A DNA stretch of 43,657 bases, from positions 1-43,657 of the forward strand of contig JANWKE010000078.1 of assembly GCA_025451535.1 (NCBI GenBank), given 5' to 3'. Shown in pieces: positions 1 through 43,657 of this stretch. The position numbers were made by a program, and so were the translations under genes. Under the pieces are notes generated by a model that did not search any database, was not told the origin of the DNA, and saw only the letters and a list, made by a program, of their open reading frames with translations. Each line of letters begins with the position of its first letter. The stretch's first letter is position 1. Origin of the DNA: Verrucomicrobiia bacterium. GTDB lineage: Bacteria > Verrucomicrobiota > Verrucomicrobiia > Limisphaerales > UBA11358.

Positions 1-1
1 C

Positions 2-271
2 ACCTCGTCCACGTACTACATCCAGCCAGGCCAAACGTTGTCGGGGTTCAGCTATCAGGCGACATTTTCGCCGACGCAGCTGGCGGCCACGCCAAATTCG
101 GGCCAGTCGGACGCTTATATGGCCGGAATTGAATCGGATGCCGGGGTGGTCTTTACTGTGCAAGCGGTACCCGAACCTGCCTCGATGGGTTTGCTGGGGG
201 CCGGCGTTCTGGGTCTGGTGTTGGCTGGTCGTCGGAATTTGCGCACTGCGAAGGTCGCGTCTAAAGGTTGA
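2..271 (+). CDS. PEP-CTERM sorting-domain protein, C-terminal part
   Basis: The frame is open from base 2, so the start lies outside the window and about 89 codons are visible. The C-terminus carries the motif VPEPASMGLLGAG, a hydrophobic stretch and a basic tail beginning GRRN. This is the classic PEP-CTERM signal: Pro-Glu-Pro, a membrane helix, then an Arg cluster. In this family the signal targets exported proteins to an exosortase, which processes them at the inner membrane. The visible upstream part is Ser/Thr/Gly-rich, as in many extracellular PEP-CTERM proteins, and gives no hint of enzymatic function. A strong hairpin terminator follows the stop codon by about 23 bases, so this gene ends its transcription unit. 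Confidence 0.85.
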   Translation, partial: TSSTYYIQPGQTLSGFSYQATFSPTQLAATPNSGQSDAYMAGIESDAGVVFTVQAVPEPASMGLLGAGVLGLVLAGRRNLRTAKVASKG

Positions 272-294
272 TTTGAAATCAGTGTCATTCGTGA

Positions 295-326
295 AAAAGG
301 CGAACGGAGTTTTCCGTTCGCCTTTT
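295..326 (+). terminator. Rho-independent terminator after the PEP-CTERM gene
   Basis: A 14-bp perfect stem (AAAAGGCGAACGGA with its complement) encloses a GTTT loop, and the descending arm ends in CCTTTT. The same 12-bp stem core (AAAGGCGAACGG) recurs at 8532-8561 downstream of ahcY. Confidence 0.85.
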
Positions 327-431
327 GATTTGTTCTTTGCTCTTCTCTCTCCATTCAGGCGTTGCGCCAGCCTCAACCATCCCGGACGATACAAATTTGA
401 AGACTGAAACGTTGCGCCGCGAGTCCGATAC

Positions 432-1154
432 TCAGACCGGTCGCCGTTGCAGTCGCTGATGTGGAGCGCTTTCTTTTTGGGGTCGCATCTTCTCCAAACA
501 CTCCGGGCAAATGCCGTGGGTAAAATCAACGCCGGTGGACTTATGGAAGTAAGCCTCCACCTGATCCCAGTATCCCTCGTCATCGCGGATGCGCTTGCAC
601 CAGGCGCAAATCGGCAGCAACCCCTGCAAGGTTTTGACTTGATCGAGGGCATCGGCCAGATGTTTCGAAACCCGCCGGGACTCGATCAAGGCCATGGCTT
701 GCCGCGCCAGAAGCTGCATCGCTTGCTTCTGTTTCGGAGACAACCGACGCGGTTTCCGGTCTTTGACGCAGAGCGTTCCCAGGGCCAATCCCTCCGAGTC
801 GATCAACGGAAAGCCCGCGTAAAACCGGACATGCGGTTCGCTCGTGACCAATACGTTGTCGGAAAACCGCCGGTCTTTCTTCGCATCCGGCACGATGAAA
901 GGTTCGCGCTGGAGAATCGCGTGGGCGCAGAACGCCACTTCGCGGGGTGTTTCGCGCCGCTCCATTGCCACCCTGGCTTTGAACCATTGCCGCGCTCCAG
1001 CCACCAGAGAAATCATGGCCATAGGCACGTCGCAAATGTGTGCCGCCAGGGCGGTGATGTCATCGTAGGTTTGCTCGGCCTCGGTATCAAGAATCTGATA
1101 TTCCTTCAAGGCGGCGAGCCGTTCGTTCTCGTTGTTTGGGGTCGGGGCATTCAT
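432..1154 (-). CDS. GAF domain sensor protein with C-terminal Cys motif
   Basis: A 240-residue soluble protein. Residues about 10-160 form a GAF domain: it begins NENERLAALKEYQILDT, and later segments include FCAHAIL, FYAGFPL and LGTLCVKD. This is the subclass often found alone or ahead of GGDEF or kinase modules. The C-terminus holds the motif PICAWCKRIRDDEGYW, followed by GICPECLEKM, a Cys-rich tail shared by many bacterial sensor proteins and probably metal-binding. No output domain is present, so it may signal through partners. The ATG start is followed at once by the family-typical N-terminus. It is convergent with the PEP-CTERM gene and divergent from the next gene. Ligand and pathway cannot be told from sequence. 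Confidence 0.85.
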   Translation of the reverse strand: MNAPTPNNENERLAALKEYQILDTEAEQTYDDITALAAHICDVPMAMISLVAGARQWFKARVAMERRETPREVAFCAHAILQREPFIVPDAKKDRRFSDNVLVTSEPHVRFYAGFPLIDSEGLALGTLCVKDRKPRRLSPKQKQAMQLLARQAMALIESRRVSKHLADALDQVKTLQGLLPICAWCKRIRDDEGYWDQVEAYFHKSTGVDFTHGICPECLEKMRPQKESAPHQRLQRRPV

Positions 1155-1383
1155 TTTTCCGATCTTTCATTCAAGACCAACCAGGATGCCCGTCTGAGTC
1201 ACATCATCACCGGTTTCAGCTACCATGGCTGGCTCTTCTGTTTCGCAATAAACCAAACACGACCACTGCTCCGGCCAGCGCCTTGTCGCCCGCCAAATTT
1301 TTCGGCACCGATAAAGCGGTGCCCTCCAGGTCGTTTCGTAAATTGAACTTGCCGGCCGGGCTGGTTTGTTTCAGGGTCGGCGC

Positions 1384-2214
1384 ATGAACTTTCCACCGTT
1401 TTGGGCCAGGGGTGCCAGCGGTGATTTTTCCTGCTGGCGCTGGTCAAATCAGAGTCTGGCTGACGCGCAAAGCCTCGCCATCCAGGCCGCGCAACAACTC
1501 GCGGAACGCTTCCGGCATGGCGACATCCCGCAGCACCGTGGTTATTATCCCGACCGTCCTTTCCGCGAACCGGTGCTGCGCGAAATCAAAAACCGTGCCG
1601 ACAAAACTGTCGCCGCCGTCACGCGCAATTCGTACGGCTGCCTGGTGTTGAACACGGCGCGGGCGATGTTCGTGGACGTGGACCTGCCGGAACCGAAACG
1701 TCCGGGACTTTTCCAACGGCTTTTTGGCAAACCGGAAATCGTGCCGCCCGCCAACTCGCAGAACGACGCCGTGGCCAAGGCCGAGCTGTGGGCGCGCAAT
1801 CATTCCGACTGGGGTTGGCGGATTTATCGGACGCGCGCCGGACTGCGCCTGCTGGCCACACACGCGGTGTTCGATCCGGAAACGGCGGCTGCCGATGGCG
1901 TGTTTGACGCGCTCGGCGCCGACCCGTTGTATCGTCGGCTCTGCCAGACCCAGAAATGTTTCCGCGCGCGGCTCACGCCCAAATACTGGCGCTGCGACGG
2001 CAGTCGTCCGCCCGCGCGCTGGCCATTCGAAAACGAAAAAGCGGAAATACGCTTCCAAAAGTGGCAGGCGAAATATGAGCAACACGCCGCCGCCTATGCC
2101 ACCTGCGAATTCATGCGGCAAATCGGCAACCGTGACGTGCATCCCGACGTTCAACTCATCCTCAGCCTTCACGACGAAACCACGCGGGCGGACTCCAAAC
2201 TGGAACTGGCCTGA
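1384..2214 (+). CDS. Conserved hypothetical protein
   Basis: I do not recognise a characterised family. It is a 276-residue, largely soluble protein without a signal peptide, rich in Arg, Trp and Ala. The ATG at 1384 (MNFPPFWARG) is preferred over an upstream TTG in the same frame because the protein-like sequence begins there. Notable stretches are WRWSNQSLADAQ near the N-terminus and RAGLRLLATHAVFDP in the middle, with several Cys near residues 190-230 (CQTQKCF, RCDGSRP). Coding potential is supported by its length, strong third-position GC and the absence of a better frame on either strand. It lies upstream of the interrupted GH51 gene on the same strand with an 86-base gap. No function is proposed. 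Confidence 0.6.
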   Translation: MNFPPFWARGASGDFSCWRWSNQSLADAQSLAIQAAQQLAERFRHGDIPQHRGYYPDRPFREPVLREIKNRADKTVAAVTRNSYGCLVLNTARAMFVDVDLPEPKRPGLFQRLFGKPEIVPPANSQNDAVAKAELWARNHSDWGWRIYRTRAGLRLLATHAVFDPETAAADGVFDALGADPLYRRLCQTQKCFRARLTPKYWRCDGSRPPARWPFENEKAEIRFQKWQAKYEQHAAAYATCEFMRQIGNRDVHPDVQLILSLHDETTRADSKLELA

Positions 2215-2300
2215 ATGCAGTTTCAGCGCACCGTTCCACGCGATTCGCTGGATGCAAATTGGGTTGCCCGACGGCAGGGTTGGAAATACGATCGCCGGCA

Positions 2301-3944
2301 ATGCACTCCATGAGCCGGCGTAAATTCATTGCCCGACTGGGTGCGACGAGCGCTGTCCTGGCCGCGTCTTCCTGGCTGGAAGGACTCGGCTACGCCCAGC
2401 TCGCCAAAGGCCCCGCGCGCGCCACGATCAACCAGGCCCGATATCGGTCTCGGTTGGATCGCCGCCTGCTGGGTTCCTTCCTGGAGCATCTGGGCCGCGC
2501 GATCTATACCGGCATCTAAGAGCCCGGCTCGAAACTGGCCGATACAAATGGATTCCGCAAAGATGTCATGGCGGAAGTCAAACAACTCGGTGTCCCGATC
2601 ATCCGTTACCCGGGCGGCAATTTCGTGTCGGGTTATCACTGGCTGGACGGCGTGGGTCCGAAGGACCAGCGGCCGACGGTGCTGGACCGGGCCTGGAATA
2701 CGCTGGATACCAATCAATTCGGCACCAACGAATTCATGGACTGGTGCAAACAGGTCAACACCGAGCCGTTGATGGGTTTTAATCTCGGCACCGGCACACC
2801 GGAAATGGCCGCCGCCCTGGTCGAGTATTGCAACGTCGAGAAAGGCACCGAATGGAGCGACCTGCGGCGGAAACACGGCTACCCGCAACCCCACAACGTG
2901 AAGTACTGGTGCCTGGGCAACGAAATGGACGGTCCCTGGCAGATGGGCCATTGCACGGCACGCGAATATGGCGAGAAAGCGCGCGACGCCGCGCGCCAGA
3001 TCCGGAAGGTGGATCCCGACGTCAAGCTTATCGCCTGCGGCTCCAGCAACACCATTCTGGACACCTATCTGGTCTGGGATCGCGAGGTATTGGAACAATG
3101 TTTTGACCAGGTGGACGGAATTTCGCTGCACAATTACTACGGCAACACGCCGGAATTGACCGGGAACAACAGCGCCCGCTACCTGGCGATGAATCTGGAC
3201 ATGGAACGCCAGATCCATGAAATCGCTGCCGTGTGCGATTACGTGCAGGGGACCCTGAAATCGCCCAAGCGCCTGTGGCTGTCATTTGACGAATGGAATG
3301 TCTGGTACCGCGCCCGCGGCGGACGGTTTGCCGACGGCCAGCGGACGGTGGCGCCGCATCTTTTGGAAGAAGTGTACAACCTGGAGGACGCGCTGCTGGT
3401 CGGCGGTTTTCTCAACTCGTTGCTACGGCAGTCCGACCGCGTGCGCGTGGCCTGTCTGGCCCAACTGGTGAACGTCATCGCCCCGCTGGTCACCAACGAA
3501 ACCTCGGTGTTGCGCCAGAGCATTTATTATCCGTACGCCTGGGCCCTGAAATACGCGCGCGGCAAGGTCCTTGATCTGCTGGTGGAATCGGAAACCTATC
3601 CGATTCACGCGGAGGGCTTGCGTGCCGACTTCGCCCGCAACGACGAAGTCCCCTATGTGGACGTCACCGCCACGATCGATCCGGAGAATGGAAGGCTTTG
3701 CCTGTTTATATTGAATCGCGACCTTGAGACGGACCGGGAGTTGGTCGTGGAATTCCGCGATCCGACGCCGAAACAGGTTTTGACGTGTGAAACGCTCACC
3801 GGGTCTGATTTGAAGGCTGTCAATACGTTTGCGCAGCCCGGGCAGGTGGCGCCGCGCACGCTCAGTGCGCCGGCAGCGAGTTCCCAAATGACCTTCAAAC
3901 TGCCTGCGCGCTCCTACAGTGTCGCGCAACTCACAACGGCGTGA
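2301..3944 (+). pseudogene. GH51 alpha-L-arabinofuranosidase, interrupted by an in-frame stop
   Basis: The reading frame starts with a Tat-type leader (SRRKFIARLG, hydrophobic run, Ala-rich cleavage region). It continues into the GH51 N-terminus FLEHLGRAIYTGI and meets TAA at 2517-2519. The same frame resumes directly as EPGSKLADTNGF and runs to 3944 with the full catalytic domain. GH51 proteins usually have Tyr here (GIYEPGS), so one base change from TAT or TAC explains the stop. Both catalytic Glu regions, WCLGNEMDG and SFDEWNVWY, lie downstream of the stop. The ATG at 2568 could yield an unexported fragment that lacks the N-terminal strand. The intact enzyme would release arabinose from arabinan or arabinoxylan in the periplasm. 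It ends flush with the convergent GH78 gene. It is either a recent nonsense mutation or a sequencing error. Confidence 0.8.
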
Positions 3945-6900
3945 TCAATTTCTCCCGGCGGGCAATCCATGGCGCAGTTTCCTGGGCAGAGAGAAATGAT
4001 ACGTTCCGGCTTCGAGCTGAAAGCGGGTGAAGGAATGGTTTGAAACCGGGAACGGAGGGCCGGAGGGCCGGACTTCCTGCGGCGGCACCGGCAGCTCCAG
4101 CGTGGCGGAACTGTTTGGCGGAACGGTGACATCGTAAAGCAATTGGTCGCCCTCGGCGCGCCAACTGGAAACAATCAAGCCGTAAGGCGAAACGAAAGTC
4201 GCCTCGACGTGCGTGAGCCGCGTGGTGAATTGCGGTGCCAGGATGAAATGTTTGTAGCCGGGGCTGGATTTGTCGGGCTGAATACCTGCCGCACCCGAGT
4301 AAAGCCACGCGCCGACGGAACCGAGCGAATAATGGTTGAAGGAATTCATCGAGGAATCCTGAAAGCCATGCTCGGGCGTCCAGCCATCCCAACGTTCCCA
4401 AATCGTGGTGGCGCCGTTCTTCACCGAAAACAGCCACGACGGATAGGTATTGGTCAGCACCAATTCCCAAGCCAGGTCGGAGCGGCCAATGGCCGTGAGC
4501 GCGGGGCAAATCAGTCCGTTGCCGACGAAGCCGCCGGTCACGTGGCCGTGCTCTTCGACGTTTTCCGCAAGGCGCTGCGCGGCGGCGGCGCGAAGATTGT
4601 CGGGCAACAGGCCGAATTGCAGCGCGAGGAGGTAAGCCGTCTGCGTGTCTCCCCGGATCAGGCCGTTGGTGGAGACGAAGTCTTTGTCGAAGGCGTCTCG
4701 GACGTCCCGGAACAACTGGTCGTATCTGGCCGCGTCGTTGGTCTGGCCGAGCAGAGCGGCGGCCCGGGCCACCAGTTGCGCGGAGTGGGCGAAGTAAGCC
4801 GTGTCCACCACTTCCGTCGGTGTCCGCACTGGCGCGAGGTGGTCACCGACGCCGCCACTCAAAATCAAGCGGTGCGAGCGACGTTCACTGAAATCCACCC
4901 ACCGCTTCATGAACGGATAATTGTCCGCCAGAAAGGCTTTGTCGCCGTACGTTTCGAACATCACCCACGGGATGATGACGCCGGCGTCGCCCCAGACCGG
5001 CATGGCCGGTTGCGGGCGGGAGACGCGCGGCGAGACGTCGGCGAAATCGCCGCTCGTACCCTCGCCATCGTCCACGTCCACCAGCCACTTGGCAAAGAAG
5101 GCCGCGACATCGGCGTTGCGCGCGGCGGTGGGCGCAAACACCTGCGCGTCGCCCATCCAGCCGAGCCGCTCGTCGCGCTGTGGACAGTCGGTCGGCACAC
5201 TCAGGAAATTACCGCGCTGGCTCCAGACCATGTTCTCGTAAAACCGGTTCAAATCGGGATTGGAACTCTCGAACGTCCCGGTCGGCGGATTGTCGGAGCC
5301 GACGACGATGGCGCGGAGGTCGTTCGGTTTAAGCGTTCCGGGATATCCGGTGATCTCGACGTAACGAAAACCGTGGAAGGTGAATTGCGGCTCGAATGTT
5401 TCGCGGCCTGCGCCGGCGAGCGTGAACTGGTCGGTCGCCAATGCGGTCCGGAGATTTTCCGTGTAGAGCGAGCCGTCAGGATTGAGCATCTCGGCCTGGC
5501 GCACAGTGATGGTATCGTCGGCCGGGCCGCGGGCCGTAAGGCGAATGTGGCCGACAAGATTCTGGCTGAAATCCGCAATCCACGCGTCGCCGTGCCGGGT
5601 GATGCTTTGCGGCGCAATCTCCATTAACTCGCGCACCGGCGGGCCGAGTTGGGGAACGAGGGCGACGGAATGTTCCTGAACAATGGCATTCGTCCAAACG
5701 GAATCATCGAAGGTCGCCTGGTCCCAATGCTTGACGGCTTTTTGCGCATCGTCCACCTCGCCCCATTGTTCGTCCGCCCCGACGATTTCGCCCGCACCGG
5801 CCTTCCACGAAGCATCGGTGGCGATGACGTCCTTCGAACCGTCGACGTAAGTCATTTCGAGTTGGGCATTGAAGGCCGGGACCGAACCGTACTGGGCGAG
5901 CCCCATCCAACCGAGCCGACCCGCATACCAGCCATCGCCGAGCACCGTCCCTATCGCGTTCCGGCCGGAATGAATCAGCCGGGTGACGTCATAGGTCTGA
6001 ACCATCACGCGTTTGGTGTAATCCGTCCAGCCCGGCGCGAGCAAATCGTTGCCGACGCGCCGACCGTTGATGTACGCCTCGTAAACGCCAAGTGCCGTCG
6101 CATACAGCCGCGCTTTGACGATCGGTTTGCCCGCCACAAAATTCTTCCGCAGGTAACGCCCCGGCCCAATGGTCGTGTTGCAGTATTTCGAAGGCTGCGC
6201 CAGGTAAGGCGCAAGCACTGTCGCCATCGACCACGCGGAATCATCATAGTCCGAAGCATACCAATCACCACCAAGTGCCACCGCTGCCTTCCACGAACCA
6301 TCGGTGTTGAACTCGATGTGCCGGCCGTCCTGCAACTCGATGAAAACGCGAGCGGCGATGGCGTTGCGGCCGGCGTCGCCGCGGTCATGCCGGACGTTGG
6401 CCCGGACGGCAGCGGAGCCGATGGCGATGATGTTTTTGCCGGGTTCCAATTGATCCCGGACTTCTACGTGCAACGGTGCGGTGAGACTGGTAAAGCCTTC
6501 CTGGGTGGCATGGCCGTTCACGTAAACGGTGATGCGCCCGTCGGCCACCACGTCAACGATGGCACTGCGGACTGGCACATTTGTCGGAAGCGCCACCGCC
6601 AGCCGGGCGGCCGCGGCCTGACTGGCGGTGGAACCGGCGCTGATCCAGGATGCCTTGGCCAGCGTGGATTGTTCGATGTCGTATCGCGGCAAATCGGCGG
6701 TGATCCATTTGCTCTTCCACTCGGTTGCGGAATCAAGTAATCCCAACTCAAATAACGCCACCTTGCTCCACGCGGTGGGTCGACCATCCCTGTCCCAGAC
6801 GCGGACCTGCCAGAAAACCTGCGAACGCGAGTCCAACGGCTTACCCGCCCACGGGACCAGAACGGATTGGTCGGAAACCATTTTGCCGGAATCCCACAAG

Positions 6901-7145
6901 TCGGGCGAATCAGCCTTGAGGCCGGCCATCGAGGAAGCGGCGCGGACTTCCCAGGCGGTCTGAACTTCACCGGCACGATCGGACCGTAACTTCCAGGACA
7001 ACCGCGGCTGCCGGTTGCCGATGCCGACAGGATGGGTGAGGTGCTCGCATGTCAGGGCCTCAACCCGGACCGGCGAAAGATCTTCCGCGCGGATCGAACC
7101 GGCCACAAACAACGCGGCCAGGAGGCAAAGTAAACGGCGCGTCAT
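3945..7145 (-). CDS. GH78 alpha-L-rhamnosidase, exported
   Basis: A 1066-residue protein with a signal peptide (MTRRLLCLLAALFVAGSIRA). The order of parts matches the multidomain GH78 enzymes: an N-terminal fibronectin-like domain (LSWKLRSDRAGEVQTAWEV), beta-sandwich domains, the (alpha/alpha)6 barrel, and a C-terminal beta domain. The catalytic region contains CPQRDERLGWMGDAQ, with the conserved Asp and Glu residues, and later TTIWERWDGWTPEHG followed by NSFNHYSLGSVGAW, both hallmarks of the family. It hydrolyses terminal alpha-L-rhamnose from pectic rhamnogalacturonan, plant glycosides or gellan-like polymers in the periplasm. Its start lies five bases downstream of the CE15 stop, so both are likely in one operon. 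Family length is usually 900-1100 residues, so this copy appears complete. Confidence 0.93.
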   Translation of the reverse strand: MTRRLLCLLAALFVAGSIRAEDLSPVRVEALTCEHLTHPVGIGNRQPRLSWKLRSDRAGEVQTAWEVRAASSMAGLKADSPDLWDSGKMVSDQSVLVPWAGKPLDSRSQVFWQVRVWDRDGRPTAWSKVALFELGLLDSATEWKSKWITADLPRYDIEQSTLAKASWISAGSTASQAAAARLAVALPTNVPVRSAIVDVVADGRITVYVNGHATQEGFTSLTAPLHVEVRDQLEPGKNIIAIGSAAVRANVRHDRGDAGRNAIAARVFIELQDGRHIEFNTDGSWKAAVALGGDWYASDYDDSAWSMATVLAPYLAQPSKYCNTTIGPGRYLRKNFVAGKPIVKARLYATALGVYEAYINGRRVGNDLLAPGWTDYTKRVMVQTYDVTRLIHSGRNAIGTVLGDGWYAGRLGWMGLAQYGSVPAFNAQLEMTYVDGSKDVIATDASWKAGAGEIVGADEQWGEVDDAQKAVKHWDQATFDDSVWTNAIVQEHSVALVPQLGPPVRELMEIAPQSITRHGDAWIADFSQNLVGHIRLTARGPADDTITVRQAEMLNPDGSLYTENLRTALATDQFTLAGAGRETFEPQFTFHGFRYVEITGYPGTLKPNDLRAIVVGSDNPPTGTFESSNPDLNRFYENMVWSQRGNFLSVPTDCPQRDERLGWMGDAQVFAPTAARNADVAAFFAKWLVDVDDGEGTSGDFADVSPRVSRPQPAMPVWGDAGVIIPWVMFETYGDKAFLADNYPFMKRWVDFSERRSHRLILSGGVGDHLAPVRTPTEVVDTAYFAHSAQLVARAAALLGQTNDAARYDQLFRDVRDAFDKDFVSTNGLIRGDTQTAYLLALQFGLLPDNLRAAAAQRLAENVEEHGHVTGGFVGNGLICPALTAIGRSDLAWELVLTNTYPSWLFSVKNGATTIWERWDGWTPEHGFQDSSMNSFNHYSLGSVGAWLYSGAAGIQPDKSSPGYKHFILAPQFTTRLTHVEATFVSPYGLIVSSWRAEGDQLLYDVTVPPNSSATLELPVPPQEVRPSGPPFPVSNHSFTRFQLEAGTYHFSLPRKLRHGLPAGRN

Positions 7146-7150
7146 CGGGT

Positions 7151-8503
7151 TTAATTGGATTTGCCGGGTTTGAAATATTTATCAGCGAATTCCAGAAAGG
7201 CGTTCCAGTCGGAAGGCAGGATGGCGTGCGGGCCGGTATGATAATTGAAACCGAGATCGCCGGTGACGAGCGGTGTGTCCACGGGCGGAAAGTCGGTCGT
7301 GCCGAGGTCTTTTCCGCCGACCAACCGGTAAACCTGGCCGGCGGCCGCTTCCGCCAGGAACTCACCGCGTGGATCCGACCATTGGTCGCCGGTACCACCG
7401 GTAATGAACACCGGATGCGGGGCGTTCAAGGCGATGATCTCGTGCGTGTCCACCGGCATTTCATTCCAATTGCCGGAATATTTCTGAAAATTACCGGTGA
7501 ACTGCCAGGGGAAATTGGCCGCCATGTCGTCGATGGTCTCGCCGTAATCGCGCCGGGCGAGCGAGGAACCCATTTCACCGGCGCAACTGGAGAAGACGAG
7601 CGCGAACCGCGGGTCCCGCGCGCCCGCCAGCAACACCGTCTTGCCGAGGCGCGAATGGCCGATGAGGGCGACATGCCGGGCATCCACCGACGTGTCGGTT
7701 TCAAGATAATCCAGCAACCGGCTGGCGCCCCAGGCCCACGCACTGATGGTGCCCCACTCGTCCGGCGCGGGTTTTGCCTGGCCCGGTTTGAGGGTCAGGC
7801 CGATGACCCCGGAATGATACGTGTTCGAATTGTCCGGTTGAATGTCGGTGTAGCGAAACGTGGCGTAGCCGTAACCGTGTGCGAAAATGTTCGTAATCGG
7901 GCCGGCTTCATTGAAACGCTGCCTCAGGCCGACCACGGCTGGGTTGTCGTTCCGGTCAGGAAAAGGCGGAGTGGAAAAGAAAACGATATGCAGCAGCAGC
8001 GGCAACGGCCTGGTGGCGTTGGCCGGCAGATAGATGTGGAGATGGGCAACCGGCGCGTTGGCCGTCTTGCCAAACCGGATCTCAACGTCCTTGTGCATCG
8101 CCAGGCCGCCCAGCGCGCTGGTGTCGGTCTCGACCACCTTGAAGGTGACCTTTGGCGCGTTGGCCGGGACACGGCCATAAATGTTCTCGGCGTAAAATTT
8201 CAGCAATTCGGACCGGCGCACCTTGAACCAGGTTTCGGCGTCACGCACCGGTTTGCCGTCCGCCAGCACGAGTGGATCAGGCAGCGTGTAGGTGCCGACT
8301 TTGGATTCGTCGTAGTTCGACATGTGGCCGGTCGGCGCGCGGCGGATGGGATTGCCGTGGGCATCGGTCCGGCGGAGAGGAACGTTGGTTACCGTAGTCG
8401 CATCCGCCGCCCGAATGGGAACGCCCGCCGGCAGGAAGATGGCCCCGGAAATCAGAATCGAACAAAAGATGAGCGGTCGCATGAGATTATGTGAGTTCAC
8501 CAT
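7151..8503 (-). CDS. CE15 4-O-methyl-glucuronoyl methylesterase
   Basis: A 450-residue exported alpha/beta-hydrolase. The nucleophile elbow is GHSRLGK (Ser near residue 284). It is followed by the family signatures CAGEMGSSLARRDYGE and WNEMPVDTHE, and by the catalytic-His region NYHTGPHA. CE15 enzymes cleave the ester between lignin alcohols and glucuronic acid side chains of xylan. The ATG at 8503 is chosen because a GGGGAT purine run precedes it, although an in-frame ATG at 8527 is also possible. A signal peptide (LIFCSILISGAIF) follows. It is the first gene of a two-gene unit with the GH78 rhamnosidase. The neighbouring GH51 gene suggests a plant cell-wall polysaccharide locus. It lies downstream of the metK-ahcY terminator. 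Confidence 0.92.
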   Translation of the reverse strand: MVNSHNLMRPLIFCSILISGAIFLPAGVPIRAADATTVTNVPLRRTDAHGNPIRRAPTGHMSNYDESKVGTYTLPDPLVLADGKPVRDAETWFKVRRSELLKFYAENIYGRVPANAPKVTFKVVETDTSALGGLAMHKDVEIRFGKTANAPVAHLHIYLPANATRPLPLLLHIVFFSTPPFPDRNDNPAVVGLRQRFNEAGPITNIFAHGYGYATFRYTDIQPDNSNTYHSGVIGLTLKPGQAKPAPDEWGTISAWAWGASRLLDYLETDTSVDARHVALIGHSRLGKTVLLAGARDPRFALVFSSCAGEMGSSLARRDYGETIDDMAANFPWQFTGNFQKYSGNWNEMPVDTHEIIALNAPHPVFITGGTGDQWSDPRGEFLAEAAAGQVYRLVGGKDLGTTDFPPVDTPLVTGDLGFNYHTGPHAILPSDWNAFLEFADKYFKPGKSN

Positions 8504-8531
8504 GCCATCCCCATAAAACTCTGCCAATGCA

Positions 8532-8561
8532 AAAGGCGAACGGTCTGTTCCGTTCGCCTTT
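8532..8561 (-). terminator. Terminator of the metK-ahcY operon
   Basis: A 12-bp perfect stem (AAAGGCGAACGG and its complement) encloses a 6-base loop. Read on the minus strand, the descending arm ends in GCCTTTT. It lies between the ahcY stop and the CE15 start. Confidence 0.75.
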
Positions 8562-8575
8562 ATCCGAATTCATTG

Positions 8576-8627
8576 GTAGGGCGCGGTGTCCCACCGCGCC
8601 ACGGCCGGCTCGGAGAGCCAGCCCTAC
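8576..8627. repeat. GTAG-type REPIN-like hairpin doublet
   Basis: The 52-bp element begins GTAG and ends CTAC. Each half is the foot GTAG plus a 9-bp stem with a TCC loop: GGCGCGGTG paired with CACCGCGCC on the plus strand, and GGCTGGCTC paired with GAGCCGGCC on the minus strand. It abuts the ahcY stop codon. Related elements occur at 12563, 29967 and 42332. Confidence 0.75.
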
Positions 8628-8628
8628 T

Positions 8629-10095
8629 TCAATACCGGTAGTGCTCCGGCTTGTAGGGGCCTTCCGCCGGTACGCCGATATAATCAGCTTGTTTCTTGGT
8701 AAGCTTGGTCAGCTTGACACCGATTTTTTCCAGGTGCAGCCGGGCGACTTCCTCGTCCAATCTCTTGGATAGACGATAAACGCCGACCTTGTAGGTGTCC
8801 TTGTTCTTCCACAAATCCAGTTGCGCGAGAATTTGATTTGTGAACGAATTTGACATGACAAAGCTCGGATGGCCTTCGGCGCAGCCAAGGTTCACCAGCC
8901 GGCCTTCGGCCAGCAAGTAAATGGCACGGCCACCGGGCAGATCGTAACGATCCACCTGCGGTTTGATGTTCACCCGGCTGACGCCCTTCGCGTTGTTCAG
9001 GCGGTCCACCTGAATCTCGTTATCGAAGTGGCCGATGTTGCAGACGATGGCCTGGTCCCTCATCTTGAGGATGTGTTCGAGCGTGATGACGTCGCAGTTA
9101 CCGGTCGTCGTCACATAAATGTCCGCCTCACCGAGCGTGTCTTCGATGGTCGTGACCTTGAATCCTTCCATCGCAGCCTGCAGCGCGTTGATGGGGTCAA
9201 TCTCGGTGACGATGACGCGAGCGCCGAACCCGCGCAGCGAATGCGCGCAGCCTTTGCCGACGTCGCCGTAGCCGCAGACCAGGGCCGTCTTGCCGGCGAT
9301 CATCACGCCGAGGGCGCGTTTGAGCCCGTCGGCGAGCGATTCGCGGCAGCCATACAGGTTGTCGAACTTCGATTTCGTGACCGAGTCATTGACGTTGATG
9401 GCCGGCACGAGCAGTTTTTTCGCCTCGAGCATCTGGTAGAGACGATGCACACCGGTCGTGGTTTCTTCGGAAACACCTTTCCAAGCCTTCACCGTCCGGG
9501 TGAACCCGCCGGGACGGTCCTTTGCGCATTTCTTGAGCACGTTCTTAACGACGGAAACCTCATGGTTGTCGCTGGGCGTGTTCGCCCAGCTGTCACCCTG
9601 CTCCATCTCATAACCTTTGTGCAGGAGCAACGTGGCATCGCCGCCGTCGTCCACGATCAGTTGCGGGCCTTTACCACCCGGATGCGTCAGTGCTTCGAGC
9701 GTGAACTGCCAGTATTCCTCCAGCGATTCGCCCTTGAAGGCAAACACCGGCACCCCGGCTTTGGCGATGGCGGCGGCAGCCTGGTCCTGCGTACTGAAAA
9801 TGTTGCAGCTCGCCCAGCGCACGGAGGCGCCGAGTTCGACGAGCGTCTCGATGAGCACGGCGGTCTCGATGGTCATGTGCAACGAGCCGGAGACGCGCAC
9901 GCCCTTGAGCGGCTTGGACGGGCCATATTTGGCGCGCACGGCCATGAGGCCGGGCATTTCCTGTTCGGCGACTTCAATCTCGCGGCGGCCGAGGTCGGCG
10001 AGCGAAAGGTCGCGGACGTAATAATCCTGTTTTGCGCCGTTGCCGTTCAGCCTGGCGGGTTTGGTGCGGGAAGGTGAAAGTTTGATGGTTGGCAT
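8629..10095 (-). CDS. ahcY: Adenosylhomocysteinase
   Basis: A 488-residue cytosolic enzyme that hydrolyses S-adenosylhomocysteine to adenosine and homocysteine, removing the inhibitory product of methyl transfer. The N-terminal substrate domain contains [18 protein letters not shown], with the [17 protein letters not shown] region after it. The NAD-binding Rossmann motif is [10 protein letters not shown]. The C-terminus ends in KPEHYRY, as in nearly all members, so the protein is full length. A short N-terminal extension precedes the conserved [20 protein letters not shown]. It lies 34 bases downstream of metK on the same strand. The intergenic gap is largely a GTT-headed heptad tract. Its 3' end is followed by a REPIN-like element and a hairpin terminator. 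Co-location with metK and a SahR-like regulator fits control of the SAM cycle. Confidence 0.97.
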
Positions 10096-10100
10096 GGTCA

Positions 10101-10128
10101 GTTGAGAGTTGGATGTTAAAAGTCAATT
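10101..10128. repeat. Heptad-periodic tract between metK and ahcY
   Basis: Four consecutive 7-bp units each begin with GTT or GTC: GTTGAGA, GTTGGAT, GTTAAAA, GTCAATT. They fill almost the whole metK-ahcY spacer. Short and degenerate, so taken alone this is only suggestive. Confidence 0.45.
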
Positions 10129-10129
10129 A

Positions 10130-11383
10130 TCAGGCGGACACCGGGGTTCCTGCCGCGCGTTTGGCGGAGGCGGCCTTTTTTACGCTGGAAGCAGCCGCGG
10201 CAGATTTGGCGCTGCCGGCGGCGCGTTTGAGTTCTTCAACTTTGTCCGCGCGTTCCCAGGTAATATCAGGGTCCGTTTTGCCGAAGTGACCATAGTTGGT
10301 GGTCTTGGCGTAAATCGGCCGGAGCAGGTTGAGCTGCTTGATGATGGCGGCGGGTTTGAAACTGAACACTTCGCAGACCGCCTTTTCAATGGCCTCGTCA
10401 CTTACGATGCCGGTGCCGAAGGTGTTCACGCAGACCGACACCGGGTCGGGATATCCGATGGCGTAGGCAAACTGGATTTCCGCGCTGGTCGCGAGGCCCG
10501 CGGCCACGATGTTCTTGGCCACGTAACGGCCCATGTACGCTGCGCTGCGGTCCACTTTCGAGGGGTCCTTGCCGCTGAAGGCGCCGCCGCCGTGCCGGCC
10601 CATGCCGCCGTAGCTGTCCACAATGATTTTCCGGCCAGTCAGGCCGGTGTCCCCTTGCGGCCCGCCGACGACAAATCGCCCGGTCGGGTTGATGAGGAAC
10701 GCCGTGTTCTTCGTCAGCAGGTTTTTGGGCAACGTCTTCTTGATGATTTCTTCGATGCAGAATTCCTTGATGGTCTCGTGCTTCGCGTCGTGCGCATGCT
10801 GGGTGGAAATGACGACGTTGGTGATTTCGACAGGCTGGTCATTCACGTAGCGGACGGAAACCTGGCTCTTGGCATCAGGCCGCAGCCATTTGACCTTGCC
10901 GGTCTTGCGGATGCGGGTGAGTTCACGGCCCAGTTGATGCGCGAACATGATGGGCGCGGGCATCAATTCGGGCGTTTCCGTCGTCGCATAACCGAACATC
11001 AAACCCTGGTCGCCGGCGCCCTGCTCGGCGGTGTCCTTGCCTTCCGCGGCGCGCGCGTCCACGCCCTGGGCGATGTCCGGGGACTGCGACGTGATGGCAT
11101 TCATGATGAGCACCTTGTCGGCATGAAATACGTCGTCGTCGTTCACATAGCCGATGTCGCGGATGGCCTGGCGGGCAATGGCGTTGAAATCGAGCTTGGC
11201 CTTGGTGGTGATTTCGCCGCCGACCACGACCAGGTTGCACTTGGCGTAGGTTTCGCACGCGACGCGGCTGCGCGGATCCTGCGCGAGACAGGCGTCCAGC
11301 ACATAATCAGAGATGGTGTCACAAACCTTGTCCGGATGGCCTTCGCCGACGGACTCGGACGAAAAAATGAAGTTTTTGCTCAT
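10130..11383 (-). CDS. metK: S-adenosylmethionine synthetase
   Basis: A 417-residue enzyme that makes S-adenosylmethionine from methionine and ATP. The N-terminus [16 protein letters not shown] holds the ATP-binding GHPDK motif. [13 protein letters not shown] is the second family signature, and the phosphate-binding region [19 protein letters not shown] follows. Family members usually end shortly after the segment matching [11 protein letters not shown]. Here an additional tail of about 30 residues rich in Ala, Lys and Ser follows, a likely disordered, basic extension. The ATG start is preceded by a sigma70-like promoter (TTGACG, 16 bases, TATCAT on the minus strand). That promoter overlaps the promoter of the divergent ArsR-methyltransferase gene. 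It is the first gene of an operon with ahcY. Confidence 0.97.
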
Positions 11384-11407
11384 GGATGAATGGGTTCAAA
11401 TGTCATA

Positions 11408-11453
11408 TTGACGTATCAGGATAAGATGATATATCAGAATTGGAGCGCGTCAA
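11408..11453. promoter_or_regulatory. Divergent overlapping promoters and operator, metK versus SahR-like gene
   Basis: Plus strand: TTGACG at 11408-11413, 16-base spacer, TATATC at 11430-11435, driving the ArsR-methyltransferase gene. Minus strand: TTGACG at 11453-11448, 16-base spacer, TATCAT at 11431-11426, driving metK. The two -10 regions overlap. A perfect 10-bp palindrome TGATATATCA (11427-11436) lies on them and a half-site TATCAG at 11414-11419 precedes it. One bound dimer could repress both directions. Confidence 0.65.
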
Positions 11454-11491
11454 CAGGTTTTCTCGAAAAATCGCGCCGCGCCCGGAAAACC

Positions 11492-12424
11492 ATGTCATCA
11501 GCACTGAAATCACTTAGGGCATTGTCCGATCCCACGCGCCTGCGGATGGTGGCGCTGCTGGAGCGCGATGAACTGTCGGTGAACGAACTGCAGGAAGCCA
11601 CGCGGCTCGGCCAGTCGCGCATCTCCACGCATCTGGGGTTGTTGCAGGACGCCGGGCTGCTGCAGTCGCGGCGCGAAGGCAAACGGACATTTTACCGGCC
11701 GAACCAGCAGGCTGACGGCGCGGCGCGGGAACTCATTCAACTGGCGATTCGCGGCGCGAAGGAGTTGCCCGAATACGAAGGCGATCAGATCAACCTCAAG
11801 CGCATCCTCGCCCGCCGCCGCGAACAGGCGCAGGTTTATTTCAACCAGATTGCCGGGCGCTTCGACCGTGTCTATGGGCCGGGCCGCTCGTGGCAGGCGT
11901 TCGGGCATTTGCTCCTGCGGATTCTGCCGCCGCTCGTCGTGGCCGACCTCGGCGCGGGTGAAGGTCTGTTGAGCGAACTGCTCGCGCGCCGCTGTAAAAA
12001 GGTCATCGCCGTGGACAATTCGGAGAAAATGGTGGCCTTCGGTGCGGCCAAGGCGAAGAAGAACGGCCTGAAAAATCTGGAATTCCGGCTGGGTGATTTG
12101 CAGAGCCCGCCGATTGAGCCGAACAGCGTTGACCTCGTGATTTTGAGCCAGGCCTTGCACCATGCCGAAGTCCCGTCCCAGGCCATTGCCGCGGCATACA
12201 AAGTCCTTCGGGCGCGCGGGCAGATCCTGATCCTCGATTTGCTCAAGCACAACTTCGAGAAGGCGCACGAGCTTTACGGTGACCGCTGGCCGGGGTTTGC
12301 CGAGAGCGACTTGCAGCGCTGGCTGGAAGACGCCGGTTTCAAAAAGATTGAAATCAGCGTTGTGGCGCACGAGGAACAGCCGCCGCATTTCCAGACGCTG
12401 CTGGCCGGGGCGGAGAAGAGATAA
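11492..12424 (+). CDS. ArsR-family regulator fused to SAM-dependent methyltransferase domain (SahR-like)
   Basis: A 310-residue protein. Residues 1-100 are an ArsR winged helix: LRALSDPTRLRMVALLERDELSV, then NELQEATRLGQSRISTHLGLL as the recognition region. No obvious metal-binding Cys cluster is seen. Residues about 130-310 form a class I methyltransferase fold: motif I VADLGAGEGLLSELLA, an acidic strand-2 end (VIAVDNSEKM), and ALHHAEVPSQA around motif IV. The ATG at 11492 is selected because the HTH begins there. SahR regulators sense S-adenosylhomocysteine and control metK, ahcY and methionine genes. The divergent metK-ahcY operon makes that role likely. The ligand is inferred, not shown. 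It could alternatively be an active methyltransferase. Confidence 0.85.
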   Translation: MSSALKSLRALSDPTRLRMVALLERDELSVNELQEATRLGQSRISTHLGLLQDAGLLQSRREGKRTFYRPNQQADGAARELIQLAIRGAKELPEYEGDQINLKRILARRREQAQVYFNQIAGRFDRVYGPGRSWQAFGHLLLRILPPLVVADLGAGEGLLSELLARRCKKVIAVDNSEKMVAFGAAKAKKNGLKNLEFRLGDLQSPPIEPNSVDLVILSQALHHAEVPSQAIAAAYKVLRARGQILILDLLKHNFEKAHELYGDRWPGFAESDLQRWLEDAGFKKIEISVVAHEEQPPHFQTLLAGAEKR

Positions 12425-12562
12425 ATCTCTTTCCGGAAGAAGACTTCTGGAACCATCAAAATCGCAGGCGATTCCTGGAATGCGCCAATTGTACCCCGTC
12501 CGTTCTAAAAAATCCAAAGGAGTTATACGAGTTATGGTTCGAAATTGCATTATTTTCTCAAG

Positions 12563-12622
12563 GTAGGGCGCGCACTCCGTGCGCGCCGTTCGGTGCGGCG
12601 GACAGAGGACTGCCCGCCCTAC
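12563..12622. repeat. GTAG-type REPIN-like hairpin doublet
   Basis: The 60-bp element begins GTAG and ends CTAC. The left half is GTAG plus GGCGCGCAC, loop TCC and GTGCGCGCC, a perfect stem. The right half, read on the minus strand, is GTAG plus GGCGGGCAG, loop TCCT and CTGTCCGCC. A decayed relative lies inside hemG at 39092-39149. Confidence 0.8.
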
Positions 12623-12698
12623 CAAATGATGCAGTTCCAAAGTACAAATCGTATTGCCTGGATCGATGGTCACACCGTACGGATTAAACAGATAAGCA

Positions 12699-12727
12699 TT
12701 GACTTAAATTCAGGCATTTTGCATTAT
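12699..12727 (+). promoter_or_regulatory. Sigma70-type promoter of the pseudopilin-like gene
   Basis: TTGACT at 12699-12704, a 17-base AT-rich spacer, and CATTAT at 12722-12727, each one mismatch from consensus. The next gene begins at 12763, giving a leader of about 30 bases. Confidence 0.65.
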
Positions 12728-12762
12728 TAAGTGTACTTGGCCCAGGAGCTTAGACTGGGTTT

Positions 12763-13662
12763 ATGAGTAAAAACTCTGGCGATTTTGTAAGGACTTTTTT
12801 CTTCAAAGCCCGGCGGACAAATGGCAGCGCGGCTTTCACCTTAACCGAACTGTTGGTCATCATCGGAGTTACTGCGTTTCTGGCGGTGACGCTATTGCCC
12901 GCACTGGCCAATACAAAATTCAGCACCCGATACATCAGTTGCTCTGCCAATCTGCGCCAATGGGGCGTGGTAGCCAGTGCCTTTAGCAGCGACAACCAAG
13001 GCCGTTTGCCCTCTTTCCCGATGAGCATTGGTTACGCAGGCGGCAATCTTTGGGACGTGGATGCCAGCATGACCACCAATCTGGTGCCCTATGGAGCGAC
13101 GGTTCCGATGTATTTTTGTCCGGTCAGACCCCAGGAATTTCAAGCCATCGTCAATGCCAACCCCGGCGTCGCCACTATCAGTCCCACCCAATTCGTAGCG
13201 TTGAACAACCCCCCGGGGAGTCAGGGAATTGAATACAATCACAAATATCTCACCATCTTTTATTCAGTTTACATTCCGCGACAGTTGGGATTTGGTAATT
13301 CTGGCTGGTGGCCAGTCGATAACAGAAAGCTCCCTCCTGGTATGCTTGCGGCCTGGAGGGCTGAAATAGCCAATCCCGCCATTCCCTATTGGTCAACTGG
13401 AACGCCATGGCCGCTGCATACCTCGGATAAATGGGCGGGAAGCAATCCCATCATGACCGACACGCTCTTTGATGGAGATAAATCAGACGGCGGAGGCAAG
13501 CCCTGGCCCCAAACAGCCGACCCAGCCGGTGGTCATCCTTATGGCGGAAAAATTGTAAATATCAATTTGCTCTATGCCGACGGCCGCGTCGTCGTTCATA
13601 ACGCCAGTCAATTCATTTGGACGTGGTATAGCGGCGCTAATCAATACGCGAATTATTATTGA
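12763..13662 (+). CDS. Prepilin-type N-terminal domain protein (pseudopilin-like)
   Basis: A 299-residue protein with a type IV prepilin/type II pseudopilin leader. A basic N-region is followed by AAFTLTELLVIIGVTAFLAV, where Phe after the cleavage site and the Glu at position +5 are conserved. The helix is followed by a globular domain with ISCSANLRQWGVVASAF (the conserved Cys-x-x-Asn-Leu-Lys/Arg-Gln segment) and, near the C-terminus, INLLYADGRVVVHN, matching the ADG motif of the large Verrucomicrobia/Planctomycetes family. Such proteins are numerous in these phyla; most have no known role beyond assembly or secretion at the cell envelope. It precedes a large exported propeller protein on the same strand, 45 bases upstream, so both may be co-transcribed. 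Confidence 0.9.
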   Translation: MSKNSGDFVRTFFFKARRTNGSAAFTLTELLVIIGVTAFLAVTLLPALANTKFSTRYISCSANLRQWGVVASAFSSDNQGRLPSFPMSIGYAGGNLWDVDASMTTNLVPYGATVPMYFCPVRPQEFQAIVNANPGVATISPTQFVALNNPPGSQGIEYNHKYLTIFYSVYIPRQLGFGNSGWWPVDNRKLPPGMLAAWRAEIANPAIPYWSTGTPWPLHTSDKWAGSNPIMTDTLFDGDKSDGGGKPWPQTADPAGGHPYGGKIVNINLLYADGRVVVHNASQFIWTWYSGANQYANYY

Positions 13663-13707
13663 TGTTGATTGACATGCTGGATGCTGAGAAATGAACTCTC
13701 TACGATT

Positions 13708-16700
13708 ATGAAAAGATCATACGCTCAACCGGGAACCGCTTCAATCGGTCGGGACCGACTGGAAACCGGACTACAAACCAAGAGCTCCAAAGGGCAACTC
13801 TGGTTGCTGCTGATGGTGGCCTGGCTGTTGACGTTCAATGTGCTTGTTCCTTCGGCCAACGCAGCCCCGGTACAATTGATTTCAGCGCGGAACCCGTCCG
13901 TGCCGTTGCCGGCGGGTGGCGATAGCGATTCGGTTGCGCCGGCCATCAGTCCGGACGGCCGCTACGTGGTCTTTTCCAGCGGAGCCAACGACCTTGTGCC
14001 GGGCGGCAACAGCCGGTTCGCTTTAAACGTTTATCTGCGGGATCGCATGGCCAATACCACGGTTCTAATCAGCGCCAATACCAATGGTTCCGGCGGTAAT
14101 GACAACTCGATCCTCGGTCAAGTCTCCGCTAATGGCCGATACGTGGTGTTCCAAAGCGAAGCCAGCGATCTTGTGCCGGGCGACACGAACGGGGTCACCG
14201 ACATTTTTCTGCGTGATACTTACACGGGCATCACGCGACTCATCAGTGTGGCGGCGGATGGAGACTTTCCCAACGGCGCTTCCACGGACCCGGTCATGAC
14301 CCCGGACGGTACCTCCGTGGCTTTCATCAGTGCGGCCAGCAACCTGGTGGCGGGCGACAACAACGGAATCCCCGATGTTTTCGTCCGGGATCTGATTACG
14401 CAAACGACCTGGCTGATCAGTGTGGGTGCCGCGGGAACGAGCGCGGCCATGGCCACACCGGTCCTGACGCCGGACGGCCGCTACGTGGCGTTTTTCAGTT
14501 CTGCAACTAATCTGGTTTCCGGTGTTCCGGCCACTTCCCAGGGTGAAGTGTACGTGCGCGACCGGTTCGCAGGCACGACGACCTGGGCCAGTATCAATGC
14601 CGCCGGAATTGTGTTCACCAACCTCGGACTCAGCGCCGCTCCGTCCTACCATCCCCGGATCAGTGATGATGGGCGGTATGTGGTCTTCAAGGCCGGCAAC
14701 TCGAACTCGTTGGGTACCACCGTGATCCTGCGGTATGACACGGCCACCGGCGCTACCACCCTGATCAACAGCAATGGTGTAGGGGGAGATATTGTCGTCG
14801 GCGACGACTACGGCCCCGAGATGACACCCGACGGAAAGTATGTGGCTTATGTCCAACACGAAGGCGCCACCAACTCGGGTTACTCCAGCGTTCACGTGTG
14901 GAATGCCCAGACCACAACGGATAGCCTGGTCAGCGACCCCGGGAGCAACGGCACCATTACCTCAGCCTCCACGGAGCCGGTGTTGAGTGCGGACGATTCA
15001 TCAGTGGCGTTTCTCAGCAACACCACCAATTTGCCGGGCAACATCGTCGCCGGCGAATCCCACATTTACCTGCGCAATTTGACCAATAGCAGCCTGCAAT
15101 TGGTGGACGTGGACACCAACGGGATCGGGTCGAGTGACGAGGCCTTGTCGGTGCTCAACGTAAGTTCCACAGGCCAGTACGTCGCCTTTGATAGTCCGGA
15201 TGGCGGCCTGGTTGGGGGAGACAATAACCATGCCTCGGATGTTTTCGTCCGGGACCTGTTCTCGAATGTGACCGAACTGAATTCAAAACGGAATGCCACG
15301 GTTATTCCGCAGCCGGGCGACAACCCCACTGTGTCGCAGATTTCCGTCAGCACGAACGGGCAGTGGGTAGCCTTTGCCAGCCTGGCGGATGATCTGGTCC
15401 CAAATGACACAAACGACCTGCCCGACGTGTTTGTCCAGGACTTGCTGGCTGGCACCACTACACTGGTCAGCGTGGCGACCAACGGCGGTCCGGCGCTGGG
15501 CGGTCCTTCCGTGAATCCGGCAATCAGCGCGGATGGACGTTATGTCGTATTCATCAGTTCAGCCAGCAATCTGGTGGTCGGCCAGGGTGTAACTCCCAAC
15601 GCCAACGTCTTTCGTCGTAATTTGCAGTCCGGCACGACCGTGCTTGTCAGCGTGAGCAGTAACGGCATTGATGGTGCAAATGGCGATTGTTCGGGTCCGA
15701 TTATCAGCCAGGATGGACGCTATGTAGCTTTCCTCAGCTCGGCCGGCAATTTGGTTCCGGGTGTTAGCCTCGTGGCTGGAGTAACTTTCCGGACATTTTT
15801 GCGTGATATAAATTCGGGAACAACCACGGCCCTGACGAATGTGCCTCCCGGCGCCTTTTCGCTTCCCATTTCCATTTTTCCTCCTTCAATGAGCGGCGAT
15901 GGTCGTTATGTGGCTTATTCCAGTTACGTTAATAACTACGCACCGCAGTTGCGAATTTGGGATGATCAACTTGGAACCGACGTTTACACGAATGCCGCGG
16001 GCGCCGTCTCCAATGCCGTGTTGAACATAAACGGAACACGGGTGCTCTATAGCCAGTCCAATTCGGCCGCACGTGTGGATGATGTGCTCACGGGCACCAA
16101 TGTTTTCACTCTCAACTATCCGGTTATCCTTTGGTGTCCCGGCGGATTCAGCGCCAACGGGCGATACGTCACCTTTGTGGCGCAGACGAATCTCACTTCC
16201 GGCACGAACATTTACCTGGGCGATTTGCAGACCCAGGCCATCACCCTGGTCAGTTCCAACTTTACGCCGATTGTCAGCAGCACGGTCGGATACTCGGATC
16301 TGCCGGTCCTCAGCACGGACGGGCGGTTTGTGGTGTACCGAAGCTATGCCATGGGAATTGTACCCGGAGACACCAGTCCGGTTCCCAATGTTTATCGCTA
16401 TGACCGGTACCTGGGCACCAACTATAATCTCACTGTCGGACAAGCGGGAACCAGTCCCGTGCTGTGGGATTCCCAACCGGCGGTCAACGCCGACGGCGGG
16501 ACGGTCGCCTTCTTGAGTCTGGGTTCGGGACTGGTTACGGAAGACCTGAATCGCGCGCCGGACGCCTTCGCATATGCCATTGATGTCGGGATGCCATTGG
16601 ACAGCGACGGTGACGGCATCCCGGATTGGTGGATGATTCAGTACTTCGGTCATCCGATCGGTCAGGCGAACGATTTGTCGTTGCCGCAAGATGATGCCGA

Positions 16701-16992
16701 CGGCACGGGCATGTCGAATCTGGACAAATTCCTCGCCGGTCTGAATCCGACCAACCCGGCGTCGCTGTTTCGCATCACTGCCATCAGTCCCCAAGGGACC
16801 AACATGTTGATCAGTTGGCAGGCGGGAGGCGGGAGAACCAACGTGGTTCAGGCCGCCGCCGCGGTCAACGGCCCTTACTCGAACATCAGCGGCGACGTTT
16901 CGCTGCCGGGCTCCGGCGACGTGTTTACGAACTACCTGGATACAAGTACAAATCAGTCAACGCGTTTCTATCGGATAAAATTGGGACCGTAG
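13708..16992 (+). CDS. Large exported PD40/WD40-like beta-propeller protein
   Basis: About 1094 residues. The ATG at 13708 gives a long basic N-region and then the hydrophobic segment LWLLLMVAWLLTFNVLV, a signal peptide. In-frame upstream starts at 13669 and 13681 are possible. The body consists of repeats built on SPDGRYVVFSSGANDLVPGG and variants (SANGRYVVF, TPDGRYVAF, SADGRYVVF), the PD40 blade motif seen in TolB. At least 15 blades can be counted, so two or more propellers are likely. Near the C-terminus DSDGDGIPDWWMIQYFG and DDADGTGMSNLDKFLAG are calcium-binding, thrombospondin-type-3-like loops. A final beta domain ends in TRFYRIKLGP, a tail common in exported Verrucomicrobia proteins. 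It has no catalytic motif, and its function is unknown. Confidence 0.85.
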   Translation: MKRSYAQPGTASIGRDRLETGLQTKSSKGQLWLLLMVAWLLTFNVLVPSANAAPVQLISARNPSVPLPAGGDSDSVAPAISPDGRYVVFSSGANDLVPGGNSRFALNVYLRDRMANTTVLISANTNGSGGNDNSILGQVSANGRYVVFQSEASDLVPGDTNGVTDIFLRDTYTGITRLISVAADGDFPNGASTDPVMTPDGTSVAFISAASNLVAGDNNGIPDVFVRDLITQTTWLISVGAAGTSAAMATPVLTPDGRYVAFFSSATNLVSGVPATSQGEVYVRDRFAGTTTWASINAAGIVFTNLGLSAAPSYHPRISDDGRYVVFKAGNSNSLGTTVILRYDTATGATTLINSNGVGGDIVVGDDYGPEMTPDGKYVAYVQHEGATNSGYSSVHVWNAQTTTDSLVSDPGSNGTITSASTEPVLSADDSSVAFLSNTTNLPGNIVAGESHIYLRNLTNSSLQLVDVDTNGIGSSDEALSVLNVSSTGQYVAFDSPDGGLVGGDNNHASDVFVRDLFSNVTELNSKRNATVIPQPGDNPTVSQISVSTNGQWVAFASLADDLVPNDTNDLPDVFVQDLLAGTTTLVSVATNGGPALGGPSVNPAISADGRYVVFISSASNLVVGQGVTPNANVFRRNLQSGTTVLVSVSSNGIDGANGDCSGPIISQDGRYVAFLSSAGNLVPGVSLVAGVTFRTFLRDINSGTTTALTNVPPGAFSLPISIFPPSMSGDGRYVAYSSYVNNYAPQLRIWDDQLGTDVYTNAAGAVSNAVLNINGTRVLYSQSNSAARVDDVLTGTNVFTLNYPVILWCPGGFSANGRYVTFVAQTNLTSGTNIYLGDLQTQAITLVSSNFTPIVSSTVGYSDLPVLSTDGRFVVYRSYAMGIVPGDTSPVPNVYRYDRYLGTNYNLTVGQAGTSPVLWDSQPAVNADGGTVAFLSLGSGLVTEDLNRAPDAFAYAIDVGMPLDSDGDGIPDWWMIQYFGHPIGQANDLSLPQDDADGTGMSNLDKFLAGLNPTNPASLFRITAISPQGTNMLISWQAGGGRTNVVQAAAAVNGPYSNISGDVSLPGSGDVFTNYLDTSTNQSTRFYRIKLGP

Positions 16993-17110
16993 CTGCCCAA
17001 TCGCGGTGGTTGCGCGATGCATGGCCCGGGTTCGGAAAGCCTGGTCACTGGCTGACCAAGTGCAGCTGATTTGACGTTGGCATCAATGATTCTTAGGGGC
17101 ATGTTCCCAA

Positions 17111-18001
17111 GTGGTGAATCCGCCGTTTGACCGATTTGATGCATCGGCAACGCAGTGGCGCACAGCCAATGCGCTGGCGCTGGTGTACGCGGCCAGGCTC
17201 GCCTATGAGGACGACCAAAACAAAATCCTCCAGCAATTCCAGGATTGGGAGTTTCCCGCCGCCGGCTGCCGTGTGTTCAGTGTAAAAACCGCGCAGGTAC
17301 TGGCCGCTGCAAACGAGCAAATAATCATTGTCGCGTTCCGCGGCACCGAACCGGCCAAGCTGGCCGACTGGCTGGTGGACGCGGAAATCATCCAAAACCC
17401 GTGGCGGGATTATTTCGGGAAACCGGACCTGGGTCGGGTACACCACGGATTTATCCGCAACACGTCGTTCGTCTGGGAACAACTCTCACAATTCGTTGCT
17501 GATGCGCGGACAAACAAACAGCCACTCTGGATTACCGGCCACAGTCTGGGTGGCGCGATGGCCTTGATTGCGGCGGTGGCCTTTACGTTCTCCAATCGCC
17601 AGGCCGTTAATGGCCTTTACACCTTCGGCCAGCCGCGCACGGGCAATTGCGCCTTCGCCGCCAGTTGCAACCGCCAGTTGCGAACCGTTGCTTTCCGCGT
17701 GGTGAATAATCAGGATATCGTTCCCCATGTACCCCCCTTGTTGATTCCGTTTTTGCTGGTCCCGCCCCACGGCCCGATTTTTTACCGGCACGCCGGTCAT
17801 TTGCGGCAATTCGATGCTGCCGGCAAACTTCACACGGACCTGAGTTTGTGGTGGCGGACCGCGCTGCGGCTCGTGGGCACACGACAACATCTGGAAAACC
17901 AGCTCCGGGCCGCGCGCGCCGATTTTGCCCCGTTGAGCGATCATACGCTGGCAGCCTATATCAAAAAACTTCAGGCATGGCTGGATGCCGGGAATCGATA
18001 A
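17111..18001 (+). CDS. Lipase class 3 family protein
   Basis: A 296-residue alpha/beta hydrolase. The nucleophile elbow GHSLGGAMA (Ser near residue 143) and the oxyanion region IIVAFRGTEPAKLADWLVD are diagnostic of lipase_3 (fungal-type triacylglycerol lipases). GLYTFGQPRTGN, then NNQDIVPHVPP with the catalytic Asp, and YRHAGHLRQFD with a candidate catalytic His complete the triad region. No signal peptide is seen, so it may act inside the cell or be exported by another route. It starts at GTG, because an in-frame stop at 17087 rules out more upstream starts and no closer ATG fits. It is convergent with leuS. The substrate is likely an acylglycerol or phospholipid, but this is inferred from the family only. 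Confidence 0.9.
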   Translation: MVNPPFDRFDASATQWRTANALALVYAARLAYEDDQNKILQQFQDWEFPAAGCRVFSVKTAQVLAAANEQIIIVAFRGTEPAKLADWLVDAEIIQNPWRDYFGKPDLGRVHHGFIRNTSFVWEQLSQFVADARTNKQPLWITGHSLGGAMALIAAVAFTFSNRQAVNGLYTFGQPRTGNCAFAASCNRQLRTVAFRVVNNQDIVPHVPPLLIPFLLVPPHGPIFYRHAGHLRQFDAAGKLHTDLSLWWRTALRLVGTRQHLENQLRAARADFAPLSDHTLAAYIKKLQAWLDAGNR

Positions 18002-18072
18002 GAAAGTTCAAAATGATTGAACCGACTGACTGAGAACATTGATCTTTGGACGTCGGACTCCGGGCCCTGGAC

Positions 18073-20946
18073 TTAACCAACGGCGATGTTCACCAGCTTT
18101 TTCGGCACCACGATGACTTTTTTGATCGTCTTGCCGGCAATGAACTGCTGGACTTTCTCCGAGGCCCTGGCGGCAGCTTCGAGGGTGGCGTTGTCGGCGT
18201 TGACCGGAACCTTGATCACGTCGCGCAACTTGCCGTTTACCTGGACCGGGATTTCCATCTCGCTCTCGACAAGCAACGCCGGGTCGAACTTTGGCCAGGG
18301 AGCGTAAGACAATGCGGAATGCGGAATGCGGAGTGCGGAATGAAGTTTGTCCCACAACTCTTCCGCCAAATGTGGCGCGAAGGGTTGAAGCAAAATCAGG
18401 AAATCGCGGAGCACGGAGACCGGTTTCGTCTTCCAGGTCATCGCCTCGTTCACAAACACCATCAGCGCCGAAATCGCCGTGTTGAAACGCAGACCGTCGA
18501 GGTCTTCGGTGACTTTCTTGATGCAGGTGTGGAGCGTTTTCAATTGTGCCGGGGTCGGTGCGACATCTCTGATTGCCGGATTTAATTTTATTAAATTAAG
18601 CAACTCTCCGCGCCTCTGCGTCTCGACGGTGGTTTCTGCCTGCTCAAATTCCGTTTCGGAATTTTCATCCACAAACAAGCGCCAGACGCGGCCGAGGAAA
18701 CGATAGACGCCTTCGACACCCTTGGTACTCCACGGTTTCACCATTTCCAACGGGCCCATGAACATTTCAAACAGGCGCAGGGCGTCCGTGCCGACTTCCT
18801 GTACCGGCTCGTCCACGGGGATCACATTGCCGCGCGACTTCGACATCTTCTGGTTGTCTTCGCCAAGGACCATGCCCTGATTGACGAGTTTGAAGAACGG
18901 TTCGGGTGTGGAGACGTAGCCGAGGTCAAAAAGCACCTTGTGCCAGAACCGGGCGTAAAGGAGGTGTAACACGGCGTGTTCTGTGCCACCGACATACAAA
19001 TCAACTCCTGGCGTCGTTGATTTGAGTCCTGAGTCCTGAGTCTTCAGTTTCGAGTCAGACTGCGGACTCTCGACTATGGGCTGTGGACTCGAAGCCCCCA
19101 TCCAGTATTGTTCCGCCTCTTTGCCAACGAATGCGTTCGGATTCTTTGCATCGAGATAACGGAGATAATACCAGCACGAACCGGCCCATTGCGGCATGGT
19201 GTTGGTCTCGCGGGTTGAACCGTCGGGCAGAGTTACCCAATCTTTGGCACGCGCCAGAGGCGGTTCGCCCGTAGCGGTCGGCTTGTAATCGGTCAATTCC
19301 GGTGGCAAGACCGGCAACACCGATTCAGGCAAGGCTTCGTGATACAAATTCCCGGCGGGGTCGCGTTTCCAGATAATTGGAAATGGCTCGCCCCAGTAAC
19401 GCTGCCGGCTGAACAACCAGTCGCGCAACTTGAAGTTGACCGTGCGCTTGCCGAGACCTTTGGCTTCCAGCCAGGTGGTGATTTTCTTTTTGGCTTCGGG
19501 CGTGGGCAAGCCGGTGATGGAAATTTCCGGGCCAGTGGAATTCACCGAAGTGCCATCCTCCACGAAACCGTGCCAATCGATTTTTGGGTCCGGGGGCTGA
19601 ACGACTTGGACAATGGGCAGATTGAATTTGGTGGCGAACTCGAAGTCGCGCGTGTCATGCGCCGGCACAGCCATGATGGCGCCCGTGCCGTAACTGGCGA
19701 GGACGTAATCGGCAATCCAGATGGGAATTTTTTGGCCGTTGACCGGGTTAATGGCGTAAGCGCCGGTGAAAACGCCCGATTTTTCCTTGGCCAATTCGGT
19801 TCGCTCCAAATCCGATTTTTTTGCGACTTCAGTTTTGTACTTCGAGATAGCTCCGCGTTGCTCGGCCGTCGTGATTTGATCAACGAGTCTATGTTCTGGT
19901 GACAGCACCATGTAAGTTGCACCGAATAAGGTGTCCGGACGTGTGGTGAAGACAGTAATTCTGAATTCTGAATTCTGAATTCTGAATTCGACTTCGGCAC
20001 CCTCACTGCGGCCAATCCAATTCCGTTGCATTTCCTTGAGCGAATCGCTCCAGTCAATCGTGTCGAGGTCAGTGAGCAGTTTCTCGGCATAGGCGGTGAT
20101 GCGGAGCATCCATTGGCGCATGGGCTTGCGTACGACCGGAAAGCCACCGACTTCAGATTTGCCATCCACGACTTCTTCGTTCGCCAAAACGGTTCCCAGT
20201 TGTTCACACCACCAAACTGGCTGTTCGCTTACGTAGGCGAGGCGTTTGTTGTCCAATGTGCGGCGGCGAACCAGTTCTTTTTCCTGCGCCGACATTTTGG
20301 TGTAGGCATCGTGCGTGCCAGCGAGAAAAGGGTTTTCTTTCCACTTATTTTTAAACTTCGGTTGTTCAGAAAGCGCATCTTTGAAAAATTCAATTGGCGT
20401 AGCCTTATTCCATTCAGGATCAAAATAACTATTGTATAACTTCAGAAAAATCCATTGGGTCCACTTGAAATAATCCGGATCGGTGGTGGCAAGTTCGCGC
20501 GACCAGTCGTAGCTGAAACCAAGCGACTGAATCTGGCGCTTGAAGGTGGCAATGTTTTCGTCGGTCGTCTTGCGCGGATGCTGGCCGGTTTTGACGGCAT
20601 ATTGCTCGGCGGGCAAGCCGAAGGCGTCCCAGCCCATCGGATGCAGCACATTGAATCCGAGCGCGCGTTTGTAGCGGGCGAGGATGTCCGTGGCGGTATA
20701 ACCTTCGGGATGCCCGACGTGCAATCCGGCGCCACTGGGATACGGGAACATGTCGAGAATGTAAAATTTTGGCGGGGCTTTGCGGCCGGCCACCATGGAA
20801 TCAGCCCCATGCCGTTCGGCAAAGGGATGGTTTTCCGGGATTTCCTCGCCGGGGTTAAAGGCGCGAAAGACCTGTTGTTTCTCCCAGAATTGTTGCCATT
20901 TGGGTTCGATCAGATGAAAAGGATATTGTCTGCGGCCGCTCGCCAT
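18073..20946 (-). CDS. leuS: Leucyl-tRNA synthetase carrying repeat-derived segments
   Basis: A 957-residue class I synthetase, longer than the roughly 820-880 usual for bacteria. It charges tRNA-Leu with leucine. The HIGH motif is in [18 protein letters not shown]. The CP1 editing domain contains [13 protein letters not shown] and [13 protein letters not shown]. The KMSKS motif is [11 protein letters not shown], and the anticodon-binding and C-terminal domains follow. Three tracts of 7-bp tandem repeats lie in frame: residues about 320-330 (EFRIQNS cycle, at the start of CP1), 619-642 (just before [11 protein letters not shown]) and 869-879 (HSALRIP cycle, near the C-terminal domain). The middle one is a clear insertion of some 28 residues. 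No stop or frameshift results, and all catalytic motifs persist. Divergent from a pseudopilin gene. Confidence 0.97.
18311..18342. repeat. Heptanucleotide repeat AATGCGG inside leuS
   Basis: Three perfect AATGCGG units, one AGTGCGG unit and a partial fifth unit. On the coding strand it reads as a 7-residue cycle [11 protein letters not shown]. Confidence 0.9.
19023..19092. repeat. Degenerate heptanucleotide repeat inside leuS
   Basis: About ten 7-bp units: TGAGTCC, TGAGTCC, TGAGTCT, TCAGTTT, CGAGTCA, then units headed GACT (GACTGCG, GACTCTC, GACTATG) and a final GACTCGA. It encodes the Ser/Gln/Lys-rich insertion before the conserved VDLYVGG segment. Confidence 0.85.
19957..19989. repeat. Heptanucleotide repeat AATTCTG inside leuS
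   Basis: Four perfect AATTCTG units and a partial fifth, 33 bp in total (11 codons). On the coding strand it gives the 7-residue cycle [11 protein letters not shown]. Confidence 0.93.
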
Positions 20947-21034
20947 AGAGCGGGGATTTTGCGGAAAGCGGAGCGACGGGGCAATCGCCGAATTGGCAGA
21001 ATGCCTTTGACAGGGCGGACAAAAGAGCGTAAAA

Positions 21035-21054
21035 GGTCTGTTAATTAACAGACC
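21035..21054. promoter_or_regulatory. Perfect 20-bp palindrome upstream of pseudopilin gene
   Basis: GGTCTGTTAATTAACAGACC lies between the divergent leuS and pseudopilin genes, ending 14 bases before the pseudopilin ATG. AGCGT followed by an A- or T-run flanks it on both sides. It could be an operator for a dimeric regulator or a hairpin in the leader. It is not an obvious terminator because both genes point away from it. Confidence 0.6.
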
Positions 21055-21068
21055 AGCGTTTTTGCACC

Positions 21069-21911
21069 ATGAATGCCCGTTCCGTTTTGCGGGGGCCGCC
21101 GCTTCTTACAACTGGTTTCACGCTGATTGAGTTGCTGGTGGTAATAGCCGTTATCGCCATCCTGGCGGCGATTTTACTGCCTACCCTGTCGGCGGCGCGC
21201 GAGCGGGCGCGAGGCCTGATTTGTCTCAACAACACGCGTGAACTCGAGTTTGCGTGGGAGCTTTACGCGGATGATCATAACGGCCAGTTGCCCGACAATC
21301 TGGTCATGACCGAGTTTGGCCCCCGGACCAATATTAATTGGGTCAACAATGTCATGACCTGGGATACGAGTTCCGACAACACGAACCTGGCCGCCATCAC
21401 CGATGCGAGTCTTGGCTCGTACCTCAAAGGGCAGACGAGCGTCTACCGATGTCCTTCCGACCATGCCATGAGCAGTGCTCAACGCGCCCTGGGCTGGACG
21501 GCGCGTATCCGCAGTTATTCCATGAACGCGATGCTGGGCGATGTCGGACAATTCACAACCGGCGGCACCAACATCAACAACCCGGATTACGTGCAGTTTT
21601 TCAAAGTCACGCAAATTCCCCATCCCACGGAAATTTTCGTCTTCCTGGACGAGCATCCCGACAGCATTGATGACGGTTATTATATCAATCGCGCCTATTC
21701 CTGGCAGTGGCGCGATTTGCCCGCATCGTATCACAACGGCGCCGCGGCGTTTTCCTTTGCCGACGGTCACAGCGTGTTGCACTCCTGGATGGTGCCCAGC
21801 ACCATCCGCCCGCCGTGGCCGGACGCGGCCAGCCTGCCCATTTCACTTCCCTACCGTGAATGGTCGGACTTCCAATGGGTGATTTCCCATATGAGTGTTG
21901 AAAATGACTGA
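21069..21911 (+). CDS. Prepilin-type N-terminal domain protein (pseudopilin-like)
   Basis: A 280-residue protein with the leader [20 protein letters not shown], in which Glu at +5 and the hydrophobic helix of type IV pilins and type II pseudopilins are conserved. The globular part contains [23 protein letters not shown] (Cys-Leu-Asn-Asn plus Tyr-Ala-Asp-Asp) and later [14 protein letters not shown], the ADG motif of the Verrucomicrobia/Planctomycetes family. CPSDHAMS adds the usual second Cys. It starts at ATG 21069, just downstream of a perfect 20-bp palindrome and without a strong ribosome binding site. It is divergent from leuS and convergent with the anti-sigma gene. Role in the envelope unknown; such genes occur in many copies per genome. 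Confidence 0.92.
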
Positions 21912-21932
21912 CGGCGCTGGTCGCCGCCCCGT

Positions 21933-22691
21933 TCACAACAGCTGTCGGATGGTCTGTTCGTCGCCGGCCGTGCCCAGCAGGTAAAGTTTGTCACCCTGCG
22001 ACCAGGTTGCCGTGATGAGTTGATTGACTCTGGCCAGTTGCGGCGGCCCGGCCGCCGGGGCGTTTTTGACCAGGGAGCGGTCAATGACAAACAGCCAAAG
22101 ATCGCCCGCCTGGCCCGGCGGAAGCGGTTTACCGGTACGGAAACAAATCATGGAAACCTTCACCCCCTGCCAGCTTTGGATGGCGCAGCCGGTCATCGCG
22201 ACCTTTTCGAGGGGCGCCGGCAAAACATAATCCGCCGGCGCATGATTTTGTTCGAGGTAGGCACGGATTTGCGCCGGATTATTCGTCGCCAAATCCATGG
22301 CGTAACCGCGCAGCGCCGCACCAACCATGCGGCTCTGGTAAATGGCCAGGGCGTTATCACTTGCCGGAGGCTGAAACCAGAACGTTGCCAGAATGAGCGA
22401 CACCACGATGACTGCTGCTACCGCCGTGAGCACAGTGTTCCGGCGCCAGATGATGATTTTTTCCTGCGCCTTCCGTTCGGAAATGATTTGTTCCTTCAAC
22501 CCGGCCGGCACCGGGATTTGGCGGAACTTCGCACGCAAGATCTCCTGCCGCGCGCAATGTTCACCAAACCAGCGCGCCAGTTCCGTGTTCTGTTTGACCA
22601 ACGCCAGCGCCTCAGTGATTTGCGGATCCGCGGCGTCCGCCGTACCGGAGCGGTAAAGCAGCAAAATGTTTTTGGCGTCGTCGTGGTTCAT
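21933..22691 (-). CDS. Putative anti-sigma factor (membrane-anchored)
   Basis: A 252-residue protein. The N-terminal about 90 residues are cytoplasmic and begin MNHDDAKNILLLYRSG, resembling anti-sigma domains, though without a clear zinc-binding HxxxCxxC motif. One membrane helix, TVLTAVAAVIVVSLILATFWF, lies near residues 100-120. The remaining about 130 residues would be periplasmic and contain AMTGCAIQSWQGVKVSMICF with two Cys, and GDLWLFVIDRS. The ATG at 22691 overlaps the sigma-factor stop as ATGA, so translation is coupled and the two products are likely partners. Position, overlap and topology support the anti-sigma role; the sequence itself does not name a family. It could sense a periplasmic redox or copper signal, given the target operon proposed below. 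Confidence 0.75.
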   Translation of the reverse strand: MNHDDAKNILLLYRSGTADAADPQITEALALVKQNTELARWFGEHCARQEILRAKFRQIPVPAGLKEQIISERKAQEKIIIWRRNTVLTAVAAVIVVSLILATFWFQPPASDNALAIYQSRMVGAALRGYAMDLATNNPAQIRAYLEQNHAPADYVLPAPLEKVAMTGCAIQSWQGVKVSMICFRTGKPLPPGQAGDLWLFVIDRSLVKNAPAAGPPQLARVNQLITATWSQGDKLYLLGTAGDEQTIRQLL

Positions 22692-23215
22692 AAATCCGGC
22701 TGGCACGAAGGCGAATTGGTTGCGGTGCCGCCCGTCAACAATTGATGTAACCGGTCAAGGCCGCGCGCCAGGCGCGATTTGACGGTGCCGATGGGCACTT
22801 CAAGGATTTCGGCAATTTCAAGATAGGAATGGTCCTGCAAGTAAAACAGGGCGACCGGCGCCCGGTAAATCTCGTCCAGGTTCGCCAGGGCGGAGAGCAC
22901 CTGCACGGTGTCCAGTTGATTGAACGAAGCCGGCGATACGGCGGGAAGCTCGGCGGCGGCCTGCTCCAGTTCCACATGGGGAAAGCGGACTTGTTTCCGC
23001 CGCACGCCGAGAAACTCGCGATGGAGGGTGGTAAACAACCAGGTTTTCACTTTCGATTCATCACGCAACTGGTGGCCTTTGGCCGCCCAGATGTAAAAGG
23101 TCTGTTGTGTCAGGTCACAGGCATCCGCCTCATCACGAGTCAAACTGAAGGCGAATTGATATAGCGACTGGTAATGACAAGCCACCAAGCTTTCAAAGTC
23201 CACGCCTTTAGCCAT
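22688..23215 (-). CDS. ECF-family RNA polymerase sigma factor
   Basis: A 175-residue sigma70-family ECF factor. Region 2 spans about residues 8-75: YQSLYQFAFSLTRDEADACD, then LTQQTFYIWAAKG and KVKTWLFTTLHREFL. Region 4 spans about 110-160: LDEIYRAPVALFYLQDHSYL followed by EIAEILEVPIGTVKSRLARG, a canonical helix-turn-helix. Regions 1 and 3 are absent, as expected for ECF proteins. A putative autoregulatory promoter lies upstream on the same strand. It is followed by a translationally coupled membrane protein, the likely anti-sigma factor. The divergent cupredoxin operon carries a matching promoter motif, so this sigma factor is the best candidate for its activator. The inducing signal is unknown. 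Confidence 0.95.
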   Translation of the reverse strand: MAKGVDFESLVACHYQSLYQFAFSLTRDEADACDLTQQTFYIWAAKGHQLRDESKVKTWLFTTLHREFLGVRRKQVRFPHVELEQAAAELPAVSPASFNQLDTVQVLSALANLDEIYRAPVALFYLQDHSYLEIAEILEVPIGTVKSRLARGLDRLHQLLTGGTATNSPSCQPDL

Positions 23216-23230
23216 ATCACGACATCAAAG

Positions 23231-23259
23231 TTAAGAGTTATTAATGCGCCAATTGTTCC
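23231..23259 (-). promoter_or_regulatory. ECF-type promoter of the sigma factor gene
   Basis: Reading the minus strand: GGAACA (23259-23254), 17 bases, TCTTAA (23236-23231), about 16 bases before the sigma start codon. The -35 GGAAC element is the commonest ECF type. The same arrangement occurs on the plus strand at 23354-23382, which suggests autoregulation. Confidence 0.65.
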
Positions 23260-23353
23260 CTCCAGCAGCCTTCTTTTATAGAGTTCTCTGTTTATTGACC
23301 TGATTCTGCAAGGAAATCGCCCTGGGCGCTGGCCCGCAGGAATTTAGCTCATG

Positions 23354-23382
23354 GGAACAAATTGTCCAATCGTTCCTCTAAT
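23354..23382 (+). promoter_or_regulatory. ECF-type promoter of the cupredoxin-cytochrome operon
   Basis: GGAACA at 23354-23359, 17 bases, TCTAAT at 23377-23382. Bases around the -35 element (GGGAACAA with TTG after it) also match the opposed sigma-gene promoter. It would start a leader of about 280 bases before the cupredoxin ATG. Confidence 0.65.
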
Positions 23383-23668
23383 CTTAAGATAAAGGGAATG
23401 GTGTCCTTGGGCACAAACGCAAACTTGAAAAAGCCGAATCCAGAACTGGCGCACAAAACCATGTCCAGCGGTCGCTTTTCAGATGCCGGTTCTTTGAATC
23501 CGCGGGCAAGGGCCAACCGTCATCCATCAAACCGGGAAAACTCGCGTGTTCAAGGAAGGCCGGTCAAACCGGTCGGAAAAGAACGAATGCCCGTGGCGCA
23601 GTGGGTTGCCCGGTGTTGGATTCAGCCAATCGGCAAATCGTAAAATAAATAAAACAAGGAGGAAGAAA

Positions 23669-24883
23669 ATGAATGCGATGAAACGTTTTTCGCGATGGGC
23701 AGGTATGATGATCGGCACGATGATTCTCACCGGCGCGCTTTCGGGTTCGGCCGCCTCGGTCACGGTGTTTGTCGGCAACACCAACCTCGTCGGCACGGCA
23801 GCCGACGTCTTTGTCCCGCCGGCTACGAATATCTTTCTGAATGATCAGGTCGTCTGGGTATGGGAAGGTAATTTTCATTCCAGTACCAGTGGTACCTCGA
23901 CCAGCAGTAACGCGACCCCCAATGGCTTGTGGGACTCAGGAATCAACAGCCAACCGCATTCGTTCACCAATACTTTCACTTCCCCCGGCAGTTTCACCTA
24001 CTACTGCTCGGTTCATTTCAATCTTGGCATGACGGGTGCGGTCAATGTCGCCTCGGTGCCGGCGCCGAAGGCGGTGACGGTGTTTGTCGGCAATACCAAC
24101 CTCATCGGCACCGCTGCCGACGTTTTTGTACCGCCCAGCACCAACATCAATGTCAATGACCAGGTGATCTGGGTCTGGGAAGGCAGTTTCCATTCCAGCA
24201 CCAGCGGCACCTCGACCAGCACCAACGCCACCCCGAAGGGATTGTGGGATTCAGGTGTGAACAGTCACCCGCATTCGTTCACCAACACATTCAGTTCCGC
24301 CGGCAGTTTCACGTATTACTGTTCAGTCCATTTTTCTCTCGGTATGACCGGCGTGGTCAACGTCGCCGGGGGGGCTTTGCCGCCAAACGTATCCATAACC
24401 AATCCGCCCACCGGCGCCACTTTGAGCGCGCCGGCTTCGTTCACCCTGGCGGCGACAGCCTCGGGTAATTCCGGGACCGTCACCAATGTCGAGTTTTTCC
24501 AGGGTGCTATATCGCTGGGTAACGTCACAACGGCTCCCTATTCAGTACCGGTGAGCAGCCTGGCCGCCGCGGATTACACCTTTTCGGCCGTGGCTTCAGA
24601 CAACAGCGGACAGACCGCTACCAATTCCGTTACCATTCACGTCGTTACGCCGGTGCCCATTGTCCTGAGTGCGCCGCAGTTCTTGCCGCCGTCGGATTTC
24701 CGATTCGATTATACGGCGAACCCGGGGCTCACCTATATCGTCCAACGAACCTCGAGCCTGAGTTCAGGCAGTTGGACCACCCTCAGCACGAACGTGGCGG
24801 GAGGCAGTCCGGTGTTATTCGACGACCCAACCGCCTCGGGTAATCCGGGATTTTACCGTGTAGGCCGATTGCCGAATCCGTGA
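23669..24883 (+). CDS. Exported protein with two tandem cupredoxin domains
   Basis: A 404-residue protein. The ATG at 23669 has an AAGGAGG ribosome binding site 6 bases upstream. A signal peptide (MKRFSRWAGMMIGTMILTGA) precedes two nearly identical plastocyanin-like domains at residues about 31-128 and 136-233. Each keeps type 1 copper ligands: His70, Cys113, His116, Met121 and His175, Cys218, His221, Met226, with the typical YYCSVHF...GM spacing. An Ig-like domain (about 240-345, from NVSITNPPTGATL) and a C-terminal beta domain ending FYRVGRLP follow. Such blue-copper domains carry single electrons. It is first in an operon with SCO1, an octaheme cytochrome and a cytochrome-barrel protein, so an electron-transfer role outside the inner membrane is likely. 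The tandem domains could alternatively store copper. Confidence 0.92.
   Translation: MNAMKRFSRWAGMMIGTMILTGALSGSAASVTVFVGNTNLVGTAADVFVPPATNIFLNDQVVWVWEGNFHSSTSGTSTSSNATPNGLWDSGINSQPHSFTNTFTSPGSFTYYCSVHFNLGMTGAVNVASVPAPKAVTVFVGNTNLIGTAADVFVPPSTNINVNDQVIWVWEGSFHSSTSGTSTSTNATPKGLWDSGVNSHPHSFTNTFSSAGSFTYYCSVHFSLGMTGVVNVAGGALPPNVSITNPPTGATLSAPASFTLAATASGNSGTVTNVEFFQGAISLGNVTTAPYSVPVSSLAAADYTFSAVASDNSGQTATNSVTIHVVTPVPIVLSAPQFLPPSDFRFDYTANPGLTYIVQRTSSLSSGSWTTLSTNVAGGSPVLFDDPTASGNPGFYRVGRLPNP
23759..24367 (+). repeat. Tandem duplication of a cupredoxin domain
   Basis: The units 23759-24052 and 24074-24367 are similar at both DNA and protein level. For example, VTVFVGNTNLVGTAADVFVP and VTVFVGNTNLIGTAADVFVP open the two domains. 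The short linker ASVPAPKA separates them. The copper ligands are kept in both. Confidence 0.9.
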
Positions 24884-24944
24884 TTAGCTTGCGCCGGCTG
24901 CGCAAATCCGCTATTCCGCAACGTGAATCCGTTTGAATAGCGGC

Positions 24945-25850
24945 ATGTTGAACAATATGTGGTCGCGGGGATTATTGACAGGCGTCTTTTGTTTTGTTTC
25001 GCTGCTTTCGCCACACGCGCAATCCGCGCCATCCCCGGATCCGGCTGAAACCGGCGCCCAGGTGTTCGCCGCCCGGGGAGTCGTGCGCGAGTTCAGTTCC
25101 AACGATCAAACGGTCACCATCAGTCACGAGGCCGTTTCCAATTATATGAGCGCCATGACCATGCCGTTCAAGGTCAGGGACACCAGGGAAATGTCTGGTT
25201 TACATCCCGGTGACGTGGTCACTTTTCGGCTTCACGTGACGCAGACGGATAGTTGGGTGGACCGGATCACCCGCATCGGAAACGTTCCCTTAAGCGAAAG
25301 CAAACCATTAGCGCCGCCGCCACCGGCTCACGGTCGAAATCCGCTGTGGTATTATAAGTTCACCAACGAACTGGGGCAGGCCGTCAGCTTGAGCGATTTT
25401 CATGGGCAGGCACTCGCCATCACCTTCGTTTATACCCGTTGTCCCCTGCCGAATTATTGCCCGCGACTGTCGAGAAATTTTCAGGAGGCGTCACACAAAC
25501 TGGAATCCCTGCCCGGAGCGCCGACCAACTGGCATTTCCTCTCCGTCTCCTTCGATCCCCAATTCGACACACCGGCGGTGTTGCAGGCCTATGGGGACAG
25601 CTATCAATATGATCCGAAACATTGGAGCTTTCTGACCGGGCCGCCGGAGAAAATCGCTGCCTTGGCAGAACAGTCCGGCGTCCGCTACCAATCCGACAAT
25701 GGATTGATCAACCATAACTTCCGCACGCTCATTGTGGATGGGAACGGTCATTTACAGACGGTGTTCCCGGTCAGCGGGGACTTTTCCGACTCGATTATTG
25801 CCGAAATCATCAAAGCGGCGGCGGTGACCAATCAACCCGCTCAACGCTGA
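24945..25850 (+). CDS. CusF-like domain fused to SCO1/SenC copper chaperone
   Basis: A 301-residue exported protein. The ATG at 24945 leads into a signal peptide (GLLTGVFCFVSLLSPHAQSA). Residues about 43-112 form a CusF-like copper-binding domain: RGVVREFSSNDQTVTISHEA with His61, then NYMSAMTMPF with Met68, Met71 and Met73. Tyr replaces the Trp of classic CusF. After a Pro-rich linker, residues 135-301 are the SCO1/SenC thioredoxin fold. It has VYTRCPLPNYCPRL, where the Cys pair (166 and 172) is spaced CX5C rather than the usual CX3C, and a conserved distal His257 in NGLINHNFRTL. SCO proteins deliver copper to cytochrome oxidase or other cuproenzymes. Here the likely client is the cupredoxin encoded 61 bases upstream. 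Confidence 0.93.
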   Translation: MLNNMWSRGLLTGVFCFVSLLSPHAQSAPSPDPAETGAQVFAARGVVREFSSNDQTVTISHEAVSNYMSAMTMPFKVRDTREMSGLHPGDVVTFRLHVTQTDSWVDRITRIGNVPLSESKPLAPPPPAHGRNPLWYYKFTNELGQAVSLSDFHGQALAITFVYTRCPLPNYCPRLSRNFQEASHKLESLPGAPTNWHFLSVSFDPQFDTPAVLQAYGDSYQYDPKHWSFLTGPPEKIAALAEQSGVRYQSDNGLINHNFRTLIVDGNGHLQTVFPVSGDFSDSIIAEIIKAAAVTNQPAQR

Positions 25851-25855
25851 AACGC

Positions 25856-26668
25856 ATGTGCCAGGCCTCCAAACCAGGGATGAGGCTGAAGCCAATGGCC
25901 ATCCTCATCGCGGTTTTGGGAACGGCGGGCGTGGTGATTCCCCTTTTGAATTCCTGTTCCACCACGCCGACGGCAGTAATGGTGCCGCTGGAAATTCCGG
26001 GCGCCCATTATGTCGGTAACAAGGCCTGCATGGACTGCCATGCCGGGATTGTCCGGGAGTTTCCCGTCAGTCCCCATGCCCGGGTTCATTTTGAGAACGC
26101 GGCTATGGTCGGCGAAACCGGTTGCGAGTCCTGCCACGGTCCCGGCAGCAAACACATCGAAACCGGCGGCAATGCAAAATTCATCATCAACCCGGGCACC
26201 GACCCGGCGTCCTGTTTCCAGTGTCATCTGGACGTCCAGGGTGAATTCAATCTGCCGCAGCATCACCCCGTCATTGAGGGGCACATGAGTTGCGTGCAAT
26301 GTCACGACCCGCACGGAGGTGATATTTTGAAATCAAAAGGCGGGCTGGCCATGGCCCGGCAAAATGAGAGCTGCGCGCAGTGCCATCGCGACCAGACCCG
26401 CCCGTTTGTCTTCGAACATGAGGCCATGCGCGAAGGCTGCACGGTCTGCCATAATCCCCACGGCTCGATCAACCGGAAGATGCTGGTCGAAAGCGACCCG
26501 AATCTTTGCCTGCGTTGTCACGCGCAAGTGCAACCGCCGGGAAGTTCCGGTGCCATCCTGATCGGCAACGTGGATCATACGCCATTTTTACAAGCAGGGA
26601 CTTGCTGGACAGCCGGTTGTCATACGGCGATACACGGTTCAAACGTGGACCCGCTGTTGCGATACTGA
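25856..26668 (+). CDS. Octaheme c-type cytochrome lipoprotein (DmsE-like)
   Basis: A 270-residue protein with seven CXXCH sites (at Cys58, 90, 120, 146, 173, 195 and 218) and one CX4CH site (Cys250-His256, CWTAGCH), giving eight candidate hemes. The leader ends in LNSC, a lipobox-like site, so it is probably a lipoprotein. An inner ATG at 25880 is an alternative start. The ending TAIHGSNVDPLLRY and the paired CXXCH spacing (CxxCH plus NPHG or DPHG) recall the DmsE/MtrA family of periplasmic multiheme cytochromes that plug porins. The start lies 5 bases after the SCO1 stop and the stop abuts the barrel gene ATG, so the operon is tightly packed. It likely carries electrons across the periplasm or outer membrane. 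Confidence 0.95.
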   Translation: MCQASKPGMRLKPMAILIAVLGTAGVVIPLLNSCSTTPTAVMVPLEIPGAHYVGNKACMDCHAGIVREFPVSPHARVHFENAAMVGETGCESCHGPGSKHIETGGNAKFIINPGTDPASCFQCHLDVQGEFNLPQHHPVIEGHMSCVQCHDPHGGDILKSKGGLAMARQNESCAQCHRDQTRPFVFEHEAMREGCTVCHNPHGSINRKMLVESDPNLCLRCHAQVQPPGSSGAILIGNVDHTPFLQAGTCWTAGCHTAIHGSNVDPLLRY

Positions 26669-26766
26669 ATGAACATTCAATATTCAACATCGCACCGCCA
26701 GCCTCGAACGCTCCCCGATTCGGGAATTCATTGGATCTTGAATGCCGGGAGTTGGGCGTTCGAGGT
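26669..26766. repeat. Heptad-periodic tract at the 5' end of the barrel gene
   Basis: 7-bp units ATGAACA, TTCAATA, TTCAACA at 26669-26689, a less clear middle, then TGGATCT, TGAATGC, CGGGAGT, TGGGCGT, TCGAGGT at 26732-26766. The tract carries the annotated ATG and the codons before the signal peptide. Confidence 0.55.
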
Positions 26767-29116
26767 TTTCCATCAATTTCCAATTTTGCCTCTTGTCGTT
26801 TGTCTCTTTACTTTTTCAATTTCCGCCGCCGAAACGAACTCGGTGCCGTTACCTCCCCCCGCCGGGGTGAAAATTGTTTTCGACCGCGACATCCGGCCCA
26901 TCCTCCAAAATTCGTGCCTGCGCTGTCACAGCGGCGAGAAACCAAAGAGTCATTTCCGGCTCGACGATCGCGCTTCGGCCCTGGCCGGCGGCGACAACGA
27001 CACCAACGACATCGTCGTGGGAGACGGCACGAACAGCCTGTTGGTCCATTATGTGGCGCGGCAGGTGAAAGACATGGAGATGCCGCCGGTTGGCAAAGGC
27101 AACCCGCTGACTCCGGGACAAATCAGCCTGTTGCGGTCGTGGATTGACCAGGGGGCAAATTGGAACACAACGAATCAAATCGCGTCGCTTGCCCTTTCCT
27201 TCTCGCCCACGCTGCGGTGGATCGGGGTCGAGGGCGACAAGGCGAAATATCGCGAGTTGCAGGGTATGAACGACGGATTTTCCGGCGGTGCTGAAGAATT
27301 TTCATTCACTCAACAAACCAGTCCCACCGAAAAACTCTCGTTGAGCGGGCATGTTATCGCCCCCGACCGGGATTATAAGTTGAACCTGGCGGTGGATGAG
27401 GCAGACCGGGGCTTCATCCACACTGGTTTTGAAGAATGGCGCAAATATTACGATGACCGCGGCGGATACGATCCGGTCGCAATTCCGCCGGAGTTGAGTT
27501 TGAACCGGAATTTGTACGTGGATAACGGCCGTTTCTGGGCGGATTTTGGCTTAACGCTGCCGCGCTGGCCACAAATCGTGCTGGGCTATGAATACGATTT
27601 TAAAAAGGGCACCGAATCCACGCTGGACTGGGGGGAAGCGAGCGGCGTCAATATCGCGCCTTCCACCAGGGCGATGGACGAACAAACTCATATTCTCAAG
27701 CTCGATGCCACGTACGATTTCGACGACTGGCATCTGGAGGACAATGCGCGGGTCGAGTTTTACCGCGAAAACAATCGCGGGTATGAAAATAATGTTTTCC
27801 AGCAAATCGGTACCACCAGCGGTACCACCTCCACCTCGGATAATTATAATCATGTTCGGGGCATGAACACAGTCATGCTGGAAAAACAGCTCTTCGATTG
27901 GTGGTTCTTGTCCGCTGGTTACTATTATTCGAGGCTGGACGGCAGCGATTTCTTCAGCCAGACCAATAGTCCGCAAATTGTGGCGGGCGACCCGTCCTCG
28001 TGGAACAGCAGTGAGATCACCCTGCGCCGCGAATCAGAGGTCTTCAGCGTGGCCAGTCTCTTTCGGCCATTGGACTATTTGAGCTGTTCGCTGGGTTCAC
28101 AAAACGAATGGACCCATCAGGAAGGATTCGGCGACAGCATTCCTTTTTTTGAATCGGGCAACAATGCCGCCGGGTTCGCCGATTATGATGAATTTAAGGC
28201 GTCACAAAATGCGAACCTGCGTTTCACCAAAATTCCTTTCACCGTCCTTTTCGCCGACGCGCGATTCGACGAGGACAGCATCGGAGAATTCCAGCAGGCA
28301 GGGGCCGGGCAGTACACGAACAAAACCGACGTGACCAGCCTCCATTACAATCTTCGAACCGGTTTCAACACCTCACCCTGGTATTGGGTGGCCTGGGAAG
28401 CCGCCTACCTGAGGCAGTACAGCGACTCGGATTACAATCACCTGATCGATGTTTTCAACGACCCACTCAACCTGGGTTCTGCCGCTCCCTTCAATGGCTA
28501 TCCGGCTTTCATCCTCAACCGGAAGATTCAAAGTGACGGCGTTGAAACCAAACTGACGCTGCATCCTTTAAACTGGTTGCGAACCACCTTGAGTTATCAG
28601 CTTACCGCCACGGAATATTCATCCAAAACCGACCCGGTATATTTCGGCCTTGCCCCCGGCGGCCCGATTGACGACGGACGCTACCGGGCGCAGACCTATG
28701 GCATTACCACCACCCTGACACCATTCCGGCGATTATACTTTTCCGGGACGTTTACCTATACCCACTCGTTGGCGGTTACCGCCGTCAATGGTGACCCATC
28801 CGTCGTGCCTTATCGCGGCGACATTTACACCTTTACCGGAACGACTGCTTATGCGCTGAATGCCAAAACCGGGCTACAGGCCTCCTATAGCTTTTCCGAC
28901 GCCGGCTTCGGACAAAACAACGCGCCCAACGGCGTACCCCTGGGCCTGGATTATACCCGCCACGTCCTGTTGGTGGGCTTGACGCGGCAGTTGACCCGGA
29001 ATCTTTCCGGAGCATTACATTACGAATTTTCGCAATACTCCGAACCCAGCAGCGCCCACCTGAATGACTTCACCGCCCACGGTGTTTTTGCCACGCTGAT
29101 TTACCGGTGGCCCTGA
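26669..29116 (+). CDS. Planctomycete-type cytochrome c domain fused to outer-membrane beta-barrel
   Basis: An 815-residue product. The first about 33 residues are encoded by heptad-periodic DNA and look non-native. A signal segment (ILPLVVCLFTFSISAAE) follows, so a later non-ATG start near 26789 is possible. Residues about 65-170 form a planctomycete-type cytochrome c domain: FDRDIRPILQNSCLRCHSGE, with heme site Cys83-His87, then SHFRLDDRASALAGGD, MEMPPVGKGNPLT and LLRSWIDQGANW. From about residue 190 to the end, alternating amphipathic strands with aromatic ends make a large beta-barrel ending in LIYRWP, resembling MtrB/PioB conduit porins. The gene follows the octaheme cytochrome with no gap. 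The pair is best read as a transmembrane electron conduit. Convergent with coaX. Confidence 0.85.
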   Translation: MNIQYSTSHRQPRTLPDSGIHWILNAGSWAFEVFHQFPILPLVVCLFTFSISAAETNSVPLPPPAGVKIVFDRDIRPILQNSCLRCHSGEKPKSHFRLDDRASALAGGDNDTNDIVVGDGTNSLLVHYVARQVKDMEMPPVGKGNPLTPGQISLLRSWIDQGANWNTTNQIASLALSFSPTLRWIGVEGDKAKYRELQGMNDGFSGGAEEFSFTQQTSPTEKLSLSGHVIAPDRDYKLNLAVDEADRGFIHTGFEEWRKYYDDRGGYDPVAIPPELSLNRNLYVDNGRFWADFGLTLPRWPQIVLGYEYDFKKGTESTLDWGEASGVNIAPSTRAMDEQTHILKLDATYDFDDWHLEDNARVEFYRENNRGYENNVFQQIGTTSGTTSTSDNYNHVRGMNTVMLEKQLFDWWFLSAGYYYSRLDGSDFFSQTNSPQIVAGDPSSWNSSEITLRRESEVFSVASLFRPLDYLSCSLGSQNEWTHQEGFGDSIPFFESGNNAAGFADYDEFKASQNANLRFTKIPFTVLFADARFDEDSIGEFQQAGAGQYTNKTDVTSLHYNLRTGFNTSPWYWVAWEAAYLRQYSDSDYNHLIDVFNDPLNLGSAAPFNGYPAFILNRKIQSDGVETKLTLHPLNWLRTTLSYQLTATEYSSKTDPVYFGLAPGGPIDDGRYRAQTYGITTTLTPFRRLYFSGTFTYTHSLAVTAVNGDPSVVPYRGDIYTFTGTTAYALNAKTGLQASYSFSDAGFGQNNAPNGVPLGLDYTRHVLLVGLTRQLTRNLSGALHYEFSQYSEPSSAHLNDFTAHGVFATLIYRWP

Positions 29117-29117
29117 G

Positions 29118-29192
29118 CCGGGAGCCGGCATCTTGCCGGCGAGTGGCAACGTGAACCACGAACTAACGCCGGCAAGATGCCGGCGCTCCCGG
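29118..29192. repeat. GGAG-type REPIN-like hairpin doublet
   Basis: Two inverted copies of GGGAG plus the hairpin GCCGGCA, loop TCT, TGCCGGC (29124-29140 and 29168-29184) enclose a 27-base centre. It fills the space between the convergent barrel gene and coaX and may terminate both. Confidence 0.8.
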
Positions 29193-29199
29193 AAACAGT

Positions 29200-29961
29200 T
29201 TAACCCGCGCTACTGCGCGCTGCCGCCCACGTCAACCGTAATCCTTCAAGCGTCAGATTGGGTTCAACGACGGAAATTTCAGGTAACTTTGAAGCAATCA
29301 ATTGTGCGTAACCGCCAGTCGCGATGACCGGCAGATGTTTTACCTTCAACTCACGCTTCAATTCAGCAATCAGCTCGCGTACCAAACCGCGATAGCCATG
29401 CACCGCGCCAATCAACATGGCCTGTTCCGTGTTTTTGCCGACGACGGCGGTCACCTCGCGGATCCGGATGGTCGGCAGCAACGCCGTTTTCTCGTGCAGG
29501 TAATCCGTCATCGCTGCCAGGCCCGGTGCAATAATGCCGCCGATGTAATGTCCCGCGCGATTTACGACGTCGAACGTAACCGCCGTGCCAAAATCCACCA
29601 CCACCACCGGCGCGCCGAAGCGATGTTTGGCGGCAACGGCATTGGCCAATCGGTCGGGGCCGATGGTGTGCGGTTTGGGGTAATCAATGCCCAGCCCGCG
29701 CAACGTTTTGGGTGTGAGTTCCAGCACCTTCATTTCCCAAAGCCGGCGGATGGCCTGGCGAACGACCGGCGTTGCCCGCGGCACCACGCTGCATAAAACC
29801 GCGCCGTCAATTTTTTTTGTGCCGGCAAATCCGGCTGCGCGCGCTTTGGCGTTGCCACCAAACCATCCGGTCGTCGGGATGTTGATTTGCCGCAATACAC
29901 GCCGGTCGTCCGCCAGACCGATGTGCGTATGCGTATTGCCGATGTCGAAAAGCAGAATCAT
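29200..29961 (-). CDS. coaX: Type III pantothenate kinase
   Basis: A 253-residue enzyme that phosphorylates pantothenate, the first step of coenzyme A synthesis. The N-terminal phosphate-binding motif MILLFDIGNTHTHIGL, the pantothenate-binding GPDRLANAVAAKHRFG and the acidic VVVDFGTAVTFDVV motif are all present, as is GGIIAPGLAAM. Family length is 250-260 residues. It is third in an operon nadC-birA-coaX (all cofactor genes). Birα-coaX linkage is common in bacteria. A 69-bp REPIN-like element lies 5 bases upstream of the ATG, so the ribosome binding site (AGGA) borders a strong hairpin. Confidence 0.96.
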   Translation of the reverse strand: MILLFDIGNTHTHIGLADDRRVLRQINIPTTGWFGGNAKARAAGFAGTKKIDGAVLCSVVPRATPVVRQAIRRLWEMKVLELTPKTLRGLGIDYPKPHTIGPDRLANAVAAKHRFGAPVVVVDFGTAVTFDVVNRAGHYIGGIIAPGLAAMTDYLHEKTALLPTIRIREVTAVVGKNTEQAMLIGAVHGYRGLVRELIAELKRELKVKHLPVIATGGYAQLIASKLPEISVVEPNLTLEGLRLTWAAARSSAG

Positions 29962-29966
29962 TTCCT

Positions 29967-30035
29967 GTAGAGGCGGTCTGCGACCGCCGCTGATTTGGAC
30001 CTGATTGCCTTTCGGCGGTCATAGACCGCCGCTAC
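29967..30035. repeat. GTAG-type REPIN-like hairpin doublet between birA and coaX
   Basis: The element begins GTAG and ends CTAC. The left half is GTAG plus GGCGGTC, loop TGC, GACCGCC. The right half, on the minus strand, is GTAG plus CGGCGGTC, loop TAT, GACCGCCG. It sits inside the cofactor operon, directly before coaX. Confidence 0.85.
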
Positions 30036-30046
30036 AGTTTTTGATT

Positions 30047-31024
30047 TCATTTTTCCAGTGTCACATCGCCGCCGCTGATGCGTTCCAGGTGGCCGTGTTC
30101 GGTCCGCAGCAATAATTCCCCACTCTCGCCCAACGATTCCGCCCGGCCCCGGACCCGGCGGTTGCCGATTTGAATGGTCACGTCCCGGCCAATCGTCTGG
30201 CAACGCGCCTCCCATTCATCAGCCACTTTGGCGAATTGTCCCGCGCCAACGCGCAGATAATCGTTATCCAGCTCGCGCAAGATGGCCGTGGCCAGGTCCG
30301 CGCGCGAAAAGGCCCGGCCCGCTTCGATTCTCAGCGACGTTGCCTGCTTGCGTAAATCCACCGGAAATTCACCCGCGCCCAGATTGACGTCCACCCCGAT
30401 GCCGAGGATGACGTGTTTAACGCGATCCAGTTCCGCGCTGAGTTCGGTCAAAACACCGGCGACCTTTTTCCCATTCACCCAAATGTCGTTCGGCCATTTG
30501 ATTTCCGGGTTCAAGCCGGTTTCCGCCCGGATCGCGCGGCACAGCGCGGTGGCGGAGGCGACCGTCAATTGCGTGGTCTCCGGCGGTCGCAATTCCGGCC
30601 GCAACAAAATGGAGAACCAAAGCCCCTTGTACGCGGGTGAAATCCACTTCCGCCCGAGCCGGCCACGACCCCTGGTTTGCGATTCGGCGAATACCACCAC
30701 GCCTTCCTTCACACCGTCGCGGGCGAGCTTTTCCACCACGTCATTCGTCGAGGTCGTCTCCTCGAACACACGGATGTCCCGCCCGATGATTCTGGTCTTG
30801 TAAAGGCGCGCGAGCAAATCATCCGCGTGCAGCACGTCGGGCACGCTGACCAGCCGGTAGCCGAAATGCGGACCGGCCTCGATGTCGTAACCGAGCCGGC
30901 GCAACTCCTCGATGCGCGCCCAAATGGCCGTGCGGCTGATGCCCAATTGCTCAGCCAGGTCCGCCCCCGATACGCCGTCAGGGCTCGCGCGCAACGCCGA
31001 AAGAATTTTCCCGTCGGTGGTCAT
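30047..31024 (-). CDS. birA: Biotin-[acetyl-CoA-carboxylase] ligase with N-terminal HTH (BirA)
   Basis: A 325-residue bifunctional protein. Residues 1-60 form a winged helix (DGKILSALRASPDGVSGADL, LGISRTAIWARIEELRR) for binding the biotin operator. The catalytic domain contains ETTSTNDVVEKLARDG, then ESQTRGRGRLGRKWISPAYKG with the GRGRxGR biotinyl-AMP loop, and IKWPNDIWVNGKKVAGVLTEL with the KWPND motif. The small C-terminal domain ends at the stop. It ligates biotin to the carboxyl carrier protein of acetyl-CoA carboxylase and may repress biotin genes. It begins 11 bases after nadC and precedes coaX in the same operon. Confidence 0.96.
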   Translation of the reverse strand: MTTDGKILSALRASPDGVSGADLAEQLGISRTAIWARIEELRRLGYDIEAGPHFGYRLVSVPDVLHADDLLARLYKTRIIGRDIRVFEETTSTNDVVEKLARDGVKEGVVVFAESQTRGRGRLGRKWISPAYKGLWFSILLRPELRPPETTQLTVASATALCRAIRAETGLNPEIKWPNDIWVNGKKVAGVLTELSAELDRVKHVILGIGVDVNLGAGEFPVDLRKQATSLRIEAGRAFSRADLATAILRELDNDYLRVGAGQFAKVADEWEARCQTIGRDVTIQIGNRRVRGRAESLGESGELLLRTEHGHLERISGGDVTLEK

Positions 31025-31035
31025 AAAATCCTGGT

Positions 31036-31899
31036 CTATCCGTGGTCTGATTCCTCAAAATCCAAGCCGATGTCCACCGCGCGCGCGGAATGCGTCAGCG
31101 CGCCGACGGAGATAAAGTCCACACCGGCTCCGGCGATGGCATGTACGTTCGCCGGATTTACGCCGCCGCTGGCCTCGGTTTGCGCGCGGCCCTTGATTTT
31201 CTGCACTGCGAGCCGAAGTTGGATCAGGTTCATGTTATCGAGCAGAATGATGTCTGCGCCCGCGTCCGCGGCCTGTTCCGCCTGTTCCAAAGTGTCGGCT
31301 TCGACCTCAACTTTCAGCCCGGGAAATTTTTCGCGCGCGCGCGCCACGGCGGCAGCGATAGCGTTGGGCTTCTCATTTTGCAGGGCGACGAGATGATTGT
31401 CCTTGATCAGAATCATATCGAACAGGCCGAGCCGGTGATTTTTCCCGCCCCCACACACGACGGCGTATTTCTCAAAGCGTCGCCAGCCGGGCGTCGTCTT
31501 GCGCGTATCGAGAATCTGCGCGTGGGTTCCTTTGATGGCCTCGACGAATTGTGCGGTAAAGGTGGCAATACCGGAAAGTCGCTGAATAAAATTCAATGCA
31601 ACGCGCTCGGCGGTCAAAATCGCGCGGGCCGGCCCGGAAACGCGCAGCAACATTTCGTCCACCTTCAAGGGTTGGCCATCCCGGGCGAGCCGTTCGATTT
31701 TCACCGCGGGTGAAAGCTCAGTGAACGCCGCTTCGACGAAAGCGAGGCCAGCGACTACCAGCGGCTCGCGGGCGCGCATGGCGGCCCGGACCGCGGTGGA
31801 TTCCGGTACGGTGGCGAGTGTGGTCACGTCCCCGCTGCCGATGTCCTCGGCCAGGGCGTTTTGAACCGCTTGACGGATTTCTGGGACGGCCAAGTCCAC
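31036..31899 (-). CDS. nadC: Nicotinate-nucleotide diphosphorylase (quinolinate phosphoribosyltransferase)
   Basis: A 287-residue enzyme that converts quinolinate and PRPP to nicotinate mononucleotide in NAD synthesis. It shows LAEDIGSGDVTTLATVP near the N-terminus, NFIQRLSGIATFTAQFVEAI, then ILDTRKTTPGWRRFEKYAV and the GGGKNHRLGLFDMILIKDNH segment that binds substrate. VEVEADTLEQAEQA and ADIILLDNMNL complete the barrel, with EASGGVNPANVHAIAGAGVD at the end. It starts at GTG; no ATG lies in frame close upstream. An AAAGGAA-type heptad tract occupies the spacer upstream and probably replaced any normal ribosome binding site. It is first of nadC-birA-coaX, downstream of the roadblock gene. Confidence 0.96.
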   Translation of the reverse strand: MDLAVPEIRQAVQNALAEDIGSGDVTTLATVPESTAVRAAMRAREPLVVAGLAFVEAAFTELSPAVKIERLARDGQPLKVDEMLLRVSGPARAILTAERVALNFIQRLSGIATFTAQFVEAIKGTHAQILDTRKTTPGWRRFEKYAVVCGGGKNHRLGLFDMILIKDNHLVALQNEKPNAIAAAVARAREKFPGLKVEVEADTLEQAEQAADAGADIILLDNMNLIQLRLAVQKIKGRAQTEASGGVNPANVHAIAGAGVDFISVGALTHSARAVDIGLDFEESDHG

Positions 31900-31910
31900 G
31901 CCGTCAGGAT

Positions 31911-31952
31911 GAAGGTGAAAGGAAAAGTGGAAAAGGAAAAAGGGAATGGTTG
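31911..31952. repeat. Heptad-periodic purine-rich tract upstream of nadC
   Basis: Six 7-bp units: GAAGGTG, AAAGGAA, AAGTGGA, AAAGGAA, AAAGGGA, ATGGTTG. It lies between the roadblock-like gene and nadC. Confidence 0.55.
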
Positions 31953-31975
31953 GGTGGCGTCAACCGCCCTCGGTA

Positions 31976-32326
31976 TTAATTGCCGGGATTTAACGAGAAA
32001 AATTCCTCGGCCAGTTGTTCCACATTTTCCGCCGCTTCCGTATTGGGCTGAGTCACCATGGCCAGCAACGCGCCGTCCGCGCGCGGGATCAGAAAGATTT
32101 GGCCCTGCTCGAATGTCCAGGTCAGCCGGCGCGGTGCCAGTCCCTGGCCGGCCAGCAGTGCCACCGCCTCGGCCAATTGCTGCAGGATCTGCTCCCAATG
32201 TTCACGCGGATACATTTCATCGAAGCTGTAACTCAGGCAGGTGGCATCGGGCAAGCGCAGGCCACAAGCCAGCAGACCGGGCACGGTCGTGCCGGGTGCC
32301 AGCCATTCCTGAGAAGCGCTACTCAT
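31976..32326 (-). CDS. Small roadblock/LC7-like hypothetical protein
   Basis: A 116-residue acidic protein. The ATG at 32326 gives MSSASQEWLAPGTTVPGLLA; a TTG at 32335 would overlap the upstream stop. The pattern of short strands and helices with LRLPDATCLSYSFDEM, EHWEQILQQLAEAVALLAGQ, then WTFEQGQIFLIPRADGALLA is consistent with a roadblock/LC7 fold, though similarity is weak by eye. It lies 5 bases after the response regulator stop, whose C-terminal part has a similar look, so both may interact. Roadblock proteins often act with small GTPases of the MglA type, but none is encoded here. Function remains open. Confidence 0.6.
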   Translation of the reverse strand: MSSASQEWLAPGTTVPGLLACGLRLPDATCLSYSFDEMYPREHWEQILQQLAEAVALLAGQGLAPRRLTWTFEQGQIFLIPRADGALLAMVTQPNTEAAENVEQLAEEFFSLNPGN

Positions 32327-32331
32327 TGGAT

Positions 32332-33384
32332 TCAAGTTGTGGATTTTTCCGTGGGCGATGAAACGCGGACAAAGACCATGCGGTCTGCTCCCGCCTGCGC
32401 CACCACCCGGCTGCCGGCAATTTGAATTTCCAGCCGGTCAAAATTTCCCAGCGGCATCAATTGGCAGAAGAATGCCGCCCGTTGCGCCACGTCTTGCAGC
32501 AGGGCCGTTCGGGCGTACCGGTCCGGACATTGCCAGACATAAAGCGGATCACCATTGCCGGAACAGATCAAAGTCTCCTCAACCCGCGGTCGCAAATCGG
32601 GCACCGCCATCGAGGATTCCACGGTGGGGGCGGGCCCCCGCGGAGGAACCACCCCGGCTGCCGCTGCGGCCGCGGTTGTTTCATCGTGCACCCGCGCGGC
32701 TTCCATCAACAAAAATTCCCATTGCCCTTCGATGGTGCGCTTTGACGGTGGTTCGAACGGCTGCAATTGGAACTCGCCGCTGGCGAGGGCCAGTAGCTTG
32801 TAAAAAGCGGCTTCCCCCGCCAGGTCACCGGCCTGGGCATGAATAATCCTGCCATCTTCGATGTAAATCCGTCCTCGTAATTGCAGATTATGAATTTCCA
32901 GAATGGACGAAGTGCGACCGAGACATTCCATCTGAATGACATCCTGCAATCCAACCCGGCGCAATAGGCCCTGAAAACCTTCCTGGGGCGTCCAGGTTAT
33001 CAATTCCTCCAACATGATGAAGATGGATTTCAACCCTTCGGGCGAGCGCGGTTTTTCGATGAATAATTCGGCGCCCTCGGCGAGACAGGCCGAGCGCTTT
33101 TCCTCGGTAGCGTTGGCGGTAATCACCGCTTTTTTCAAATCCGGGTAGCTTCGGTTGAGGATGTGCAGGAACTGGATGCCGTCCAGCATCGGCATATTGA
33201 CGTCGGTCACAACGAGATCAAGGTTGCGGGCTTTCAGGAGTTCAAGCGCCTGATCGGCGGAGGTCGCACAATGGATCTGCCAGATTTTTTCGCCCAACGT
33301 GTCGAAGAAATCCTGGATCATGGCCAGAAAATCCGGGTCGTCGTCCACAAACAGGATTTGATATTGTTTAGTCGGCGCGTTCAC
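32332..33384 (-). CDS. Response regulator with receiver and DUF4388-type domain
   Basis: A 350-residue protein. Residues 8-130 form a receiver domain: ILFVDDDPDFLAMIQDFF with the acidic pair, LDLVVTDVNMPMLDGIQFLH with the phospho-accepting Asp and AVITANATEEK, then a conserved Lys in FIEKPRSPE. Residues about 145-240 match the PATAN/DUF4388 module (GFQGLLRRVGLQDVIQMECL, LEIHNLQLRGRIYIEDGRII, HAQAGDLAGEAAFYKLLALA). A Pro/Ala-rich linker leads to a C-terminal domain of about 100 residues that looks roadblock-like. No DNA-binding domain is present, so it acts through protein contacts. It precedes the small roadblock-like gene, and a HEAT-repeat gene lies 91 bases upstream. No histidine kinase is near. 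Confidence 0.88.
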   Translation of the reverse strand: MNAPTKQYQILFVDDDPDFLAMIQDFFDTLGEKIWQIHCATSADQALELLKARNLDLVVTDVNMPMLDGIQFLHILNRSYPDLKKAVITANATEEKRSACLAEGAELFIEKPRSPEGLKSIFIMLEELITWTPQEGFQGLLRRVGLQDVIQMECLGRTSSILEIHNLQLRGRIYIEDGRIIHAQAGDLAGEAAFYKLLALASGEFQLQPFEPPSKRTIEGQWEFLLMEAARVHDETTAAAAAAGVVPPRGPAPTVESSMAVPDLRPRVEETLICSGNGDPLYVWQCPDRYARTALLQDVAQRAAFFCQLMPLGNFDRLEIQIAGSRVVAQAGADRMVFVRVSSPTEKSTT

Positions 33385-33475
33385 TGTTTATCAAGAAATT
33401 TGCATAAAAATGCCGCAATTCCCGTACCGGAAGTCGCCATCCCGGGGCACAAAATCAGGGCCGTTCCGACGGTTT

Positions 33476-34846
33476 TCAATTCAACGCCGCCAGGGCGCTT
33501 TGCGCCGCTTGTTGTACGAGATAATCACTGTCCCGGGTGGCGGCCGCCAACAGGGCCTTCGCGTTCTTTTCTCGCAATTGTCCGAATGCGGTGACGGCTG
33601 CCAGCCGCAGGTCCCGGTCGCGGTCACGGAGCAGCTCGGCCAGAATGGCAAAAGCGGCAGGCACCGAACTCTCCGGCGGTTGCACCGCGGAAATTGCTGC
33701 CGGTGGGATAGCCGGCTGGTCGGGAGCAATGCTGTTCAGTTGATGCAGCAATTTGGTGGCACTGTGCCGGACCCAGTAGTCCCGATGATTCTGAGCCGTT
33801 TTGATTTCCGGCAATGCCTGGCGGGCGGCCCCGGTTTTCAGCCAATGGCGGTCAATCAGTTGGAGGGAGTTGGTCGCCGCGTTGCGCACGGCACTTTCAG
33901 AATCCAACAAAGCGAGCACCAGGGGATAAATCCCGCGCCCATCACCAATCCGGCCCAAAGCCACCGTGGCGCCCTCACGCACATCGCGGTCTTTGTCATG
34001 CAGCGCCTGGCAAAGTCCCTCCACTGCCGTCGCCTCACCCAGATTGCCCAAGGCCCTGACCGCGGCCTGGCGCACTTCCCAGGAGGAGTCTCCTAATACG
34101 CGAATCAGTGCGGACACCGCGCGCGTGGCATCGCATTTGGCGACCGTTTCCGCGGCGGCGGAACGGACACCGGGGTTGGGGTCCGTGAGCAGACGTTCCA
34201 CATCATCATAGGCGGAGGCATCGGCAAAACGTTCCAAAGCCTCCAGGGCCGCGATGCGCACCGCCGGCGCACTTTTTTGGAGCGCTTCCAGCAAGGGTTT
34301 GATTATGTTCCGATCATCCATTTCGCCCATGGCCTTGACCGCCTCCAATTGCTTGTCCGGCGGACCATTCCGGAGCAACCCCACCAAAGGTTCGATGGCC
34401 TCGGCGCCCAGCGCGGCGACCTGGCGCAGCGTCCCTGTGGCCATGAGATGGAATGCGCGTTCGGTGTCGTTGTCCGGTTGCCAGCCCAGCTGCCGCAAAC
34501 TCATGGAAGCGCGCGACCTCACCGCCGGCTCGGCATCCCGAAGCAGGTGGACCAACCACCCGATTGCCCGTGTATCTCCTAACTGGCCCAGGGCTTCCGC
34601 CGCCGCCGCGCGCGCCTGCGGAGCCCGGTCGCGGAGCATTTGCACCAGCGGTTCAACGGAGCGGCGGTCCTGGAACCTGCCCAGTCCCCGCGCGGCGGCA
34701 CTGCGGACTTCGACCTCCCGATCTTTCAAGGCAAAAAGCAGCGGCTCTACGGAATCAGAATATTCGGATTGCGCGAGTTTTTCGACCGTTGCCAGCCGGG
34801 TCTTTGAGTTGCTCACGCGAAGCTGCTGATACGTCCACCACAACAT
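33476..34846 (-). CDS. HEAT-repeat (PBS lyase-type) protein
   Basis: A 456-residue protein built of about twelve HEAT-like repeats of some 31 residues. Each has the pattern AVEPLxxALxDxDxxVRxAAAxALGxLGD, for example DSVEPLLFALKDREVEVRSA and EGLCQALHDKDRDVREGATV. No signal peptide or membrane helix is evident, although the N-terminus MLWWTYQQLRVSN is hydrophobic. Such alpha-solenoids are scaffolds; bacterial PBS-lyase HEAT repeats occur in phycobilisome lyases and in many proteins of unknown role. It is upstream of the response regulator on the same strand. The repeats extend to the last residues (AQSALAALN), so the protein is complete. No catalytic role is proposed. Confidence 0.9.
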   Translation of the reverse strand: MLWWTYQQLRVSNSKTRLATVEKLAQSEYSDSVEPLLFALKDREVEVRSAAARGLGRFQDRRSVEPLVQMLRDRAPQARAAAAEALGQLGDTRAIGWLVHLLRDAEPAVRSRASMSLRQLGWQPDNDTERAFHLMATGTLRQVAALGAEAIEPLVGLLRNGPPDKQLEAVKAMGEMDDRNIIKPLLEALQKSAPAVRIAALEALERFADASAYDDVERLLTDPNPGVRSAAAETVAKCDATRAVSALIRVLGDSSWEVRQAAVRALGNLGEATAVEGLCQALHDKDRDVREGATVALGRIGDGRGIYPLVLALLDSESAVRNAATNSLQLIDRHWLKTGAARQALPEIKTAQNHRDYWVRHSATKLLHQLNSIAPDQPAIPPAAISAVQPPESSVPAAFAILAELLRDRDRDLRLAAVTAFGQLREKNAKALLAAATRDSDYLVQQAAQSALAALN

Positions 34847-35131
34847 AATTTGACCGGAAATACAGCGATTTCTGCGCCAACTGGCGGTGAAAAGTTATTA
34901 GGGACAACCTGCAAGCACCTTGGGTCGAGCAACTTCGGTTGATAGGAAAAAAAGGGGAAAGTTTGTTTGGGTTTTGTAATAAGGCCCTTGCTGGATCGGG
35001 ACCCGGTTCGAGCTTCTCAATTTACGGGCGAAACGGGTGGGGCAATCATTTTTGTGGCGGGCCGTGGTGCGGGTGGGTTCCGACGTTTATAGTTGCTCGA
35101 CTCCGTTGCCCGGGTGTGGCAGTTTTGCGCT

Positions 35132-35467
35132 ATGGATGCGGACGAACGCGAGATTTACCAGTTCCTCAAATCCTGGGGAACCGAGTTTGTGCACTCACGC
35201 GAGATTTGTCGTCGCGCGGGCGGCAGACGGCGGTTCCATGACGATCCCGAATGGGCCAAAGCGGTTTTGCTCCGCATGACGGACCGCGGTATTCTGGAAT
35301 CAAACGCCACCGGCCATTTTCGCCTCAAACCCATTCCCAAGAAAAACAAGGGCAAGCGCTGGGTTTCGCCGGACATCGCGAAAATTCTCAAGGAAAGCGG
35401 CGTGCAAGTCGAAAGCGCCGGCGATGAAACCGATGTCGCTCCCGACGAGTATTACGACCAGTTGTAA
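35132..35467 (+). CDS. Conserved hypothetical protein, winged-helix-like
   Basis: A 111-residue charged protein, ATG at 35132 (MDADEREIYQFLKSWGTEFV). The first 70 residues read like a winged helix: HSREICRRAGGRRRF, PEWAKAVLLRMTDRGILESN and GHFRLKP. The tail is basic and then acidic (KKNKGKRWVSPDIAKILKES, ending DEYYDQL). I recognise this only as a conserved type seen in Verrucomicrobia, without known function. It lies 17 bases upstream of an EamA transporter gene and may be co-transcribed with it. The upstream 285 bases contain no gene. Confidence 0.65.
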   Translation: MDADEREIYQFLKSWGTEFVHSREICRRAGGRRRFHDDPEWAKAVLLRMTDRGILESNATGHFRLKPIPKKNKGKRWVSPDIAKILKESGVQVESAGDETDVAPDEYYDQL

Positions 35468-35484
35468 ACACTCATGCGCGTCCC

Positions 35485-36405
35485 ATGCTCGCCGCGCTCT
35501 TAACCACATTGTTGTTTGCCATCTCCGCTGTTTGTGGTTATCGCACAGCCACCCAAATCGGCGGTGTGGAAGCCAACTTCTGGCGTGCCTGTCTGGCGAC
35601 CTTGTTTCTGGCCATTTGGGCGAACAGCTTCGGCCACGGTTTTGAAGGCGCCGCTTTCCCGGTTTTCGTTTTAAGCGGCCTGGCCGGGATTGGTCTGGGC
35701 GACAGCGGTTATTTTCAAGCCCTGCCCCGACTCGGCAGCCGCCGGACGGTCTTGCTTACGCAATGCCTCACCGCGCCTATTGCGGTGGTCATTGAATGGT
35801 TGTGGCTCGGCACGACCCTGAACATCACTGAATTATTTTGTATCCTGGTCATTTTAGTCGGTGTCGCCGTTGCGCTGGCGCCCAGGGAACATCTGGAGAT
35901 TACCGCGCACCAGATGTTCATCGGAATTTCCGGCACCGTGGTGGGGGCCCTCGACGGTGCGCTGGGCGCGGTGTTGAGCCGCAAAGCCTATGCCGTCGCG
36001 CACGCGGCGGGCGAACATCCCGATCCCGGCACGACCGGTTACCAGCGTGTCATCGGCGGCGCCATTGCGCTGGGCGTGGTTTTGCTGGCGGTAAAATGGC
36101 GCGGCGCACCTGCGCACGGGGGCATCCTGGAGGCAAACAGTTTGCGTGTCTCACGCGACAAATGGCGCCGTCTCTGGCCCTGGGTGGTGGCCAACAGCCT
36201 GGCCGGCCAGACGGTGGGGGTAAGTTGCATGCAGTGGGCGCTCGAAAACACGTCGGCGGGTATCGTCACCGCCGTCATCGCCACCACCCCCATCCTGTTG
36301 CTGCCGATGACGCGCCTGATTGACGGTGAGCGAATCGGCATACGCTCGACCATCGGCGCACTGATTGCCGTGGCCGGCGTCATCGGCTTGACGTTTTCCC
36401 GTTGA
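35485..36405 (+). CDS. EamA/DMT-superfamily transporter
   Basis: A 306-residue membrane protein with ten predicted helices in two EamA repeats. The first half starts [20 protein letters not shown] and includes [20 protein letters not shown], an inner helix pair, and [20 protein letters not shown]. The second half includes [40 protein letters not shown] and [20 protein letters not shown], the last being the typical end of EamA proteins. It probably exports a small metabolite or amino acid at the inner membrane; the substrate cannot be inferred. It follows a small hypothetical gene closely and precedes the ferredoxin gene on the same strand. Confidence 0.9.
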
Positions 36406-36445
36406 GCCATATCGGGGAGAACGGCATATTGTCGTTCCTGCCGGC

Positions 36446-36808
36446 ATGAATGATGAACTGCAAAACATCGTGGAAACCCTCGGCGTTGAGAAATTCCGGA
36501 GGCACATTTTTCTATGTGCCGATCAAACCGAGCCGAAATGCTGTACCCGGGACACGGGCCTGGTGGCGTGGGAATTTTTGAAGCGCCGGCTCAAGGAGTT
36601 GAACCTGGCGGGGCCGCAACCGCTGGTCTATCGCACCAAGGCCAATTGCCTGCGGGTTTGTGCGCGCGGGCCGATCGCAGTCGTTTATCCGGAAGGCATT
36701 TGGTATCACTCCTGCACGCCGGAAGTTTTGGAACGCATCGTTCAGGAGCACTTGATTGGCGGGCAAATTGTTACGGAATTTACCTTTGCCCGGAACCCGC
36801 TGCGTTGA
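36446..36808 (+). CDS. Thioredoxin-like [2Fe-2S] ferredoxin
   Basis: A 120-residue protein of the thioredoxin-like 2Fe-2S family. The Cys pattern [12 protein letters not shown] in the N-terminal part and [19 protein letters not shown] in the C-terminal part provide the cluster ligands. [19 protein letters not shown] is the usual C-terminal helix. Such proteins, often about 100 residues long, carry electrons in the cytoplasm. The partner here is unknown. Its stop overlaps a possible ATG of the FHA gene frame (TGATG), but the better FHA start lies further down. It is probably in one unit with the EamA and FHA genes. Confidence 0.9.
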
Positions 36809-36915
36809 TGCCGGCGGCGATGCCGGGAAAACCGGTTGATTTTCCCCTCGACTTTTGCCGACACCAGGCGCAAAGTGAATGCGGACAGAATACGGACGGG
36901 AAAATCGGAGGCCGC

Positions 36916-37530
36916 ATGGCCAGGCTTTTAGTTAAAACGGAAGGCTTGAAGAATCAAACGCTTGAGTTGCGCCTCGGTGTCAACCAGATCGGCCGCAGCC
37001 CGGAATGCGATTTTTCCATCAATCATCCCACGGTCTCCGTCAATCATTGCCAGATCGTGCTGTCGAACGATGGCGTGATGATTCGCGATTGTGGATCAAC
37101 CAACGGCACGTTCATCAACGGTGACCCGGTCCGGGAAGCATGGTTGCTTCCGGGCCAGACGGTGAACCTGGGTGATGTGGAATTGTTCGTCGAATCCACC
37201 GACGTCAGCGTCGCGATTCCACAATTCGAGCGCGACCGGCCCCGGCCGCCGGTGGTGCTGCCCGACGGCATGATTGTTTGTCCGCGCCACTCCCGTGCCC
37301 AGGCCACCTATCGGTGCACCCATTGTCATGAGGTGATGTGCACTGAGTGCGTGCACGTGTTGCGTTTCAAGGGTGGCGAACCGCATTTTCTCTGCCCCTT
37401 GTGCAGTCACAAATGCGAGCCGATCCCCACCGTGCAGACGAGGAAGAAAAAGGGGTTGCTCGGCTTTTTGCAGGATACGGTCAAACTCAGATTCGGGCAA
37501 GGCGCCAGCCGGCGGAAGGCCAAGAAGTAA
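36916..37530 (+). CDS. FHA domain protein with C-terminal zinc-finger-like module
   Basis: A 204-residue cytoplasmic protein. The ATG at 36916 is preferred because GGAGG lies 4 bases upstream. A longer frame to ATG 36808 overlaps the ferredoxin stop. Residues about 1-95 form an FHA domain: LGVNQIGRSPECDFSINHPT, then VSVNHCQI and DCGSTNGTFINGDPV, containing the conserved Gly-Arg, Ser-x-x-His-like and Asn-Gly residues that bind phosphothreonine. Residues about 117-165 carry CPRHSRAQATYRCTHCHEVM, CTECV and CPLCSHKC, a Cys/His-rich B-box-like zinc-binding set. The tail is basic (RKKKGLLGFLQ). It may read Ser/Thr kinase signals, but no kinase gene is adjacent. Convergent with hemH. Confidence 0.9.
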   Translation: MARLLVKTEGLKNQTLELRLGVNQIGRSPECDFSINHPTVSVNHCQIVLSNDGVMIRDCGSTNGTFINGDPVREAWLLPGQTVNLGDVELFVESTDVSVAIPQFERDRPRPPVVLPDGMIVCPRHSRAQATYRCTHCHEVMCTECVHVLRFKGGEPHFLCPLCSHKCEPIPTVQTRKKKGLLGFLQDTVKLRFGQGASRRKAKK

Positions 37531-37562
37531 GGGTGACCGGGTTCAGGCGGCCGTCCGGCTTT

Positions 37563-38567
37563 TTAAAAACGCTCAATCATTTTCTCCAGTGCGGCAATCC
37601 AGCTCGGGTGCTCGTTCAAGCACGGAATCTGTGTAAACTCTTTCCCGCCAGCCGCCAGGAACGTTTCGCGCCCGCGAATGCCGATTTCTTCCAATGTCTC
37701 CAGGCAGTCCGAGACGAACGCCGGGCAGATGACCAGGAGGTTTTGGACGCCGCGTTTGGGCAAAGCGGCCAGTTCCAGGTCGGTGTACGGTTTCAGCCAC
37801 GGGTCACCGCCCAGGCGGGACTGGAACGATACGGAAAATTTTCCCGACGGCACGCCCGCCTGCCTGACAAAGGCGGCGACCGTCCTCAAGCACTGCGCCC
37901 GGTAACATGTCGCGTGCGCCGGATTGGTGCCTTCACAACAGTTCGGAACCGCCAGACAGTGGCGGCCGGTTGGATCGGTTTTTCTGAGGTGCCGCTCCGG
38001 CAGCCCATGAAAACTGAACAACAAATGATCGTAACCCGCTTCCAGATAATTCCCGGCGCTGGCGGCGAGCGCCGCGATGTAATCCGGTGAATCGCCGTAA
38101 GGCGGCTGGACCTTGATCAGCATGTGGGGCGCGAGCCGGGCCGCGATTTCCTTGACACGTTCCACCGCCGTTTCGTAGCTCGACATGGCATAGTGTGGAA
38201 ACAGGGGGATCAACAAAACCTCGTCAATTTTCTGTTCGGCCAGCCCGATGATCGCATTGGTGATGGAGGGATTCTGGTACCGCATCGCCAGGGCAATGGG
38301 CAGGATGATGCGTTCCTGCAGCTTCGTTTGGACGTGGCAGCTGGTGACGATGAGCGGTGAGCCTTCGCCGGTCCAGATTTTGTGATAGGCCTCAGCGGAT
38401 TGTTTCGGCCGGCGGATGAGAATCAGGCCAACGATGAGCCGTCGCAACAGCCACGGCGAGTCAATCACGCGGGCGTCCATCAGAAATTCGTTCAGGTAAC
38501 GCCGCACGTCTGCCACCGAAGCCGAATCCGGCGAGCCCAGATTGACCAGCAAAATGCCTTTGTTCAT
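37563..38567 (-). CDS. hemH: Ferrochelatase
   Basis: A 334-residue enzyme that inserts ferrous iron into protoporphyrin IX. The N-terminus GILLVNLGSPDSASVADVRRYLNEFL, the catalytic His in FSFHGLPERHL, and the acidic FQSRLGGDPWLKPYTD motif are conserved. The Cys-rich segment NCCEGTNPAHATCYRAQC may support an iron-sulfur cluster, as in some bacterial ferrochelatases. The ATG at 38567 overlaps the hemG stop as ATGA, giving translational coupling; the upstream extension of the frame is not protein-like. It is the last step and last gene of the heme operon and is convergent with the FHA gene. Confidence 0.96.
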   Translation of the reverse strand: MNKGILLVNLGSPDSASVADVRRYLNEFLMDARVIDSPWLLRRLIVGLILIRRPKQSAEAYHKIWTGEGSPLIVTSCHVQTKLQERIILPIALAMRYQNPSITNAIIGLAEQKIDEVLLIPLFPHYAMSSYETAVERVKEIAARLAPHMLIKVQPPYGDSPDYIAALAASAGNYLEAGYDHLLFSFHGLPERHLRKTDPTGRHCLAVPNCCEGTNPAHATCYRAQCLRTVAAFVRQAGVPSGKFSVSFQSRLGGDPWLKPYTDLELAALPKRGVQNLLVICPAFVSDCLETLEEIGIRGRETFLAAGGKEFTQIPCLNEHPSWIAALEKMIERF

Positions 38568-39982
38568 TTGGCAGTCAGAAATTTTTCCACGCGCGCAACA
38601 ACGTTGCAACCGGATACGATCGAATCACCCAACGACACACCTTCGCGATAGTGGCCGGCAAGAAACAGACCGGCGGCTTGATTTTCGATGGCACTCATCA
38701 ATTCGCGGTAACGGCCGGACCCGAGATTGTATTGCGGAATCGCCTTCGGGTAAAGCGCCGTGTGCTGGAACACCGGCCGGCCTTTTATCCCCAGCAGGAT
38801 ACGCAAATCGTCGCAAGTGGTGGTGACCAGTTCATCAGCCGGCCGGCCGGCCAATTCCGGTTGCCGCTCGCCGCCGACGTAATTGCTAAGCGTGAGGTAG
38901 CCGGCGGGTGCGCGGTTCGGAAACAGCGACGACGAAAATATCGTGCCCAAAATCTTGAAACCCTCAATCTTCGGAATCAACATGCCAAAACCCCGGCACG
39001 GGTGCGCCACGTCTTCGCGTCGGAACCCCAGAACCACACTCGTCACCGGCGGATAACGGATTTCGGAGAATGGGGAGAGGTCAATTTTAGCGGCCGGGCG
39101 CGTCACTCCGTGCACGCCGGCGCCGGGGAGAGGACTGCCCACCCTGCCTTCGACCTTTAATTCCGCCAGCCGATAAGCCGTGCCGCAATAAATCACCGCG
39201 CTGTGTTCTACTTCGCCCGCCGAAGTCAAAACCCGCCAACCGCTCCCGGTTTGCACGAGTTTGGCAACCGAAGTGTTAAGTTTTACGGCATCGCCCAGTT
39301 GCGCCGCCAACGTGTCCGGCAGCACCTGCAAGCCTTCGTCAAAGGAGAATTTGGGCGCGCGGTCTCGGGCAACCTCGCCGCGCCGTTTGCGTTCGCGCGC
39401 GCCGAAAATCTGACCTTTGACGAGTGAGCCATAACGCGCTTCGAGTTCGGCCAGGCGCGGGAGCGCCTGCGGCAAGGACAATTGGTAAGGATCACCCGCA
39501 TAAACGCCGGCTACCAGCGCATCAATCGCGTGGTCGAGGAATTCCTGATTCAGCCGGCGCTTCACGAATTCGGCGACGCTTTCCTCCTGACCGTCGCCGC
39601 GGCGAGGCACGAACGGTTCACGCAAGACAGCCAGCTTGGCCCGGGCAGTAAAAAGTTGTGTCGTAAAAAATCCCAGCGGCGAGCCGGGCATGGGAATCGG
39701 ACGTTGGTAACGCACCAGGTAGCGCGCCTCGGCTTTGGGGTCGGAATCAAGCCGGCGCGACGCCAGTCCGGCGTCACGGACGAGTTGGGCGATTTTCGGT
39801 GACGTCTCCAGGATGGTGTTGGGTCCACACTCGGCCAGAAAGCCATCGCGTCGGATGGATTGGATCACGCCGCCGGTACGCTCGCCCGCTTCATAGACCG
39901 TAACCGGCATACCTTTGCGTTTCAGATAAAACGCGGCGGTCAATCCCGTGATGCCGGCCCCGATGATGGCGACGGATTTCAT
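38564..39982 (-). CDS. hemG: Protoporphyrinogen oxidase, FAD-dependent (HemY/PPOX type)
   Basis: A 472-residue flavoprotein that oxidises protoporphyrinogen IX to protoporphyrin IX. The FAD-binding motif is AIIGAGITGLTAAFYLKRKG with the following EAGERTGGVIQS. FVKRRLNQEFLDHAIDALVAGVYAGDP and the C-terminal GLFLAGHYREGVSLGDSIVSG are family signatures. It is the oxygen-using HemY type, not the flavodoxin-like E. coli HemG; the symbol follows database custom. Between LAELKVEG and IDLSPFSEIRYPP lies a segment of about 19 residues (RVGSPLPGAGVHGVTRPAAK) encoded by a decayed REPIN-like repeat. The reading frame is kept. The gene is coupled to hemH by an ATGA overlap and lies downstream of a small membrane protein gene. 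Confidence 0.95.
   Translation of the reverse strand: MKSVAIIGAGITGLTAAFYLKRKGMPVTVYEAGERTGGVIQSIRRDGFLAECGPNTILETSPKIAQLVRDAGLASRRLDSDPKAEARYLVRYQRPIPMPGSPLGFFTTQLFTARAKLAVLREPFVPRRGDGQEESVAEFVKRRLNQEFLDHAIDALVAGVYAGDPYQLSLPQALPRLAELEARYGSLVKGQIFGARERKRRGEVARDRAPKFSFDEGLQVLPDTLAAQLGDAVKLNTSVAKLVQTGSGWRVLTSAGEVEHSAVIYCGTAYRLAELKVEGRVGSPLPGAGVHGVTRPAAKIDLSPFSEIRYPPVTSVVLGFRREDVAHPCRGFGMLIPKIEGFKILGTIFSSSLFPNRAPAGYLTLSNYVGGERQPELAGRPADELVTTTCDDLRILLGIKGRPVFQHTALYPKAIPQYNLGSGRYRELMSAIENQAAGLFLAGHYREGVSLGDSIVSGCNVVARVEKFLTAK
39092..39149. repeat. Decayed REPIN-like repeat inside hemG
   Basis: It aligns with 12563-12622: shared blocks are GGGCGCG, CACTCCGTGC, and GAGGACTGCCC followed by CCCTnCC. 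The feet are altered (GCCG and CTGC instead of GTAG and CTAC). About 57 bp (19 codons) are inserted in frame. Confidence 0.75.
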
Positions 39983-39997
39983 GCAATTACGGCAAGG

Positions 39998-40213
39998 TTA
40001 GGGCGAGCGGACCTTTCGATAAAGCAGTACAAAAATGCCGAGACCAATTTGCAGGAAAAAGCCTGCAAATGGGTAGCGTGAATAGCGGCACAATAAAGAA
40101 ATTACAAAAAGAGCAGCAACCAGAATTTTGGCGGACCATGAAGCTTCGCTCGCGACGACAAACCAACTCGTCAGCACAATGGCCGCAAAAAACGCCAATG
40201 GCAAAAGAAACAT
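39998..40213 (-). CDS. Small hypothetical membrane protein
   Basis: A 71-residue hydrophobic protein with three likely membrane helices (LPLAFFAAIVLTSWFVVA, KILVAALFVISLLC, GFFLQIGLGIFVLLY) separated by short basic or aromatic loops (RYSRYP, RKVRSP). It has no recognisable family. It begins 12 bases after the stop of the hemN remnant and ends 15 bases before hemG, so it appears to belong to the original heme operon order hemN-small protein-hemG. The ribosome binding site is weak. Its reality rests on position, hydrophobic pattern and uninterrupted frame. Confidence 0.55.
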   Translation of the reverse strand: MFLLPLAFFAAIVLTSWFVVASEASWSAKILVAALFVISLLCRYSRYPFAGFFLQIGLGIFVLLYRKVRSP

Positions 40214-40225
40214 AGTTTCAGTTGT

Positions 40226-40327
40226 TCAAATCGTCTTGGAATGTCTTCGCTCGCCTGCCGGCGCAAGCGTGTTGTCAAAACTCATCGCAATATTGCGGAT
40301 GAAGAGGCGGCCGGTATCGTTCATTTC
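40226..40327 (-). pseudogene. Remnant of a second hemN 3' end
   Basis: 33 codons and a stop that match the last 33 codons of intact hemN: 28 of 33 residues and about 86 of 102 bases agree (shared core DTGRLFIRNIAM or DAGRLFIRNIAM, and DNTLAPAGERRHS). Similarity stops at the REP hairpin at 40331. Most changes are silent or conservative, so the copy diverged while still functional, before its 5' part was lost. Confidence 0.85.
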
Positions 40328-40330
40328 GGA

Positions 40331-40351
40331 GGGGCGAGTTCCACGAGCCCC
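40331..40351. repeat. REP hairpin flanking the RAYT transposase (left copy)
   Basis: The foot GGAG is followed by a stem GGGGC...GCCCC with an internal G.A/A.G mismatch and a TCC loop. Its inverted partner is at 40914-40934. Confidence 0.85.
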
Positions 40352-40361
40352 TAACTTTTCA

Positions 40362-40853
40362 TTAAGTTGCGTCATGCCACGGCAATATATTGAGTTCACC
40401 TTGATGCGGCCAGTCTTCCGGCTGTATCACCAGTCCATCCTTGATTGGATTTTCCCAGAGATAAAGCCACTTTTGATGATAGCTTTCGCCGTGGCGTAAC
40501 TGCCGATCAAAAAAATCGCGCTGCCAAATCGGCTTTTCCGCCGGATACGGCCAGCGACGGGTTGCTTCCGCACGCCAAAAACGAACCCATCGTTTCAAGG
40601 GCGTGACCGGCAATTTCGCTGGTGCGCAAAAAAGATGCACATGATCTGGCATGATAACGTAACGTCCCACCAGCCAATGGTCGGCCTTGTCCCAACAATC
40701 AAGCAATAGTGCGACAATCTCTGCTCGTGCCAGTAGCGGACGACGTTTATCTACACAGACGGTAACGTATTGGAGAATTGTCTGGTTGTGAAACTCCAGC
40801 GGAACCAAATGCGGGAGTGACTGACGACCCGGTTCACGAGATGACACGCGCAT
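40362..40853 (-). CDS. REP-associated tyrosine transposase (RAYT, IS200-like Y1 family)
   Basis: A 163-residue HUH nuclease. The HUH motif is MPDHVHLF (His71, His73), and the catalytic Tyr is in the ESYHQKWLYLWENPIKDGLV region (Tyr125), close to the family pattern with ENP and GLV. The core FHNQTILQYVTVCVDKRRPLL and RYVIMPDH strands fit the Y1 fold. RAYTs are usually single-copy, domesticated relatives of IS200 that act on REP hairpins. Here two REP hairpins in inverted orientation flank the gene. It sits between intact hemN and a hemN 3' remnant, interrupting the heme operon while keeping the same direction. The ATG at 40853 is chosen as the longest start; the protein has full family length. 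Confidence 0.95.
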   Translation of the reverse strand: MRVSSREPGRQSLPHLVPLEFHNQTILQYVTVCVDKRRPLLARAEIVALLLDCWDKADHWLVGRYVIMPDHVHLFCAPAKLPVTPLKRWVRFWRAEATRRWPYPAEKPIWQRDFFDRQLRHGESYHQKWLYLWENPIKDGLVIQPEDWPHQGELNILPWHDAT

Positions 40854-40913
40854 GGGAGCAGAATGTATTTATCACGACTTTCGCGACAAGTTGAAAGACG
40901 AACACTATAAATG

Positions 40914-40934
40914 GGGGCTCGTGGGACTCGCCCC
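40914..40934. repeat. REP hairpin flanking the RAYT transposase (right copy)
   Basis: Reverse complement of the left REP with one base different in the loop (CCC for TCC). Read on the minus strand, it is also preceded by TCGGAG. Confidence 0.85.
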
Positions 40935-40945
40935 TCCGATATGTC

Positions 40946-42322
40946 TTAAATCGTCCGGGAATGCCGCCGTTCACCTGCGGGCGCGAGGGTGTTGTCAAAA
41001 CACATCGCAATATTGCGGATGAAGAGGCGGCCGGCATCGGTGACTTCGAGGCCGGCGGCATTCCGCTTCACCAAACCATCGGCTTCAAACGGCGCAAGCG
41101 CGGCGAGTTCCCCGGCGAAATGTCGCTCGAAGTTAATCCCGAGCTTTTGCGACATGGCAGCGAAATCAAGCGAGAGGTCGCACATCACGCGCATGATGGT
41201 TTCGCGGCGGATTTTGTCCTCGTCGGTCACGAGATACGCGCGGTTTAACGGCACTTTCCCGGCATTCACCGCTTCCTGCCATTTCGGCAGTTCCTTCTCG
41301 TTCTGCCAGTAGGCCTCGGGCACCTGCGAAATGCTCGACATGCCGAACGCATAAATGTCCGAGCCGGCCCGCGTACTGTAACCCTGAAAATTCCGCTGCA
41401 GCTTCTTCTCCCGTTGCGCCACGGCCAGTTCATCGGTCGGTTTGGCGAAATGGTCCATGCCGATATAGACGTACTGGCCGTCCGCCGTAAGCTTCTCAAT
41501 GACAAGCTTGAGCACTTCCAGCTTGGTTTCCGGCGTCGGCAGGACTTCGCGTTCGAGAATTTTCTGCGACGGCTTGATCCACGGCACGTGCGCGTAGCTG
41601 AACACCGCGAGCCGGTCAGGCTTCATCGTCAGCACAATATCGAGCGTTTCGTTAAAGGAAGCCGGTGTCTGGAACGGCAGGCCGTAAATCAAATCCAGGT
41701 TGATGGAGTTGTAGCCCAGTTCGCGCATCCAATCCATCGCCTGCTGCGTCATTTCGCGCGGCTGGATGCGGTGAATCGCCTCCTGCACCTTGGGATTGAA
41801 ATCCTGCACGCCCATGGAGGCGCGATTGAACCCGATTTCGCGCAGGGCCACCATGTGCTCACGCGTGAGCCGGCGCGGGTCCACTTCCACACTGGCTTCG
41901 ATGTCCGGCGAAAACGTGAAATGTTGATGGATGATTTCGCCGAGCCGGCGGATTTCGTCGGGCCGAAGAAACGTCGGGGAACCGCCGCCGAAATGGAGTT
42001 GAACGGCCTTGCGCTGCGAATTCAGCTTCGGCGCCATCTTCGTTACTTCACGGCCTAATGCCTCGACGTAGCCCATGCCCTTGTCGTGATTGAGCGTGAT
42101 GACGGTGGTGCAGCCGCAGAACCAGCAGAGCGTCTCGCAGAACGGGATATGAAAATAGACCGAGAGGTCGCGCGGCTCGCGATTGTTTTCCTCAATCTTC
42201 GCGGAAAGCTGTTCCCACGAAATCGCGTCGGTGAATTTCGTGGCCGGCGGGTAGCTGGTGTAACGCGGTCCGGCCACGTTGTATTTCTTCACCAGATCGA
42301 GGTTGACGTTCAGCGTACTCAT
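40946..42322 (-). CDS. hemN: Oxygen-independent coproporphyrinogen III dehydrogenase
   Basis: A 458-residue radical SAM enzyme that decarboxylates coproporphyrinogen III to protoporphyrinogen IX without oxygen. The cluster motif CETLCWFC (Cys62, Cys66, Cys69) is followed by Gly-Cys, as in true HemN rather than HemW. The N-terminal VKKYNVAGPRYTSYPPAT, FGGGSPTFLRPDEIRRLG, SVEVDPRRLTREHM and GVQDFNPKVQEAIHRIQP are family signatures. The C-terminal HemN domain with FAMCFDNTLAP-like ending is complete. It starts at ATG 42322, 75 bases after hemE across a REPIN-like element. A RAYT unit follows its stop closely. A diverged copy of its last 33 codons lies beyond that unit. Confidence 0.96.
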   Translation of the reverse strand: MSTLNVNLDLVKKYNVAGPRYTSYPPATKFTDAISWEQLSAKIEENNREPRDLSVYFHIPFCETLCWFCGCTTVITLNHDKGMGYVEALGREVTKMAPKLNSQRKAVQLHFGGGSPTFLRPDEIRRLGEIIHQHFTFSPDIEASVEVDPRRLTREHMVALREIGFNRASMGVQDFNPKVQEAIHRIQPREMTQQAMDWMRELGYNSINLDLIYGLPFQTPASFNETLDIVLTMKPDRLAVFSYAHVPWIKPSQKILEREVLPTPETKLEVLKLVIEKLTADGQYVYIGMDHFAKPTDELAVAQREKKLQRNFQGYSTRAGSDIYAFGMSSISQVPEAYWQNEKELPKWQEAVNAGKVPLNRAYLVTDEDKIRRETIMRVMCDLSLDFAAMSQKLGINFERHFAGELAALAPFEADGLVKRNAAGLEVTDAGRLFIRNIAMCFDNTLAPAGERRHSRTI

Positions 42323-42331
42323 TTCTTTATC

Positions 42332-42391
42332 GTAGCAGCCGACGTTAGTCGGCTCTGACTAACTAGTGAGCAGACTTACGTCCGCTGCTAC
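42332..42391. repeat. GTAG-type REPIN-like hairpin doublet between hemE and hemN
   Basis: The 60-bp element begins GTAG and ends CTAC. The left half is GTAG plus AGCCGAC, loop GTTA, GTCGGCT. The right half on the minus strand is GTAG plus AGCGGAC, loop GTAA, GTCTGCT. Confidence 0.85.
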
Positions 42392-42396
42392 AAAAT

Positions 42397-43467
42397 TCAT
42401 TTAAAATTCTTCACGGTTTCGACCAGGGCAGTGATGTTTTCCAATTTGGCCTCCGGCGGCACGCCGTGGCCCAGATTGAAAATATGGCCGCGCGCCCCGC
42501 GCATTTCAGCCAGAATCCGGCCGGTTTCCACCGCAACGATTTCCGGTTTCGTCATGAGCAAAGATGGATCAAGATTGCCTTGCACGCCAACATGTTCCGG
42601 CAATTGGGCGCGCACGTCTGCCAGCCGGACCGTCCAGTCAATCCCCAGCACGTTCGCACCCGTTTCCACCAACGTGTGCCAATGGCCGTGAACGTCCTTG
42701 GAAAAAACGATGACGGGCACGGTGCTTTTCAGCGCGGAAACGATTTGTTTGATCCAAATGGCCGACGCGGCCGCAAACGCGTTGCCGGACAACAAACCGC
42801 CGAGGCTGTCGAAAATCTGCACAGCATCCACACCGGCCAGGATTTGCATCTGTAACAGGCGCGTGACCGCCACGGTCAGTTTCTTCATCAGCATCGAAAA
42901 GATTTCCGGCTCGGAATAAAATAACTTTTTGGCCTGGGTAAATTCGTCCGCGCTGCCGCCTTCGAGCATGAAATTGGCCAGCGTCCAGGGTGAGCCGGCA
43001 AAACCAATGAGCGCCGTTTTGTCGCCCAGCGCGGCTTTGACGAGTTGCAGGGCGCGGGGAATGTAGGCCAGACGATCCGGCAGGGCCGGCACGTCGAGTT
43101 GCTTGATGTCGTCCGTGGTTCGCAGCGCAAAAGCCATTTCAATGCCGCCGCCGTCGCGAAATTTATAACCCTGGCCTAAACCCTCGGCGACGACAAGGAT
43201 GTCGCTGAACAAAATCGCCGCGTCAAAATCAAATCGTTGGATGGGTTGCAAGGTAACCTCGGCGGCCAGTTCGGGTGTGCGAACCAGCGTTAGAAAAGGA
43301 TGCTGGCTCTTGAGCTTGCGATATTCGGGCAGGGCACGTCCCGCCTGCCGCATCAGCCAGACCGGCGGTCGATCCACGACACGGCACCGGCACGCCTCGA
43401 GGAAACGCTGGCGGTTGGTCAGCGCGGGCGTTCCGGAACTGGCTGGATCAGCGGCAATAGCGGTCAT
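42397..43467 (-). CDS. hemE: Uroporphyrinogen decarboxylase
   Basis: A 356-residue enzyme that removes four carboxyl groups from uroporphyrinogen III to give coproporphyrinogen III. The signatures PPVWLMRQAGRALPEYRKLK and FDFDAAILFSDILVVAEGLG are exact for the family. FAGSPWTLANFMLEGG, then DAVQIFDSLGGLLSG and GNLDPSLL, and the C-terminal HIFNLGHGVPPEAKLENI follow. It is the first gene of the heme operon on the minus strand, with a REPIN-like element between it and hemN. It is divergent from the partial gene at the window end; the spacer of 94 bases should hold both promoters, but I see no clear consensus there. Confidence 0.97.
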   Translation of the reverse strand: MTAIAADPASSGTPALTNRQRFLEACRCRVVDRPPVWLMRQAGRALPEYRKLKSQHPFLTLVRTPELAAEVTLQPIQRFDFDAAILFSDILVVAEGLGQGYKFRDGGGIEMAFALRTTDDIKQLDVPALPDRLAYIPRALQLVKAALGDKTALIGFAGSPWTLANFMLEGGSADEFTQAKKLFYSEPEIFSMLMKKLTVAVTRLLQMQILAGVDAVQIFDSLGGLLSGNAFAAASAIWIKQIVSALKSTVPVIVFSKDVHGHWHTLVETGANVLGIDWTVRLADVRAQLPEHVGVQGNLDPSLLMTKPEIVAVETGRILAEMRGARGHIFNLGHGVPPEAKLENITALVETVKNFK

Positions 43468-43561
43468 TTTTCGTGGTCAGGATATGCCGGAATTCCAGCG
43501 GCGGCGAGCGAGTTTTCAACGCAACTTTGCCGGCAGCCCGGTTTTTAATCCTAGGAACACG

Positions 43562-43657
43562 ATGAAAAACGAGCCATTTCAGGACCGGTTGCGCGAATTG
43601 ATTTGGCGGCGGAAACTCACCAAAGTCGAACGCGCAGAATTGGACAGACAACCGCAA
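43562..43657 (+). CDS. Hypothetical protein, N-terminal fragment
   Basis: The ATG at 43562, with AGGA eight bases upstream, opens a frame that runs off the window end after 32 codons. The sequence MKNEPFQDRLRELIWRRKLT resembles the short start (LRELxWRRKLT) of a group of Verrucomicrobia proteins often found next to ECF sigma factors as candidate anti-sigma proteins. Only this fragment is visible, so the link is tentative. It is divergent from hemE. Confidence 0.6.
   Translation, partial: MKNEPFQDRLRELIWRRKLTKVERAELDRQPQ

Follow-up and report, generated by a model that had tools for sequence, protein, structure and literature searches.

Putative MtrAB-type electron conduit with a heme-bearing barrel and recurrent blue-copper neighbours in Verrucomicrobiota

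Main finding

Analysis of a 43,657-nucleotide stretch of a Verrucomicrobiia genome (contig JANWKE010000078.1 of assembly GCA_025451535.1; hereafter the window) revealed a four-gene operon, CUP-SCO-OCT-BAR, in which the multiheme lipoprotein OCT and the heme-bearing barrel BAR are, judging by domain matches and predicted structure, an MtrAB-type porin-cytochrome pair. The link of this pair to copper proteins is real but facultative. With a probability that we put just short of even, the locus encodes an outer-membrane conduit of the MtrAB kind that has the blue-copper protein CUP as its partner and serves most likely in electron uptake, where the plugging of the barrel, the places of the domains, the partner, and the direction are what we infer.

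Gene organization of the operon

CUP, SCO, OCT, and BAR follow one another on the + strand between positions 23669 and 29116, each as an ORF at the coordinates in Table 1. The gaps CUP-SCO, SCO-OCT, and OCT-BAR measure 49, 5, and 0 bases, and the TGA stop of OCT abuts the ATG of BAR with both genes in the same frame. An earlier, sequence-only reading had described four tightly packed genes of these types, which the ORF coordinates, the gaps, and a domain search confirmed.

Table 1. Features of the operon and its surroundings (positions in the window)
Feature	Position	Strand	Basis
Anti-sigma-like membrane protein	21933..22706	-	ORF; divergent from operon; overlaps ECF sigma gene
ECF sigma factor	22688..23215	-	Sigma70_r2 + Sigma70_r4 (Pfam); divergent
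CUP, secreted tandem blue-copper (type 1) protein with Ig domain and C-terminal module	23669..24883	+	Two Copper-bind stretches, Big_7
CUP cupredoxin domain 1	23753..24049	+	Halocyanin-like stretch, residues 29-127
CUP cupredoxin domain 2	24122..24364	+	Copper-bind (Pfam), residues 152-232
CUP Big_7 immunoglobulin-like domain	24383..24586	+	Pfam, residues 239-306
CUP C-terminal module, terminal FYRVGRLPNP	24641..24880	+	Sequence comparison among OCT-BAR loci
SCO, CusF-SCO1 fusion, predicted copper chaperone, CX5C motif	24933..25850	+	CusF_Ec 1e-14, SCO1-SenC 5e-17
OCT, eight-heme MtrA-like lipoprotein	25856..26668	+	GSU2203/DmsE models, 6r2q_A match, lipobox, heme motifs
BAR, PSCyt1 heme domain fused to MtrB-like barrel	26669..29116	+	PSCyt1 match, AlphaFold2, structural match
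BAR PSCyt1 heme domain	26915..27088	+	Residues 83-140; CLRCH, M138-P-P
BAR beta-barrel, 26 predicted strands	27188..29110	+	Residues 174-814; AlphaFold2 model
Perfect 18-nt inverted repeat	29124..29184		3' of operon

The octaheme lipoprotein and the heme-bearing barrel

For OCT, the nearest domain models were those of the DmsE and GSU2203 decaheme cytochromes, both matched below their curated cut-offs, and the top sequence match in the PDB was MtrA (6r2q_A, E=1e-38). The protein carries seven CXXCH motifs and one CX4CH motif (CWTAGCH, residues 250-256). Across 26 aligned sequences, that of the window and five sister-kind ones among them, Cys and His were invariant for hemes 2-8, and the Cys/His of heme 1 and the lipobox residues S33-C34 were at least 90% conserved; the motifs and the conserved lipobox bear out the eight-heme lipoprotein of the earlier reading.

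In the PSCyt1 domain of BAR, M138-P-P was invariant, and M138 is likely the axial heme ligand. The AlphaFold2 model of BAR (pLDDT 82.8) has 26 strands, and its top structural match was MtrB (6r2q_B; Z 21.8, rmsd 3.7, 568 residues aligned), with the runner-up row well below at Z 14.9. The barrel had no family match in Pfam or NCBIfam at E values up to 1 and no sequence match in the PDB. The PSCyt1 match and the predicted barrel agree with the outer-membrane barrel with its own heme domain that had been described, and 26 strands argue against a barrel too small for a cytochrome plug. A fused OCT-BAR model, with the TGA read as a residue, gave a pTM of 0.66 and an OCT pLDDT mostly < 50.

Distribution of the OCT-BAR pair

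OCT adjoins BAR in 91 of 94 other distinct loci, and at the three BAR loci without OCT the contig begins at most 54 bases from BAR; the set includes L054, L056, L136, L141, and L215, where the ORF is cut or has a long N-terminal extension. Conservation of the pair across the order, together with MtrA and MtrB as top matches and the 26 strands, upholds the earlier view that a multiheme protein plus a barrel follows the logic of Mtr systems. Further ORFs of at least four hemes were found in the examined flanks of 0/90 BAR loci versus 16/17 sister loci. The complete four-gene order is found beyond this contig too, with eight loci in all including the window, seven of them in one clade.

Across the 196 genomes, a barrel-only search was positive in 134, both barrel types counted, and at least about 80 contain the heme type, a lower bound counted by hand from matches spanning nearly all of BAR. 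A count of 181/196 was rejected for BAR, as the query with PSCyt1 drew many other PSCyt1 proteins, with at most five candidates scored per genome. Elsewhere in the phylum, OCT-barrel pairs without the fusion are clearly homologous. In the genome of the window, contig C80 encodes a 9-heme cytochrome, an OCT, and a heme-less barrel, together with NrfC/NrfD-like and NapC/NrfH-like genes.

The neighbour survey scanned 52 of the 80 listed non-cupredoxin same-strand neighbours, with SCO genes, most short ORFs, near-duplicates, and others left out. Rieske genes were located near 4/90 BAR loci versus 0/17 sister loci, and three of these four loci also have a cupredoxin. At one of the loci (L040), the gene order is Rieske, cytochrome b fused to a c heme, OCT, BAR, and cupredoxin.

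Copper proteins beside the pair

Both cupredoxin domains of CUP contain the H, C-H, and M ligand motifs (FHSS, YYCSVHF..GMTG), and they represent a duplication (two 300-nt copies, identity 80%); the two Copper-bind stretches, each with ligand motifs, substantiate the tandem type 1 copper protein proposed earlier. The Ig domain and the conserved C-terminal module were additional to that reading. At OCT-BAR loci, cupredoxins share a module of the latter type with further secreted proteins. It was rejected as locus-specific, since the genome search revealed a broad weak superfamily in 167/196 genomes. Among the 28 strong matches (E < 1e-21), whose places relative to BAR were compared by hand, 18 adjoin OCT-BAR, eight are elsewhere, and two are at contig ends; for one of the last two (G073) BAR is also near a contig end, and for the other (G070) the barrel-only search found no barrel in the whole assembly. 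The module is the mark of a secreted-protein family, not a dedicated docking tag.

Cupredoxins flank 28/94 BAR loci (18 after BAR and 10 before OCT, all on the strand of BAR) versus 0/17 sister loci and 0/34 other loci. A Fisher test of 28/94 against 0/51 gave P ~1e-6 on the assumption of independent loci, which these are not. The cupredoxin profile derives from hits at BAR loci and favours these loci; scanned for motifs, the control loci showed no convincing type-1 site, and with an independent Pfam model, 15 matches in 14 genomes adjoin BAR among the matches listed (compared by hand). Pfam Copper-bind gave 226 matches in the 196 genomes, from which ~0.3 would be expected in BAR flanks by chance. 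Two of the 28 flanking cupredoxins (L062 and L133) have Gln at the expected Met ligand position. The presence of cupredoxins on the BAR tree, which was built with FastTree only and in which long branches meet, involves at least 15 changes.

SCO starts with TTG, with an ATG 12 bases downstream, and its CusF and SCO1 domains both exceed curated cut-offs, so the CusF-SCO1 protein of the earlier reading holds. The motif CX5C is present in the window and in 10/10 other distinct loci with the gene. The same genome's oxidase-linked SCO has CX3C, the canonical SCO copper motif, which the operon SCO lacks; as a CX5C type, the latter differs from the oxidase-linked protein, as would fit a separate client. 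An SCO of the operon type was detected at 10/94 BAR loci, with the CusF part in nine of these 10. Since cupredoxin and SCO were undetected at ~70% (66/94) and ~90% of BAR loci, respectively, the core OCT-BAR pair needs neither. The sequence-only claim that copper and heme meet in one chain therefore stands in part: cupredoxins recur beside OCT-BAR above chance, yet at only 28/94 loci, with SCO at 10/94 and the exact order at eight.

Proposed electron path and its alternatives

In the proposed path, OCT would be lipid-anchored at the inner face of the outer membrane and plug the barrel, where electrons would cross along the eight hemes. The PSCyt1 heme at the N-terminus of BAR, on the periplasmic side, would relay electrons between OCT and periplasmic carriers. 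The locus is without an outer multiheme cytochrome of its own, and in the clade of the window the conduit's co-encoded redox partner would be the secreted CUP, which would receive its copper from the CusF-SCO fusion. A donor outside the cell (reduced iron, manganese, or humic matter) would in this way supply electrons to the heme-copper oxidase, as in the Pio/Mto and Cyc2-rusticyanin pathways. Uptake is considered the most likely use because the His/Met heme and the blue copper, along with the Rieske protein and cytochrome b of a relative, suit a high-potential chain: blue-copper proteins usually have high potentials, and the Rieske and cytochrome b genes of L040 suggest such a chain. Their link could equally send electrons outwards from quinol, and Rieske and cytochrome b genes near BAR loci make the inward direction slightly less favoured. 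The Ig and C-terminal modules could put CUP outside the cell.

No sign of lithotrophic growth was found. The one RuBisCO-family gene was rejected as a sign of autotrophy, since its neighbourhood of sugar-catabolism genes and a sugar-acid kinase-like gene suggests instead a RuBisCO-like protein, apparently of a sugar-acid pathway. A search with PF14589 gave no match anywhere, the controls likewise being without a match.

The same conduit may run outwards, with the quinone pool as electron source and ferric iron or humic matter as acceptor, which we regard as possible though doubtful. Export was proposed for Verrucomicrobia octaheme-porin clusters of a humic bog, especially its anoxic layer, in the account of He et al. 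2017 (PMC5615132). Record titles of several of our loci name bog, palsa, lake, or groundwater, and the Rieske and cytochrome b of L040 might tie quinol to the conduit; on the other hand, contig C80 of the same genome already provides a fuller set of the export type, the window locus contains neither a quinol dehydrogenase nor an outer cytochrome, and the high potentials usual for blue copper speak against an outward route. A conduit with CUP and SCO as mere neighbours, engaged for example in copper handling or adhesion, is unlikely. It would account for the many BAR loci at which a cupredoxin was undetected, for the occurrence of the same tail on a non-copper head 5' of OCT (L106, L050, L107, L111, and L140), and for close CUP relatives that are solitary, with no OCT-BAR nearby (G124, G039, G192, and G152), whereas the same-strand linkage far exceeds chance and recurs up- and downstream on the tree, and sister loci have no cupredoxin (0/17).

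That there is no conduit at all, with OCT as a periplasmic redox enzyme and BAR as a channel for uptake whose heme senses or anchors, appears highly improbable: OCT weakly matches octaheme nitrite reductases and was modelled with low pLDDT in the fused chain, but the two adjacent genes match MtrA and MtrB best, independently of each other, and stay together across loci. The uptake conduit with CUP as partner can also be extended to an order-wide Verrucomicrobiota group of inward metal or humic oxidases, in which the conduit would have lost the extracellular multiheme cytochrome and gained a periplasmic high-potential heme through fusion to the barrel, with secreted blue-copper proteins as its redox face; this extension is decidedly unlikely.

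Comparison with known systems

Similar to MtrAB (MtrCAB structure 6R2Q), PioAB, and MtoAB, the locus pairs an MtrA-related multiheme cytochrome with a 26-strand MtrB-fold barrel, and it shares with PioAB and MtoAB the absence of an outer multiheme cytochrome. It differs from all three in that OCT has eight hemes, not 10, and bears a lipobox, in that the barrel is unmatched by sequence family models and carries the fused PSCyt1 heme domain, and in the cupredoxin and SCO genes at some loci. Porin-multiheme systems had been said to be known in Verrucomicrobia, and the octaheme-porin pairs described by He et al. 2017 (PMC5615132) are indeed on record; as described there, a periplasmic cytochrome with eight hemes likewise neighbours a porin with 20 or more strands in these clusters. 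Section 12 of that paper, compared by description, mentions neither a heme fusion nor a copper protein, and several of its clusters include an extracellular multiheme cytochrome, in contrast to the examined flanks of BAR loci. The OmbB-OmaB-OmcB system of Geobacter, again compared by description, likewise combines a porin with an octaheme periplasmic cytochrome, but it has an outer 12-heme cytochrome, and no further ORF of at least four hemes was present in the examined flanks of 90/90 BAR loci.

The Cyc2/rusticyanin pathway of Acidithiobacillus-type Fe(II) oxidation resembles the locus in a barrel of the outer membrane that carries one fused heme at its N-terminus and in the inclusion of a blue-copper protein, while Cyc2 as outlined in PMC8406198 has ~16 strands and a single heme, against 26 strands and a partner octaheme protein for BAR. 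Cupredoxins alongside an SCO1 protein and a cytochrome are also encoded by Slit_1812-1818 of Sideroxydans, which, in the expression data given in PMC12016527, was higher on magnetite, like MtoA; that cluster is separate, whereas here the copper genes share a gene string with the conduit.

The heme fused to an MtrB-like barrel, together with its gene company, looks new. To our knowledge, known trans-outer-membrane wires consist of heme only or of a small barrel with one heme. Literature searches outside subscription papers and preprints, judged mostly by the entries, gave no paper recognised as describing a PSCyt1-barrel fusion or a verrucomicrobial porin-cytochrome gene cluster that contains cupredoxins. 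A 2026 porin-cytochrome survey demanded a cytochrome of at least 10 hemes (PMC13264449), and screens of this type can therefore miss OCT-BAR. Copper proteins recur beside a heme-bearing MtrB-like barrel in a large, mostly uncultured order of soil and freshwater; the pairing of a heme-tipped barrel with copper could allow such bacteria to trade electrons with their surroundings, and if the copper link is functional, they would form an uncounted class exchanging electrons with minerals or humic matter. The OCT-BAR pair is small enough for laboratory expression and testing.

Flanking elements

The divergent ECF sigma factor is a candidate regulator of the operon. The anti-sigma-like protein was named from its position, with no match above cut-off in Pfam, and homologues of each of the two were close by in 9/40 BAR loci. 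The inverted repeat 3' of the operon is a possible terminator or interspersed repeat.

The four-gene string and its chromosomal site

The window ORFs confirmed the four genes that the sequence-only reading had placed in one string, and domain searches gave their identities: CUP combines tandem cupredoxin domains with one Ig domain, SCO is a fusion of CusF with SCO1, OCT a multiheme cytochrome resembling DmsE/GSU2203 proteins, and BAR begins with a PSCyt1 heme domain followed by a long tail matching no family. The genes lie on one strand with gaps of 49, 5, and 0 bases, suggesting an operon. A scan for consensus promoters gave nothing exceeding shuffles. The inverted repeat behind BAR may be an interspersed repeat. 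The pseudopilin-like, anti-sigma-like, and ECF sigma genes were each found near 9 of 40 BAR loci, and a Ham1/RdgB gene followed BAR at 9 of 40; because these neighbours, with LeuRS upstream of them, recur at several BAR loci, the chromosomal site of the string looks ancestral. In addition, CUP's two cupredoxin domains share 80% DNA identity over 300 bases, the mark of a fairly recent internal duplication.

Features of the window and of compared loci (L numbers)
Feature	Location	Remark
LeuRS	window 18073-20946	upstream of the next row's genes
Pseudopilin-like, anti-sigma-like, and ECF sigma genes	window 21069-23215	
CUP	window 23669-24883	+ strand
CUP cupredoxin domain pair	window 23757-24371	
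SCO	window 24933-25850	+ strand
OCT	window 25856-26668	+ strand
BAR	window 26669-29116	+ strand
Inverted repeat	window 29124-29184	perfect, 18 nt; 25-base spacer; no T run; shortly after BAR
Head domain IWNGP...DDIYL...RST	L106:5869-6240	directly before OCT
Head domain IWNGP...DDIYL...RST	L050:7090-7485(-)	directly before OCT
Head domain IWNGP...DDIYL...RST	L107:6131-6547	directly before OCT
Head domain IWNGP...DDIYL...RST	L140:728-1102	directly before OCT
Rieske to cupredoxin string	L040:4892-11377	
RuBisCO-family protein	L237:4352-5680(-)	

Anatomy of the OCT-BAR core

OCT contains seven CXXCH motifs and one CX4CH. In an alignment of 26 sequences, hemes 2 to 8 had invariant Cys and His residues; the corresponding residues of heme 1, like the lipobox, were at least 90% conserved. 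Against solved structures, the OCT-homologue profile matched 6r2q_A best (1e-38; runner-up chain 5e-12), with the last six heme motifs falling on the MtrA C-terminal part in the best stretch and earlier motifs covered by a second one. This entry bears the title 'Structure of the Mtr complex', its chains A and B being MtrA and MtrB; the molecule name printed with the match, cystathionine beta-synthase, is odd. For the barrel, domain and PDB sequence searches matched neither a family model nor a solved barrel. An AlphaFold2 model from 41 BAR sequences (pLDDT 82.8) had 26 strands across residues 174-814, and both Foldseek and VIA-align ranked 6r2q_B (MtrB) top (E 2.5e-15; Z 21.8, rmsd 3.7, 568 residues; next row Z 14.9). 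The Mtr-type logic proposed for the multiheme-plus-barrel pair thus holds, OCT best matching MtrA and the predicted BAR fold MtrB, and this anatomy supports an MtrAB-type conduit. MtrB termini point into the periplasm; since PSCyt1 precedes BAR's first strand, it should by analogy be periplasmic. Moreover, C83, C86, H87, and M138-P-P were invariant in the 41 sequences, making His/Met ligation of its heme likely.

Octaheme-porin pairs in Verrucomicrobia were already known (He et al. 2017, PMC5615132; PMC6344600). Cyc2, the known heme-barrel fusion, has one heme and about 16 strands (PMC8406198), whereas 26 are predicted for BAR; PMC10654088 proposes a route leading from Cyc2 to barrels of 26 strands. 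PMC11708043 concerns a multicopper oxidase of loose relevance. Searches of open-access journal literature yielded no description of PSCyt1 fused to an MtrB-like barrel or of cupredoxins in Verrucomicrobia porin-cytochrome clusters. Around a familiar OCT-BAR core, the unfamiliar elements are the fused heme and the copper neighbours.

Distribution and locus types

Among the named relatives, record titles give Limisphaerales, Pedosphaera, and Verrucomicrobia subdivision 3, among others. Most of these genomes come from metagenomes (sources include bog, palsa, lakes, and groundwater), one is a single-cell genome, and a few are plainly misnamed (e.g., Akkermansia, Klebsiella). The heme-type set comprised 94 distinct BAR loci beyond the window (80 genome stretches plus named-relative loci, deduplicated, contig fragments counted). 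OCT stood immediately upstream of BAR at 91 of them (five loci re-filed as heme-type), and at the remaining three (L117, L123, L212) the contig starts within 54 bases of BAR. Across the phylum sample, the barrel profile matched 22 of 387 genomes, 20 outside the order Limisphaerales and two from the window's genome and genus; ten more barrel loci were read, nine of them from outside the order and the tenth from the window's genus, and each had OCT beside a barrel without heme fusion. One of the ten, L217 (G321:C91), from outside the window's class, carries OCT and a heme-less barrel, the closest among them to BAR's at E 3e-152, with a separate four-heme cytochrome and an SCO gene ~5 kb away; it is possibly an unfused relative of the OCT-BAR system or a misbinned contig.

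The order also has sister loci, with OCT beside a heme-less barrel; 17 were compared, one of which lies on contig C80 of the window genome. A further ORF with four or more CXXCH occurred at 16/17 sister versus 0/90 heme-type loci, and a small (<250 aa) one- to three-heme ORF at 12/17 versus 0/90, absence here meaning absence from the flank examined, as flank lengths differ. Both kinds coexist in the window's genome. The second conduit (L174, G000:C80, and L238) comprises a 9-heme cytochrome, an octaheme cytochrome, and a heme-less barrel, and C80 also carries NrfC/NrfD-like, NapC/NrfH-like, and cytochrome-maturation genes, with a PF03264 match among them, at a distance of about 10 kb from that pair.

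Copper genes and other neighbours

Cupredoxin genes occurred in the flanks examined of 28/94 heme-type loci, all on BAR's strand. Of these, 18 follow BAR, 14 of them immediately, and 10 precede OCT, with SCO in between in 7 cases. The 17 sister loci had none, nor did 34 other loci (431 kb, mostly PSCyt1-only matches). Pfam Copper-bind gave 226 matches across 196 genomes; chance would place ~0.3 in these BAR flanks, the genomes together being estimated at 0.8 to 1 Gb, and among the matches listed a Pfam-level cupredoxin lay beside BAR in 14 genomes. A CX5C-type SCO was present at 10/94 heme-type loci, nine with the CusF part. A heme-copper oxidase operon in the window genome carries its own CX3C SCO. 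On the BAR tree (FastTree), cupredoxin presence switches at least 15 times and SCO at least 5 times; at L045, SCO precedes OCT and the cupredoxin follows BAR. The exact order CUP-SCO-OCT-BAR was found at eight loci (window, L033, L034, L036, L044, L053, L095, L097). With the exception of L053 they group in a single starred clade; it has eight BAR rows, and the remaining one, L038, lacks copper genes in the flank examined. Within the window's genus, the exact order occurred in 5/5 sampled genomes with full BAR, and none was found in the other four.

The last 80 residues of CUP form a module (FYRVGRLPNP) common to cupredoxins at other loci and to proteins that replace CUP before OCT. The latter bear a different head, a secreted domain replacing the cupredoxin, and Big_7 was the sole family found in such proteins among the neighbours scanned. 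Strong module matches numbered 28 (18 beside OCT-BAR, two reaching contig ends, eight elsewhere). Larger cupredoxin neighbours carry Ig and FG-GAP domains, which may point to export past the periplasm. CUP relatives also occur away from OCT-BAR, at L228 (G124:C281) between LeuRS-like and Ham1-like genes and at L230 (G039:C289) beside sigma/anti-sigma-like genes, where the conduit was perhaps lost and the copper protein retained.

Among the 52 of 80 non-cupredoxin neighbours scanned, none emerges as a further general partner, since the commonest families reached only 5 (Ham1), 4 (myo-inositol oxygenase), and 4 (Big_7). A motif scan placed Rieske genes near 4/90 heme-type loci (L040, L051, L104, L199; Pfam confirmed the four) and 0/17 sister loci, and three of the four also had a cupredoxin. 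The L040 string runs from Rieske through a fusion of cytochrome b with a c-type heme domain to OCT, BAR, and a cupredoxin, a possible link between the conduit and a bc-type complex. This combination hints most clearly at a high-potential chain, but it would suit flow in either direction.

Direction of electron flow

On the best reading, the fused PSCyt1 heme would itself be a periplasmic relay, with CUP as copper partner loaded by SCO. The conduit may serve electron uptake, the direction preferred here for three reasons: neither a quinol dehydrogenase nor an outer cytochrome is present at the window locus, a set of export type exists elsewhere in the genome, and high potentials are usual for blue copper, Rieske, and His/Met hemes. 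Outward export may apply instead, following the model of He et al. 2017 (PMC5615132), and the bc-type genes at L040 fit it too. As a parallel for the preferred uptake, the cupredoxin-SCO cluster and MtoA of Sideroxydans were both raised on magnetite, according to PMC12016527.

A RuBisCO-family protein at L237 lies beside a sugar-acid kinase-like gene, which disfavours carbon fixation; it is probably a RuBisCO-like protein in carbohydrate catabolism.
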